A model generated the notes under the pieces. The model was given only the letters and a program-made list of their open reading frames with translations, ran no database searches and had not been told where the DNA came from. A program made the position numbers and the translations under genes. This document shows positions 1-48,315 of a DNA stretch of 48,315 nt, piece by piece. The stretch covers positions 1 to 48,315 of the IMG/VR virus record IMGVR_UViG_3300043465_000269; one strand, given 5' to 3'. Numbering within the stretch: the first letter of the stretch is position 1; each line of letters begins with the position of its first letter. The stretch is from a virus.

Positions 1-19
1 AATGTAAATCAGCAGACCG

Positions 20-214
20 TTATTCCTTGAGGTCACTAAAAGACCGACTACGCGGCTCCTGATTAAAAGAGCCAGTAGCAAAGACAACGGTATCATCGGG
101 AGTTATCTCCCGTCGAGCACGAAGATCCCATCCCGGATGGATGAAATCTGGTAGTCCGAAAATGCGACAAGCCCGAAGGTATTCGTCGCCCTTAAACCCT
201 ACGAAGTGAAGCAT
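20..214 (-). CDS. Small hypothetical protein (64 aa) under an early-type promoter
   Basis: I do not recognise this protein. It begins MLHFVGFKGDEYL and is basic near its C-terminus, with no membrane segment or metal-binding motif. The start is set by context: a longer frame begins at 262 but runs through the promoter's -10 region, so its first codons cannot be in the transcript. The ATG at 214 has a strong Shine-Dalgarno (GAAGGAGG) 6 nt upstream and gives a leader of about 26 nt. It is the first gene after a terminator and is driven by its own promoter, like the small genes at 4612, 4912 and 35424. This suggests an early host-takeover protein, by inference only. Confidence 0.6.
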   Translation of the reverse strand: MLHFVGFKGDEYLRACRIFGLPDFIHPGWDLRARREITPDDTVVFATGSFNQEPRSRSFSDLKE

Positions 215-246
215 CGCCCCTCCTTCTCTCAATCTCTCACATACTA

Positions 247-312
247 TAGATAATGCCTGCAAGTCTGTTTTTCAATGTTTTATTTTGCATAGCTGCTATG
301 CATTTGGCGCAT
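247..312 (-). promoter_or_regulatory. Early-type promoter P1 with upstream 4-N7-4 dyad
   Basis: On the minus strand the -35 TTGAAA (270-275) and -10 TATCTA (247-252) are 17 bp apart, placing the start near 240. The dyad ATGC-N7-GCAT (298-312) is centred near -65. A second palindrome, GCATAGC-T-GCTATGC, lies at 287-301. Three other promoters in the window (4637, 4937, 35431) share this architecture at identical spacing. Confidence 0.75.
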
Positions 313-343
313 AACAAAACCCCGAGAGTTTCCTCATCGGGGT
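313..343 (-). terminator. Rho-independent terminator with GAAA tetraloop
   Basis: Read on the minus strand, CCCCGA-T-GAG closes on CTC-TCGGGG with a GAAA tetraloop and one bulged base, followed by TTTTGTTAT. It ends leftward transcription from the methyltransferase, tRNA and micro-ORF region before promoter P1 restarts it. Confidence 0.85.
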
Positions 344-372
344 TCTTTAAGAATCTAAGTCTGTAACAAGAC

Positions 373-456
373 TCAAATCATAGAACCCCCGTTGTCTGCC
401 CATGATGGACGACCTTTTGGTTGATTATTCGCAATGGGGCAATAACGGTGTTTCAT
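373..456 (-). CDS. Micro-protein of 27 aa
   Basis: This short frame begins MKHRYCPIANNQPKGRPSW and ends in a TGA just before the terminator. Support comes from its setting. An AGGAAA ribosome site lies 4 nt before the ATG. A consensus-like promoter and a late-type TATAAATA element lie just upstream, and a terminator lies 30 nt downstream. It would be a monocistronic transcript. The product is basic, with one Cys, and no family is recognised. Conservation in related phages would decide whether it is translated. Confidence 0.5.
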   Translation of the reverse strand: MKHRYCPIANNQPKGRPSWADNGGSMI

Positions 457-478
457 TTGTTTCCTGTAGTGTTATTTC

Positions 479-518
479 TATTTATATACATTTTAGACGG
501 ACATTGAAGTTTTGTCAA
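479..518 (-). promoter_or_regulatory. Dual promoter: TTGACA/TAAAAT plus T4-late-type TATAAATA
   Basis: Minus-strand TTGACA (513-518) and TAAAAT (490-495) are 17 bp apart. Immediately downstream, TATAAATA (479-486) matches the T4 late -10 consensus used by gp55 holoenzyme. Both would produce leaders into the 27-aa frame at 456. Confidence 0.6.
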
Positions 519-525
519 CCTTTTT

Positions 526-1149
526 TTAAGTTATGAGAAAAGAAGCGGGACATGCTGCTTCCGTTTCGACAACACCTAAAGGAATACAACTCAACTTTCG
601 AAATTCTAAAAGTTCTTTAAATGCCTTGTATTCATGGTCCTGATAAGTTCCGTAATTGTAATATTCATCAAACACAATTACAGTTCCAGGAACAATATAG
701 TCGGCAAAGTTGTCAAACACTGTTTTAGTCGAACTATACAAATCACAATCAATATGCATATATGCCACATTCGATTTAGGAAATGTTGGACATGTTTCAT
801 CATATAAACCAACGACCAACTCAATATTTTTTTCCTCAAAGACAGGAACAGGTATAGAGAACATACCTTGTGGCACACAATGCCAAGATTCTGGCAAACC
901 TGTAGTGAACACATCAAAACCGTAAATAGTCTTATTAGGCAATCTCTTTGCGGTGTGTCTCAATGAGCGTCCAGTGTACACTCCAAATTCCATATAGAGT
1001 CCATCTAGTGTCACATGATCTAATGCATGATCAATATGAGGATAGATTAAATCTGTATAATACTTACTCTCATCAAGAGAAGTGCCATTCCATTCTCTAT
1101 AGTTTCCTACAAACTTTTGTTTGGGTTCTCCGTAAAAAATGCTACTCAT
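526..1149 (-). CDS. TylF/MycF-like class I SAM-dependent methyltransferase
   Basis: Predicted O-methyltransferase of the macrocin (TylF) family, about 207 aa. The SAM-binding glycine motif appears as MEFGVYTGRSL in the N-terminal half. The metal-associated acidic motif is HIDCDLYSST, followed by VIVFDEYYNY. Family members methylate sugar hydroxyls of antibiotics or surface glycans, and the substrate here is unknown. A longer frame starting at 1194 runs through the tRNA at 1165-1246, so the ATG at 1149 (MSSIFYGEP) is preferred. The window also encodes a FkbM methyltransferase and several glycosyltransferases, so glycan decoration is a plausible role. Confidence 0.8.
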   Translation of the reverse strand: MSSIFYGEPKQKFVGNYREWNGTSLDESKYYTDLIYPHIDHALDHVTLDGLYMEFGVYTGRSLRHTAKRLPNKTIYGFDVFTTGLPESWHCVPQGMFSIPVPVFEEKNIELVVGLYDETCPTFPKSNVAYMHIDCDLYSSTKTVFDNFADYIVPGTVIVFDEYYNYGTYQDHEYKAFKELLEFRKLSCIPLGVVETEAACPASFLIT

Positions 1150-1164
1150 TTTGCTTTCTTTGTT

Positions 1165-1246
1165 TGGTGCGAGTGGAGGGACTTGAACCCCCATGCTTAC
1201 GCGGTGGATTTTGAGACCACTGTGTCTACCGTTTCACCACACTCGC
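1165..1246 (-). tRNA. tRNA-Leu (anticodon CAA)
   Basis: Acceptor arms GCGAGTG/CACTCGC pair fully, with discriminator A and an encoded CCA. The anticodon loop is CTCAAAA, giving CAA. The longer-than-class-I variable region and the GGTA D-loop fit tRNA-Leu. The anticodon stem has one T-T mismatch next to the loop. It lies in a cluster of five tRNAs between 1165 and 2120. Confidence 0.85.
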
Positions 1247-1251
1247 ATATA

Positions 1252-1458
1252 TTACCATACATCATAATCGGTGATATCAATAAAGATGCCTTCCGATTCA
1301 GTAGTCTTAACTCTGGCCTGTGTTGCGGTACCAATACCGTTGCCACATTCCTGTTCGATTACAACTCGGTGTGTCCGCTTAAGGCCGTGCTTTTCAAGCC
1401 AAGCAGCAAGATCCAAAATCTCACCGATATTCATTTCCATCTTCGTAATCATCATCAT
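1252..1458 (-). CDS. Hypothetical protein (about 68 aa)
   Basis: No family recognised. The core reads GEILDLAAWLEKHGLKRTH and then a segment ending SEGIFIDITDYDVW, suggesting a small alpha/beta protein. The longest frame starts at 1506 inside the neighbouring tRNA, so a start in the ATG run at 1458 is preferred; an ATG at 1434 is an alternative. It sits between two tRNA genes in a region otherwise devoted to RNA genes and small proteins. Confidence 0.5.
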   Translation of the reverse strand: MMMITKMEMNIGEILDLAAWLEKHGLKRTHRVVIEQECGNGIGTATQARVKTTESEGIFIDITDYDVW

Positions 1459-1468
1459 CTTTCTAATT

Positions 1469-1560
1469 TGGTCGGAGTGCTTGGATTCGAACCAAGTCAA
1501 GAACACTAATCTAGTGCTAAAGGGATTATAAGGCCCTCCCGTGTACCAACACCCACTCCG
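1469..1560 (-). tRNA. Class II-type tRNA with anticodon loop CTTATAA (reads UAU); identity uncertain
   Basis: Acceptor arms CGGAGTG/CACTCCG and T arm CTTGG-TTCGAAT-CCAAG pair perfectly, with discriminator A and encoded CCA. The variable region is about 24 nt and contains its own 7-bp hairpin (AGCACTA-GAT-TAGTGTT), as in Leu, Ser or Tyr tRNAs. The anticodon arm AGGGC-CTTATAA-TCCCT has a C-T mismatch and reads UAU, an Ile anticodon never normally found on a class II body. The D loop is short. It may be a Leu tRNA with a changed loop. Confidence 0.7.
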
Positions 1561-1688
1561 TTATTCGCTGTAGATTGTTTCAAGCCGCATGTCCAATATG
1601 GACAATTCAAAAGAGCATCGATATAATCATCTCCTTTGAAAGTCTTCTTACATTTAGGACATTTTACCTTCAAGAGTTGTGATTCCAT
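1506..1688 (-). CDS. Small zinc-ribbon-like protein overlapping a tRNA
   Basis: The N-terminal part carries KVKCPKCKKTF and, about 20 residues later, NCPYWTCG. These are two cysteine pairs typical of a zinc ribbon. The frame has no stop until 1506, so its last 18 or so residues are encoded by the tRNA at 1469-1560. The start is uncertain (1688, 1694 or 1709), all overlapping the end of the upstream gene. The function is unknown; nucleic-acid binding is a guess from the ribbon. Confidence 0.45.
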   Translation of the reverse strand: MESQLLKVKCPKCKKTFKGDDYIDALLNCPYWTCGLKQSTANNGVGVGTREGLIIPLALD

Positions 1689-1869
1689 ATACATAATTCT
1701 CAGCGGCATCTTCGTGGTAAATGAGACCTCGATCTTGATATGATTCGGTCGTTACTAAGAATCCATTTTTACAATAATCGATTTCATACTGATCATTATG
1801 AGGATTGTAATATACAATAGCCTTAAGATCCATATCATCGGAACGAAAAACAGACATTTGGACTCTCAT
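1654..1869 (-). CDS. Hypothetical protein (71 aa)
   Basis: Starts MRVQMSVFRSDDMDLKAIVY, with ribosome site GAGGAAAAG 2 nt upstream of the ATG, next to the tRNA-Met gene. It contains YYNPHNDQYEIDYC and no recognisable motif. It overlaps the zinc-ribbon frame at its 3' end in another frame. Confidence 0.55.
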   Translation of the reverse strand: MRVQMSVFRSDDMDLKAIVYYNPHNDQYEIDYCKNGFLVTTESYQDRGLIYHEDAAENYVYGITTLEGKMS

Positions 1870-1886
1870 TACTTTTCCTCATTGTT

Positions 1887-1962
1887 TGGTGCGCCCACCA
1901 GGATTCGAACCCGGAACCAGACGGTTATGAGCCGTCAGCTCTAACCATTGAGCTATAGGCGC
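1887..1962 (-). tRNA. tRNA-Met (anticodon CAU)
   Basis: Acceptor arm GCGCCTA, T arm CCGGG-TTCGAAT-CCTGG, anticodon loop CTCATAA and encoded CCA are all present. CAU can be elongator Met or, after lysidine modification, Ile (AUA). Sequence alone does not settle which. Confidence 0.9.
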
Positions 1963-1967
1963 TTGAT

Positions 1968-2043
1968 TGGTGCCCCCTGTCAGATTCGAACTGACCCTAT
2001 AAGGATTTTAAGTCCTCTTCCTCTACCGCTGGGATAAGGGGGC
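1968..2043 (-). tRNA. tRNA with anticodon UAA on a class I body
   Basis: Acceptor GCCCCCT/AGGGGGC, T arm GTCAG-TTCGAAT-CTGAC and anticodon arm GAGGA-CTTAAAA-TCCTT are intact, with discriminator A and CCA. The anticodon UAA reads the Leu codon UUA, yet the variable loop is only about 5 nt (class I), unlike standard tRNA-Leu. Confidence 0.8.
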
Positions 2044-2120
2044 TGGCGACTCCGGCACGACTCGAACGTGCTACCCACAGATTAGAAGTCTGTTGCTCTG
2101 TCCAGATGAGCTACGGAGCC
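2044..2120 (-). tRNA. tRNA-Arg (anticodon UCU)
   Basis: Acceptor GGCTCCG/CGGAGTC, anticodon loop CTTCTAA, T arm GCACG-TTCGAGT-CGTGC and encoded CCA. It directly abuts the UAA tRNA with no spacer, so the two are probably processed from one transcript. It reads AGA, a codon common in AT-rich phage genes and rare in GC-rich hosts. Confidence 0.9.
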
Positions 2121-2132
2121 ATGAATCTTTAT

Positions 2133-2321
2133 TTATGCTACATCCTCAAGGATATAACCCTCAACATAACATCCGTCAAGAAACTTATGACCCACAAAGT
2201 GAGCATCATCCGAGTTACGGTAGAACTGTTCCCATACACAATCATCTTCTTCAAAGCAGTATAGCATGAATCCGATCTGATTGTCAAGAATATAAAAGTC
2301 TACATCATAAGACCTAACCAT
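2133..2321 (-). CDS. Hypothetical acidic protein (62 aa)
   Basis: Starts MVRSYDVDFYILDNQ. The ATG at 2321 has GAGGT 6 nt upstream, inside the end of the previous gene, and is preferred over the ATG at 2333. Acidic and aromatic-rich (CFEEDDCVWEQFY), with no recognised family. It is the last gene of the small-gene run reading from 2744. Confidence 0.55.
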   Translation of the reverse strand: MVRSYDVDFYILDNQIGFMLYCFEEDDCVWEQFYRNSDDAHFVGHKFLDGCYVEGYILEDVA

Positions 2322-2517
2322 TAGCGACCTCATCTTCTAGCCAATATAAAAAATCTTCCATTTCTAGTAGAACATCTAATTTGCCTAGTAAATAGGCTTC
2401 ATAATCCTCAGTGACGCCAGACTTTCTTTGTCTATTACAAATAGACATTTGATTTTGAATCGATTTAATACGGCGCCTAACACTCTTTTGGGGCTTAGAC
2501 ATACGAGCCTTAACCAT
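2314..2517 (-). CDS. Hypothetical protein, basic N-terminus (67 aa)
   Basis: Starts MVKARMSKPQKSVRRRIKSI and continues into a helical acidic C-terminus (LLEMEDFLYWLEDEV). Its ATG overlaps the stop of the preceding gene (TAATG) and has GAGGT at proper distance, so the two are translationally coupled. No family recognised. Confidence 0.6.
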   Translation of the reverse strand: MVKARMSKPQKSVRRRIKSIQNQMSICNRQRKSGVTEDYEAYLLGKLDVLLEMEDFLYWLEDEVANG

Positions 2518-2744
2518 TACGCGACCTCGCGAAGCTTAAGACCGGTGACCCGTTCATATGCGATAACAGAAACGGGATACTGAGGATTGCCAGTGTATAA
2601 ACGAAAAGTATCTTTATGGTCATGTCGCTCACTTTTGATTATCTTTCCAGATTTGATGGAGACACTGTGTCGTGCACCGTACTTGTATTCCGTACGAACA
2701 TGAACCAGATCACCGACTTGAATATTCCGTTGCTTTGTCATCAT
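2517..2744 (-). CDS. Small SH3/KOW-like beta-barrel protein, probably leaderless
   Basis: Seventy-five residues. The segment VGDLVHVRTEYKYG resembles the first strands of SH3-like or KOW barrels, followed by a basic stretch and VSVIAYERVTGLKL. The function is unknown. The promoter's -10 TAATAT (2751-2756) puts the transcription start at about 2744, the A of the first ATG, and no other ATG with a ribosome site follows. The mRNA therefore looks leaderless. Confidence 0.6.
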   Translation of the reverse strand: MMTKQRNIQVGDLVHVRTEYKYGARHSVSIKSGKIIKSERHDHKDTFRLYTGNPQYPVSVIAYERVTGLKLREVA

Positions 2745-2750
2745 GTTTAT

Positions 2751-2779
2751 ATATTAACACTATCCAATAGGTTTGTCAA
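2751..2779 (-). promoter_or_regulatory. Sigma70-like promoter TTGACA-N17-TAATAT
   Basis: The -35 TTGACA is at 2774-2779 and the -10 TAATAT at 2751-2756, with a 17-bp spacer. The -35 box contains the TGA stop (2776-2778) of the metallopeptidase gene upstream. Confidence 0.8.
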
Positions 2780-3282
2780 GTCTTGTTGAAACGCATCAGT
2801 TTTCCACCGATGTAAAGTTTTCCGTTCTTAAACTTGACCTTTTCGGTCTTCAACAATACCTGATAGAACAGGTAGAGCGAACGATCACGGCCGTAAGCTT
2901 CCACTTCCCAAGGCCAGTTAAGGTAATCTTCCATTGAGTTAGTCAACTTGAAGGTCTTTCCCTGCCACTTTGCGGTGATCAACTCGGAAGACAACTCACC
3001 ACGGGCATACTGCTTCACATGCACCATCTCATGCGCGAGGCATTGGAGCATCTTATACCTCTGCATTCCTGGACGAATACCAATCTCAAAGGAACGAGGA
3101 CGCCGTTCAGCATCAAGAGGATTGCAACAACCCTCATTTTTTCCCTGATCCTCGATACGGATTTCGAAATCAAGGTTCTTGGCTAAACGCTCACCCATCA
3201 CATAGTTGGCAAAGAATGCGGTAGCGAATTTGATTTCCGCCTTACACATGTGCTTAGCCTTGCCGATGATCTTAATGTCCAT
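2776..3282 (-). CDS. Zincin-type (SprT-like) metallopeptidase candidate
   Basis: A 168-aa protein with the zinc-protease signature HEMVHVKQ near residue 86 and a downstream acidic site WPWEVEAYG about 40 residues later. This arrangement is typical of phage SprT/WSS1-like or related M-family zincins. The start has GAGGAC 8 nt upstream. It may act on host or virion proteins, but no substrate can be read from the sequence. It heads the distal part of the operon that begins at 4612. Confidence 0.65.
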   Translation of the reverse strand: MDIKIIGKAKHMCKAEIKFATAFFANYVMGERLAKNLDFEIRIEDQGKNEGCCNPLDAERRPRSFEIGIRPGMQRYKMLQCLAHEMVHVKQYARGELSSELITAKWQGKTFKLTNSMEDYLNWPWEVEAYGRDRSLYLFYQVLLKTEKVKFKNGKLYIGGKLMRFNKT

Positions 3283-3287
3283 TAGTT

Positions 3288-3476
3288 TTAGTCCTCAATT
3301 GTAATTGCATCAATACCGAACTCTTCCCAGTCCATGTACCATGAATTACTTTCTTTCATCTTTGTAATTTTTCTCTCGGCGCCTTCTCTCGTTTTGTAGT
3401 AGCCGAGAATTTTGATATCGGATCTAGAAGCCCAATCAAATCGAGCCGTTAGACCAACCGCAGCATAAACTTTCAT
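3288..3476 (-). CDS. Hypothetical protein (62 aa)
   Basis: Starts MKVYAAVGLTARFDWASRSD. The pattern ILGYYKTREGAERKI is similar in style to short phage proteins of unknown function. The preceding gene's stop and this ATG are adjacent (TAAATG), so it is part of the coupled gene train. Confidence 0.55.
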   Translation of the reverse strand: MKVYAAVGLTARFDWASRSDIKILGYYKTREGAERKITKMKESNSWYMDWEEFGIDAITIED

Positions 3477-3734
3477 TTACTTTGCCTTTATCATCGCCAT
3501 GAAGTCCGCGACCTCATCAGCCTTAACCCAACCCTTGACCTTACCATTTTCGGTGTCAAAGTAATACCAGTTGTCATCCTTGTCCCAAGCGGCAATCTCA
3601 GCATCAACACTCTGGCCGTGATGATCACGATCCGAGATATAGTTGCCCTTGCCGAATTGAACCGAGACAGTCCAACCGTTTGCGAAGGTCATGTGAAAGC
3701 CATTCATATAGGCATTTCTATCGGTGCTAAACAT
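3477..3734 (-). CDS. Hypothetical phage protein with NGWTVSVQFG motif (85 aa)
   Basis: Contains MTFANGWTVSVQFGKGNY, a pattern I associate with a widespread phage family of unknown function, followed by a charged C-terminus. The ATG overlaps the upstream stop (TAATG) and has GAGGAAGA before it. No catalytic motif is visible. Confidence 0.6.
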   Translation of the reverse strand: MFSTDRNAYMNGFHMTFANGWTVSVQFGKGNYISDRDHHGQSVDAEIAAWDKDDNWYYFDTENGKVKGWVKADEVADFMAMIKAK

Positions 3735-3952
3735 TATTCTTCCTCACGCCAGTTGCTCCACACTACAATTCCAGTATCCATTTCAGGTTCCGCATCAACG
3801 GTAAACTGACGGATAACGAGATCACGGTAGAAAATTGAGTCCGAGCAATCCCGAGTATATCGCTGTACCGCAATCATAGCGGTATCAAGGGACGAATATA
3901 CACCCAAGATTATTTGGTTTTCATAGGTCGATTCGTATGCCAGAATAAACAT
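3734..3952 (-). CDS. Hypothetical protein (72 aa)
   Basis: Starts MFILAYESTYENQIILGVYS. A longer frame from 3994 exists, but the ATG at 3952 overlaps the stop of the 46-aa membrane gene (TAATG), fitting the coupling seen across the cluster. The segment SLDTAMIAVQRYTRDCSD suggests a helix; function unknown. Confidence 0.55.
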   Translation of the reverse strand: MFILAYESTYENQIILGVYSSLDTAMIAVQRYTRDCSDSIFYRDLVIRQFTVDAEPEMDTGIVVWSNWREEE

Positions 3953-4092
3953 TATTCTAATTCCCCATGCATAAGCATTGAATAGAAGCCCCAAGCCATG
4001 AAGCCGAAGCCGATGGTGCCCATCACAATCTGTAAGCCAAGACCAGTCGTGGCCGAAGCGCCCAGAACCATACCGAGTAGAAATCTAAGCAT
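3952..4092 (-). CDS. Small membrane protein (46 aa)
   Basis: Starts MLRFLLGMVLGASATTGLGL and is hydrophobic almost throughout, enough for one or two membrane helices, with a short acidic tail (HGELE). Start and stop overlap both neighbours in TAATG junctions, strong evidence of coupled translation. Possible roles include envelope perturbation; none can be assigned. Confidence 0.6.
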   Translation of the reverse strand: MLRFLLGMVLGASATTGLGLQIVMGTIGFGFMAWGFYSMLMHGELE

Positions 4093-4187
4093 TAGAGCAC
4101 CCACGAATAAATCGTTGACCAGAACCAGACAAGATATGCAATCACTGCAATGAAGAGCGAAACGCGGACAAAAATTTCAAGGGCCAT
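4092..4187 (-). CDS. Single-pass membrane micro-protein (31 aa)
   Basis: Starts MALEIFVRVSLFIAVIAYLV. A charged N-terminus precedes one hydrophobic helix ending in Trp/Tyr residues (WFWSTIYSW). It overlaps its neighbours at TAATG on both ends. Size and position indicate translation by coupling. Confidence 0.55.
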   Translation of the reverse strand: MALEIFVRVSLFIAVIAYLVWFWSTIYSWVL

Positions 4188-4612
4188 TAGAGCCATCCAT
4201 CCTGATAGTTGTGAGCCACATAGTCAATCGGAAGCGGAGCTTCATCGCGCTTGATGTTCTCTTCCTCAGCGTCTTCCTGAATGTAGATCATCTCCTGAGC
4301 GCGCCACTCTTCCTCGCGCTTGATCTCGTCTTCCATCATGCGGCTGAGAAGGCTAATCTCGTGTTCCAGTTCCTCGTCGGACATGTCCTTGAGGTTGATG
4401 TGGCGCGGGCGACAACCCGTAACATCCTTGTACATCTCCCAGAAGAAACTTTCGTTTTCGTATCGCTTGAACTGAGCCACGGTCGTGACGCCCATCTCAG
4501 CCCAGAAATCGAGTTCCTCGACATAAAGACCAGTCCAGCGGTTATCGGGATCTTCAGCCACCCAAGACCGCTTCTCAGCATTGAGGGCAGCGAGGTGTTC
4601 AGCGAGGGTCAT
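4187..4612 (-). CDS. Hypothetical acidic protein (141 aa), first gene of an early operon
   Basis: Starts MTLAEHLAALNAEKRSW; contains WEMYKDVTGCRPRHIN, a short motif found in many small phage and bacterial proteins of unknown function, then an acidic coiled-coil-like C-terminus (EEELEH-type helix). A longer frame begins at 4630, exactly at the predicted transcription start, so the ATG at 4612 with ACGGAG 6 nt upstream is taken as the real start. It leads a train of coupled small genes down to about 3288. Confidence 0.65.
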   Translation of the reverse strand: MTLAEHLAALNAEKRSWVAEDPDNRWTGLYVEELDFWAEMGVTTVAQFKRYENESFFWEMYKDVTGCRPRHINLKDMSDEELEHEISLLSRMMEDEIKREEEWRAQEMIYIQEDAEEENIKRDEAPLPIDYVAHNYQDGWL

Positions 4613-4636
4613 AGTGTTCTCCGTCATCATATACTA

Positions 4637-4702
4637 TAGATAAGATCGGCAAGTCGGTTTTTCAAGAGCGATAAACGCAACACTGATATGCGCGGAATGC
4701 AT
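4637..4702 (-). promoter_or_regulatory. Early-type promoter P2 with upstream dyad
   Basis: TTGAAA (4660-4665), 17-bp spacer, TATCTA (4637-4642); start predicted near 4630. The dyad ATGC-N7-GCAT occupies 4688-4702, starting 23 bp upstream of the -35 end, exactly as in P1, P3 and P4. Confidence 0.75.
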
Positions 4703-4705
4703 GAC

Positions 4706-4912
4706 TTACTGGTAAACCTGAGCTTGAATTTGGTTCCCGATCCGAACCCAAGTCACTTCGTCATATCCTAACTTGCGGATCTCATTGGCAATCATCTGGT
4801 TGCGGGCGCGATGGTCATAACGCAGGTCATCCCAAAACAACTTCCGCGTGTCCCAAAGGGTCTCTACGGCATTACGGAAAGCTTGACGTTCCACGAAATG
4901 AAGTCTGGCCAT
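4706..4912 (-). CDS. Small hypothetical protein (68 aa) under an early-type promoter
   Basis: Starts MARLHFVERQAFRNAVETLW and is basic with a helical first half. The frame extends to 4930, but that codon sits at the predicted transcription start; the ATG at 4912 has AGAAGG upstream. No family recognised. Its promoter twin drives the next gene cluster at 4612. Confidence 0.6.
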   Translation of the reverse strand: MARLHFVERQAFRNAVETLWDTRKLFWDDLRYDHRARNQMIANEIRKLGYDEVTWVRIGNQIQAQVYQ

Positions 4913-4936
4913 AGTAGTTTTCCTTCTCATATACTA

Positions 4937-5003
4937 TAGATAAGTATGACAAGGTCGAATTTCAAGGGTCGCGACCAACAAAAAAGTGCGACAACCTGTC
5001 GCA
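4937..5003 (-). promoter_or_regulatory. Early-type promoter P3 with upstream dyad
   Basis: TTGAAA (4960-4965), 17-bp spacer, TATCTA (4937-4942). The dyad GCGA-N7-TCGC (4988-5002) lies at the same spacing as in the other three promoters, although the half-site bases differ. It extends to TGCGACA-ACC-TGTCGCA. A GGTCGCGACC palindrome is at 4967-4976. Confidence 0.7.
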
Positions 5004-5005
5004 GT

Positions 5006-5060
5006 GCTAAGTGCTTGATTTTATTGGGTTTTGATAATGAGCTAAGTGCTTGATTTTATT
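5006..5060. repeat. 20-bp perfect direct repeat in an intergenic region
   Basis: GCTAAGTGCTTGATTTTATT occurs at 5006-5025 and again at 5041-5060, 35 bp apart. A related GCTAAGT followed by an AT-rich run occurs at 35504, also upstream of an early-type promoter (P4). Confidence 0.85.
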
Positions 5061-5080
5061 AGAACTTGTCCAGACGCAAT

Positions 5081-5159
5081 AGGAGCAGGCTGGAGCGGGG
5101 TTCTGGCACGGGGTATGATTGCTCCAACCCGCTCCTAGACCCGTCTCCAGCCCGTTCCT
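5081..5159. repeat. Overlapping GC-rich inverted repeats
   Basis: AGGAGCAGGCTGGAG (5081-5095) pairs at 13 of 15 positions with 5145-5159. GGAGCGGG (5092-5099) pairs with CCCGCTCC (5128-5135). The two hairpins share bases 5092-5095, so they cannot both form in full. The stretch is far more GC-rich than its surroundings and no gene covers 4931-5198. Confidence 0.75.
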
Positions 5160-5198
5160 CCACGTTATTTGTGGATTATTTCATGGTCTTTCCGACCG

Positions 5199-5435
5199 TC
5201 ATTCGTGGAGAATAGCACTAAACTCACGGTTGATATCTCTGTAATTTGCAACTTCCTGCAAAATGAAGCTGGGAGTGAACCCATCAAATGCCCCACCCGC
5301 GCTTAGAAATTCACAATAGCTGTCGGCATCGTCCTCAAACTCAAATGCTCTAATGAGTTGTTCGGTATCTTGTTCCATAACACACCAGATATAATCGTTG
5401 TCCTCAGTCCGTAACGCAATAACATTGTACTTCAT
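5199..5435 (-). CDS. Hypothetical acidic protein (78 aa)
   Basis: Starts MKYNVIALRTEDNDYIWCVM, with AGGAG upstream of the ATG at 5435; the longer frame to 5459 overlaps the helicase stop and lacks a better site. Acidic, with a possible ferredoxin-like pattern of strands and helices (FEFEDDADSYCEFL). It follows the gene 41 helicase and is the last gene before the structured intergenic region. Function unknown. Confidence 0.55.
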   Translation of the reverse strand: MKYNVIALRTEDNDYIWCVMEQDTEQLIRAFEFEDDADSYCEFLSAGGAFDGFTPSFILQEVANYRDINREFSAILHE

Positions 5436-5455
5436 TTCACTTCTTCTCCTTGCTA

Positions 5456-6847
5456 TCATACTTTTAATCCTCTAAACTTATCCTTTGTATTACCAAATTG
5501 TTTTTGAGGAATTTTAGAGATACTAGAGGTCTGTCCACTGTCAACGATATCCATTTGTGCAGATTGTTCCACATCAAATAGCTTCATCTTTGCCTTTTCA
5601 ATACCAATCACAAACCGCTTGTTCGATGAAGGATCAGCATAACGATTCTTCAACTGCTTTACCATAATCTGTCCTAACTGTTCTAGCTGTTCTGTAGAAA
5701 TAAGAGCAGCCATAAAGTCAGCGGTTGCAGGTAGACCGAACGATTCAGATGTGTTTGTTAGATCAACGTCTGAGTTATCAAAGCCCTGACGATTTGTCTG
5801 AGTGGCAGACACAACGGGAACTTCAAACTCAACAGCAAGTCCACGCAGTTCTTCTGCGATACTCTTGATGTAGGTATAACTGTTCACGTTACCACCAGGC
5901 TTGATACGAGCAGATGCACAGATGTTAAGATAATCAATGTAGATGATTTCAGGAACAAAAGACTTCTTCAAACTCAACTCATTCAGCAATGATTTGAAAT
6001 GAAGAGTGGATGCAGAGGCAGTTGGATATTCTTTTACAATAAGCTTACCGTTGGACTTGTTCTTAAGTGCAGCAGCTTTCTTAAGATACATGTCTTCAGG
6101 AAGAACTAAAAGATCATCAATTGCAATGTTCATTAGATTGGCATCGATGCGCTTTGCAACTTCTTCTTCTGCAAGTTCCATAGTAATGTATAAAACGTTT
6201 CTACCTTGTGAGATATTAGCAGCAGCCATATGACACATAGTCAGAGACTTACCAACACCAGTACCTGCAAGAAAGATATTCAATGTCTTCTTGCTAAAAC
6301 CATTCTTGGTAATCTTGTTAAAGAATTCTAGATCGAAAGGAAGCTTATGTTCGACACGATGATAGTACTCATATCGTTCTTCAAACTCTTCGAAATAATC
6401 ATGTCCAACGTTAGGATCGAATGTCACAGCAAGAGCTTGTGTCAAAAGATCGGGAATGGCGCCCTTCGTGAGAGCGCCATTCTTGTTGTTCATAATTTCG
6501 ATAGATTGCATAATCGCATTATAGATTGCTTTCTCTTGACAAAACTTTTCAGTCGAATCAAGAAGCCAGTCACCATTAGTGTCAACAGCATCCTTTTGGA
6601 TTTCTTTGATCACTTCACTGGCAGCTTTGGCTTGATCAGCAGTTAGATTTCGTAGAGAATCTACCTCAATCAAAAGTGCGTCAGCAGTAGGAAGATTGTT
6701 GTACTTCAAAGTGAAATCATGAATCTCGTTAAAGATCATTCTTTCCACTTCATCACTGAAATACTCAGTCTTCAGAAACGGAAGAACTCTCCTCATATAC
6801 GATTCGTTCTTCAACAGATTCTTCAGAATTACCTTCTCTATTTGCAC
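5456..6847 (-). CDS. 41: Replicative DNA helicase, T4 gp41 (DnaB-like)
   Basis: Hexameric 5'-3' replicative helicase that unwinds the fork with the phage primase. The N-terminal helical domain (KNLLKNESYMRRVLPFLK) is followed by a RecA-like core: Walker A LAGTGVGKSL near residue 197, Walker B EIIYIDYLN, and the DnaB-type ATQTNRQG region. Length of about 463 aa matches T4 gp41 (475). I choose GTG at 6847, because GGAG lies 7 nt upstream, over the TTG at 6853. The start lies inside the preceding gene (about 83 nt overlap), and the uvsX-to-41 order is that of T4-like cyanophages. Confidence 0.93.
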   Translation of the reverse strand: MQIEKVILKNLLKNESYMRRVLPFLKTEYFSDEVERMIFNEIHDFTLKYNNLPTADALLIEVDSLRNLTADQAKAASEVIKEIQKDAVDTNGDWLLDSTEKFCQEKAIYNAIMQSIEIMNNKNGALTKGAIPDLLTQALAVTFDPNVGHDYFEEFEERYEYYHRVEHKLPFDLEFFNKITKNGFSKKTLNIFLAGTGVGKSLTMCHMAAANISQGRNVLYITMELAEEEVAKRIDANLMNIAIDDLLVLPEDMYLKKAAALKNKSNGKLIVKEYPTASASTLHFKSLLNELSLKKSFVPEIIYIDYLNICASARIKPGGNVNSYTYIKSIAEELRGLAVEFEVPVVSATQTNRQGFDNSDVDLTNTSESFGLPATADFMAALISTEQLEQLGQIMVKQLKNRYADPSSNKRFVIGIEKAKMKLFDVEQSAQMDIVDSGQTSSISKIPQKQFGNTKDKFRGLKV

Positions 6848-7121
6848 TATCAATCTCCGCTATATCAATGATTAAGGTATTGAGAACTAATCCAAGGTGC
6901 TGCTGAAAATACTCATCTTCACGAAGCTTGTCTTCCTTAAATTTGCCAGGTGACAATATCTCATATGCAAATCGCAATGTGGCTGTGTCATCCTCATTCT
7001 CACGAACACCAACGTTTGTATAACGATAGATGATGCCCTTGTAAGCTTCCGTCAGCAACTCAATTGCTGAAGTCTCTGTATTATACACTTCACTGAAACG
7101 AAAATCAACACCTAAAATCAT
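6765..7121 (-). CDS. Hypothetical protein between helicase and uvsX (118 aa)
   Basis: Starts MILGVDFRFSEVYNTETSAI. The acidic C-terminal third is the stretch that overlaps the helicase gene, so that tail is probably unconstrained. Position between uvsX and 41 suggests a replication or recombination accessory role, but no family is recognised. Its ATG overlaps the upstream stop (ATGA). Confidence 0.6.
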   Translation of the reverse strand: MILGVDFRFSEVYNTETSAIELLTEAYKGIIYRYTNVGVRENEDDTATLRFAYEILSPGKFKEDKLREDEYFQQHLGLVLNTLIIDIAEIDSANREGNSEESVEERIVYEESSSVSED

Positions 7122-7309
7122 TGATTATCTCCCTCACGATAGGTCTTATACAGCATGTAGATGAATCCTAATGGAAACAACAAAAGAAATATACCATTCG
7201 TCAGAATTGCAATGCCAACACCGACAAATAGAAGTAGTATTAGAGTTACTGCGGCACAAACCATGAAGATAGCACCGTATTTGTCATTAGCTTTTTCAAG
7301 GAAACTCAT
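7118..7309 (-). CDS. Small inner-membrane protein (63 aa, two helices)
   Basis: After [14 protein letters not shown] come two hydrophobic segments, CAAVTLILLLFVGVGIAI and GIFLLLFPLGFIYML, with a short charged tail (YKTYREGDNQ). No family named. It overlaps both neighbours by a few bases and is therefore co-translated with uvsX and the 118-aa protein. Confidence 0.6.
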   Translation of the reverse strand: MSFLEKANDKYGAIFMVCAAVTLILLLFVGVGIAILTNGIFLLLFPLGFIYMLYKTYREGDNQ

Positions 7310-8361
7310 TATTCTTCCTCCACTGCTGCAACATTAGACTTGCCATAGAGGAACTCATCCTTACACTTTTCGTCAATCTGGTCGAGAATATCCTTAGTGA
7401 AATACTTCTCAGGATTCTTTTCGATTGCTGATTCGAATGCTTTAGTTCCATCAGGAAGTTCGTAACGGGTTGTTACCTTCTTGAAGATACCAAACTTCTC
7501 TGCGAGGTCAAGAAGACCATAGTATGGATCAAGACCAGTTGCATAGTCAAGGAGAGTTTCGACCTTCTTATTCTCGATTGTCAAACGCGCCTTCTTGAGA
7601 TTTGCGGTGATGATAGCACCAGTAATGGAGTTATCGGACTTGTCTTTGTCCTTCTTCTTGGACAGGAAGAGAATAGTAGACGCAGCATATTCAAGACCAG
7701 AACCACCACCCATCTTCTTAGTTGGGACATAAGCACCAACAACATCATAAACGTGATTTGTCACGATGAGAGGAACTTTGGCCTTGCCAAGCTTTAGAGT
7801 GAGAACACGGAAAGCACCACGAACAAGCTGTGCGCGTGTCATATCGCGCGTGTCTTTACCATCAGCAATATCTTCCATCTCTTTCGTAGTAGAAAGATTG
7901 CCAAGTGAGTCAAGAACAAAGAGCATCTGAGGACGATCCTTTTCATTCTTACTTTCAATATACTTGTCGAGGATCTTTACGGCTTGAGTGCGGAACTCTT
8001 GGATAGTTGCGACCGGCACAACAGCAACTCGCTTTGTGTCAATCTCTCTATCTGCCAGCATTTGCTTAGATATTGCGGATTCGGATTCGAAGTAGAAGAC
8101 GAATCCTGTTTCGTTGTCTCTGAGGAATTGTCGGACGATGTTAATCGCATAAAAGGTCTTTCCGGTTGAAGGTTCACCTGCAAGCGCGGTAACCTTGTTA
8201 GCAGGAAGGCCGCCGTAAATACTACCAGAAAGCAAAGCATTGAGACTATAGCTGCCGGTACCAATGAACCCAGTAACATCACCAGCTTCCACGCCTTCGT
8301 CTGCGATTCCTGCGTATTCATTATCAATCTCCTTTAGTAGGGAGTTAAACATATTACTCAT
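7309..8361 (-). CDS. uvsX: UvsX, RecA-like recombinase
   Basis: Forms presynaptic filaments on single-stranded DNA and drives strand exchange for recombination-dependent replication. A RecA core is clear: Walker [12 protein letters not shown] near residues 60-70, Walker [12 protein letters not shown], and loop segment [14 protein letters not shown]. Length 350 aa is close to T4 UvsX (about 390). The ribosome site is TTGGAGAATC. UvsY (43599) and UvsW (42134), its partners, are also in the window. Confidence 0.93.
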
Positions 8362-8386
8362 ATTGATTCTCCAATATTATGATTAT

Positions 8387-8406
8387 CGTCAAGATTCTCC
8401 TTGACG
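8387..8406 (-). promoter_or_regulatory. Hairpin upstream of uvsX
   Basis: CGTCAAG and CTTGACG form a perfect 7-bp stem with a 6-nt loop in the 51-bp gap before uvsX. No T run follows, so it is not a standard terminator. It may be a translational operator or an RNA-processing site. Confidence 0.4.
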
Positions 8407-8412
8407 CCGTAT

Positions 8413-8802
8413 TTAGCAGCGAACGATATCGTCCTCACTGCATATATCACCCATCTGAACTTCAATCGCAATCAAAGTTTCATGAAGGTGAGTATTCGTA
8501 ATCTTGTGTAGAGCCATGCGAGGCACATGAAATGATTCGCCCTTACTAATAGTAAAGATATTACCATCAACGATGACCTTGCCTTCACCCTGTACAATCG
8601 TCCAATGTTCCGAACGATGATTGTGGTATTGAAGTGAGATTGCCTGATCAGGAAGAATGTGTAGGCGCTTTACCTTGTATCCCTGATCAACATCAAGAAC
8701 ATGCCACGTTCCCCAGGTACGCCTTACAGTTTGAATATATGGTTGATTACGCTGTGATACAATATCTTCCATAATTTGGTCAAAATCTCTATCGTCTGTC
8801 AT
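8413..8802 (-). CDS. Cupin-domain protein, mannose-6-phosphate isomerase/ManC C-terminal type
   Basis: 129 aa with the type II phosphomannose-isomerase cupin pattern: RRTWGTWHVLD, GYKVKRLHILP, then metal-binding QYHNHRSEHW and a distal His (MALHKITN), ending EVQMGDICSEDDIVR. The family isomerises mannose-6-phosphate or fructose-6-phosphate, usually fused to GDP-mannose synthesis. Here only the cupin domain is present. It sits between the polymerase and uvsX and, with the glycosyltransferases, hints at sugar supply. Confidence 0.8.
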   Translation of the reverse strand: MTDDRDFDQIMEDIVSQRNQPYIQTVRRTWGTWHVLDVDQGYKVKRLHILPDQAISLQYHNHRSEHWTIVQGEGKVIVDGNIFTISKGESFHVPRMALHKITNTHLHETLIAIEVQMGDICSEDDIVRC

Positions 8803-8823
8803 ATCTACCTCAATACTGTTTAA

Positions 8824-11376
8824 TCATGAAAAGAAATCTTCAAGGGATGAAACTTGTTCAGTTTTCCATCCAATACTGTCAAGCACAATGCGAAGAGGAT
8901 CAATGAAAGACTTTTCAAACTGTGTATCGTAATCGATGTACTGATCCAATTCCAATTCTTTTGGCATTATAGTTGGGAATGCAATGATATCGCTTTGAAT
9001 AGTGTTTGGTTCTTTCAAAAAGATAAACTTAATCTTCTCACCTTCTTGAATAAGAGGATACGTCTTGTCGAGTTTTCTACGCATGATCATATTGTTATAT
9101 AGAAGAGAACCACGAACATGAATTGGTGTACCTTTACCAAATACCCTCTGCGGATCCGAGAACTTTTTAAGTCCATTCACACCACGAGGAAAAGCAATAT
9201 CAACAATGTTCTGAGTTCTAAACTCATCTTTCCATGCTTCAATCATACCGATCAGCTTGTCTTCGTTACCGTTTAGAACAACATCAATTGCTTCCCACAT
9301 AATCTTGCGACAATATGCAGGAGTGGAAGACTTGATCATCTCAAGACCCATCACTTTAGGTTTGGGCTTTGCATACTCAACACCTTCGTTATTGTATACA
9401 TTCATGATGTAGCGTTTCTTGGCAGTCCAGATACCCTTATCTGCCAAAGCTTCACGCTTCATTTGCATCTTTTGTTCGTATGCGTTTACGTACTCAGCAA
9501 GCTCAGAATAAGCCTTGTCAATAAACGGTTGGATCCTATCTTCACACGCCTTATCCATGAAGGCGATGATTTCTCTTGTAGTTGCATTCGGCTTCTGCTT
9601 AACAATAGTTTCGCTGACCAGTTTATCAAGCGAAAGGTAAATCGAGTCCGTATCTGACGCAATGACATAATCACCATCCTTTGTTTTGAGGAGATTATTC
9701 ATCCACTCATTGATTCTGTGTTCGATCCATCGAATAGAAAGCTGACCAGCTGTTGTAATGGCAGAAGCTTGACGAACATCGAAGAATCGAAAAAACTCGT
9801 TACCTAACGCACCGTAAGCTGAATTAAGAGAAACCTTTTTCGCAAGCTGGAGGTTGTTAAACCTTGCAACCCTCTTTTCAATCTCAAACCGTTTTGAGTT
9901 ATCCGTTTCTTTTTCAAGGGCTTTCTTAGCTTCAATAGCCTTCTTCTTGTACACACTGCGGTCATTGTACATTGTCTCCATAATTTCAGGCAAGAACCCA
10001 TGACGTTCTTTTGTGAAAAACTGGCCGTTAGGAGTCAGTGTCACATTTGCTGTTTGAAGAACGCTTGTATTACATTCTCGATTCAACAAAGAATCGATTG
10101 ATACTGTATTGTTGAGAAGGAACTCGCGAATCGTACCATCATAGTTCTCTGGTTGAATGAGAGTTTCTGGACTGATATTGTACTGCATAATAAGATGTGG
10201 ATATAGACTGTTCAAATCGAAAGATGCAACCCACTTATGTTCGCCAATCTGCGGATCTTTAACAAAGGCACCAATGTATGCCTCATCTTTACGATTGCGC
10301 GTCTTTGGAGGTACCACCATCTTTCTATTGAGAAGATAGTTATAGATGATAGCATCCCACATACGAACCTGAGCGAACACATCATCATAGTTTGATTTGG
10401 AATCATATGCAAGAGTGAGGGCAAGTTCGATTAGACGGAGCTTATCTTCAAGCTTACCTACCAGTTCCACGTCTCGAATGTTATACTCAATGAATAGCTG
10501 GTAATTGTCTTTGTACAAAGTATGCAGTGATCCATATTCTTCATACGATAACTTTCTTTCGCCAAGCTCTACGTTACAAATAGCGTCCAGCTTGTAGCTC
10601 TCTTGCGAAGCTCCGCCAGGTGCAAACTTACGATATAGTTCAATATAGTCTAAGGTTGCGATGCCAGTAGGTATAAATGTGGTTTGTTCACGACCCATCA
10701 CAGTGGCGGTACGTTGATCAATGTTCATCCAAGGCGATAGACGCTTTGCCTCAGCTTCGCCAAGTAACTTCGTGATACGATTAACAAGATAAGGAATATC
10801 GAAGAACTTCACGTTCCAACCAGTAATGATATCTGGATAATCAAAAGTCCACTCGTCCAAAAATCGCTTGAGCAAGTCTACTTCATCACGACACTGAATG
10901 TACCAAACATCATCGCGCTTATTCTGAAAGATGCCACAACCCAAGACCACAAACTTGTCTTTGTTCTTGAATGTAATTGCTGTGATTGGTTCAGATGCAC
11001 TCATGGGTTCAGGAAAGCCATTCTCTGAACCTACCTCGATATCGATATTGGTAATGTTAATATGCTGAAGGTCCCAATCAATTTCTTTGGGATAAGAGTC
11101 GGCAATGAAAGCATACTCATACTTGTTGTTGCCGTATACAACAAACCCATCAACATCTTCATATTGCTTGATGAAGTCTCGGGCTTCACGTATGTTGCCG
11201 GGCTTCAGTTCCGCAACATACTCTCCATGAATAGTTTTCCATTCAGTAGTCTCTTTAGCGGGAACAAAAAAGGTAGGAAAGTAATCGATCTTGCGACGAA
11301 CTTTCCTACCGTTTTCAACGCCGCGATACAGAATACGTGAACCGAAAACCTGTACGTTGGTATAAAAGTCAGACAT
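8824..11376 (-). CDS. 43: DNA polymerase, T4 gp43 (family B)
   Basis: Replicative polymerase with 3'-5' proofreading. Exonuclease motifs: NIDIEVGSE near residue 112 and TGWNVKFFDIPYL. Polymerase motif A is DLNSLYPHLIMQYN (about 387), motif B KKVSLNSAYGALGN (about 515), and motif C ASDTDSIYLS (about 577). At 850 aa it is complete and in one piece, with no intein or split. The ribosome site is AGGAGCATA. The gene overlaps its upstream neighbour at ATG/stop, and an internal promoter at 11467-11494 can drive it alone. Confidence 0.96.
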   Translation of the reverse strand: MSDFYTNVQVFGSRILYRGVENGRKVRRKIDYFPTFFVPAKETTEWKTIHGEYVAELKPGNIREARDFIKQYEDVDGFVVYGNNKYEYAFIADSYPKEIDWDLQHINITNIDIEVGSENGFPEPMSASEPITAITFKNKDKFVVLGCGIFQNKRDDVWYIQCRDEVDLLKRFLDEWTFDYPDIITGWNVKFFDIPYLVNRITKLLGEAEAKRLSPWMNIDQRTATVMGREQTTFIPTGIATLDYIELYRKFAPGGASQESYKLDAICNVELGERKLSYEEYGSLHTLYKDNYQLFIEYNIRDVELVGKLEDKLRLIELALTLAYDSKSNYDDVFAQVRMWDAIIYNYLLNRKMVVPPKTRNRKDEAYIGAFVKDPQIGEHKWVASFDLNSLYPHLIMQYNISPETLIQPENYDGTIREFLLNNTVSIDSLLNRECNTSVLQTANVTLTPNGQFFTKERHGFLPEIMETMYNDRSVYKKKAIEAKKALEKETDNSKRFEIEKRVARFNNLQLAKKVSLNSAYGALGNEFFRFFDVRQASAITTAGQLSIRWIEHRINEWMNNLLKTKDGDYVIASDTDSIYLSLDKLVSETIVKQKPNATTREIIAFMDKACEDRIQPFIDKAYSELAEYVNAYEQKMQMKREALADKGIWTAKKRYIMNVYNNEGVEYAKPKPKVMGLEMIKSSTPAYCRKIMWEAIDVVLNGNEDKLIGMIEAWKDEFRTQNIVDIAFPRGVNGLKKFSDPQRVFGKGTPIHVRGSLLYNNMIMRRKLDKTYPLIQEGEKIKFIFLKEPNTIQSDIIAFPTIMPKELELDQYIDYDTQFEKSFIDPLRIVLDSIGWKTEQVSSLEDFFS

Positions 11377-11693
11377 TATGCTCCTGGGGTTATAAGATTT
11401 CCTGTAGGAAGAACAAGACCGCCAAACATGGAATTATACTGATTGACGAACTCTTTAATAGGGTTCATTATAGCAAGTATGTGGGATTTGTCAAGCACAA
11501 AAGTCTTATCATCAGTAAATTCTGCCCACGGAGCAAATCCAATGTTTGGAGTCTTAGGATCAATCTTATTTGGCATCACAACGATACGAACAGGATTCTT
11601 AAGAGTAATGTTATCCTCAATATGATGGTCGGCAACTTCGCCAAGCAATTCTTCACCCGTGATCAACTTAATGATCTTTACATTTACTGCCAT
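11376..11693 (-). CDS. Sm-like (Lsm-fold) small protein A
   Basis: 105 aa; begins MAVNVKIIKLITGEELLGEV and then NITLKNPVRIVVMP. The pattern of a first strand with GE(E/D), then a strand ending in NP, resembles the Sm1 core, and it matches the start of the protein at 41699-42121. Likely a conserved T4-type RNA- or protein-binding fold of unknown role. ATG at 11693 (after AGAG) is preferred to GTG at 11696. It is coupled to the polymerase gene. Confidence 0.55.
   Translation of the reverse strand: MAVNVKIIKLITGEELLGEVADHHIEDNITLKNPVRIVVMPNKIDPKTPNIGFAPWAEFTDDKTFVLDKSHILAIMNPIKEFVNQYNSMFGGLVLPTGNLITPGA
11467..11494 (-). promoter_or_regulatory. Internal promoter ahead of DNA polymerase
   Basis: TTGACA (11489-11494), 16-bp spacer, TATAAT (11467-11472), located inside the Sm-like gene and pointing to gene 43. 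Both hexamers are perfect consensus. Confidence 0.6.
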
Positions 11694-11875
11694 CACTCTA
11701 GTTCCACTAACATGTCATAAACACCAACTGTCATCCACTTAGTTGGAATATAAGTCAGGTTTGATCCTGACTCGCTCTTATAGACATACTTGTTATCGTA
11801 GTCCATAACTTTGGCAAGCTTTTCCCACTTACCATCATAGGCACGCTGCACGAACTGAGTTTCAAGAATATTCAT
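11693..11875 (-). CDS. Hypothetical protein (60 aa)
   Basis: Starts MNILETQFVQRAYDGKWEKL, with a strong AAGGAGA site. Contains alternating Tyr/Lys strands (DNKYVYKSESGSNLTYI). Stop overlaps the next ATG. No family recognised. Confidence 0.6.
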   Translation of the reverse strand: MNILETQFVQRAYDGKWEKLAKVMDYDNKYVYKSESGSNLTYIPTKWMTVGVYDMLVELE

Positions 11876-11884
11876 AGTCTCTCC

Positions 11885-12085
11885 TTAATGGAATACATTG
11901 CCGTTCATTTTTTCTTCGGTAGTGACGAATACCATTTTCTCTTCATCGTCTGTATAGTATACAGGGTTTAATCCTGCTTGTCTATAGTCATCTGCATATT
12001 TTAGTGCTGTGTGGAAGCTACTGTTAGGTCCGGATAGTTCTGCCGCTTGCTTTATAATCTCTTCGGAAATAGTCTGATATGTCAT
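11885..12085 (-). CDS. Hypothetical protein (66 aa)
   Basis: Starts MTYQTISEEIIKQAAELSGP, with AAGGAATAG upstream. A helical first half is followed by PVYYTDDEEKMVFVTTEE, a strand-turn-strand. Function unknown; it is part of the small-gene run leading to gene 43. Confidence 0.55.
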   Translation of the reverse strand: MTYQTISEEIIKQAAELSGPNSSFHTALKYADDYRQAGLNPVYYTDDEEKMVFVTTEEKMNGNVFH

Positions 12086-12107
12086 AGCTCTATTCCTTAT
12101 AAGGGGT

Positions 12108-12359
12108 TTACCATACTCCGTCTTCTATCATCCAGGCTTTGCCATCTTTTATAAATTTACTAATACAATCATCACAGACAATGCCTGTCTCATATTTATC
12201 TTTCTTGAGAGCAAATCTTTGCATGTCATATTTTGAACCAAAGTAAGCGAGAATGTAGTAATCATCATCTTTCAGATATAGCATTGCAGAACCAACACCA
12301 AATATAGGCGGTCGTCCAGTCAAATCCTCAAACTCAACCTTACAGGTGTTACACTTCAT
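12108..12359 (-). CDS. Small protein with two Cys pairs (83 aa)
   Basis: MKCNTCKVEF at the N-terminus and GIVCDDCISKF near residue 64 give two CxxC pairs, consistent with a treble-clef or zinc-ribbon site. The middle is aromatic-rich (DDDYYILAYFGSKYD). No family or function is recognised. Confidence 0.6.
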   Translation of the reverse strand: MKCNTCKVEFEDLTGRPPIFGVGSAMLYLKDDDYYILAYFGSKYDMQRFALKKDKYETGIVCDDCISKFIKDGKAWMIEDGVW

Positions 12360-12362
12360 ATC

Positions 12363-13052
12363 TTAATCCCACAAATTCTGATAGTACTTACCGAACAGCG
12401 TGAATCCAAGTTGCTTACGCTCATTATATGCCTTACACTTTTCAGCATTAAACTTGCCGGTCTTCAGTCGCTCTTCTTTACTGAAGAGAGAATCTCCCTC
12501 AACGATTTCTCCTGGTTCATAAGGATCATAGTAATTCTTATAATCGTCCTCTTCATCAATCTCTTGCTCAAAGCTCCAAATCATCTGATCAAGAACCCAG
12601 ATCCACTGGGCATGAAACTTTTCACTGGCCGCTTCAATCTCTTCATCAGTTGCGTTTAGAGTCTTATCATAAGAGCCGTGATCAAAAACAGCAGTCTCTC
12701 TTTCAGTCAAACGCATATGTTCTGGAATATCTTCAGGTTCAATATAAGGGCTGCCGTGTTTTGTGGCCTTTAATTGTTTGAGCATAGGAAGAATGATGTA
12801 TGCTAGAGTGTGATCCATACTCCAAGTATCTTCACGGTCAATACGAACACTGATCTTGCGCTTACGATGCTTCACAACATGATTTACAGTATTGTTATAG
12901 AACCACCGAATAGCAGATTCAAGTTTTTCTAGAAACTTTTCAAACTTGGTTTCACTTTCTTTCCATTCAATACCATACTTCCTGTCCATATAGTTAGAAT
13001 GGATTTGACAAGTCCACCAAGTATCAGGATATCCGCCGATCTTAACCTTCAT
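12363..13052 (-). CDS. Conserved T4-type phage protein of unknown function (229 aa)
   Basis: Begins MKVKIGGYPDTWWTCQIH; key stretches are REDTWSMDHTLAYIILPMLK and a C-terminal GFTLFGKYYQNLWD. Similar proteins are, to my knowledge, common in marine and rhizobial T4-like phages and in other myoviruses, without assigned function. Trp- and acid-rich. The ribosome site is AGGAAAC, inside the upstream micro-gene, which overlaps its ATG. Confidence 0.65.
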   Translation of the reverse strand: MKVKIGGYPDTWWTCQIHSNYMDRKYGIEWKESETKFEKFLEKLESAIRWFYNNTVNHVVKHRKRKISVRIDREDTWSMDHTLAYIILPMLKQLKATKHGSPYIEPEDIPEHMRLTERETAVFDHGSYDKTLNATDEEIEAASEKFHAQWIWVLDQMIWSFEQEIDEEDDYKNYYDPYEPGEIVEGDSLFSKEERLKTGKFNAEKCKAYNERKQLGFTLFGKYYQNLWD

Positions 13053-13216
13053 TCTTTAGTTTCCTGTTCTTCAATAATCTTATTAGCAGATTCAATAAGA
13101 GTGGCCATGATACCTTTTCGCGCAAACACTAAAAGGGTATCGTAATCCATAGTCACGGAAATAGTCGCACTACCATCTTCATTCTCAATAAACTCATCTA
13201 GAGTAAAGTTATTCAT
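13049..13216 (-). CDS. Small acidic hypothetical protein (55 aa)
   Basis: Starts MNNFTLDEFIENEDGSATIS and ends NKIIEEQETKE. The ATG overlaps the upstream stop (TAATG) and the TGA overlaps the next ATG (ATGA), so coupling on both sides supports it although it is short. It fills what would otherwise be a gap in the operon. Confidence 0.6.
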   Translation of the reverse strand: MNNFTLDEFIENEDGSATISVTMDYDTLLVFARKGIMATLIESANKIIEEQETKE

Positions 13217-13458
13217 TAGGTACCGCTTCCAGTCTTGCTAGTTGCCTTCTTGATTTCTTCGCCGGTAATTTCCTTACAGATGTAATAGACAATACCAGCA
13301 TTCGTGCCAATCTTAGTCTGCTCTTCATCCATAAGAAAGTTGCCGACTTCATTGCAAGTCTTCTCGTTATTGTATTCAGGAGTGTTAGGATATCTGGTAT
13401 CAACGGTAGCCTTACCGTCTGCCAGAACAGTGAAAAGAATAATATACCAAATGGACAT
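13216..13458 (-). CDS. Small protein with hydrophobic N-terminus (80 aa)
   Basis: MSIWYIILFTVLADGKATVD gives a short hydrophobic segment, followed by YPNTPEYNNEKTCNEVGNFL and a second Cys (YYICKEITGEE). The pattern resembles small host-like proteins of alphaproteobacteria with two conserved cysteines. Function unknown. Ribosome site TGAGGTAA. Confidence 0.55.
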   Translation of the reverse strand: MSIWYIILFTVLADGKATVDTRYPNTPEYNNEKTCNEVGNFLMDEEQTKIGTNAGIVYYICKEITGEEIKKATSKTGSGT

Positions 13459-13481
13459 AGTGTTACCTCATAATGAAAGAT

Positions 13482-13555
13482 TGGAGCGAGGTGCGGGACT
13501 CGAACCCGCTTCTACAGCTTGGAAGGCTGGGGCACAACCCATATACCAACCTCGC
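13482..13555 (-). tRNA. tRNA-Gly (anticodon UCC)
   Basis: Acceptor GCGAGGT-type arm, anticodon loop CTTCCAA, T arm GCGGG-TTCGAGT-CCCGC, discriminator T and encoded CCA. It stands apart from the main tRNA cluster, between small genes of the polymerase operon. Confidence 0.9.
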
Positions 13556-13566
13556 GCTCTTTGTAT

Positions 13567-13833
13567 TTATCTAACTTCTTTGAACGAATAGCCGTCTATC
13601 TTAACTTCGATAGTATCACGATTCTTTGCCCAAAACTGAATGCTTGCTTCATCACAAGCATGGTTGTAATTCTTTGCATACACCACAAAAGATTGTGCAG
13701 GAAGAAAATTCTTAACGTACGGTTCAACGGAAATAGTAAACTTCTTTCGTCCTTTCATTCGGGACTTTATAGACTTAAACGCACCATAAGGTTGCTCACG
13801 CCAAATAGTTTCCATTTCCAACTTACTAAGCAT
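13567..13833 (-). CDS. Hypothetical basic protein (88 aa)
   Basis: Starts MLSKLEMETIWREQPYGAFK, then a basic stretch (KSRMKGRKKFTISVEPYVK) and VVYAKNYNHACDEASIQFW. The second half resembles an alpha/beta signature with a conserved helix. It has its own promoter at 13863-13891 and ribosome site AGAGGAAAT. No family is recognised. Confidence 0.55.
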   Translation of the reverse strand: MLSKLEMETIWREQPYGAFKSIKSRMKGRKKFTISVEPYVKNFLPAQSFVVYAKNYNHACDEASIQFWAKNRDTIEVKIDGYSFKEVR

Positions 13834-13862
13834 ATTTCCTCTCTTAATGTAGATTACTAATA

Positions 13863-13891
13863 ATCATAGCATTGGAAGCACAGAATGTCAA
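13863..13891 (-). promoter_or_regulatory. Sigma70-like promoter TTGACA-N17-TATGAT
   Basis: -35 at 13886-13891, -10 at 13863-13868, 17-bp spacer. The TGA stop of the FkbM methyltransferase (13888-13890) is embedded in the -35 box. Confidence 0.75.
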
Positions 13892-14517
13892 GCTTTTTCA
13901 AATATCCAATCTTCTTGAATAAGTGAACCATTCATATAGCTTTCATCAATTTTTTGGATTGGAACAAAACCTATACTCTTCATGTATTCCAATACTTCTT
14001 CTTTTAAAGGAGCTCCTATGTTATAAGGAATAAGTGATATTTCCAAAAGAACATAACGTGCATTAGAAATGGCTTTTTGTCCACCTTTCATAATGTCCAC
14101 TTCAGAACCTTGAGTGTCCATCTTGATGAAATCAAACGCGATATCTGGGCAATCACGTTCAAGCACACTATCAAGTGTTTGTGTGGTAACCCAAGAATAG
14201 TTCTTCATAGAAAAATAATTTGTATTTTCAAGGTAGTAAGATGATCCTGTACCAATCATATTACCGTCTTGAAAATAGAACTGAACATCTTTTACATCAT
14301 TAGACAAACACACAATCGAATATGGAATTCCTGTTCTCTTCAGTATGCCATCACAAAAAGGATTAGCTTCAATCATAAACAGTTGAGCTTCTGGCAATAT
14401 ATGTCTCATCATCATTGAGAAGTTGCCAACGTTAGCACCAATGTCTAAAATAGACTTCACATCTCGTTCTTTAAGAAAGTCAAAGAACTGACTTATATCG
14501 CCTGTATTACTGATCAT
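13888..14517 (-). CDS. FkbM-family methyltransferase
   Basis: About 209 aa. SAM-binding motif ILDIGANVGNFSM, acidic MIEANPFC after strand 2, and the FkbM hallmark FIKMDTQGSEVDIMKGG. Family members O-methylate sugars or related hydroxyls. The ATG at 14517 has GAGG 9 nt upstream and is preferred to 14559, which lies deep inside the previous gene. The preceding two genes are glycosyltransferases, so all three probably modify one glycan. Confidence 0.85.
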   Translation of the reverse strand: MISNTGDISQFFDFLKERDVKSILDIGANVGNFSMMMRHILPEAQLFMIEANPFCDGILKRTGIPYSIVCLSNDVKDVQFYFQDGNMIGTGSSYYLENTNYFSMKNYSWVTTQTLDSVLERDCPDIAFDFIKMDTQGSEVDIMKGGQKAISNARYVLLEISLIPYNIGAPLKEEVLEYMKSIGFVPIQKIDESYMNGSLIQEDWIFEKA

Positions 14518-15412
14518 ATCTAGCCTCAATGCTTTCACGCCATGCCAATGTTCTGTCATATTGATGAACTATAACAAACGGTATACCCTTAGAATTGACA
14601 ACGATACCATCATCCGTAATACTCGGTTGTTCGTCAAGGTATGTAGTTTCATATAGAATCATCTTAGACGGATTGTTTTGAATTGTAGCTCCTAGGTCAC
14701 CTGCACCCGACTTGACTGCTTCTCTCGTAATACCTAGATTGATTGCCCAAGCATCTTTGTTCGTTGTGGTTTTCACTATATCAGTATAAGGCTTCTGCTG
14801 AAGAATAATGTTGAATACAACTTGATCGACAATAGGAATAGGACGATTGATCGACATTTGAAAAATCATGAAGAACAAGTCGCGCATTTGAGATGGTGAT
14901 CCTGCAAGAATACCAACGTTGCAGACTTTCATTTCTTTGTAAATCTTATGGAAATATGATCCAAATGATTGCAACAGATTTTGATTGTTCCAAGGTTCAT
15001 CTTCATACTTCATACCTTCACACGATACAATGAGGTCTTGAAGTCCTTCAAAAATTGCATCATCATACCAATCAGAAGGATTGGACTGAAAAACAACATC
15101 GCGGGTATCAGTTGCCACTACAAAGTCATATTTTGATCCATGCTTAGTCAAATAGTTCCAGATATAGAAGAAGCGTTCTACGTGCGGTGCACCATTGTGA
15201 AAAGACTTAACACTACCATCTTCTTGAACGTCTCCATAAAGTTCAAGGATAAGTCCTTCTTCTGTAAGCTTTTCAATTGTTTCTTTTTCAATGTTCGTTG
15301 CAACCAAAACGATATCACCCTTAAAGCCAGACTTCTTAATAGAGTTGACCCAATGCTTCAGTTTATTCCAGTCGTAGTTTGATGCACCACCAATAATTAG
15401 GTCTTTACCCAA
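14507..15412 (-). CDS. Glycosyltransferase-like protein (GT-A type)
   Basis: 301 aa. A GT-A-like core is suggested by DIVLVATNIEKE early on and DFVVATDTRDVVFQSNP, a DxR/DxD-like nucleotide-sugar motif, then CNVGILAGSP and VDQVVFNIIL, common in this fold. Donor and acceptor unknown. The start is TTG at 15412, with GGAG 7 nt upstream, inside the end of the upstream gene; no ATG fits. Confidence 0.7.
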   Translation of the reverse strand: MGKDLIIGGASNYDWNKLKHWVNSIKKSGFKGDIVLVATNIEKETIEKLTEEGLILELYGDVQEDGSVKSFHNGAPHVERFFYIWNYLTKHGSKYDFVVATDTRDVVFQSNPSDWYDDAIFEGLQDLIVSCEGMKYEDEPWNNQNLLQSFGSYFHKIYKEMKVCNVGILAGSPSQMRDLFFMIFQMSINRPIPIVDQVVFNIILQQKPYTDIVKTTTNKDAWAINLGITREAVKSGAGDLGATIQNNPSKMILYETTYLDEQPSITDDGIVVNSKGIPFVIVHQYDRTLAWRESIEARYDQ

Positions 15413-16152
15413 GGTAGTTCTCCTTTATAATGTTCAAGTTGCTTTTGATTGCCTTCGATAAAGAAATCACCGTTCACAGAAATAGGACCACTATCCACAC
15501 GATAGCACATAGAATGGTTGCTCGTTGTATTCCACCTACTGCGTTCTCGAATAGCGTTGAAATAAATCCGATCACAAGCGAAGTGCTTTGCATCCCAAAT
15601 GTAGCTTGTTGCCTGAATGAATTCACGCTTGAATGCATATGCGGAAGTGTCTACGAGATACTGTGGATTATCATGTGTAAAGTAGATTGGCCATTTGCCT
15701 AATGCTTCACAGTTGTCATCTGCAATAAACTGCTTATCTGGTGTATATATTTTACGCAATGAATGTGCCCAATCAAGTTTTTCAGCTTCGATCAATTCGA
15801 CAAGAGACTTGACATGATTCGGTTCAAACCAATTATCATCATCTAGAAATAACACATAGTCCTCATCAACCAGATGGGGATACGCGGCATAAATGCGCTG
15901 TCCGTTAATACCCTTTGCGCCGGTATTTGTAGGAACGCTTGTTGTTTGAATATTTTTCTTAGGAGGTATTTCTATAGTATTCAGAACAACATCCATCATT
16001 GCATCAGAATATTCTTTGTGACCGTCCGCAACAATCAAATGACGAATGTTAGAATATGTTTGTTCTTGAACAGAACGAATTGCATCTGCTAAAGCAGGTT
16101 TGCCGATTGTTGGCGTGATAACGACTACAGACTTTTCAATGATTAGTTTCAT
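15397..16152 (-). CDS. Family 2-like glycosyltransferase
   Basis: About 251 aa. Starts MKLIIEKSVVVITPTIGKPA, typical of GT2, with the metal-binding motif FLDDDNWF and later ACDRIYFNAIRERS. A longer frame from 16194 starts upstream of the predicted transcription start (about 16176), so ATG 16152 with AGGT before it is used. It is the first gene of a three-gene glycan cassette driven by a perfect consensus promoter. Confidence 0.82.
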   Translation of the reverse strand: MKLIIEKSVVVITPTIGKPALADAIRSVQEQTYSNIRHLIVADGHKEYSDAMMDVVLNTIEIPPKKNIQTTSVPTNTGAKGINGQRIYAAYPHLVDEDYVLFLDDDNWFEPNHVKSLVELIEAEKLDWAHSLRKIYTPDKQFIADDNCEALGKWPIYFTHDNPQYLVDTSAYAFKREFIQATSYIWDAKHFACDRIYFNAIRERSRWNTTSNHSMCYRVDSGPISVNGDFFIEGNQKQLEHYKGELPWVKT

Positions 16153-16158
16153 AATATA

Positions 16159-16201
16159 CCTATAAAAAGAAGAGAGGACACTATTATATAGCATCCTCTC
16201 T
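16159..16201 (-). terminator. Terminator of pstS with promoter in its loop
   Basis: AGAGAGGA (16171-16178) pairs with TCCTCTCT (16194-16201), and on the minus strand TCTTTTTATAGG follows. The loop holds the -10 box TATAAT of the next promoter. Confidence 0.75.
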
Positions 16202-16211
16202 GTTGTGTCAA
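16183..16211 (-). promoter_or_regulatory. Consensus promoter TTGACA-N17-TATAAT
   Basis: -35 at 16206-16211 and -10 at 16183-16188, both perfect, with a 17-bp spacer. It drives the glycosyltransferase/FkbM cassette and overlaps the pstS terminator. Confidence 0.85.
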
Positions 16212-16214
16212 CTA

Positions 16215-17189
16215 TTACTTAAGTGGGATAAGACCCTTGTCCAAAAGATAGCCATCTGAGCCGATAGCCTCATCACTCTGATATTCTTCCATAAACTTCT
16301 TCAAGTTTGGATTGGATTCCAGATGTGAAGTTTTGAAGTATACATAAAGCTTACGTGAGATAGGATACTGACCAGCAGCGATTGCTTCGTATTCAGGAAC
16401 AACACCGTTAACAGTAGTGCCACTGATTGCGTTTGCATTCTGCTCAAGGAATGAGAATCCGAAGATACCTAAAGCCTTAGGATTAGCCTGAATCTTCTGA
16501 ACGATTAGATTATCGTTCTCACCAGCTTCAACATAAGCGCCATCTTCACGAACAGAATGACAGAATGTCTTTGTGTCTTCCGGTGATGCAATGATGTTGT
16601 TCTTCTTAATGACAGACTTACATTCCTTTTCAAATACCAACTCAATAAATGAGTCGCGGGTACCTGAAGTTGGCGGAGGGCCTAGAACTTCAATCTTGTC
16701 AGCAGGAAGATCAGCGCGAATGTCCTTCCATGTCTTAGAAGTATTCTCTTTGAAACCACCATCAACGAAAACATACTTGGCTAGAGCCTTGTAAATGTCT
16801 TCGGTTGTTAGGTTCATATCAACATGATCCTTAGATGCTGCTAGAACAATAGCATCAATACCAATTGTAACTTGCTCAATATGCTCTACACCATTCTTAG
16901 CGCACAAATCAAGTTCTTCCTTCTTCATCTCGCGCGAAGCATTAACTGCATCGGGAGTTTCTGGACCGTCACCAGCACAGAACAACTTAATACCACCACC
17001 AGTACCAGTTGATTCAACGATTGGTGCAGATACACCATTCTTCTTAGCAAACTGTTCTGCTACAGCGGTTGTGAAAGGATAAACAGTGGATGATCCAACG
17101 ACACGGATCTGGTCGCTGGTAGCATAAGCAGCACTAGTGCCAAAAGCAAATAGAGCAGCAGCAAGAGTAATCATAGTTTTATTGTTCAT
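16215..17189 (-). CDS. pstS: PstS-like periplasmic phosphate-binding protein
   Basis: 324 aa with a clear signal peptide (MNNKTMITLAAALFAFGTSA, cleavage after AYA). Phosphate-contact motifs are VVGSSTVYPF near the mature N-terminus, STGTGGGIKLFC, and PTSGTRDSFIE. In cells it delivers phosphate to the PstCAB transporter. In phages it is an auxiliary gene thought to boost phosphate uptake during infection; cyanophages and pelagiphages carry it too. No pstCAB or clear Pho box is seen. Ribosome site TATGGAGTTA. Confidence 0.93.
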   Translation of the reverse strand: MNNKTMITLAAALFAFGTSAAYATSDQIRVVGSSTVYPFTTAVAEQFAKKNGVSAPIVESTGTGGGIKLFCAGDGPETPDAVNASREMKKEELDLCAKNGVEHIEQVTIGIDAIVLAASKDHVDMNLTTEDIYKALAKYVFVDGGFKENTSKTWKDIRADLPADKIEVLGPPPTSGTRDSFIELVFEKECKSVIKKNNIIASPEDTKTFCHSVREDGAYVEAGENDNLIVQKIQANPKALGIFGFSFLEQNANAISGTTVNGVVPEYEAIAAGQYPISRKLYVYFKTSHLESNPNLKKFMEEYQSDEAIGSDGYLLDKGLIPLK

Positions 17190-17205
17190 AGTAACTCCAT
17201 AATAA

Positions 17206-17235
17206 ATATTGAGGGAGCTGATTCCCCCTCAATAT
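17206..17235 (-). terminator. Terminator-like hairpin upstream of pstS
   Basis: ATATTGAGGG (17206-17215) and CCCTCAATAT (17226-17235) form a 10-bp stem with a 10-nt loop. The following T run is weak (TTTATTATGG). A poor promoter match, TTGGCT-N16-TATATA, overlaps it and may serve pstS. Confidence 0.6.
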
Positions 17236-17241
17236 ATAGTG

Positions 17242-17289
17242 TCATTGGCCAGATAGCCAATCAGCTTCTTCATTAGTATAAGGAAACAT
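17242..17289 (-). CDS. Possible 15-aa micro-peptide
   Basis: MFPYTNEEADWLSGQ follows the DUF3563-like gene with a TAATG overlap and ends before the hairpin. The only evidence is the overlap and the sensible composition; it may be a chance frame. Confidence 0.3.
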   Translation of the reverse strand: MFPYTNEEADWLSGQ

Positions 17290-17438
17290 TACCAATGTCT
17301 CCTATCATTATAGGACTTGCGGTCCCATTCACGCTGAAGCCATTCTAAGTGAGCCTGATCTGTAGCCTGACAAAGATAATCATACATGCGATCTTGCTCA
17401 CTCTTGCGAGTGAATATTTTCTTCAGTGTTCTTATCAT
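17289..17438 (-). CDS. DUF3563-like micro-protein (49 aa)
   Basis: Starts MIRTLKKIFTRKSEQDRMYD; the segment YLCQATDQAHLEWLQREWDR follows the style of small DUF3563/DUF1127-type proteins found in alpha- and betaproteobacteria and in marine T4-like phages. Basic N-terminus. It overlaps the hsp20 stop (TAATG), so it is coupled to the chaperone. The role is unknown; related host proteins may affect phosphate metabolism or RNA, which is speculative here. Confidence 0.6.
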   Translation of the reverse strand: MIRTLKKIFTRKSEQDRMYDYLCQATDQAHLEWLQREWDRKSYNDRRHW

Positions 17439-17974
17439 TACTTATCCGATCTGTCTTGTAGATATTCTTTAGTGGCATTGTTGCCAGATTCGGTAAGAAG
17501 TTCTTTCTTTGATTCAGTCTTAGGTTCTTCCCCAATGTTAATCTTCTTAGGCTTCTTATCTTCAGGAATGAAACGCTCAAGCCAAATCTTAAGCATACCG
17601 TTGATAAGATCAGCATTCTTGACTTCGACCGTATCAGCTAATTCAAATTGACGAGTGAATGCCCGTTCAGCAATACCTTTGAAGATGTAATTATCATCTG
17701 TATCATTCGTATGAACGTTACCCTTGATGGTTAACTTTCCGTCTTGAAGCTCAAGTTCCAAATCTTGTCTACCGAAACCTGCAACAGCCATTTCGATGAC
17801 ATACGTAGTATCACCAGTCTTCTTTATGTTGTATGGGGGATAGGCAGAAATCTTAGGAAGAGTTTCACTCATTTCCGCAAGACGCTTGAGAATAGGTTCA
17901 AAACCTACTGTAGTGTTAAACTGCTTAGGAAAATCTGAAGCAAAAGAGAAGGGATCGAAAAATGACTTGTTCAT
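17438..17974 (-). CDS. hsp20: Hsp20/alpha-crystallin small heat-shock protein
   Basis: 178 aa. N-terminal arm FNTTVGFEPILKRL and SAYPPYNIKKTGDTTYV, like IbpA. The alpha-crystallin domain includes MAVAGFGRQDLELEL, GIAERAFTRQFELAD and NGMLKIWLERF; the C-terminal IxI-like motif is KKINIGEE, followed by a longer charged tail than usual. ATP-independent holdase. Phage Hsp20 is common in cyanophages and may assist virion assembly. It lies directly downstream of the fibre genes and has a late-type TATAAATA upstream. Confidence 0.93.
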   Translation of the reverse strand: MNKSFFDPFSFASDFPKQFNTTVGFEPILKRLAEMSETLPKISAYPPYNIKKTGDTTYVIEMAVAGFGRQDLELELQDGKLTIKGNVHTNDTDDNYIFKGIAERAFTRQFELADTVEVKNADLINGMLKIWLERFIPEDKKPKKINIGEEPKTESKKELLTESGNNATKEYLQDRSDK

Positions 17975-18035
17975 ATGTTAACTCCATTTATGCAAGTTAG
18001 TTGTTGTAGTCTTCCCATTAAGGCGAAGACATATC

Positions 18036-18067
18036 TATTTATAGCACGTTTTGGTTGGTGGTGTCAA
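18036..18067 (-). promoter_or_regulatory. Promoter of hsp20: TTGACA-N18-TATAAA overlapping late-type TATAAATA
   Basis: -35 at 18062-18067, -10 at 18038-18043; TATAAATA occupies 18036-18043 and would also serve as a gp55-dependent late promoter. The fibre gene's TGA stop (18064-18066) lies inside the -35 box. Confidence 0.65.
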
Positions 18068-21000
18068 GTATTACTTTCAAGAATTGCAATTTTTTCATTC
18101 AATGTCTTTACGGCTTCAATGAGAACTCCGATAAGACCATTATAGTTTACCGTCTTCTTTCCATCTGTTGTTGATACCAATTCAGGGAACACATCTTCGA
18201 CATCTTGAGCGATAACACCTATCGATTCTAGATTTGTATTTTTCCATGTAAATTCTACACCGTTTAACATTTCTAATTTATTTAACGCACCATTTACATT
18301 TTTGATATTGTACTTCATTGATCTGTCTGAACTTGAATTGAAGTTCGTTGCTGTAAGAGTTGCCGTACCTGGGTTAAATGTTAAGCTGCTACTATTCACA
18401 TACGTTGTGCTTAGGAAACCAGAAGATTGATCTGTAAACAAGACATTTCTGGCTGCGCTTGTAGAATCTGTAGTAATTGATGCAGAAGCGCCTGTCGTGC
18501 CTTGACTTGATATACCTTGTGGTCCTTGAGGCCCTAGTCCGCCTAATATACCTTGAGCACCTTGAAGTCCAATAGGACCCTGCAAACCTTGTGTGCCTTG
18601 AGCGCCATTGGCACCAACAACACCTTGAGAACCTAATACACCTTGTATACCTTGAGATCCTAATATACCTTGTAATCCTTGTGCACCAGTGGCACCAGTT
18701 GCACCTGTATTACCAGTATCACCTTTTATACCTTGTAATCCTTGTGCACCAGTGGCACCAGTTGCACCTGTATTACCAGTATCACCTTTTATACCCTGAA
18801 TACCTTGTAATCCTTGTGAACCAGTTGCACCTGTATTACCAGTATCACCTTTTATACCCTGAATACCTTGTAATCCTTGTGAACCAGTTGCACCTGTATT
18901 ACCAGTATCACCTTTTATACCCTGAATACCTTGTAATCCTTGAGCGCCTAATATACCTTGAGCACCAGTGGCACCTGTTGTACCCTGAGCACCAGTTGTA
19001 CCCTGAGCACCAGTGGCACCAGTTGTACCCTGAGCACCTGTTGTACCTTGAACACCTTGAGCGCCTAATATACCCTGAGCACCAGTAGCACCAGTTGTTC
19101 CTTGAGTACCTGTTGTACCTTGAGCACCTGTAGTTCCTTGTCTACCTTGAACACCTTGAACACCTTGAGCGCCTAATATACCCTGAGCACCAGTAGCACC
19201 AGTTGTTCCTTGAGTACCTGTTGTACCCTGAGCACCAGTGGCACCAGTTGTACCCTGAGCACCAGTGGCACCAGTTGTTCCTTGAGTACCTGTTGTACCC
19301 TGAGCACCAGTAGCACCAGTTGTTCCTTGAGTACCTGTTGTACCCTGAGCACCAGTGGCACCAGTTGTACCTTGAGCACCAGTAGCACCAGTTGTTCCTT
19401 GAGTACCTGTTGTACCCTGAGCACCAGTTATACCTTGAGATCCAGTTGTTCCTTGAGTGCCTGTCGTGCCTTGTGAACCAGTAGCACCAGTTGTTCCCTG
19501 AGCACCTGTAGTTCCTTGTCTACCTTGAACACCTTGAGCGCCTAATATACCCTGAGCACCAGTGGCACCAGTTGTACCTTGAACACCTTGAGCGCCTAAT
19601 ATACCTTGAGCACCAGTGGCACCAGTTGTACCTTGAGCGCCAGTGGCACCAGTTGTACCTTGAGCGCCTGTTGTACCTTGAGCGCCTGTCGTACCTTGAG
19701 TACCAGTTGTTCCCTGAGCACCTGTAGTTCCTTGTCTACCTTGAACACCTTGAGCGCCTAATATACCTTGAGTACCCTGAGTTCCAGTTGTACCTTGAAG
19801 ACCTTGAATACCTGCAGCAAAGGGTGCAGTCCATTGAATTCCACTTCCAGTCGCGACTAAAATAGAACCGTTAGTGCCCACATTATTATTAAAGTCGTAA
19901 AGACCAGAACGAAGTCTTACATTTCCATTAACGTCCAATTTTTGAGTTGGACTTGTCGTTCCAATTCCAACATTTCCACCATAAGCTGCAAACTCAATTG
20001 TTCCATCCGCATCTACATCTATACTTGGTATACCAGAAACATCATTAACTGAGAAAATCGATCCGGTAGTAAGATTGTTTGTAATACTGAAAAGTTGCCC
20101 AGCAGAACCTTCAAACGATAATGTTCCAGAATTCAAGCTATCATATGGAATGATATCTATTGCAGTACCAATTCCAAAAGCTCCAGTAGAAGGATTATAT
20201 TGTAATTTAGTACTTGTTACATTAAGAGTTGTTGAAATTCCTGATGTAGCAGTTACAAATCCAATAAAGGCATTGGTAGATGTTGTATCGTTAACAATTG
20301 TAAATCCACCATTATTAGCACCTTGAATACCTTGAGTTCCTTGTGATCCAATTGTGCCTTGAGTACCAGTTGTACCTTGAGCGCCTGTAGTTCCTTGTCT
20401 ACCTTGAACACCTTGAGCGCCTGTTGTACCCTGTGTACCTGTTGTACCCTGTGATCCAGTTGTACCTTGAGCACCAGTAGTGCCTTGAGCGCCTGTCGTA
20501 CCCTGAGTGCCTACTGTTCCTTGAGTACCTGTTGTACCTTGTGTGCCTCCAGTACCAGCAGTGCCGTTTACACCCGAAGTGCCTTGAATACCCGTTGTAC
20601 CTTGTGAACCTGTAGTGCCTTGAGCGCCTAATATACCTTGAATGCCTTGTGTACCCTGAGCACCTGTTGTACCTTGAGATCCAGTTGTACCTTGAGTGCC
20701 TGTTGTACCTTGAGCACCAGTAGTACCTTGTGAACCTGTAGTGCCTTGAGCGCCTAATATACCTTGAATGCCTTGTGTACCTTGAGATCCAGTTGTACCT
20801 TGTGAACCTGTAGTGCCTTGTGATCCAGTTGTACCTTGAGCGCCTGTAGTTCCTTGTCTACCTTGAACACCTTGAGCGCCTGTTGTACCCTGTGTACCTG
20901 TTGTACCCTGAGCACCTGTTGTACCTTGAGATCCAGTTGTACCTTGAGTGCCTGTAGCACCTTGAGCACCAGTAGTGCCTTGAATGCCTTGTGTACCTTG

Positions 21001-22863
21001 AGATCCAGTTGTACCTTGTGAACCTGTAGTGCCTTGAGCACCAGTAGTGCCTTGAATGCCTTGTGTACCTTGAGTGCCTGTTGTACCTTGAGCACCAGTT
21101 ATACCTTGAATGCCTTGTGTACCTTGAGTGCCTGTTGTACCTTGAGCACCAGTTATACCTTGAATGCCTTGTGTACCCTGAGCACCTGTTGTACCTTGAA
21201 TGCCTTGTGTACCTTGAGTGCCTGTTGTACCTTGAGCACCAGTAGTACCTTGAGCACCAGTTATACCTTGAGCACCAGTAGTGCCTTGAGTGCCTGTCGT
21301 GCCTTGTGAACCTAATACACCTTGTGTACCTTGAGTGCCTGTCGTGCCTTGTGAACCTGTTGTTCCCTGTGATCCAGTAGCACCTTGTGAACCTGTTGTA
21401 CCTTGTGTACCCTGAGCACCTGTTGTACCTTGAGATCCAGTTGTACCTTGAGCACCAGTAGTACCTTGAGCACCAGTTATACCTTGAGCACCAGTAGTGC
21501 CTTGTGTACCCTGAGATCCAGTTGTACCTTGTGAACCTGTTGTACCTTGTGAACCTGTTGTTCCCTGTGCACCAGTTGTACCTTGTGAACCTGTTGTACC
21601 TTGTGAACCTGTTGTTCCCTGTGCACCAGTTGTACCTTGTGAACCTGTTGTTCCCTGTGCACCAGTTGTACCCTGAGATCCAGTTGTACCCTGAGATCCA
21701 GTTGTACCTTGTGAACCTGTTGTTCCCTGTGATCCAGTAGCACCTTGTGAACCTGTTGTACCCTGAGATCCAGTTATACCTTGAGTGCCCTGTGCACCTG
21801 TTGTACCTTGTGTACCCTGAGATCCAGTTATACCTTGAGTGCCCTGTGCACCTGTTGTACCTTGTGTACCCTGAGATCCAGTTATACCTTGAGCGCCTGT
21901 TGTGCCCTGAGCACCTTGAACTCCTTGAGCACCAGTTATACCTTGAGCGCCTGTTGTACCCTGTGATCCAATTGTACCTTGAGCACCTTGAGAACCTTGT
22001 AAACCATCAGTACCCTGGGCACCTTGTGATCCAATTATACCTTGAGCACCTTGTAAACCATCAGTTCCCTGTGCACCTTGTATTCCTGTGGCACCTTGAG
22101 CACCTTGAGCACCTTGTAAACCATCAGTTCCCTGTGCACCTTGTATTCCTGTGGCACCTTGAGCACCTTGAGTACCCTGTAAACCATCAGTTCCCTGTGC
22201 ACCTTGTATTCCTGTGGCACCTTGAGCACCTTGAGTACCTTGTAAACCATCAGTGCCTTGTGCGCCCTGTATGCCTGTGGCGCCTTGCGATCCTGTAATA
22301 CCCTGAGCACCATCAGCGCCTTGAAGACCTTGCGCGCCTAAAATTCCTTGAAGACCTTGAGCGCCAGTTGTTCCCTGAGCACCTTGAGCACCTGTTATAC
22401 CTTGACTACCCTGTGCGCCTATATTACCTTGAATGCCTTGAGTGCCTTGAGCACCAATTTCACCTTGAATGCCTTGAGTGCCTTGAGCACCAGTTTCACC
22501 TTGAATACCTTGTGAACCTATTGTACCTTGCGATCCTTGAACACCTATAGTTCCTTGAAGACCTTGTAGACCTTGAATACCAATTGTACCTTGAGGTCCT
22601 TGAAGACCTATAGCACCTTGAACACCTTGAATACCCTGAGGCCCTTGAGGTCCTTGAGGTCCCTGAGATCCTTGTGCGCCGAGAGCATCGTATGCATCGC
22701 TTAAGCGCCAGATAAGACCGTCACTGTGATATCGATTGCCGTCGTCAAGTTGTACCTGTCGACCTTTATAGTCTATAGGATTTAATGCTGCTAGATCACC
22801 ACTGGTAATAACAAACAAACCGTCGTCAACTAATTGTTTGTTTGATAGAAATTTATTCGACAT
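18064..22863 (-). CDS. Giant collagen-like tail fibre with S74 autoprocessing C-terminus
   Basis: 1599 aa. Residues 1-61 form a non-repetitive attachment region ([12 protein letters not shown]). Residues about 62-847 and 1017-1459 are Gly-X-Y triplets, mostly GTT, GAQ, GSQ, GTQ and GIQ, which should form a collagen-like triple helix. A globular insert (about 848-1016) has the fibre motif [18 protein letters not shown]. The C-terminal 90 residues (SDRSMKYNI, then [14 protein letters not shown]) match the S74 intramolecular chaperone, which trimerises fibres and cleaves itself off. It is a probable host-binding fibre, next to PAAR and other virion genes. Confidence 0.88.
18486..22683. repeat. 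Degenerate 9-bp/18-bp triplet-repeat DNA of the collagen region
   Basis: On the plus strand the region is built from units such as CCTTGAGCACCAGTTGTA with small variations, in two blocks (18486-19815 and 20320-22683) split by unique sequence. Several 30-90 bp segments recur almost unchanged. Such DNA is prone to slippage and recombination, so fibre length probably varies between isolates. Confidence 0.85.
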
Positions 22864-23351
22864 TATATGATACCTACACCCACATGCTCTGCCGAAGCTT
22901 GTTCATTAGCTGAAGCCCAAACATCACATGCTCCCGAAACGCTAGATTTTACCTGGATCGAATCGCCGTTTGCGGTTGCAAGATTTCTTTTGATTAGGGA
23001 TCTTCCTTGTAACGGAATAGCTACACTCTCGCCTGCAGGAATAAGAGTTGCGCCCAATGCATCATTTACAACTGAAGCTGTATTTCCTTCTGCGATAAAA
23101 CGAACTTCAATTATGCAAGAACCACCAGTTTTGTTTTTGACTATAAGTGGTGTTAGAAAGAATATTTCACCTGCTGCAATACCTCGAGAAGGATAAGAGG
23201 GATCTCTAGCATCAGGATATTGTGACTCTGAGGGATCGGGAACAGAAAAGTCTGGTGCTTCTGCGATTGTAACAAATGTATTAGGAACACTCTCGTAACG
23301 AATGTTTACAGGTTTACCTGTTGATGGTTGGCGACATGTAATTCTTGCCAT
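22863..23351 (-). CDS. Putative virion/fibre-associated protein (162 aa)
   Basis: Starts [20 protein letters not shown]. Contains beta-rich stretches ([20 protein letters not shown]) and ends [19 protein letters not shown]. No family is recognised. A strong site (GGAGGATTTTA) and TAATG overlap link it to the 618-aa fibre protein; it probably forms part of the same adhesive structure. Confidence 0.6.
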
Positions 23352-25207
23352 TAAAATCCTCCAAATGTAATAGCTGCGCGAGTAGCTTCACGTTTTGTAG
23401 GTGCAATAAATCCGCGACCTCCCATACCAAATCTTGCGTCAATTGTGACATCACCAGCAAAGATAGCATTACCATCACTATCTTGTCCTGTAGCAATGAC
23501 AAGAGCGCCATCTTGTTCTAAAATACTGTCTCTGATTGGCAATCTTGACTGTGCTGGTGGAATTTTAATTTGCCAAACACCAATCATGTTAGCTGTCCAA
23601 GTATGACCAATAGCCTCAATTCTACTTGGTTCAGTGCGTGTTTGTGGACTATCGATTGTGCTTTTTACCGCAATAGTGGCATTATTTACCATAGTCTGTG
23701 ATGTGGCGTCTACACCAGTAAGAGCGTTAATTTGGTCTCTTATGTAATCATAACAAAACTTAAATTGTGTTTTCTTGTCGCTCGACAATACAGGATTACC
23801 AACAGCGTCAAACAATACCAATTGGAAACGTTCAATCATATCTGAACCACCACCACGCAACATTTCTTCAAGTGCTTTAATCCAAACACTACCGTCATAT
23901 CGAGTGTATTCTTGATCATATGCGTCCCAAGCAGATATAGTACCTGTTGCTGTTAATGCTGTCCACATATTATTAATGATTGTAGTAGAGGCTGCCGCAA
24001 CAGCGTTTGCAGCAGTTGTGTTTGGTGTCATTGTTCCTGATATTGCATAAGGAACGCCGATGTTGCGTGAACCTGATGCAACTAGCGAATAGTCACCAAA
24101 CTGCGTAGAACAAGAACTGAGAATGATTTGACCACCGCTCATTGCTAAGAAGTGTTTGTGGGCCCACATAGAGATGGCGTTAACAGCGTTGATTAGTCCG
24201 CCATTCTTTGCACAATAACCAATACCATTGTATGTTACAGGTGTTGCACCCCATGTCATGATGTTTGGAAAGATCGAATATTGAGAACAAACAAGACCGT
24301 CTGCTATAACAACGCCAGGTCCTCTTGGATATTGTGGATTTCCATTTAGAGGATCTAGTTTACCTCCAACAACGCTTATAGGCTGTGAACATCTTACAGC
24401 ACACTTATGAGCGTATGGTACGCGCGTGATGACTGCACCAGGTCTAAAACTGAATGCAAAACCTTCTGTAGGATCTGTCAAACTATTTAAGCGGAAATTC
24501 TCAATGATAAATCCTTCAACAAAACATCCTGATCCCATACGAAATACGTTGCGCTCTTCAAAGTTAGGAACAGGACGAATGAATACTGAACGATGGGCAG
24601 CTTGTACAATACAACCATCAGGTAAATCTAACCAACCTTGTGTGTAATAAACACCAGGTGATACTTTGATAAGAACAATATCGTTTCTTGCAGTTGCAAC
24701 TGCAAGAGCTTTTTCTAGCGATGCAAAAGGAGAATATTCGCTTGTGCCGTCATTTGCAGTATCGCTACCTGTTGTAGAAACAAATAATGTCCTCGAAAGT
24801 GATGGAAGAGCACCAGGTAAACCAACATCACCAACATTTGTCCACATACCTGCACGACGAATCTGAAGAAAATCTGTTTCTTCATTATAGATAACAAGAC
24901 CATCAGGAGGATTAGGAATAGCATCTCGCTCTGTTGTAGTCATTCGAGGGAACAATAGACCCTTGTCTCTTGCCCATAAGTCTAGAACGGCAGCTTGGCT
25001 CGGTTGCTGTATAGGAATTTGTCCTCGTGCACCCATAGCTGTAGAGCCTTGAGGTGTAATAGAGAACATAGAATTTGAATTGATTTTGAAATCGACTAGT
25101 TTAGTGTTTGCGGCATAAGAGATAGCATTGACATTCATGCCAATGCCAACAAACACATTCGATGTATTAGCCCAAGTCGCTCTTAAATTTGAAATAGGTG
25201 TTGGCAT
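23351..25207 (-). CDS. Tail fibre/baseplate-associated protein with beta-helix domain (618 aa)
   Basis: Residues around 55-125 (RGQIPIQQPSQAAVLDLWAR, GLLFPRMTTTERDAI) resemble fibre-head domains that display 'GLLxPRMTTxER'. From about 142, FVSTTGSDTANDGTSEYSPF begins a right-handed beta-helix of the pectate-lyase type. The C-terminal part includes a four-helix-like segment (KTQFKFCYDYIRDQ). Similar proteins are virion structural proteins in T4-like phages. A catalytic activity cannot be assigned. Confidence 0.72.
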   Translation of the reverse strand: MPTPISNLRATWANTSNVFVGIGMNVNAISYAANTKLVDFKINSNSMFSITPQGSTAMGARGQIPIQQPSQAAVLDLWARDKGLLFPRMTTTERDAIPNPPDGLVIYNEETDFLQIRRAGMWTNVGDVGLPGALPSLSRTLFVSTTGSDTANDGTSEYSPFASLEKALAVATARNDIVLIKVSPGVYYTQGWLDLPDGCIVQAAHRSVFIRPVPNFEERNVFRMGSGCFVEGFIIENFRLNSLTDPTEGFAFSFRPGAVITRVPYAHKCAVRCSQPISVVGGKLDPLNGNPQYPRGPGVVIADGLVCSQYSIFPNIMTWGATPVTYNGIGYCAKNGGLINAVNAISMWAHKHFLAMSGGQIILSSCSTQFGDYSLVASGSRNIGVPYAISGTMTPNTTAANAVAAASTTIINNMWTALTATGTISAWDAYDQEYTRYDGSVWIKALEEMLRGGGSDMIERFQLVLFDAVGNPVLSSDKKTQFKFCYDYIRDQINALTGVDATSQTMVNNATIAVKSTIDSPQTRTEPSRIEAIGHTWTANMIGVWQIKIPPAQSRLPIRDSILEQDGALVIATGQDSDGNAIFAGDVTIDARFGMGGRGFIAPTKREATRAAITFGGF

Positions 25208-25542
25208 TAACCCTCTACCACGTAATACTTAAATTGATAATCTTGTGACAGAAGTCCTGTAAAATGCTCTTCAAGAGCTACAATATTTCCATCACCATCA
25301 TATATAGCATCCGCCAGAGCCTGTTCCCATTCGTCAGGCTCATATCTCAAATCATAATCAAGAGTAATGTTAAATTCTGTAAGAGTGAGAGTTGTTCCAG
25401 TCTCATTACCTACAATTGTCATACCAGCTTGAAAATTTCCATATATATCATAGATTACAATTAGTCCGGTATCTGGATAGTAGTTCTTAACTCTTGCTTG
25501 GTTATTACCTGAATACACAAGCTCGTTCAGCTGCCATGTCAT
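25207..25542 (-). CDS. Putative virion structural protein (111 aa)
   Basis: Starts MTWQLNELVYSGNNQARVKN; Gly/Tyr-rich beta-strands (VIYDIYGNFQAGMTI). It overlaps the PAAR gene by 4 nt, so the two are coupled, and lies ahead of the fibre genes. Likely a baseplate or fibre connector; no family name is certain. Confidence 0.55.
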   Translation of the reverse strand: MTWQLNELVYSGNNQARVKNYYPDTGLIVIYDIYGNFQAGMTIVGNETGTTLTLTEFNITLDYDLRYEPDEWEQALADAIYDGDGNIVALEEHFTGLLSQDYQFKYYVVEG

Positions 25543-25862
25543 TTACCACCACCAGCTCTACCACCATAAACAACAACATCCATAGAGTGTCCTTTTGGAT
25601 TAGTAGGACCGGTAGGATGTATAACAACGCAATCTTGTTTATCAGGAGCTGCAATGTCACCCATCGCACAAATCACAAGTTTACCTTGAATGTAAACATT
25701 CTTAGCGCCGTACACAGCTTGCAATTGACCTCCATCGCAGTGTGTATCATAATCACCTTCAACTGCCCACAATATACCATTCACTTTGACAGTGCTTTGT
25801 CCTGTAACGATTGTTGTAGCCTCACAAAATCTCTTATCGCCGTGACGATGGGCTCCTGGCAT
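25539..25862 (-). CDS. PAAR-motif tail spike tip (T4 gp5.4-like)
   Basis: 107 aa with MPGAHRHGDKRFCEATTIV, THCDGGQL, and GDIAAPDKQDC: repeated His and Cys residues typical of PAAR proteins, which bind a metal at the tip of the central spike and help pierce the outer membrane. T4 gp5.4 is the counterpart. It is shared with type VI secretion spikes. Position next to fibre genes fits a baseplate role. Confidence 0.75.
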   Translation of the reverse strand: MPGAHRHGDKRFCEATTIVTGQSTVKVNGILWAVEGDYDTHCDGGQLQAVYGAKNVYIQGKLVICAMGDIAAPDKQDCVVIHPTGPTNPKGHSMDVVVYGGRAGGGK

Positions 25863-25869
25863 TTTATTC

Positions 25870-26454
25870 CTATGCTACTTTCTTTGGTCTTCCTCTGCCG
25901 CGCTTTACAGGCTGCTCATCTGGCTTCTGTACATCTTCAATTGCGAAGACGCTAATACCTGTTGAACCTAATCCTCCGGCACGATCTGTTTTTTGAATTG
26001 GAGCATCGAAGATTTCCCAAAGAATATATTCCTCTGATTTAATCATTTCCGCTTGTGCAATCCTATCTCCATTATTTATCGTCTGATCTACACTGGAATT
26101 ATTTGCAAGCAAAACAAAAGTTTCTTGGACATAATCCGAATCGATTACGGCTTCTAGGTTTGCTAAAACAAGACCTTGCTTAAGTGATAGCCCAGACCTA
26201 GGATGAATTCGTACCGAATATCCTTCTGGAATATCAAAGATCAATCCAGTAGGCACTAGAATACGATCACCAGGCATGATCTTAATTGAGCCATTAGAAA
26301 GTTGCCTCGTTAATGGCGCATTGTACATATTGTATCCAGTATACTCAGTCTTGCCCGTAGATTGAAACGATAGATCGAAACAAGCTGCTTGTTTTGTTGC
26401 AAACTTAGGAAGATTGACGTTGGGATCTGTCTTAAAAATTCTCAAACGATTCAT
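25870..26454 (-). CDS. dut: dUTPase with C-terminal AT-hook tail
   Basis: 194 aa trimeric dUTP diphosphatase (dUTP to dUMP and PPi). The five motifs are visible: ACFDLSF, HPRSGLSLKQ, EAVIDSDYVQE, GDRIAQAEM and RAGGLGSTGI. Length is above the usual 150 or so because of a tail ending PVKRGRGRPKKVA, a canonical AT-hook (GRGRPKK). The hook would tether the enzyme to AT-rich DNA. Positioned at the edge of the replisome cluster. Confidence 0.9.
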   Translation of the reverse strand: MNRLRIFKTDPNVNLPKFATKQAACFDLSFQSTGKTEYTGYNMYNAPLTRQLSNGSIKIMPGDRILVPTGLIFDIPEGYSVRIHPRSGLSLKQGLVLANLEAVIDSDYVQETFVLLANNSSVDQTINNGDRIAQAEMIKSEEYILWEIFDAPIQKTDRAGGLGSTGISVFAIEDVQKPDEQPVKRGRGRPKKVA

Positions 26455-26468
26455 TATATAGCTCCATG

Positions 26469-26867
26469 TTAAGTTTTACGTTTGCCAATATTGTATTTTG
26501 TTACCAGATTCCATTCCGTCTTTTCACGGTGTGATATGATTTTGATTTGTGAAAGGGGAGCGACAGGAGTCTGGCTTTTAGCAGGATCAACAAGAATAGC
26601 CAATCTCCATTCTGATAGGAGATTGGCTATTGTATTCACACGACCACGATCCTCATCTGAGAAATCGGAACTCTTATTGTCCAATAAGAATAGTTGTTTG
26701 AAGTGGATAATATAGTACTTGCCCTGCTTATGCAGAATGTGGCAAGATTGATATAAAGTCTTTTCTTTTTTAGATGCAACACCAATACGAGAAAGTGTTT
26801 CCTTAACTTTTAGGAAGTCATCAGGCTCAGCCAGTCTCACCTCTATTAAATCTTCTAAGTTTAGCAT
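26469..26867 (-). CDS. regA: RegA translational repressor
   Basis: Binds ribosome-site regions of early mRNAs and blocks translation. The alignment to T4 RegA is clear: EPDDFLKVKETLSRIGVA, LYQSCHILHKQGKYYIIHFK, and HREKTEWNLVTKYNIGK. ATG at 26867 has GGTGG 5 nt upstream and replaces the GTG of the longer frame; the gene begins inside gene 62 (41-nt overlap), as expected for the T4 44-62-regA order. Confidence 0.92.
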   Translation of the reverse strand: MLNLEDLIEVRLAEPDDFLKVKETLSRIGVASKKEKTLYQSCHILHKQGKYYIIHFKQLFLLDNKSSDFSDEDRGRVNTIANLLSEWRLAILVDPAKSQTPVAPLSQIKIISHREKTEWNLVTKYNIGKRKT

Positions 26868-27246
26868 TAGGACCACCTTTGTTCAAAGTCTTTTTAATTT
26901 CTTCAAGTTGGTCATTTGTAAGCACTGTTAGAACGTCCTTTGCCTTTTCATTGGAATAATTGTAAGCTTCCTTAATGACTTCAAGATTGTCATCATCTTG
27001 TCTTTTTTGCCATTTCTGAAAAGGTCTTTTATATGACCTTACAGTATTTAGCAAATAGTGGTACTGAAGAAGTCCATCTGTGGATGGTAACATATTCATC
27101 TGATTGGCCTGCATTACCATGTCCAGATGAAACGAGATGGATCTGTTAACCACATAGGGCACATATTCCTTCTCGTTTTCACTGGTAATGACTTTCTTTT
27201 TGGTATGCTGGATGCTAGGGATAACGTCTTTAAAAAGATCCGTCAT
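26827..27246 (-). CDS. 62: Clamp loader small subunit, T4 gp62
   Basis: 139 aa. Contains YVVNRSISFHLDMVMQANQM and a segment LLQYHYLLNTVRSYKRPFQKW, characteristic of gp62, with a helical C-terminus (NDQLEEIKKTLNKGG). Forms a 4:1 complex with gp44 and loads the gp45 clamp. Shorter than T4 gp62 (187 aa), as in other distant T4 relatives. Overlaps gene 44 by 4 nt. Confidence 0.87.
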   Translation of the reverse strand: MTDLFKDVIPSIQHTKKKVITSENEKEYVPYVVNRSISFHLDMVMQANQMNMLPSTDGLLQYHYLLNTVRSYKRPFQKWQKRQDDDNLEVIKEAYNYSNEKAKDVLTVLTNDQLEEIKKTLNKGGPNAKLRRFNRGETG

Positions 27247-28181
27247 TGATATTCACAATCTACCATAAGTTCTGTCAAACAAGCAACAAGATTGATTTCT
27301 TGGTCTGCAACAAATGCTGATTGATACCCATATTTGGCAATGATCAAAACAGCTTGTGGTACGCTTTCGGGCTTGAAATATTCCACAAGAGAGTCATAAA
27401 TCTTGCGATACACACGGGCAGGTTCAATGTCAGAATTGGTAACACACCACTTTCTCATTTCTGAAAAGTTCTTGTCTTTCAGAAATTTGACAAGATCGGC
27501 AATCTTTCGAACATCTGAGAGTTGTGCAACGATGCCTGCATCCAAAGTGCCAGAAGAACTAAACCGCTGTAGCTCATTAAGAGTACGACGATAGTCAGGA
27601 AAGTACTTCTCGACAATCTTTGCCACAACCGCTTTATCATAATCGATTCCTTCTGAAGTCAGAATGTTAAGCAAACGCTTAAACAACTGAGATGCCATCT
27701 CTTGCTTTTCATCATTCTTCAATCCGAAATCGATTACCGAACAACGTGAATGAATCGCGTCGATCAGCTTTGACTTGAAGTTACATGTAAGAATGAATGT
27801 GCAATTGCCTGCAAACTCTTCGATTGCACCACGCATAGCTGCTTGGGCTTCAGGAGTTAGATAGTCGGCTTCGTCTAGGATGATAACTTTCTTGCCACCC
27901 GTCAACGATACCGAAGATGCATAGTTACGAATAGTTGTTCGCAGCATATCAATACCTCTGTTTTCAGAAGCATTGATATACAGATGGTTGATCCCAATCT
28001 CATCACACATGGCTTTGGCAACTGTGGTCTTACCCACACCGGCAGTACCAGTTAACATGAGATTGGGAATTTCTTTCTTATCCACATACTCCTGAAACGG
28101 CTTTTTCAGCCGCTCAGGAAGGATGCAGTCTCTTACGGTCTTTGGTCTATACTTTTCGACCCAGAGAAAAGATTCGCTCAT
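27243..28181 (-). CDS. 44: Clamp loader ATPase subunit, T4 gp44
   Basis: 312 aa AAA+ ATPase. WVEKYRPKTVRDCILPE at the start, Walker A GTAGVGKTTVAKA, Walker B VIILDEADYLTPEAQ, and sensor/arginine finger AIHSRCSVIDFG. With gp62 opens and loads the gp45 ring. ATG at 28181 (AGGA 8 nt upstream) is preferred over the TTG before it. It shares one base with the stop of the GIY-YIG gene (TGATG). Confidence 0.94.
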   Translation of the reverse strand: MSESFLWVEKYRPKTVRDCILPERLKKPFQEYVDKKEIPNLMLTGTAGVGKTTVAKAMCDEIGINHLYINASENRGIDMLRTTIRNYASSVSLTGGKKVIILDEADYLTPEAQAAMRGAIEEFAGNCTFILTCNFKSKLIDAIHSRCSVIDFGLKNDEKQEMASQLFKRLLNILTSEGIDYDKAVVAKIVEKYFPDYRRTLNELQRFSSSGTLDAGIVAQLSDVRKIADLVKFLKDKNFSEMRKWCVTNSDIEPARVYRKIYDSLVEYFKPESVPQAVLIIAKYGYQSAFVADQEINLVACLTELMVDCEYQ

Positions 28182-28684
28182 CAATAAGTCCTTCTAACGT
28201 TGTAGCGAGATTTTAGCAGAATAGCACACGTTTCGTCAAGTGTCATAAAGTCTATTCTAAGATTTTTCATTCTAGGCATCATTCTTATAGGCATAAATTT
28301 AGCGTAGATATGTTTAGGAATAACACCATCAAATCTAGCTTTGGTTGCTGCCGGATGTTTCTCGTCATCTCTTGATACATCATGAAGTTCTTTCATGAAT
28401 CTATATACACGTTGACGTATCGAATACTCTGTAGCGCCCACATACAGACACGAGGTTTGTGTCTTGGTCTTTTCATAGAGAACGTATAGACCACCACCAT
28501 TCACACCTGGAATGTCAGCTTTTCGAAAAAAGGTGCCTTCGCTATGAAGTGACATACCTAAACCTTCGTTTGGTAATTCATATGAAATCACTTTATAGAA
28601 AGGCAACCCTATTCCGATAGTGACGATCTTTCTGGCATAGTCCCAGTTGTCCACATAAGTGTCACCATAAAGATCGACGGCCAT
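28181..28684 (-). CDS. GIY-YIG-fold nuclease candidate
   Basis: 167 aa. All landmarks of a GIY-YIG domain are in order: GLYVLY (65-70) and, after 10 residues, YVGA (81-84), then Arg at 90/92 in SIRQRV, Glu151 in LDETCAIL and Asn162 in SRYNVR. These match the catalytic Tyr, Tyr, Arg, Glu, Asn set. The first strand reads GLY instead of GIY. About 60 extra N-terminal residues are of unknown fold. It could be a homing endonuclease between clamp and clamp-loader genes or a repair/host-DNA nuclease. Confidence 0.7.
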   Translation of the reverse strand: MAVDLYGDTYVDNWDYARKIVTIGIGLPFYKVISYELPNEGLGMSLHSEGTFFRKADIPGVNGGGLYVLYEKTKTQTSCLYVGATEYSIRQRVYRFMKELHDVSRDDEKHPAATKARFDGVIPKHIYAKFMPIRMMPRMKNLRIDFMTLDETCAILLKSRYNVRRTY

Positions 28685-28685
28685 T

Positions 28686-28973
28686 TTACTTCATAACTCC
28701 GTCATACATTTCTTCGAAGTTACGATTTTCGTCCTGCTCTTGAGCGTAGTTGCTCTTAAAGTAGACACGTGCCATACGACGAAGCATCTTCTTATCAATG
28801 CCAAGCTGATCTTCCATTCGCGCGAGAGTGTCCTTCTGCAAATCCCTTTCAGCAGCAATTCGCGTCATACTGTCGTTCATTTCAAGAACAGCATCCTTAA
28901 CGCGCTTCTTGTCCGCTTCAGAAAGACCGTTGATCGAAACGAATACTTTTTGATTGTGTCCCATGCCAGCCAT
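28686..28973 (-). CDS. dsbA: DsbA-like late-promoter DNA-binding protein
   Basis: 95 aa. The C-terminal half, QLGIDKKMLRRMARVYFKSN followed by FEEMYDGVMK, closely tracks T4 DsbA (ELGVDGKMFNRLL and VVELYDTVF). T4 DsbA is a double-stranded DNA-binding protein that enhances transcription at late promoters. The N-terminal half is a helical coiled segment. Here it is adjacent to the clamp gene 45, whose product is the late-transcription activator, which is a sensible pairing. Confidence 0.78.
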   Translation of the reverse strand: MAGMGHNQKVFVSINGLSEADKKRVKDAVLEMNDSMTRIAAERDLQKDTLARMEDQLGIDKKMLRRMARVYFKSNYAQEQDENRNFEEMYDGVMK

Positions 28974-29626
28974 TACTTAGTCTCCACTGCAATCCAATAC
29001 TTGATCTTCTTGTTCTTCGCCGCAAACTTCGCGAAGCCGTTCAACATAACTTCAACGTCATAATCATCCGCAATCATTTTGAGATTTTCAAACTTGAACG
29101 TAACAGAACAATCTTCACCTGTATGATCGGCAAGCTTGATAGATGCAGAGTTAGAAGTGTCGTTTGCCTTCTCATGCGCGAGAAGACGAAGTTCACCATT
29201 CTTACCAACAATAGAAATGTTAGGAAATCCGTTTGTTGCAGCAAGACGACGGATACGCTGCCAAACAGAATCGGTCAGAGTGAAGCGAAGATCAACCTGC
29301 TTCATCGTCAGTTCCTTATCGGGAGGGGAAGTGATGAGACCAATCGCACTTGAGTAATAGTGCAGACCGACAGTACCATCAGTCATGGTTAGAGACTTGT
29401 CACCAAAATCGATATCAGGATTATCGAAAGAGGTTACGTTTCCAAGAAACTGTGGCAAATCATAGATGCCAAACTGAATAGGAATGTTGTCTTCAAGTTC
29501 AGCTTCACATAGAATAGACTTGTCCATGTTGATGGTCTTCTGAACATTACCTGTTCGAAGAACGAGTCCAGAATTGATTTCTGAAAAGTTCTTGAGGACC
29601 TTTAGAGTGTTTTCGCTAATCTTCAT
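28973..29626 (-). CDS. 45: Sliding clamp, T4 gp45
   Basis: 217 aa processivity factor; a trimeric ring in T4. Begins MKISENTLKVLKNFSEINSG and has ISIVGKNGELRLLAHE and the C-terminal KIKYWIAVETK typical of gp45. Serves DNA polymerase and, as a mobile activator, late transcription with gp55. Own promoter at 29662-29690 and ribosome site TGGAGAATA. The dsbA ATG overlaps its stop. Confidence 0.92.
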   Translation of the reverse strand: MKISENTLKVLKNFSEINSGLVLRTGNVQKTINMDKSILCEAELEDNIPIQFGIYDLPQFLGNVTSFDNPDIDFGDKSLTMTDGTVGLHYYSSAIGLITSPPDKELTMKQVDLRFTLTDSVWQRIRRLAATNGFPNISIVGKNGELRLLAHEKANDTSNSASIKLADHTGEDCSVTFKFENLKMIADDYDVEVMLNGFAKFAAKNKKIKYWIAVETK

Positions 29627-29651
29627 AATATATTCTCCAGTTAGATTTAGT

Positions 29652-30329
29652 TTAGGCTGCTAGTATAGCAGACTTTTGTGGGCCTGTAAAGACTTTTAGC
29701 AGGTGACTGATATCAGCTTCAAGCATGGAAATGTTTCCGTTGTTATCAAGATGATAATCCATAATCGATCCTGCCCATGCCCATTCAGAGTAGTGGATCT
29801 TATACTGATCTACCATTGCATCTTCGGCAGCTAACTTTCGAGAAATCTGTTCGTGAGTTTCAGCTTTCCTGTTAGCAATGACAGCAGTATCGTACCAAAT
29901 AGGATCAGGACCACGCTGAACACGAACTGCAAACCCTCCCTTTGATCTCATCCAATCAATTTCATTTGGGAATCGAACATCAGCAATTATTACGTTCTTA
30001 TACATTTCGGCTTTACGCTCTAATGCATGTACCCAAACGTCTTGATGAAAAACATTGCGACCAGCTTCTGTTCCCATCAATTGAAGAGCTAGACGAGGTG
30101 AAAAATCAAACTCAAACTTCTTTGACCACCATTCATCTTTTGTTTCACGAAATTCCCTACTTTCTAAAGTGTCACCTTCAAGAAGGGCTCGCGGCCATCC
30201 GAAGATAGCCGCAGTTGCATCCTTAACAGCATCAGCAAATGAAAGCTTAACAAAGCCGTGCTTCTCGACCAAAATATCAGCAACAGTGCCTTTACCTGAT
30301 CCAATAAATCCTACAACACCAATTATCAT
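29652..30329 (-). CDS. 1: Deoxynucleoside monophosphate kinase, T4 gp1-like
   Basis: 225 aa. P-loop GFIGSGKGTVAD at the N-terminus; LQLMGTEAGRNVFHQDVWV and IADVRFPNEIDWM are typical of the phage dNMP kinase family, which phosphorylates dTMP, dGMP and, in T4, hydroxymethyl-dCMP. The last family feature matters because glycosyltransferases that may act on DNA bases are nearby. The C-terminal end overlaps the promoter of gene 45. Confidence 0.88.
   Translation of the reverse strand: MIIGVVGFIGSGKGTVADILVEKHGFVKLSFADAVKDATAAIFGWPRALLEGDTLESREFRETKDEWWSKKFEFDFSPRLALQLMGTEAGRNVFHQDVWVHALERKAEMYKNVIIADVRFPNEIDWMRSKGGFAVRVQRGPDPIWYDTAVIANRKAETHEQISRKLAAEDAMVDQYKIHYSEWAWAGSIMDYHLDNNGNISMLEADISHLLKVFTGPQKSAILAA
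29662..29690 (-). promoter_or_regulatory. Promoter of clamp gene 45: TTTACA-N17-TATACT
   Basis: -35 at 29685-29690 and -10 at 29662-29667 with a 17-bp spacer, overlapping the 3' end of the dNMP kinase gene; start near 29655, 29 nt before the ATG. Confidence 0.6.
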
Positions 30330-31222
30330 TATAGATTTCCTGTATATTGAGCGATTGCTTGCATGTTACCAGTGAAGGCATAAGTGCCAACATGTTGCGT
30401 CTTCATCCATGGACACAGCCAAATTTGCACATCGATCTTTCGAAGATACTGACAGAACATGTAATCCTCAGAAAGATACCTATGTGACGCATTCTTTTCT
30501 GTGTTCATAAATTCTTGTGCCTTCTTCTTGATGTTATCACCCTGTGCAGCAATCTTTACGAGATGGTATAGATCGTCATAAGTATAACCATTGTCAATCA
30601 CAGTATCAAAATATGCGTGAATGTAGCGAGAACCATCAAAGTTGGCCTGACCAACATGATCTGGCTTGTAGTTCTGCTTCGGATAGGCATTCTTGAACTT
30701 TTCGAATACTTCACGTTTGACCATCATGAAGCCAGTTCCAATTTCCATAACCTCAAGAGGTTCGCGAACGTTGAACTGTGTTGTACCTGGCACGGGATTG
30801 AAAACATAATCGCCAACAAGATTGTCCAATTCATTTACTGGTGTTGTTGGATCTTTAACAAGAGCCGCAGCAATGTTTTTCCAATTGATTGACTTCTTAG
30901 GATAAGGTGCACCAATAACGTCTTTGTCCAAAGCAATAAGGGCTAGAACATCTTGAGGATCAAAATGAATATCAGAATCGATGAAGAGAAGATGTGAGCT
31001 ATCTGAGCGCAAGAATTCGTCTACCAAATAGTTTCTTGCGCGGGTAATTAGTGATTCATTGAAGAGGAAAGAGAATCGAACTTCAATGCCATATTGAAGA
31101 CAGATGCTTTGAAGATCAAGGCATGCCTTCATATAAAGTCCATTGTTCTGTCCACCATACATAGGTGTTGCTATGAACAGTTTGGTCTTTCTTAGGTCTT
31201 CAACTTTGATTGATAATTCCAT
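30329..31222 (-). CDS. GT-A-type glycosyltransferase-like protein
   Basis: 297 aa. KLFIATPMYGGQNNGLYMKA near the start, HLLFIDSDIHFDPQDVLAL (DSD metal motif), DKDVIGAPYPKKSINW, and SEDYMFCQYLRK. This family occurs widely in T4-like cyanophages and pelagiphages. Acceptor unknown: virion, surface glycan or DNA. Leader TATGGAGTT follows a strong terminator. Stop overlaps the dNMP kinase ATG. Confidence 0.78.
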   Translation of the reverse strand: MELSIKVEDLRKTKLFIATPMYGGQNNGLYMKACLDLQSICLQYGIEVRFSFLFNESLITRARNYLVDEFLRSDSSHLLFIDSDIHFDPQDVLALIALDKDVIGAPYPKKSINWKNIAAALVKDPTTPVNELDNLVGDYVFNPVPGTTQFNVREPLEVMEIGTGFMMVKREVFEKFKNAYPKQNYKPDHVGQANFDGSRYIHAYFDTVIDNGYTYDDLYHLVKIAAQGDNIKKKAQEFMNTEKNASHRYLSEDYMFCQYLRKIDVQIWLCPWMKTQHVGTYAFTGNMQAIAQYTGNL

Positions 31223-31238
31223 TAGTGAACTCCATAAT

Positions 31239-31276
31239 AAAAAGGGATGCTACAGTAGTATATAGCATCCCTTTTT
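31239..31276. terminator. Bidirectional terminator
   Basis: A 14-bp perfect stem (AAAAAGGGATGCTA / TAGCATCCCTTTTT) with a 10-nt loop. The A and T runs on the two arms make it functional on both strands; leftward it ends the winged-helix gene. Confidence 0.9.
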
Positions 31277-31292
31277 GAATTGCTAGAAAAAA

Positions 31293-31505
31293 TTACGAGG
31301 CAATACGATAAAACATCTTGCGAGTACCGTTAACATTACGGTAGTTGCTATAGATGGTCTTACCTTCAACATTGCGAAGATCCCAAACGCGCTTATACAC
31401 GGCGTCCTTAGACAAGCCGGAAAGCTGTGCAAGTCGACCAGCAGTGATGCCAGTACCCTTGTTATTCTTACGCAGAACCTTAGCAACACGGGAAAGATGA
31501 GACAT
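31293..31505 (-). CDS. Winged-helix DNA-binding protein (70 aa)
   Basis: GITAGRLAQLSGLSKDAVYK is a helix-turn-helix, followed by RVWDLRNVEGKTIYSNY and a wing-like strand pair (NVNGTRKMFYRI). Typical small phage regulator or DNA-accessory protein. It is a single-gene transcript between two terminators, with promoter 31517-31544 and leader ATGGAGTTA. Confidence 0.75.
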   Translation of the reverse strand: MSHLSRVAKVLRKNNKGTGITAGRLAQLSGLSKDAVYKRVWDLRNVEGKTIYSNYRNVNGTRKMFYRIAS

Positions 31506-31516
31506 TAAATAACTCC

Positions 31517-31544
31517 ATTATAATTTTAGGTTACGAGTCTTCAA
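31517..31544 (-). promoter_or_regulatory. Promoter TTGAAG-N16-TATAAT of the winged-helix gene
   Basis: -35 at 31539-31544, -10 at 31517-31522, immediately after the cobS terminator. The spacer is 16 bp; the -10 is perfect. Confidence 0.5.
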
Positions 31545-31580
31545 AAGGACGGACAGTGAATGACTCAAGCCCACTGTCCG
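31541..31580 (-). terminator. Terminator downstream of cobS-like gene
   Basis: CGGACAGTG (31550-31558) and CACTGTCCG (31572-31580) form a 9-bp stem with a 13-nt loop, followed on the minus strand by TCCTTTTGA. Confidence 0.8.
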
Positions 31581-31588
31581 TATTCTTG

Positions 31589-32812
31589 TTACATGGAAAT
31601 TTCGCCATCATTAGTAGCGGCAGCTTCCGTCTTGACTTCCGGCTTCGGCTGGAGAGTTTCGTCCAGCTTCATGTAGAGGTCAAAGAAGCCATTCTTGGTA
31701 TCCACATCAAAGCGGTTCAGACAAAGCTTGATTGCCTTCTCACGATCCTGACCGAAGATTGAGAACGCTTCGCAGATGTGGACAAGACGGCGAGTAGAGA
31801 TGATATCAGACACGGCACCATCGTAGAATGCCTTGCGGATCATATCAGCCCAATTGACTAGCTTTTCTGCAAAGTCATTGTCATCACAACCGGAAGCCTG
31901 CAGAATATTCTTCACGATCTTGAGTTCGGTCTTGAGCGGCGGGTATTCCTGCTCGAAAGTGATAGAGAAACGCTCAAGGAAAGCTTCGTTCATCACGTTG
32001 GTACCGATGAAGCGACCGTCGTCAGAACCCTTACCCTTGGTATTGGCAGTAGCCAGAATGTTGAAGCCCTTAGCAGGCGTTACCACACGATTGATCTTCT
32101 TAAGATAGATCGGCTTGCCTTCAAGAATGGGCTGAAGGCACATGAGCTTGGCATCACCGAGATCCACTTCGTCCAGAAGCAGGATGGCACCACGTTCCAT
32201 AGCCACGATAACCGGACCATTCTGCCAGACAGTCTTACCATCGATAAGACGGAAACCACCAATCAGGTCATCTTCGTCCGTTTCTTTGGTGATGTTGGCA
32301 CGAACCAGTTCACGCTTTTCTTGGGCGCAAATCTGCTCAATCATCATGGTCTTACCGTTACCAGACAGACCGGTCACATAAGTCGGATAGAACTTACCAG
32401 ACTTGATGATCATGCGGACATCGGCAAAGTGGCCGAAAGGAACATAACCAGAAGCCTTAGCGGGAACCAGTGACACAGTATCAGCGACACTGGTGTGCAG
32501 AGCAGCAATTGCCATGTCATGCTGATTTGACACTTCGATGGCAGTGTTAGAAGCAACCGGAACTTCCGAAGCAATATCGGAAGCCTTAATTGCCTTAGCT
32601 GCCTTCACGGGCTTAGTGGAACCACTGTCATCAAGGGAATACACTCCGCGCGAGACATGTCGCGCCTTGTCCTTGATGAACCAAACCGGATAATCAATTC
32701 CGTACTTACGTTCAATGAGGATAACTTCCTGACGGGTGATGGTCGCGATATCACCGAATTCCTTCTTAACAGCGTTAAAGAAGGCAGACTTGTCGAGAGG
32801 GCGCTTAGCCAT
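31589..32812 (-). CDS. CobS-like AAA+ ATPase (MoxR group)
   Basis: 407 aa. N-terminal about 140 residues form a substrate or partner-binding domain; then Walker A GLSGNGKTMMIEQ near residue 150, Walker B GAILLLDEVDLGD, and sensor ILATANTKGKGSDDG. In bacteria CobS works with CobT in cobaltochelatase. In T4-like phages CobS relatives are frequent, but their role is unproven. The companion VWA protein is directly upstream, so this is a MoxR-VWA pair; separate promoters drive the two genes. Confidence 0.88.
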   Translation of the reverse strand: MAKRPLDKSAFFNAVKKEFGDIATITRQEVILIERKYGIDYPVWFIKDKARHVSRGVYSLDDSGSTKPVKAAKAIKASDIASEVPVASNTAIEVSNQHDMAIAALHTSVADTVSLVPAKASGYVPFGHFADVRMIIKSGKFYPTYVTGLSGNGKTMMIEQICAQEKRELVRANITKETDEDDLIGGFRLIDGKTVWQNGPVIVAMERGAILLLDEVDLGDAKLMCLQPILEGKPIYLKKINRVVTPAKGFNILATANTKGKGSDDGRFIGTNVMNEAFLERFSITFEQEYPPLKTELKIVKNILQASGCDDNDFAEKLVNWADMIRKAFYDGAVSDIISTRRLVHICEAFSIFGQDREKAIKLCLNRFDVDTKNGFFDLYMKLDETLQPKPEVKTEAAATNDGEISM

Positions 32813-32848
32813 TTAGAACTTCCTTGTGTGTGTTTCGATTATGTGTAT

Positions 32849-32877
32849 ATTATAGACTAGGTAAAGGTGTTTGTCAA
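32849..32877 (-). promoter_or_regulatory. Consensus promoter TTGACA-N17-TATAAT of cobS-like gene
   Basis: -35 at 32872-32877, -10 at 32849-32854, spacer 17, both perfect. The TGA stop of the CobT-like gene (32874-32876) is inside the -35 box. Confidence 0.85.
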
Positions 32878-35108
32878 GCGGCAATTCGCTTGACAAACCG
32901 TGAGAGTAGAACACGGGAAACCGTCTTCTTTTCGGAAAACTTGATGAATTCCTTTGCAGCCTTGTTACGGGTCATGTTGGAATCTACAACCAGTTCCTTG
33001 TTAGTGGAAACATTGAACATCTTAGGGTTGAGAATATAGTATTCATCATAACCTGCAGTGTCAACTGGAAAAAATCCATCATTTGTCCAAGACTTCTTGG
33101 CATCAGTCAGGCGCTTGTCATAAACGCCAAACTTATATTGATCCCAAACACGCTGGAATCCATCACCGTTGATAAAGAAGCCAATAAGATTACAGTTGGT
33201 ACGATCCTTCAGAACCTTAAGAAGCAGAGAAGTCATGCGACGGTCGCCAAGGCTGTACCGAATGTCGTAAGATTTCTTGGTAAGATCATCCTGAAGAATG
33301 TACTTGGTCTTACCAGACCAACCATAACCGTACTGATTTTTTCCATGGAAACCATAGATAGGATCGGATTCGCCATCAGTCAGGAAGATGGTATTGACAA
33401 CCTGAACTTTAGACTGATTATGGAACTTATTTACAACCAGATCTGCCAGAGCAATACACTCATTGAGTGGAGTGGACGACATTCCATCACAGGGCATATG
33501 ACCACCACAACCCATGAGCCAAAGATGGTACATTGCATCATTGAGTTCCTGGATCTTCATTCGAGATGAAAGAATGTTACGGATCATGACAGGATCCATA
33601 GAAATTTCATCTTGATTTTGAGAGAAGAACTGGGTATCCGGAAGAAGAGTGCCTCCATCATCCTTGTAATCAGTGTACAGAACACTACGGAACGAATAAA
33701 CCTCAAAAGGAATCTGTACCCGCTTGCAAAACATTGCCAGTGAGAAAAGCTGCTTTAGCGTTTTCTTCAGGTTGGATTGCATTGAACCAGACCAATCAAC
33801 AAACATAACGAAGCCGTGATTTTTGCCAGTCGCAACGGAAGTGACACGACGGAAAAGGTCATCATTATACTTGTAGGTATGCAGCTTATTCATATCGATT
33901 ACACCGGTCTTCGAAACGCTGGTGCGACTATATTCATCCGCAGACTTTCGCATTTCAAATTCTTTAACCATGAAAGAAATCGTGGCATTTTCATCTGCAC
34001 GGAACTTCATGAGTTCCGCACGAACCGAATCTTGCCAAAACTTGTCTTGCCACATCTTAGGAAGATAAGACCGCTGTTCAGCTAGAACCTGCTTGTAGTC
34101 AACAACCATCTTGTTGATATCGACAGGACGAGGAAGCTTCAGGTAAATATACCGTTCGTCCGAATTCTTAATCAGATCATCCTGCGTCTTTTGCCAAGAC
34201 TTTTCAGTTTCCGATTCCGGCAGGTTGTTATCATCACCGCTGCCGTTCTGAGAACCCATGTTTATAGGAGTATCAGAATATTCGTTTGAGCGGTCATCAG
34301 ACTGGGTCTTACCAGACTTATTACCATCTTCATCATCATCCGATGCTTCACCATCGGCATTACCGTTGCCGTCAGTTTCATCCGTTTCCGAATCATCATA
34401 GGTCATGTCATCAGAGTCCGAATCATCCGATTCCGACCATTTGCCGTCATCTTCACCGGCTTCTTCGCCCATGTCATCCGGATTGTTTTCTTGATCCTGT
34501 TCCTGCTGATCCTTAGACCAAGTGAAAATCTTTTCAGTGAGTTTCAAAACCTCATCAAAGGTTTCAGCATTCTCAACCTCAAGAAGCATTTTCTTCTCAA
34601 CAGGAGAAAACTTGATGCCCATCATAGAGCCGCCCTTGCAATAGATGTTAAGGCGATCAATAAAGGACATTTGATTAACGTCCCGCTTTTCGGTACCGAA
34701 GAAATCACGTTCAATGAGTTCCTTATAACCCTTCACGTAATTCCGACGGGCACCAGGGAAGCGGCGCTTCTGGCGCTTATCAATACGGGCATCCTCAATA
34801 ACGTTTAGAAAGCCCTTGACGGCACCCATCGCGCGATTAGAAGCAGAACCCGTAACACGGAGAGCAATATCCTTGATTGCATCAGCCCAACCTTCGGGAG
34901 GAGTATCAAGAGCATGGCCGACTTCATGTACAACCAGAAGGTCATATAGGTCATCGGAAATATTGTGCCATATCGGCAGACACAGGACACGGTTCTTTAC
35001 GTCGAACCATGCGGTCTTTGCACCAGGCTTATGCTGTACGGCAATGTTTTCAGTGGCCAAAAGCTTAGCCAGCTGAGACTTTCCGTTCTGAATATTTGCT
35101 TGTTCCAT
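32874..35108 (-). CDS. CobT-like protein with HExxH and von Willebrand A domains
   Basis: 744 aa. N-terminal zincin-like motif LLVVHEVGHALDTPPEG (His near residue 63) is followed by a conserved RIDKRQKRRFPGARRNYV stretch. An Asp/Ser/Glu-rich low-complexity region lies at about 197-276. The C-terminal VWA domain carries the metal-ion-dependent adhesion motif DWSGS (about 438) and later FLTDGESDP. Bacterial CobT has the VWA and acidic region, so the HEVGH segment suggests peptidase or metal-site activity. It forms a likely ATPase-effector pair with the CobS-like gene. Confidence 0.82.
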   Translation of the reverse strand: MEQANIQNGKSQLAKLLATENIAVQHKPGAKTAWFDVKNRVLCLPIWHNISDDLYDLLVVHEVGHALDTPPEGWADAIKDIALRVTGSASNRAMGAVKGFLNVIEDARIDKRQKRRFPGARRNYVKGYKELIERDFFGTEKRDVNQMSFIDRLNIYCKGGSMMGIKFSPVEKKMLLEVENAETFDEVLKLTEKIFTWSKDQQEQDQENNPDDMGEEAGEDDGKWSESDDSDSDDMTYDDSETDETDGNGNADGEASDDDEDGNKSGKTQSDDRSNEYSDTPINMGSQNGSGDDNNLPESETEKSWQKTQDDLIKNSDERYIYLKLPRPVDINKMVVDYKQVLAEQRSYLPKMWQDKFWQDSVRAELMKFRADENATISFMVKEFEMRKSADEYSRTSVSKTGVIDMNKLHTYKYNDDLFRRVTSVATGKNHGFVMFVDWSGSMQSNLKKTLKQLFSLAMFCKRVQIPFEVYSFRSVLYTDYKDDGGTLLPDTQFFSQNQDEISMDPVMIRNILSSRMKIQELNDAMYHLWLMGCGGHMPCDGMSSTPLNECIALADLVVNKFHNQSKVQVVNTIFLTDGESDPIYGFHGKNQYGYGWSGKTKYILQDDLTKKSYDIRYSLGDRRMTSLLLKVLKDRTNCNLIGFFINGDGFQRVWDQYKFGVYDKRLTDAKKSWTNDGFFPVDTAGYDEYYILNPKMFNVSTNKELVVDSNMTRNKAAKEFIKFSEKKTVSRVLLSRFVKRIAA

Positions 35109-35131
35109 TACGTCCTCTTGATTATTGACTT

Positions 35132-35160
35132 ATCTTAGACTGTTTTGAGGTCCAAGTCAA
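35132..35160 (-). promoter_or_regulatory. Promoter TTGACT-N17-TAAGAT of cobT-like gene
   Basis: -35 at 35155-35160 and -10 at 35132-35137, spacer 17. Start near 35125, leaving a short leader with AAGAGGA before the ATG at 35108. Confidence 0.6.
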
Positions 35161-35163
35161 TAG

Positions 35164-35424
35164 TTAACCGATGTAGACAAAAAGGGTTGCTCGGCTATAC
35201 AATTGCTTATAAGTTGCAATATGCATGTTATCATGCTTGTTATACATTTTCTTGTATAACTTGAAAGGCTGTTCGTTTCCGTAACAGGTTTCGATCATAT
35301 TAGGAAAATCAGGATCATTTGATACAGCACTAAGGTCGACGTGGAAAACGTTCGGCTTGCTTTCATAAACGATATGGGTTACGAGATGGGAATTGTCAAG
35401 TCTGAGGGGTTCTGAATTTGTCAT
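35164..35424 (-). CDS. Hypothetical protein (86 aa), probably leaderless
   Basis: Starts MTNSEPLRLDNSHLVTHIVY. No family is recognised; basic and Tyr-rich C-terminus (MYNKHDNMHIATYKQLYSRA). The predicted transcription start of promoter P4 is at 35424, the A of the ATG, and no internal ATG with a ribosome site follows soon after. It is the fourth gene driven by the early-type promoter family. Confidence 0.55.
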   Translation of the reverse strand: MTNSEPLRLDNSHLVTHIVYESKPNVFHVDLSAVSNDPDFPNMIETCYGNEQPFKLYKKMYNKHDNMHIATYKQLYSRATLFVYIG

Positions 35425-35430
35425 GTACTA

Positions 35431-35496
35431 TATATAAGTACGGCAACCCTCTTTTTCAAGAGTGGTTGCCGCATAGCTGGTATGTGTTCAATGCAT
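35431..35496 (-). promoter_or_regulatory. Early-type promoter P4 with upstream dyad
   Basis: TTGAAA (35454-35459), 17-bp spacer, TATATA (35431-35436). Dyad ATGT-N7-GCAT at 35482-35496 has the same spacing as in P1-P3. GCATAGCTGGTATGT at 35471-35485 matches the second palindrome of P1 at 12 of 15 or more positions, again at the same distance. Confidence 0.75.
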
Positions 35497-35531
35497 AGCT
35501 ACTGCTAAGTCATTGTTTTTACTAGAGAATA

Positions 35532-36443
35532 CTATAAACCATTGTAATTGTTGATCAATTTTAGTCCATAGTTGTTAACTTTTGGCAGTTTTGAAAGATC
35601 AACTCCTGGTTTTAATCTCAGCTTATTTTCCTTAAACTTTGAATAGTCCACATAATGATGCCAACGACCATACTTCCAAACCATTTGAGCAACATCTGGA
35701 TGCATATCAACTAGCATCTGAGACTTATTCACAGTACCAGTTGCATTCAATTGGCCATCACGCCATTTGCTCTTGTCTAGCTCACCTTCAGCATGGTAGA
35801 ATTCAGAAGTGTTTCCACCCTTAACAGTTTGCGTTGCGGCTTTACCCTGCATCCATATATTGAACTGAATCGTGCAATCACCATCTTTAAGAACATTGAG
35901 GCAGATATCAGTATCTTCGTTATAACGTCCACGCCATCTATGTTTACAATCATTGGAAATGAGTAGACAAGAATAGATACGTGTGTTTATCACAAAAGGT
36001 GGATACTTCTGATTGGGTGCAATAAAGAACCGATACTGAAAACCTGAGATAGGAACATTCTCAAAACGATCAACAAAATCTTCGGCAGCTTTGAAACATA
36101 CTCCAGAACCTACTCGAATTCTTTCGTTCTTATGAAGTCGATAGAAATCTGAAATGTTATCGTCTAATACCCAATGCTTCTCAGCTCCTATTGAAATAGC
36201 ATGATCCCAACACCAATTACGAGCCCGACCAGGGCCGTCACCGTGGTTGCTGAAAGGGGCAACAAGCAGAGTAACATAATCCCTAATATTGAAATTATCA
36301 AGGGCAGCTTCATAAGAACTTTCATCTTGTGGCTCTATCGCTATGTAATGTGGAACTTTCATACGCGCGAGTGAACGCGAAGTAAACATGCTTTCATGTC
36401 TACCTTTAGATATGATATAAACAGGATTTTTAGGGTTAGTCAT
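35532..36443 (-). CDS. TAGT-like glycosyltransferase (TET/JBP-associated type)
   Basis: 303 aa. PVYIISKGRHESMFTSRSLA, then PHYIAIEPQDESSY, GDGPGRARNWCWDH (71-81) and KHWVLDDNISDFYRL (93-97 DDN). This set, with the ARNW and LDDN motifs, is what I know from the TET/JBP-associated glycosyltransferases of phages, proposed to glycosylate hydroxymethylated bases. No TET/JBP enzyme is in this window. Overlaps the next upstream GT-like gene by 8 nt. A glycan substrate remains possible. Confidence 0.65.
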   Translation of the reverse strand: MTNPKNPVYIISKGRHESMFTSRSLARMKVPHYIAIEPQDESSYEAALDNFNIRDYVTLLVAPFSNHGDGPGRARNWCWDHAISIGAEKHWVLDDNISDFYRLHKNERIRVGSGVCFKAAEDFVDRFENVPISGFQYRFFIAPNQKYPPFVINTRIYSCLLISNDCKHRWRGRYNEDTDICLNVLKDGDCTIQFNIWMQGKAATQTVKGGNTSEFYHAEGELDKSKWRDGQLNATGTVNKSQMLVDMHPDVAQMVWKYGRWHHYVDYSKFKENKLRLKPGVDLSKLPKVNNYGLKLINNYNGL

Positions 36444-37500
36444 TTTTGAAATTCTTCTCCACTAGCATTATCTTATCTTGTACATACTCCAACAATTCCA
36501 AACGCCTTGATTCAGTAGGAATGTCAGTTGTTACAAGAGGAGATAAATCAACATCAAATGAATTTTGAATGTCTACCAAATTACAAGCAGGGTTGATTAG
36601 TGGTAGACAGTCGTAGTTAATAGCTTCAATAAAGCGATAGATTGAAAAACAGTGTCTATCATAAGAAGGAAGCATATATGTGAAACGAGACTCTTCAATC
36701 TTGTTCAGATATGCATCTGGATCGATCAGTGTATTTTGACCATTTCTGTAATCTTTGATATAGAAGTTTACAGTTTCAAACTTAGCTTCGATATCTTCAA
36801 TATCACCTATAAACTCCTCACGATTGCTTTTCTCAAGAATTGTTAATCCAAATGTAAAGTCTGTAATCTTGTCTCTTGTGATCATAGGCACCGGCTTCGT
36901 CAATAGATAAGCCTGCAGACTATCCAATCGATTAATACCATAAGCTGGAATATCATAACCATGATACAGATAGTAGTCTGTGGTTGGCTTTACATCTTCA
37001 TGAAACAGACCGCAACTGATTTCGTTTGGATCAATAGCAATTTCATGCAGAGGTATGTTGTATGTATTATGAGCTTTAAGCATTGCAAGAATGTTAGTGC
37101 AGTGAGCGCCTACACTCTGAAACTTGATCTGACCACCGTCATTAGGAAATACACCAGATCTTTTACCTACACGGGTAAGTTCAGAACGCCATAGGTCCAT
37201 ACCTCCAACAATGAACAGCTTGTCATATTGTTGAAGTGGAGTCACATCTATTGCATCATAAACGTCCATCCATGATGACATCAAAGGAACTAAGGTTTCA
37301 TAATAATGTCCATAATGATTATAATAGTTGTCCACTTCAACATTGCCATAGCGAGATAATGCTATCTTAGCACCATCTGTTTTTGTTGTGCTGAGAATAT
37401 CAACTTCATCGCATGTTTGAGATATGATATTCATATGACGGATGACTATCTTGCCCTCACGACCACTAATAGGTCTAGCTGAATAAATCAGACCTCTCAT
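36436..37500 (-). CDS. Putative GT-B glycosyltransferase
   Basis: 354 aa. N-terminal Rossmann-like half (KIVIRHMNIISQTCDEVDIL, then YDKLFIVGGMDLW) and a C-terminal half with a donor-site-like pattern (YDRHCFSIYRFIEAINYDCLPLI), where a change-of-helix and Cys/Pro replace the typical E-A-x-x-x-G-x-P. The overall size and layout are like phage T4 beta-glucosyltransferase (351 aa), though sequence identity is not obvious. Directly upstream of, and overlapping, the TAGT-like gene. Confidence 0.5.
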   Translation of the reverse strand: MRGLIYSARPISGREGKIVIRHMNIISQTCDEVDILSTTKTDGAKIALSRYGNVEVDNYYNHYGHYYETLVPLMSSWMDVYDAIDVTPLQQYDKLFIVGGMDLWRSELTRVGKRSGVFPNDGGQIKFQSVGAHCTNILAMLKAHNTYNIPLHEIAIDPNEISCGLFHEDVKPTTDYYLYHGYDIPAYGINRLDSLQAYLLTKPVPMITRDKITDFTFGLTILEKSNREEFIGDIEDIEAKFETVNFYIKDYRNGQNTLIDPDAYLNKIEESRFTYMLPSYDRHCFSIYRFIEAINYDCLPLINPACNLVDIQNSFDVDLSPLVTTDIPTESRRLELLEYVQDKIMLVEKNFKND

Positions 37501-37856
37501 TCTTCTTCAACCCAACGCAACAGGTGATTAGCTGTACGGTCGAGTGCTGGATACCACATGCTCTTTGTTTTTACAGTGATTGTCTGATCTGAATCGATTT
37601 GGGATCTGTAGACGCTGACGAATTTGTCAAAGTCTTCCTTGTTACGGAAATGAAGATACATGGTCTTATATGTCTTCTTGTCTTCCTGTTCAAACTCAGG
37701 CATTCCAACCCAAAGAGCATCCTTATCATTAGGATTCATATCACCACTATCTTCCGTTTCAAGAAACTCAGTTAGGGTAGGTTCTCGAGGAAGCTCTACC
37801 TTTTTTCCAAGAAAGTTGTCATATTCTGCTGATTCTGCTACAGGTGTCTTAGTCAT
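37497..37856 (-). CDS. Hypothetical protein with GMPEFEQED motif (119 aa)
   Basis: Contains DALWVGMPEFEQEDKKTYKT, MYLHFRNKEDFDKFVSVY and KSMWYPALDR. This signature recurs, as far as I recall, in many phage and prophage proteins near DNA-modification or ParB-like genes, without a defined function. Ribosome site GAGGAACAA. Overlaps the GT-B gene by 4 nt. Confidence 0.6.
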   Translation of the reverse strand: MTKTPVAESAEYDNFLGKKVELPREPTLTEFLETEDSGDMNPNDKDALWVGMPEFEQEDKKTYKTMYLHFRNKEDFDKFVSVYRSQIDSDQTITVKTKSMWYPALDRTANHLLRWVEEE

Positions 37857-37863
37857 TTGTTCC

Positions 37864-39576
37864 TCATACTAGTCTGCTGAAGTTTCGGATCTTCTCAAAG
37901 CGATATACCTTATCAAACTTATCTATGAGTTGATCCTGTTTATGGCTTATTATAAACGTATTTGTATCATCTGTCAAGGTCTTAATTATCTTAAGGAATT
38001 CATCTGTGCCATTTGCGTCCAAACTTCCATCTAAGATTTCATCTAGTATCAACAGATTCGTATTGACGGAATTTTTCATCTTGGCAATTGTACGCCAAGT
38101 AAACATTAGCGCCAAATCAATACGTGTCTTCTCACCTTCCGAGAAGTTCGCATAGGAAAACTCATCACGATATCTGGACTTGATTACCTCGTTGAAGTTT
38201 TCGTCAATGTTAAAGTTTACAAAGAATCCCATCTGAGCGAGGTATTTATTAACAAGCTTATTGATGATTGGAATGTATTGCTTGATGATCTTGGTCTTTA
38301 TACCGCCATCTTTCAATAGCGCCAGTGCAGTCTCAATGTACTTGCGATCTTCCAACAGTTCAGTTTTGAGAATGTTGAGATTTTCAATGTTATCAATTGT
38401 AGCAGACAATTGTTCTTCACTGTCTTGAACCATCTTGTCTGCATTCTTGATCTTCTCTATTGCGTCTTCAGTATCATTGACCATTGAGACTAAATGCATC
38501 ATCGTTTGTTTCTTTGCAGATATATCAGCAGTGATAGCTTGAATGCGCTTTACGTTTTCTTCTTTCTTGCTAATCTGCACAAGGAGATCATTTGAGTGTA
38601 GTTCTGCAAATTCAGCAGCAGATACCAAACTCATGATTTCATCACTCAACTGAAGTACACGTTTGGAACGAAACGTTTCCTCAATAAGCTGTTTGCATGT
38701 TGGACAATTGTCAGTTGTCTTCAACATAGTTTTTTCAGAATCTAATCGTTTGGCATCAGTATCATGTTGAGTATACAACTTAATTGCATTGTGAAAGTGA
38801 GTCTTCAATTCAGTGAGGTCGTTTACTTCGGTTTGTAATTCTTTACGTTCGTCAACCAAATTCTCAACAGTTGATATAAGATCACGTTTTTGATCGGTAT
38901 AATCGTTCAGTTGTTTTTGAAGTTCCAACATACGATCCGCGCTAGTCTTCTTCAAGCCTGCAAGAGTCTTTTCAATGTAAGATTTCTTATCTTCGTGAGA
39001 CTGGAGATGAACACGATTATTTTCTAGGTCTTGCTTGTTTACCAATGCCCTCTGCTTCATCAGTACATTCATTACCGAAAAGATTTGAATATCTAGAAGA
39101 CCTTCAATGATAGCACGACGATCAGCGGGAGATAACTGCATGAAAGGAACAAAAGATGCAGAACCAAGAATGACAATCTGAGTGAATGCCTTGTAGTTCA
39201 TTTTGAGGATGAACTTCTCAAGGTACTCTTGATAGTCGCGCGAAGCTGAATCCTGATTAATCATCGTACCATCTACCCAAATCTCAAAGACATTAGGCTT
39301 GATACCACGAATGATTCGATACTCTTTACCGTTTGTATTGAAATCAATCTCCACAACGCAATCTTTACCGTTCACTGAATTAACCAGTGTCGGCTTATTG
39401 ATGTTACGGAATGCTTTACCAAAAAGCACAAACGTCATGGCATCCAGAATAGTGGATTTGCCATGACCGTTCGCGCCAACAATCAGATTTGTCTTAGATG
39501 AAACTAAATCAATCTCAGTAAACATATTACCAGTCGAAAGAAGATTTTTCCAACGAATAGTTTTAAATGTTAGCAT
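37864..39576 (-). CDS. 46: Recombination nuclease subunit gp46 (Rad50/SbcC-like)
   Basis: 570 aa SMC-like ATPase. Walker A GANGHGKSTILDAM near residue 38, long coiled coil with zinc hook NCPTCKQLI near 290, signature FSEGEKTRIDLALMF (about 478), and Walker B LLILDEILDGS. With gp47 it resects double-strand ends for recombination-dependent replication and degrades host DNA. Complete and typical in length (T4: 560). Confidence 0.94.
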   Translation of the reverse strand: MLTFKTIRWKNLLSTGNMFTEIDLVSSKTNLIVGANGHGKSTILDAMTFVLFGKAFRNINKPTLVNSVNGKDCVVEIDFNTNGKEYRIIRGIKPNVFEIWVDGTMINQDSASRDYQEYLEKFILKMNYKAFTQIVILGSASFVPFMQLSPADRRAIIEGLLDIQIFSVMNVLMKQRALVNKQDLENNRVHLQSHEDKKSYIEKTLAGLKKTSADRMLELQKQLNDYTDQKRDLISTVENLVDERKELQTEVNDLTELKTHFHNAIKLYTQHDTDAKRLDSEKTMLKTTDNCPTCKQLIEETFRSKRVLQLSDEIMSLVSAAEFAELHSNDLLVQISKKEENVKRIQAITADISAKKQTMMHLVSMVNDTEDAIEKIKNADKMVQDSEEQLSATIDNIENLNILKTELLEDRKYIETALALLKDGGIKTKIIKQYIPIINKLVNKYLAQMGFFVNFNIDENFNEVIKSRYRDEFSYANFSEGEKTRIDLALMFTWRTIAKMKNSVNTNLLILDEILDGSLDANGTDEFLKIIKTLTDDTNTFIISHKQDQLIDKFDKVYRFEKIRNFSRLV

Positions 39577-39764
39577 GGTATACCTAATAGTTGCTTGTAT
39601 TCTTTAAGACGATATTCAACGTCACCAATCTCAAGAATGATATTCTCTCTACTCTTATCACTCATACCGAAACGCTTAACTTTACAAAGTTCCTTTGTGA
39701 GTTCGGACATTTCTTCAATCAGACAATCATCCGCTGCGCCTATATGCATATAATCAGGATGCAT
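39570..39764 (-). CDS. Small MazG-like nucleotide pyrophosphohydrolase candidate
   Basis: 64 aa from ATG 39764, which has GGAG 9 nt upstream inside gene 47; the longer frame to 39803 is unlikely. Helical, with EEMSE at 17-21 and EIGDVE at 45-50: the EExxE plus ExxD metal-binding pattern of MazG/dUTPase-type all-alpha enzymes. Half the size of a MazG domain, so it may need to dimerise or be a remnant. Located between gp47 and gp46. Confidence 0.6.
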   Translation of the reverse strand: MHPDYMHIGAADDCLIEEMSELTKELCKVKRFGMSDKSRENIILEIGDVEYRLKEYKQLLGIPC

Positions 39765-40842
39765 CAATGTTCTCCAATGAAATAGCTTCCACATACAGAT
39801 CACGCATGTAATGTTTCATTTTATCAGAATCTACAGGCAAAGTCAAGTTGCTAATGTAGCTGTCAAGAATAGTAGGAGTATCTTGTGCTTGATCAACAAT
39901 TTCATCTGGATTGGTATCCGTAAACAGATTTACATCTTCTACGATGGAAATATCTGCAGGACTTTCTTTATATAACTTGTCCAATAGCATATCGAATGCA
40001 AACGGGTTCGTCTTGTTCACACATACGATCTTAACATAACAGTCCTTATACTTGCTGTAATCTGTAGACTGTATCTTCTGAATGATATCTGGATTCTTTA
40101 CATCATCATAAGATACCATGTGAAAAATGCTAAAAGGATTACGATGGAAAGTAACTTCCAATGTTTCTGTATCAAGAACTGAGAAACCTCGAGAATCGTT
40201 ATAATCACTCCAAATATGCTCAGAAAAAGCACCCAGATAAGTAATGTTATTGCGGTTACTACGGTGATGATAATGACCACTATAAACGCTGTCGAAGCGG
40301 CTAAAAATGCTAGAACTTTGTCCATGATCTGATACCTGTCCTTTGTAGAATTCAAACCCTTCTAGTTCAAGATGTCCCATTAGAATACTAGAGGTACTAT
40401 TCCTGATCGCATCAAACGATTCCGCTTCATTGTCTTTTGTGATCCAAGGCATTAAAAGGATCTCGCAACCATAAACTTCAATCTCTCTTGGTGTTGAGTA
40501 TGTGGTGATATTGAAATATCTCTCACCAACCAACTCATTAAGAGCGTTGACCTTATATGTATCCTTATAGTACTCATCATGGTTACCTGCAATAATGTGC
40601 AGATTAATTGCACGTTGATGTATAGGTTCCAAAAAGTCTGTGCGAAGACGATGCGCTGTGTTGATGTTAATATACTTGCGACGATCAACCAAATCGCCTA
40701 GATGAATAATCGTGTCGATATGTTGCTTGTCAATAATCGGAAGAAAGAACTCATCCACACACTTCTTGAAATAGTCTAAGAAGATTGGGGAATCATTTCT
40801 GACTCCCCAGTGAGTATCAGTAATCAATGCTATCTTTGCCAC
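39754..40842 (-). CDS. 47: Recombination nuclease subunit gp47 (Mre11/SbcD-like)
   Basis: 362 aa calcineurin-type phosphoesterase. Motifs in order: ITDTHWG (near residue 10), IHLGDLVDRR (about 50), IIAGNHDEYY (about 87), MGHLELEG, and SGHYHHR. Two-metal nuclease that works with gp46. Its stop overlaps the MazG-like gene and its start abuts the small gene upstream. Confidence 0.94.
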   Translation of the reverse strand: MAKIALITDTHWGVRNDSPIFLDYFKKCVDEFFLPIIDKQHIDTIIHLGDLVDRRKYININTAHRLRTDFLEPIHQRAINLHIIAGNHDEYYKDTYKVNALNELVGERYFNITTYSTPREIEVYGCEILLMPWITKDNEAESFDAIRNSTSSILMGHLELEGFEFYKGQVSDHGQSSSIFSRFDSVYSGHYHHRSNRNNITYLGAFSEHIWSDYNDSRGFSVLDTETLEVTFHRNPFSIFHMVSYDDVKNPDIIQKIQSTDYSKYKDCYVKIVCVNKTNPFAFDMLLDKLYKESPADISIVEDVNLFTDTNPDEIVDQAQDTPTILDSYISNLTLPVDSDKMKHYMRDLYVEAISLENIDAS

Positions 40843-41028
40843 TTATGCCCTCTTTTTCCCTGATTTGGAGATGTAGGCTTCATTATCGTACATTTTCACT
40901 GCTTTGTCAATAGCATCTTTGATGTTCACTAATCTTTCACGATAGTTTCCACGTAGATGGACATTTTCACCTTTATTCAATAGGCTCTTAATCAGATGTT
41001 CAATCTGAAACGGCACTTCGTTGCTCAT
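40843..41028 (-). CDS. Hypothetical protein between 47 and 55 (61 aa)
   Basis: Starts MSNEVPFQIEHLIKSLLNKG; helical and basic (NYRERLVNIKDAIDKAVKMY). The ATG at 41028 has AGGAAGA 6 nt upstream and lies inside the 3' end of gene 55. Small proteins in this location occur in related phages; function unknown. Confidence 0.6.
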   Translation of the reverse strand: MSNEVPFQIEHLIKSLLNKGENVHLRGNYRERLVNIKDAIDKAVKMYDNEAYISKSGKKRA

Positions 41029-41608
41029 CTTTTTCTTCCTCATAAAACTTACTAAGACCTTCTTTGGTCTGTTTACGCTTGATCTTCTTTTCCTCTTCTC
41101 TTCGTTCGAACTTGTTCATAAACTCATTGATGTTGTCATACATTTGACTTGGCATCACATGATTGTCATCACCGTCAACCAATGCACCTGAGTGACCCTG
41201 ATTGACAATACTCTCTTGATAATTCTTATATATGATGTATCTGTTCTTCTCTTCCTTGCTAATGCGACGAAGGAATGCATAGTATATGATCTGAGTAAAA
41301 TACGCAAAAGGATTTGGAACATAGTTTGGATTATCATTACCATTGTACTCTGGATTGTAGTCCTTAAAGTACATAATACAATTCTCAATTCCATCACTGA
41401 TCATTTCATCACGATATGAGTAGTTAATGAATCTAGGCATGGTAGAAAGTTTGTTAGCAATCTTCCATATACACTCACCAATATACTCAGGCAAGCGAGG
41501 CTCTTCTTTGCCCTCAAGCTTTGCCTGTTCTACTCTCTGTCTATGTCTGATGATTTCGTCGTAGAATTTCTTATTGTCAACATAATGCACGGTATTTCTC
41601 TTCTTCAT
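41000..41608 (-). CDS. 55: Late-transcription sigma factor gp55
   Basis: 202 aa. YIGECIWKIANKLSTMPRFI and YRDEMISDGIENCIMYFKDY correspond to sigma region 2 as in T4 gp55, and FAYFTQIIYYAFLRRISKEE continues it. It directs RNA polymerase to TATAAATA-type late promoters and needs the gp45 clamp. The C-terminal part is lysine/glutamate-rich; the clamp-binding tail cannot be confirmed by eye. Putative late promoters are found at 44640, 46085 and 47328. Confidence 0.93.
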   Translation of the reverse strand: MKKRNTVHYVDNKKFYDEIIRHRQRVEQAKLEGKEEPRLPEYIGECIWKIANKLSTMPRFINYSYRDEMISDGIENCIMYFKDYNPEYNGNDNPNYVPNPFAYFTQIIYYAFLRRISKEEKNRYIIYKNYQESIVNQGHSGALVDGDDNHVMPSQMYDNINEFMNKFERREEEKKIKRKQTKEGLSKFYEEEKDEQRSAVSD

Positions 41609-41619
41609 TCACTTTTCCC

Positions 41620-41648
41620 TTGACAACCGCTTGACACACTGCTATTAT
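41620..41648 (+). promoter_or_regulatory. Plus-strand promoter-like site TTGACA-N17-TATTAT
   Basis: -35 at 41620-41625 and -10 at 41643-41648 in the 90-bp gap between gene 55 and the Sm-like gene. It points against all genes and would make an RNA antisense to 41699-42121. A 20-35 aa hydrophobic frame on the minus strand here has no start codon. Confidence 0.45.
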
Positions 41649-41698
41649 GGCTATGCCAGCGATGATATGAATAACTTTAAATACTATTAGGTATCAGC

Positions 41699-42121
41699 TT
41701 AGTGTAGCTTTCCCTTATCATCTTTACTTTCAAGTAGCTTCTTCAATAGTTCTATTCCCTCATCTAAATCATTAGAGTCATCATAAGTTCCTTCATCATT
41801 TGAATATCTATCATATTCGACATTATCTTTAGAAGCAGAATTCATGAAATGCTCTACTGAATTCCAATAGTGAGCAACTAAGCTCTCATCAGGATATGAC
41901 TTAAAGAGAACTTCTTCCTTTACAATCTCAAAGACTTGCTCAGAACAAATCTTCATGAATACCCATTGCATGAGTGAAAGAGATATGAACCCTGGTTTAC
42001 TTCCCTTAAGATAAAGAACTTTGCATGGATTAAGAAGAATGTATGTGGTTGCTGTTTCTTGAATCTCAGCAATAATGTCTTCACCATTCTTCAGTCTGAG
42101 GAACTGAATATCTGTTTCCAT
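41699..42121 (-). CDS. Sm-like (Lsm-fold) protein B with acidic tail
   Basis: 140 aa. METDIQFLRLKNGEDIIAEI then YILLNPCKVLYLK matches the Sm-like core of the protein at 11376-11693. After about residue 60, a helical region (MKICSEQVFEIVKEEVLF) and a very acidic linker (NDEGTYDDSNDLDEG) are added. Possible RNA-binding or complex-forming role next to uvsW and gene 55. Function unknown. Confidence 0.6.
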   Translation of the reverse strand: METDIQFLRLKNGEDIIAEIQETATTYILLNPCKVLYLKGSKPGFISLSLMQWVFMKICSEQVFEIVKEEVLFKSYPDESLVAHYWNSVEHFMNSASKDNVEYDRYSNDEGTYDDSNDLDEGIELLKKLLESKDDKGKLH

Positions 42122-42133
42122 AATATTAACCTT

Positions 42134-43612
42134 TCATTTCAATTCTATTTTGTAGATTTTGTATGAGAACTGTTCCTCTGTATATACCTTGATGCGTTCT
42201 GCAAAATGTTTAAGAGTATAGTTTTCGTGCTTCTTATATCGCATGTCATCTGCAATATCGAACAACTGTGCTGATTCTTTTGTATCGCTCTTTCTTAGTC
42301 CGCGTCCAATAGACTGTAGGTTTCTTATCCGAGACTTAGACGGACTAGCAAATATAATGTTATGTAGATTTCTAATATTGATTCCAGTACTAAAAGTACC
42401 AAAACTAGCCACAATAATAGCGTTTGTTTCTGACTCAACGATCTTACGAACTTCTTCACGTATGTCCACATTTGTTTCACCACTTACGAAAAACACTTTT
42501 CTATCTGATCCAACTTTCTTGGAGATAATGTCATGGAGTATTCTTCCATGTTTGTCAACGTACTGGAATAAGACGAGGGTATTTCCGTCGAGAGATACTG
42601 CGAGGTTACTAATAAATCTGTTACGGGACTCATTAAGAACAAGGTATTCAATTTCTTGCTGATAGGTAAAAGTCTTACTTGCCTGACAGATTGATTCACC
42701 ATGCCTGAGAAGAAGACACTTGATCTTGAACTCAGCCAAGTGTTTTGCATCCATAAGCTCTTTTGTGGTAATAACTTTTCTAACTGATCCAAAAAGACCT
42801 TCAAGAACGAGACGATGGGTTTTGGTGCCGTCAAGGGTGCCGGTGGTACCAATTCTAAAACTAGCATTTGATAGTCCTGTCATAATGTCTGTTAGAGATT
42901 TTGCTTTGAATAGATGAGCTTCATCACCGATTACAAAATCAAATTGCGCGAACCACTTCTTAGGCATCTTGTAAAGAGACTGCCAAGTTGAAATCGTCAG
43001 GAACTTGTTTGTATCCTTGTCCTGACCCTGATAAACTTTATGTATGTTATCACTAACATTCCAACCATTCGTTTCAGAGTATTCTTTAAAATCACTAGTC
43101 AACTGTTCCACTAAAGAGACAGTTGGTACAATGATCAGCCCCCTCTTTAGTCCTCTATACCTGAGAAAATGACATAGAAGATAAATAATAAGAGACTTAC
43201 CACTTGCAGTGGGGCTAAGTAATAAACTACGTCTTGTACGAATGGCATGAACGAATGCATCCAACTGATAGTCTCTTGGAACATGTTTCGGCCTTAATTT
43301 TTCTACAAACTCGTTTGCTTCCGCTAACGAGAATTCTTCGTCGTAGTCTTCATTCTCATATTCCCAATCGTAGTTGCGTTCTTCACAAAACTTCGCAACA
43401 TATGGTACAAGTCCACGATACAACTGCTTTGATCTAACATCAAACAATCGTATTTTTCCATCCCAAAGTCTAGCCTTATACTGAGGCGTAAACTGATAAC
43501 CAGGCACTTGAAACGTGAATGCTTCTCTTAGTTCGTATGCAACACCATCATCACATACAATGACTACAAAAGCTTCATTCACGTTTCTTATTATAACTTT
43601 ATTTTCCACCAA
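42134..43612 (-). CDS. uvsW: UvsW DNA/RNA helicase
   Basis: 492 aa SF2 helicase. N-terminal domain YELREAFTFQVPGYQFTPQY like T4 UvsW; Walker A LSPTASGKSLII (about 133), DEAH-type VIGDEAHLFKA (about 228), TGTLDG motif III, and motif VI QSIGRGLRKSD. Unwinds branched DNA and R-loops, shifting replication from origins to recombination. The start is a TTG/GTG pair near 43612 with no clear ribosome site, overlapping uvsY by 14 nt. Confidence 0.92.
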   Translation of the reverse strand: MVENKVIIRNVNEAFVVIVCDDGVAYELREAFTFQVPGYQFTPQYKARLWDGKIRLFDVRSKQLYRGLVPYVAKFCEERNYDWEYENEDYDEEFSLAEANEFVEKLRPKHVPRDYQLDAFVHAIRTRRSLLLSPTASGKSLIIYLLCHFLRYRGLKRGLIIVPTVSLVEQLTSDFKEYSETNGWNVSDNIHKVYQGQDKDTNKFLTISTWQSLYKMPKKWFAQFDFVIGDEAHLFKAKSLTDIMTGLSNASFRIGTTGTLDGTKTHRLVLEGLFGSVRKVITTKELMDAKHLAEFKIKCLLLRHGESICQASKTFTYQQEIEYLVLNESRNRFISNLAVSLDGNTLVLFQYVDKHGRILHDIISKKVGSDRKVFFVSGETNVDIREEVRKIVESETNAIIVASFGTFSTGINIRNLHNIIFASPSKSRIRNLQSIGRGLRKSDTKESAQLFDIADDMRYKKHENYTLKHFAERIKVYTEEQFSYKIYKIELK

Positions 43613-44048
43613 TAAATCGTTCCCAATCCATGTATGACTTCAATTGAAAAGTCCTGTTATTCAATTCTTTAAGAACTGACTTACAGAAATCAACAATCTC
43701 TTCATGCATTACCTTTTTCAACAGTATGTTATTTAGTTCAGTATCAGAATCAAGCCAATGCTGAAGATCAGCCCTCATGACCTTCTTTGTCATAGGTTCA
43801 AGACCGTATCTCTCTAGGTCTTCAGGATTGTTCAGATCACCATTATAGTAATCCCACTTGATCTTGCGTCTTGTGTTATATTCTGCTTGAAGTTTCTTGA
43901 CGATCAGATTGTGATGTGTCGTAATACGCAAATACTTCGAATGAAGTTTAGGAATATTTGCAACAGCTTTATGCGGATCAGTTTCATCCCAACCTGCATC
44001 TTTAATCCATTCTTCAGTTAGGGCGTCAATAGTTACCGGCGGTTTCAT
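43599..44048 (-). CDS. uvsY: UvsY recombination mediator
   Basis: 149 aa. Helical with a C-terminus NNRTFQLKSYMDWERFIGGK that parallels T4 UvsY (RGFAIKH, FEAGK), and a segment KIKWDYYNGDLN like its KARLDYYSG. Loads UvsX onto gp32-coated DNA. ATG at 44048 has GGAG 6 nt upstream; the longer frame at 44060 would place its own start inside that ribosome site. Promoter at 44075-44103. Confidence 0.82.
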   Translation of the reverse strand: MKPPVTIDALTEEWIKDAGWDETDPHKAVANIPKLHSKYLRITTHHNLIVKKLQAEYNTRRKIKWDYYNGDLNNPEDLERYGLEPMTKKVMRADLQHWLDSDTELNNILLKKVMHEEIVDFCKSVLKELNNRTFQLKSYMDWERFIGGK

Positions 44049-44074
44049 CCACTGCTCCATAAAAAATAATTATT

Positions 44075-44103
44075 AGTATAGACGGAATTTAGGAACGTGT
44101 CAA
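44075..44103 (-). promoter_or_regulatory. Promoter TTGACA-N17-TATACT of the uvsY-uvsW operon
   Basis: -35 at 44098-44103, -10 at 44075-44080, spacer 17. Start near 44068, giving a leader of about 20 nt to the ATG at 44048. Confidence 0.75.
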
Positions 44104-44106
44104 GTA

Positions 44107-44625
44107 CTAAAGACGTTGAACTTCGAAATAATCATATGAGAATGCCATGTCCAAAGTGATAGTTTGTTCCGCAGTTTGTGTGGTATCAAAGATTAGCTGA
44201 CCCATAGATGTAGGGTGTACATTGTAAAACTTGATTCTCATTAATGCTATATTAGAGTTCGTATTGATGGTTAGAATGCCATCATAGTACTTGCTGAATG
44301 GAATACCTTTACGTTTTCCATATTCTTCATACGTTGTTGGCTTTGTTAACGATTTTAGCCATTCAAGAGTTTCTTCCCATACCCGTAGGTCTTCATCAAC
44401 TAGAACAGACATAGACAGATCACTCCAACGTAGAGTATCTCCGTGTCTTTTAGTGACTGAAAATGGTGTAGGAACTTCCACAGCGGAAGTTGAAACGTCA
44501 GGTAAATTTACAGTCTGACAGAAGTATTTGGCAAAAGGAAGATCAGGAATAACAAATGAATACTTCGTAGGTTGAAGCAAGTTGCTATTTTCTGGTATTC
44601 TTGTAATGAGTGTTTCTTTTGACAT
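44107..44625 (-). CDS. Tail-tube-fold protein (gp3 or gp19 homologue)
   Basis: 172 aa. LLQPTKYSFVIPDLPFAKYF, LPDVSTSAVEVPTPFS, and LVDEDLRVWEETLEWLKSL match the tail-tube family; SYDYFEVQRL ends it. In T4-like cyanophages the gene after 23 and before uvsY is gp3, the tail terminator; T4 gp19 (tail tube) is built on the same fold. Position argues for gp3, but the fold alone does not separate them. Late promoter and AGAGG site upstream. Confidence 0.75.
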   Translation of the reverse strand: MSKETLITRIPENSNLLQPTKYSFVIPDLPFAKYFCQTVNLPDVSTSAVEVPTPFSVTKRHGDTLRWSDLSMSVLVDEDLRVWEETLEWLKSLTKPTTYEEYGKRKGIPFSKYYDGILTINTNSNIALMRIKFYNVHPTSMGQLIFDTTQTAEQTITLDMAFSYDYFEVQRL

Positions 44626-44639
44626 TGTTACCTCTTTTG

Positions 44640-44649
44640 ATTATTTATG
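44640..44649 (-). promoter_or_regulatory. Late-type promoter GCATAAATAAT-like upstream of the tail gene
   Basis: Minus-strand CATAAATAAT at 44640-44649 differs from the T4 late consensus TATAAATA only at its first base. It lies between the gene 23 terminator and the ribosome site (44631-44638), 15 nt from the ATG. Confidence 0.6.
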
Positions 44650-44650
44650 C

Positions 44651-44677
44651 AAAAGAAAAGGGCAGCCGAAGCTGCCC
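44651..44677 (-). terminator. UUCG-tetraloop terminator of gene 23
   Basis: GGGCAGC-TTCG-GCTGCCC, a 7-bp GC-rich stem with the very stable UUCG loop, followed by TTTTCTTTTG on the minus strand. Places the end of the abundant capsid mRNA. Confidence 0.92.
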
Positions 44678-44710
44678 AAGTCTGAGTTTCGTTTCTTGTT
44701 ATAAACAAGA

Positions 44711-46060
44711 TTACATAAGGTTACGAACGCGGAAGATGCGGTAGTACTGGTTAGCGCGTGCCGTAGCAGCGATAGTTGCAGCAGCATCAGCATCAGCGAT
44801 AGCATCTAGACCCTTAGCGAATGGATTGGCTACCATGCCGTAACGTGTCTTGAAGCCGATCTTTGGCTGGAAGTTATCCTGGCCAATAGCGCGAACCATC
44901 TGAAGAGGAACGTATGGGCAGTAGAACAAGCCGGCGTCATAAGGTGAAGTACCCTTATAACCAACGCAAACTAGTTCGTCGCCGTTTGCTGAACCACCGA
45001 AGTAAGGGTCGATGTAGACCTTTACGCGGCCGTGCATTGTACCAGCGTATGTGTTGCCTGTATCGTCAACTTCAAGGTTAACATTTAGAGCAGGTGTGTA
45101 GTCGAGAACACCAGCCATAGCGAGAGCAGAAGCAACATCTGAAGAAACGATCATGATGTTACCCTTACCGCGACGAGTACCCTTAGCAATTGCATTGCAC
45201 TCGCGTTCGATTTGGAATACAAGACCCTTGAACTTTTCAACTGACCAACGGCCGTTTGAGTCTGTGTCAAGGTCGAATGTACCAGCAGTTGTCGTGCCGT
45301 ACTGAGCGCCAACAACAGCAGAGTTATAAACTGTGCGGATAAGTTCGCGGTTGATTTCAGCAAGAATTTCTGTTGACAGAATGTTAGCAAGTTCTGTCTC
45401 AGCGTCTAGACCGTGAACAGCCTTAAGATCCTGAGCAAGTTCCATTGTGTATTCTGCCTTGAGCGCGCGTGAACGTGCTGTAACAGTTAGCTTCTCAATT
45501 GAGAAAGCCATTTCAGCGAAAGCATTGTTACCTGCATCGCCTAGAGCTTCCGCCTGAGCAGTTGACATACCAATGCCAGTTGTGTAAGCACCTGTATTAG
45601 CTGTGTTAGAAACAGGGTTTGAACCAACGTTGGTACCAACTGAAGATGTGTTACCAGCAGCATTCGAAGCAGAATACTTGGTATCAGCTTCGTTGAAGAA
45701 TGATTCTGTCCAATCTGTCTTTGTCTTTGAGTTGTTTGTGTACTTGGAACGCATAGCGAAGATCAAGCCAGTTGGGCCTGTCATTGGCTGAACGCCAGCA
45801 ATGTCGTGAGCCATTAGCTTTGGTAGTGAACGACGAACCAATGAGATAAGAATTGGATCGTAGTTAGATACTGCACCACCAGAAACTGAGTTAGTTGGTG
45901 CTGACTCGTTGATCATACGAGATTCTTCAGCCATTGCCTTTTCCTGGTTCTCAAGAATAACGGCAGTTACGGCACGCTTGTAAGCATTGCCAATCTTTGG
46001 TAGACCGTCGTGGTCAAGAACTGGAGACCACTTCTGTTCTAGTTGTTCGGTTAAAAACAT
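44711..46060 (-). CDS. 23: Major capsid protein gp23
   Basis: 449 aa (T4: 521). MFLTEQLEQKWSPVLDHDGL resembles the T4 delta-piece region; later GVQPMTGPTGLIFAMRSKY, a hallmark of gp23, and TRYGMVANPF near the end. The gp21 protease consensus (I/L-x-E) occurs as MINE at residues 49-52, so maturation probably cuts after Glu52. Codon use and the strong AAAGGAGAAAG site indicate high expression. Hexamer subunit of the head. Confidence 0.96.
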   Translation of the reverse strand: MFLTEQLEQKWSPVLDHDGLPKIGNAYKRAVTAVILENQEKAMAEESRMINESAPTNSVSGGAVSNYDPILISLVRRSLPKLMAHDIAGVQPMTGPTGLIFAMRSKYTNNSKTKTDWTESFFNEADTKYSASNAAGNTSSVGTNVGSNPVSNTANTGAYTTGIGMSTAQAEALGDAGNNAFAEMAFSIEKLTVTARSRALKAEYTMELAQDLKAVHGLDAETELANILSTEILAEINRELIRTVYNSAVVGAQYGTTTAGTFDLDTDSNGRWSVEKFKGLVFQIERECNAIAKGTRRGKGNIMIVSSDVASALAMAGVLDYTPALNVNLEVDDTGNTYAGTMHGRVKVYIDPYFGGSANGDELVCVGYKGTSPYDAGLFYCPYVPLQMVRAIGQDNFQPKIGFKTRYGMVANPFAKGLDAIADADAAATIAATARANQYYRIFRVRNLM

Positions 46061-46084
46061 TTCTTTCTCCTTTTGAGATTCTAT

Positions 46085-46094
46085 ATTATTTAGT
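46085..46094 (-). promoter_or_regulatory. Late-type promoter ACTAAATAAT of gene 23
   Basis: ACTAAATAAT at 46085-46094, 25 nt before the gp23 ATG. The identical decamer precedes gene 22; the tail gene carries CATAAATAAT. Differs from T4 TATAAATA in the first two bases. Confidence 0.55.
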
Positions 46095-46098
46095 TTTT

Positions 46099-47310
46099 TT
46101 AGTTCGGAAGCTTTTTACCAAGAGCCTGTACATATTTTGCCATTGGACCCTGTAGTTCTTCCTGAATCATTGACTTACCATCGGCAGTTGCATCAACGGA
46201 ATCAAGTTCCTTTTGAGCCTTTACTGTCGTTGGGAAATAGTTTTCGCGAAGAGTTGTAATCTTAGATGTAAACTCATCTGCATTATTGAAATCAACATTT
46301 TCAGCCAAAGACTTAAGTCTCTCTGCCTGAGTTGCGGCAAGGCCTTCAACTACAGTATTAAGAATTTCAGTCTTCTGGCTTTCCGCTAGAACCTTTGAAA
46401 GTTCTACATTACGTTCAATTTCTTCATTCAGCTTAGCCTGAAGTTCTTCAACAGTAGAACCAAGCTCTTCAACTACTGATACCTTGTCTTCTGGAATATC
46501 AATGTAGTTTTCAGCAAAAAGCTGACGAAGACCTGAAATAAATTCTTCTGTTAATTCTGTGCGAAGACCAGCTTCGATAGCAACTTCGTTCTCAGATACC
46601 CACTGCTCTACAACGTAGTTTAGGTAATCATCAACGTTTGAAGCAAGTTCTTCTTGAATATTCTTTACTTCTTCTTCAAGAGTAGAAGCAAATGCTTCTT
46701 CAAGAGCAGCTAGTTCTTCTTGTAGCTTTGCGTTAACAGCAGCTTCAAAAATTGTTGTAGCTTTAGCGCGGAATTCTTCAGATAGATTTTCGCCTTCTAG
46801 AAGAGCGTTAACATGTTCAGACATATCAATCTGATATGATTCCTTCATGTCTTCCTTATCGTCTTCTTCTTCATCTTCGTCTTCATCATCTTCTTTTTCT
46901 TCGTCTTTTTCTTCAACGAGTTCGAAGTTTTCTTCGATAGCAGCAGCAATTTCGTCTTCTGAAGCACCTTCAGCTACCATCTTGTCGATGAATTCAGCTA
47001 GTTCTTCAGAAATCTCAATATCATCACCATCAACTTCATCATCTTCTTCAAGATGCTGTGTTGGTTCGGCAGCCTTTGCGCTCTTTGTAGGAGCAGATGT
47101 GTCTTTCTTGAGTGGTGCAGCAGCTGCCATACCAGCGTTTGTACCGCTGTTTGGTGTAGCATGAACTGGTGCATCAGCAATTTTTGTTGAAGCAGAACCT
47201 TCAAGCTTTTCCATTGAATCAGTTTGCTTTGATCCAGGCTTTAATGTTTCGGCATTGGCTGTCTCATTCATGAGAATAGCCTTTGCTGTTTCGGTAAGCG
47301 ATCTTGCCAT
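46099..47310 (-). CDS. 22: Prohead core scaffold gp22
   Basis: 403 aa, longer than T4 gp22 (269). Low-complexity N-terminus (about 1-100, Ala/Thr/Lys-rich), then a nearly continuous acidic stretch (about 95-160, Asp/Glu runs) and a long coiled-coil-rich second half (EELGSTVEELQAKLNEEIER). It forms the internal core around which gp23 assembles and is degraded by gp21; LxE/IxE-type cut sites are frequent. Ribosome site AAAGGAGTTAA. Confidence 0.9.
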   Translation of the reverse strand: MARSLTETAKAILMNETANAETLKPGSKQTDSMEKLEGSASTKIADAPVHATPNSGTNAGMAAAAPLKKDTSAPTKSAKAAEPTQHLEEDDEVDGDDIEISEELAEFIDKMVAEGASEDEIAAAIEENFELVEEKDEEKEDDEDEDEEEDDKEDMKESYQIDMSEHVNALLEGENLSEEFRAKATTIFEAAVNAKLQEELAALEEAFASTLEEEVKNIQEELASNVDDYLNYVVEQWVSENEVAIEAGLRTELTEEFISGLRQLFAENYIDIPEDKVSVVEELGSTVEELQAKLNEEIERNVELSKVLAESQKTEILNTVVEGLAATQAERLKSLAENVDFNNADEFTSKITTLRENYFPTTVKAQKELDSVDATADGKSMIQEELQGPMAKYVQALGKKLPN

Positions 47311-47327
47311 ATTTAACTCCTTTTGAA

Positions 47328-47337
47328 ATTATTTAGT
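47328..47337 (-). promoter_or_regulatory. Late-type promoter ACTAAATAAT of gene 22
   Basis: ACTAAATAAT at 47328-47337. It contains the TAA stop of gene 21 (47333-47335), so promoter and stop codon are fused. 18 nt before the gp22 ATG. Confidence 0.55.
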
Positions 47338-47992
47338 ATTTTGCAAGTTTTGACATAAAATTCTCAAAAAGTCGCAGACTTACAGCTTCGATATCAGCTT
47401 TAGAAGCTTCCTGTAGCTGTCTCTTAGCAGTGTAGTAGTCTACTTCTTTCCATCCTGTTCCATCTAGAATCCATTCTTTGCTTTCCATAATGCCTTGTAC
47501 AAAAGCATCTTGAGCAGAAGGATCCGCAACGATATCACCGGCTGTTGCTAGATGAAAATCGTCTTGAACTAGTTTATATCCGTTTCCTTCTTTAAGAGAC
47601 CCTACGCCTCTAGTGGAAACGCCTAAACTTGCACCACCGTCCAGCAAAGACTTCACAATCTTGCCATTAGGAGTATCTAAAATTTTAGCTTTACCGATAA
47701 AATTATTACCATCAGGATATAGTTGTGTGATCATATGAGACACACGGTCGAGATTAATAGAGGGTGAATCTGGATGTCCTAGTTCACCGAAAGCTCTATT
47801 CTTGTTAACATAGTTTTGGTTGTATCGTTCCACTTCGCGAGATAGAATACCTTGTGGATAAATACGGCCATTACGGTTCTTCTTCTCAGATTGCATGAAG
47901 ATGCCTGTAATGAAATAATTCTTCTGCTTAGTTTCCTTGTCTTCTTCAACAAGGTACTGAACGTCTGTTACTTCTTCCTTAATGAGTTTCAT
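47333..47992 (-). CDS. 21: Prohead core protease gp21
   Basis: 219 aa serine protease of the herpesvirus-assemblin/T4 type. FITGIFMQSEKKNRNGRIYP, catalytic His in AFGELGHPDSP (about residue 71) and nucleophile Ser in LGVSTRGVGSL (about 127). It cleaves scaffold and capsid proteins during head maturation. Length equals T4 gp21 (212). Overlaps the basic protein upstream (ATGA). Confidence 0.94.
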   Translation of the reverse strand: MKLIKEEVTDVQYLVEEDKETKQKNYFITGIFMQSEKKNRNGRIYPQGILSREVERYNQNYVNKNRAFGELGHPDSPSINLDRVSHMITQLYPDGNNFIGKAKILDTPNGKIVKSLLDGGASLGVSTRGVGSLKEGNGYKLVQDDFHLATAGDIVADPSAQDAFVQGIMESKEWILDGTGWKEVDYYTAKRQLQEASKADIEAVSLRLFENFMSKLAKY

Positions 47993-48309
47993 ATACCCAT
48001 TGCCTTTCTTCTGTTCATGGAGCGTTTACGCTTCATCAAAATTCTGCCCATTTGGGACTTTCTTTTAAGCTTCGCTTTACGGGCGCCCATCTTCCGACGA
48101 CGGCGTTCTGCTGGAGACATCCGAGTTAGTTTACCACCACGCAATGTCATTCCAGCAACGTTTGACTTTTTAACTCGACGTTGAACTTTACCACCACGAA
48201 CGCGAGCCTTAATAACTTTAATGCGCGCCTCGTATAGTTCAGATTCTTCCATTTGAGAGTTTTTTAAATCTTGTTCTGATGGCGCGCCTTCTGATCCAGG
48301 TTTACGCAT
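47989..48309 (-). CDS. Highly basic protein upstream of gene 21, possible prohead core component
   Basis: 106 aa or more; the true start may lie beyond the window. C-terminal half is Arg/Lys-rich (SPAERRRRKMGARKAKLKRK, then RSMNRRKAMGI). In T4 the positions between 20 and 21 are held by core proteins gp67 and gp68. This protein is in the gp68 slot, but composition, not homology, is the only support. It may bind DNA or the acidic scaffold. Confidence 0.55.
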   Translation of the reverse strand: MRKPGSEGAPSEQDLKNSQMEESELYEARIKVIKARVRGGKVQRRVKKSNVAGMTLRGGKLTRMSPAERRRRKMGARKAKLKRKSQMGRILMKRKRSMNRRKAMGI

Positions 48310-48315
48310 ACGCTC

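Follow-up and report, generated by a model that had tools for sequence, protein, structure and literature searches.

Three of the four promoters of one sequence family in a T4-like phage fragment, P1, P2 and P4, carry an array of three half-sites, ATGC-N7-GCAT-N7-ATGC, spaced 11 bp apart and ending 11 bp before the -35 box. The array is conserved in related phages at a helically phased distance from the -35, matches the box recognized by VtlR/LsrB, a LysR-type master regulator conserved in Alphaproteobacteria, is associated with LysR genes in bacterial genomes, and recurs in unrelated phages. From these sequence comparisons we consider it probable that a host regulator of the VtlR/LsrB type acts at the array of P1, P2 and P4, recruiting RNA polymerase and activating early genes. 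What we infer in this proposal is that VtlR/LsrB binds, that it activates and does not repress, that the genes are early, and that the host is an alphaproteobacterium.

The window, by which we mean the whole stretch of DNA analyzed, is a linear virus record of 48,315 bases, a fragment of the genome of a T4-like myovirus. Proteins similar to gp23, gp22, gp43, gp41 and gp46 are encoded on its minus strand, and six tRNAs are present. The DNA polymerase is 48-51% identical to those of cyanophages and slightly less so, 43-47%, to those of the SAR11 phage Pelagibacter HTVC008M, the Sinorhizobium phages phiM12 and phiN3 and the Caulobacter phage Cr30; these values are so close that the phage's own relationships do not reveal its host. 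The array motif is the sole feature that points to an alphaproteobacterial host. Matches of gp23 to cyanophages had first suggested a cyanobacterial regulator, which was rejected: no cyanobacterium appeared among the bacterial matches listed, and the cyanophages tested lacked the array.

Exactly four sites in the window match TTGAAA-N17-TATNTA, all on the minus strand, as the earlier note had claimed. Dinucleotide shuffles gave an expectation of 0.05 such sites, and none of 100 shuffles reached four. The core of P1 (247-275) consists of a -35 TTGAAA at 275-270 and, after N17, a -10 TATCTA at 252-247, with the inferred +1 at 240. The same boxes, again separated by N17, occupy 4665-4660 and 4642-4637 in P2 (4637-4665; inferred +1 at 4630) and 4965-4960 and 4942-4937 in P3 (4937-4965; predicted +1 at 4930). 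P4 (35431-35459) has TTGAAA at 35459-35454, N17 and TATATA at 35436-35431, with the inferred +1 at 35424. T4 late promoters have TATAAATA at -10 and no -35, whereas P1-P4 combine TATCTA or TATATA with a -35.

On the minus strand P1 reads ATGC-GCCAAAT-GCAT-AGCAGCT-ATGC, then 11 bp, then TTGAAA. The half-sites of this predicted operator (287-312), at 312-309, 301-298 and 290-287, agree with the array at all 12 half-site bases. The predicted operators of P2 (4677-4702, minus strand; ATGC at 4702-4699, GCAT at 4691-4688 and TTGC at 4680-4677) and P4 (35471-35496, minus strand; ATGC at 35496-35493, ACAT at 35485-35482 and ATGC at 35474-35471) have the same N7 spacers and agree at 11 of 12. Just beyond the P1 operator lies the intrinsic terminator of the upstream unit (316-346, minus strand), with a fold of -20 kcal/mol (z -4.2) and then a T-rich tail. 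The earlier note had described 4-N7-4 dyads beginning 23 bp beyond the -35; the arms are where it placed them, but in P1, P2 and P4 each dyad is two of the three half-sites of a larger element. A second palindrome that it reported in P1 and P4, GCATAGC-N-GCTATGC, is perfect in P1 (7 of 7 pairs) and imperfect in P4 (5 of 7), and is not a separate element but the pair formed by half-sites 2 and 3. P4 also contains an 8-bp inverted repeat, CGGCAACC/GGTTGCCG, at 35441-35471, which encloses the -35 and touches the last half-site. In a different group of viruses (L007, L016, L077 and others) the -35 of the same TTGAAA-N17-TATATATAGTA core also lies inside an inverted repeat, but there is no array.

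P3 is the exception, with no operator upstream. Its minus strand there reads TGCGAC-AGGTT-GTCGCA and then CTTTTTT, the intrinsic terminator of the upstream unit (4981-5003; stem TGCGAC/GTCGCA at 5003-4987); the stem is predicted by folding, although its energy is not exceptional (z -0.5). The GCGA/TCGC dyad once counted as a fourth operator belongs to this hairpin and was rejected as an operator, having a stem plus T run and no ATGC half-sites; the upstream region matches 7 of 12 half-site bases, at an arbitrary offset. The "four identical placements" of the earlier note are therefore three and one coincidence. Relatives nevertheless bring the count to about 33 of 34, P3 being the sole promoter lacking the array among 34 non-redundant promoters. 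Since P3 shares the core, the core may work alone; P3 would either function without the array or be controlled differently.

To obtain the 34 promoters, IMG/VR was scanned with the extended core, which returned many related contigs, and whole records were then fetched; promoters were counted as non-redundant if at least 13 of their 65 upstream bases differed. When the upstream sequences of the window and its relatives were aligned, as had been proposed, the array was retained with at least 10 of 12 half-site bases in 31 of the 34 promoters, against 0.9% of shuffled upstream sequences. At least 11 bases are kept in 26 promoters (0.12% of shuffles) and all 12 in 11 (none of 6,800 shuffles). The distance from the end of the array to the -35 is 11 bp in 26 promoters and 12 bp in 2. 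Four others have 21 bp, and L239, partly judged by eye, adds one more at this distance, with a second spacer 1 bp short. Because the jump in register is exactly 10 bp, the array stays on its helix face. An information profile of the related promoters indicates that the half-sites are fixed and the bases between them variable, so that common descent of the promoter cassettes does not explain the array. A search with the array only also recovered promoters that keep the register but have a different core, such as TTGACT-N17-TATATT in L132; this supports ordinary sigma70 recognition. BLAST comparison of the consensus T4-like promoter with phage records yielded chance matches only.

The T-N11-A form at about -65, which the earlier note had recognized, holds across the family: among the register-11 promoters, T is found at column -36 in 26 of 26 and A at column -24 in 25 of 26. 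The array thus has the interrupted dyad of a LysR-type site, centered near -65, and, closer to the -35 on the same face of the helix, another pair of half-sites that is weaker. The third half-site follows 11 bp further on in nearly all promoters. A fourth is degenerate (RCYC) in the T4-like copies and a full GCAT in pelagiphages.

The published VtlR box is GCAT-N3-TG-N3-T; gel shifts (EMSA) were obtained on abcR1, atu1667 and vrsA, and mutation of the box abolishes vrsA (PMC7486931). In the abcR1 promoter of S. meliloti the LsrB box lies at -61 to -49, under a tandem T-N11-A; LsrB shifts this promoter in gels, and activity falls more than 22-fold without the box (PMC8844928). No LsrB effect on S. 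meliloti abcR was seen under the conditions of PMC7486931, contrary to PMC8844928. With TTGAAA taken as -35 to -30, the central phage box also spans -61 to -49, likewise in a sigma70 promoter with an N17 spacer. Its profile, GCAT-A.C-(A/T)G-N-TA-T, agrees with the published box, the center base being A or T because the phage box is palindromic there. The abcR1 (ar15) promoter, which VtlR/LsrB activates (PMC7486931, PMC8844928), therefore resembles the phage promoters in having GCAT-N3-(T/A)G-N3-T at -61 to -49, a tandem T-N11-A, 11 bp to the -35, N17 and a -10 of the CATATC/TATCTA type.

We searched about 85,000 bacterial and archaeal species genomes for the pattern ATGC-N7-GCATA-N-C-W-G-N-TATGC. 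The exact pattern occurs in 109 stretches, and among the matches listed 52 of 80 are alphaproteobacterial by title, from Brucella/Ochrobactrum, Rhodobacteraceae, Hyphomicrobiales, Rhodospirillales and Pelagibacteraceae. Of the 16 LysR genes in these bacterial stretches, 14 are no more than 300 bp from the site. At six of them the site is on the same strand 11-297 bp past the stop codon, and after it comes a short stretch that looks transcribed, with CCTCCC motifs and a terminator; four of these LysR proteins that were compared share 44-62% identity. In three stretches (L247, L314 and L339) trxB (Pyr_redox_2) precedes the LysR gene, and the resulting order, trxB-LysR-site-sRNA, is the lsrB-abcR arrangement. 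The earlier guess at a host LysR-type regulator is strongly supported, and can be made more specific, by this association with LysR genes and with the trxB-lsrB-abcR order, as well as by the match of box and position to VtlR/LsrB.

The VtlR/LsrB orthologue of Agrobacterium, 55% identical to the L314 protein, is followed by CTGC-N7-GCAT-N7-ATGC, 11 bp and TTGTTC-N17-CATATC. A match to Rfam ar15 (AbcR; 118 bits) starts at the predicted +1, which places the GCAT at -61, as in the phage. Brucella keeps this plan but with 12 bp to the -35, and the abcR-like promoters of Rhodobacterales use a register of 21-22 bp. The phage registers of 11, 12 and 21 bp are thus those of host abcR promoters. The host system drives sRNAs and DUF1127 small proteins from few places per genome, whereas in the phages the array is repeated ahead of several protein genes. 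An orthologue with 47% identity was found in two of three genomes searched from Pelagibacteraceae, the probable hosts of pelagiphages, and in two Pelagibacteraceae no array was present within 420 bp of the LysR gene.

Several bacterial arrays stand in other settings. In Pelagibacteraceae (L253:2565-2590, L262 and L322) the neighbor of the exact array is not the LysR gene but one for glyoxalase I, as identified in L253 and L262. An exact array in Agrobacterium albertimagni (L271:3461-3578) is just upstream of a sul1 RNA on the same strand, making this RNA a possible new VtlR target. Rhodobacteraceae (L311:2898-2934, L338 and L350) have arrays with a DUF6280 gene on one side and elongation factor P on the other, these genes being identified in L311; the arrays of L311 and L350 have four half-sites. 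In Actinobacteria (L265, L270 and L290; Streptomyces, Sciscionella) the LysR genes at the array belong to another subfamily and have start codons that overlap it, which suggests autoregulation through the same half-site.

Among viruses in IMG/VR the N7 pattern was found in at least 120 stretches, as against 20 for a control with N8 spacing, so that a chance pattern is disfavored. Of 85 unique viral cases, 28 have their best -35/-10 pair at an offset of 11 bp from the array, the next commonest offset accounting for 6, a proportion implying that some viral matches are due to chance or work differently. Where the T4-like core is lacking (60 viral cases), TTG occurs most often at offset 11. Array-bearing contigs belong to phages with T7-like RNA polymerases, T4-like phages and phages with DNA polymerase A. 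One exact array, of four half-sites, lies near the genome end in each of the cultured Pelagibacter phages HTVC031P, HTVC142P and HTVC168P; beyond it HTVC031P has ATGACA-N17-TATAGT, and a -35 and -10 are less clear in the other two. Six of the nine T7-like pelagiphages tested lack the array, and T7 has none. With up to two mismatches allowed it is also absent from T4, Syn33, S-SRM01, phiM12, phiN3, phiM9, Cr30 and HTVC008M, and we therefore rejected the idea that it is general to T4-like phages or to all phages of Alphaproteobacteria. The Sinorhizobium phages phiM12, phiN3 and phiM9, which have no good copy, infect a species with proven LsrB.

Because its presumed early promoters carry a VtlR/LsrB site at the same position, it is probable that the window phage starts infection with the help of its host's activator, as some cultured SAR11 phages probably do. 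P1, P2 and P4 would be sigma70-type promoters for host RNA polymerase whose -35 and -10 boxes are non-consensus. The half-sites, spaced by one helical turn and optionally joined by a fourth against the -35, would seat a VtlR/LsrB tetramer on -72 to -47; this tetramer would recruit RNA polymerase and switch on the phage early genes, as at abcR1.

It is unlikely that the array instead binds another host LysR paralogue with the same half-site, which might repress or might act as a sensor gating infection. The T-N11-A geometry is common to LysR regulators, in bacteria that include Actinobacteria the array adjoins LysR genes from other subfamilies (L265, L270, L290, L277), and host LysR proteins can act on prophages, as OxyR does at the Pf4 excisionase promoter, xisF4 (PMC12395586). 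However, box, position and register match VtlR/LsrB targets in detail, the adjacent LysR genes in Alphaproteobacteria are the trxB-linked orthologue, and a site used repeatedly ahead of weak promoters is more in keeping with an activator than with a repressor. Recognition by a phage-encoded protein, such as a viral middle-gene activator, with the likeness to the host box a matter of convergence or old capture, seems very improbable. Many phage genes have no known family and none of the T4-like relatives, all fragments, exceeds 110 kb, but no LysR helix-turn-helix domain (PF00126) was found in 15 T4-like records and five cultured phages, nor any LysR protein in the complete, array-bearing pelagiphages HTVC031P, HTVC142P and HTVC168P. 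A phage-encoded LysR protein was rejected on these grounds, and they support the earlier view that the regulator is host-encoded. One viral protein would, moreover, have to serve throughout unrelated phages and bacterial abcR promoters. We give hardly any weight to a functionless array kept by common ancestry of duplicated cassettes: core and leader are nearly identical in several copies, some of which are clearly paralogous, but the half-sites persist while surrounding bases are scrambled, shifts are exactly 10 bp, and other cores and unrelated phages keep the register. That the dyads are RNA hairpins, either terminators or leader structures, is true of P3 with its hairpin plus T run and extremely unlikely for the others, since the P4 strand folds no better than shuffles (z +0.5), the P1 operator follows a separate terminator, and the array lies upstream of the -35 at a distance set by DNA helical phase.

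The extended site of E. coli OxyR, as Toledano is said to have described it in 1994, is ATAG-N7-CTAT-N7-ATAG-N7-CTAT. It shares with the phage array a geometry of alternating half-sites 11 bp apart, four of them for a LysR tetramer, but its half-site letters differ, and in the T4-like phage arrays three half-sites are clear and the fourth is degenerate. The mom promoter of phage Mu is likewise under host OxyR. Mu mom and the Pf4 promoter resemble our proposal in that a host LysR-type regulator controls a phage promoter; unlike the series of early promoters in the lytic T4-like phage of the window, they are single sites that serve temperate or late functions, prophage induction or repression. 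T4 early promoters are sigma70 promoters, read by unmodified host RNA polymerase and present in many copies per genome. They share sigma type and multiplicity with those of the window, but T4, with no array matches, relies on strong extended consensus sequences. We found no description of host LysR-type activation of lytic-phage early promoters among the open-licence PMC papers searched.

VtlR/LsrB is thereby named as the likely early-gene switch of a group of uncultured T4-like phages and of cultured phages of SAR11, and the take-off of phage infection would be linked to the redox and metabolic state of the host. SAR11 are the most abundant marine bacteria. More tentatively, unrelated lytic phages of Alphaproteobacteria, both T4-like phages and T7-like pelagiphages, may have independently placed their early promoters under this host redox and metabolic regulator, so that infection would start only, or fastest, where the regulator is active; the phages might also titrate VtlR/LsrB away from host AbcR sRNAs. 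The array extends the VtlR/LsrB site from a box of 13-15 bp to a full 26-37 bp, and its signature may help to assign alphaproteobacterial hosts to phage contigs of unknown origin.

Downstream of the -10, the sequence TAGTATRTGA is conserved as strongly as the core in P1-P4 and their relatives. In most of these promoters the predicted +1 falls on the A of an ATG (240, 4630, 4930 and 35424 in the window), usually in frame with a second start that bears a Shine-Dalgarno sequence; at P4 there is no other start nearby. This looks like a leaderless or dual-start mRNA. The first genes behind P2 (4187-4630, minus strand, 147 amino acids) and P4 (35164-35424, minus strand, 86 amino acids), whose ATGs coincide with the inferred +1, belong to no Pfam or PHROG family. 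Near P4, at 35532-36443, is a gene for a TET-associated glycosyltransferase (Pfam PF20691, 145 bits), which suggests modified phage DNA. Late-promoter-like NATAAATA octamers occur on the minus strand at 18043, 26080, 38250 and 44649, the last of them just ahead of an ORF at 44107-44625.
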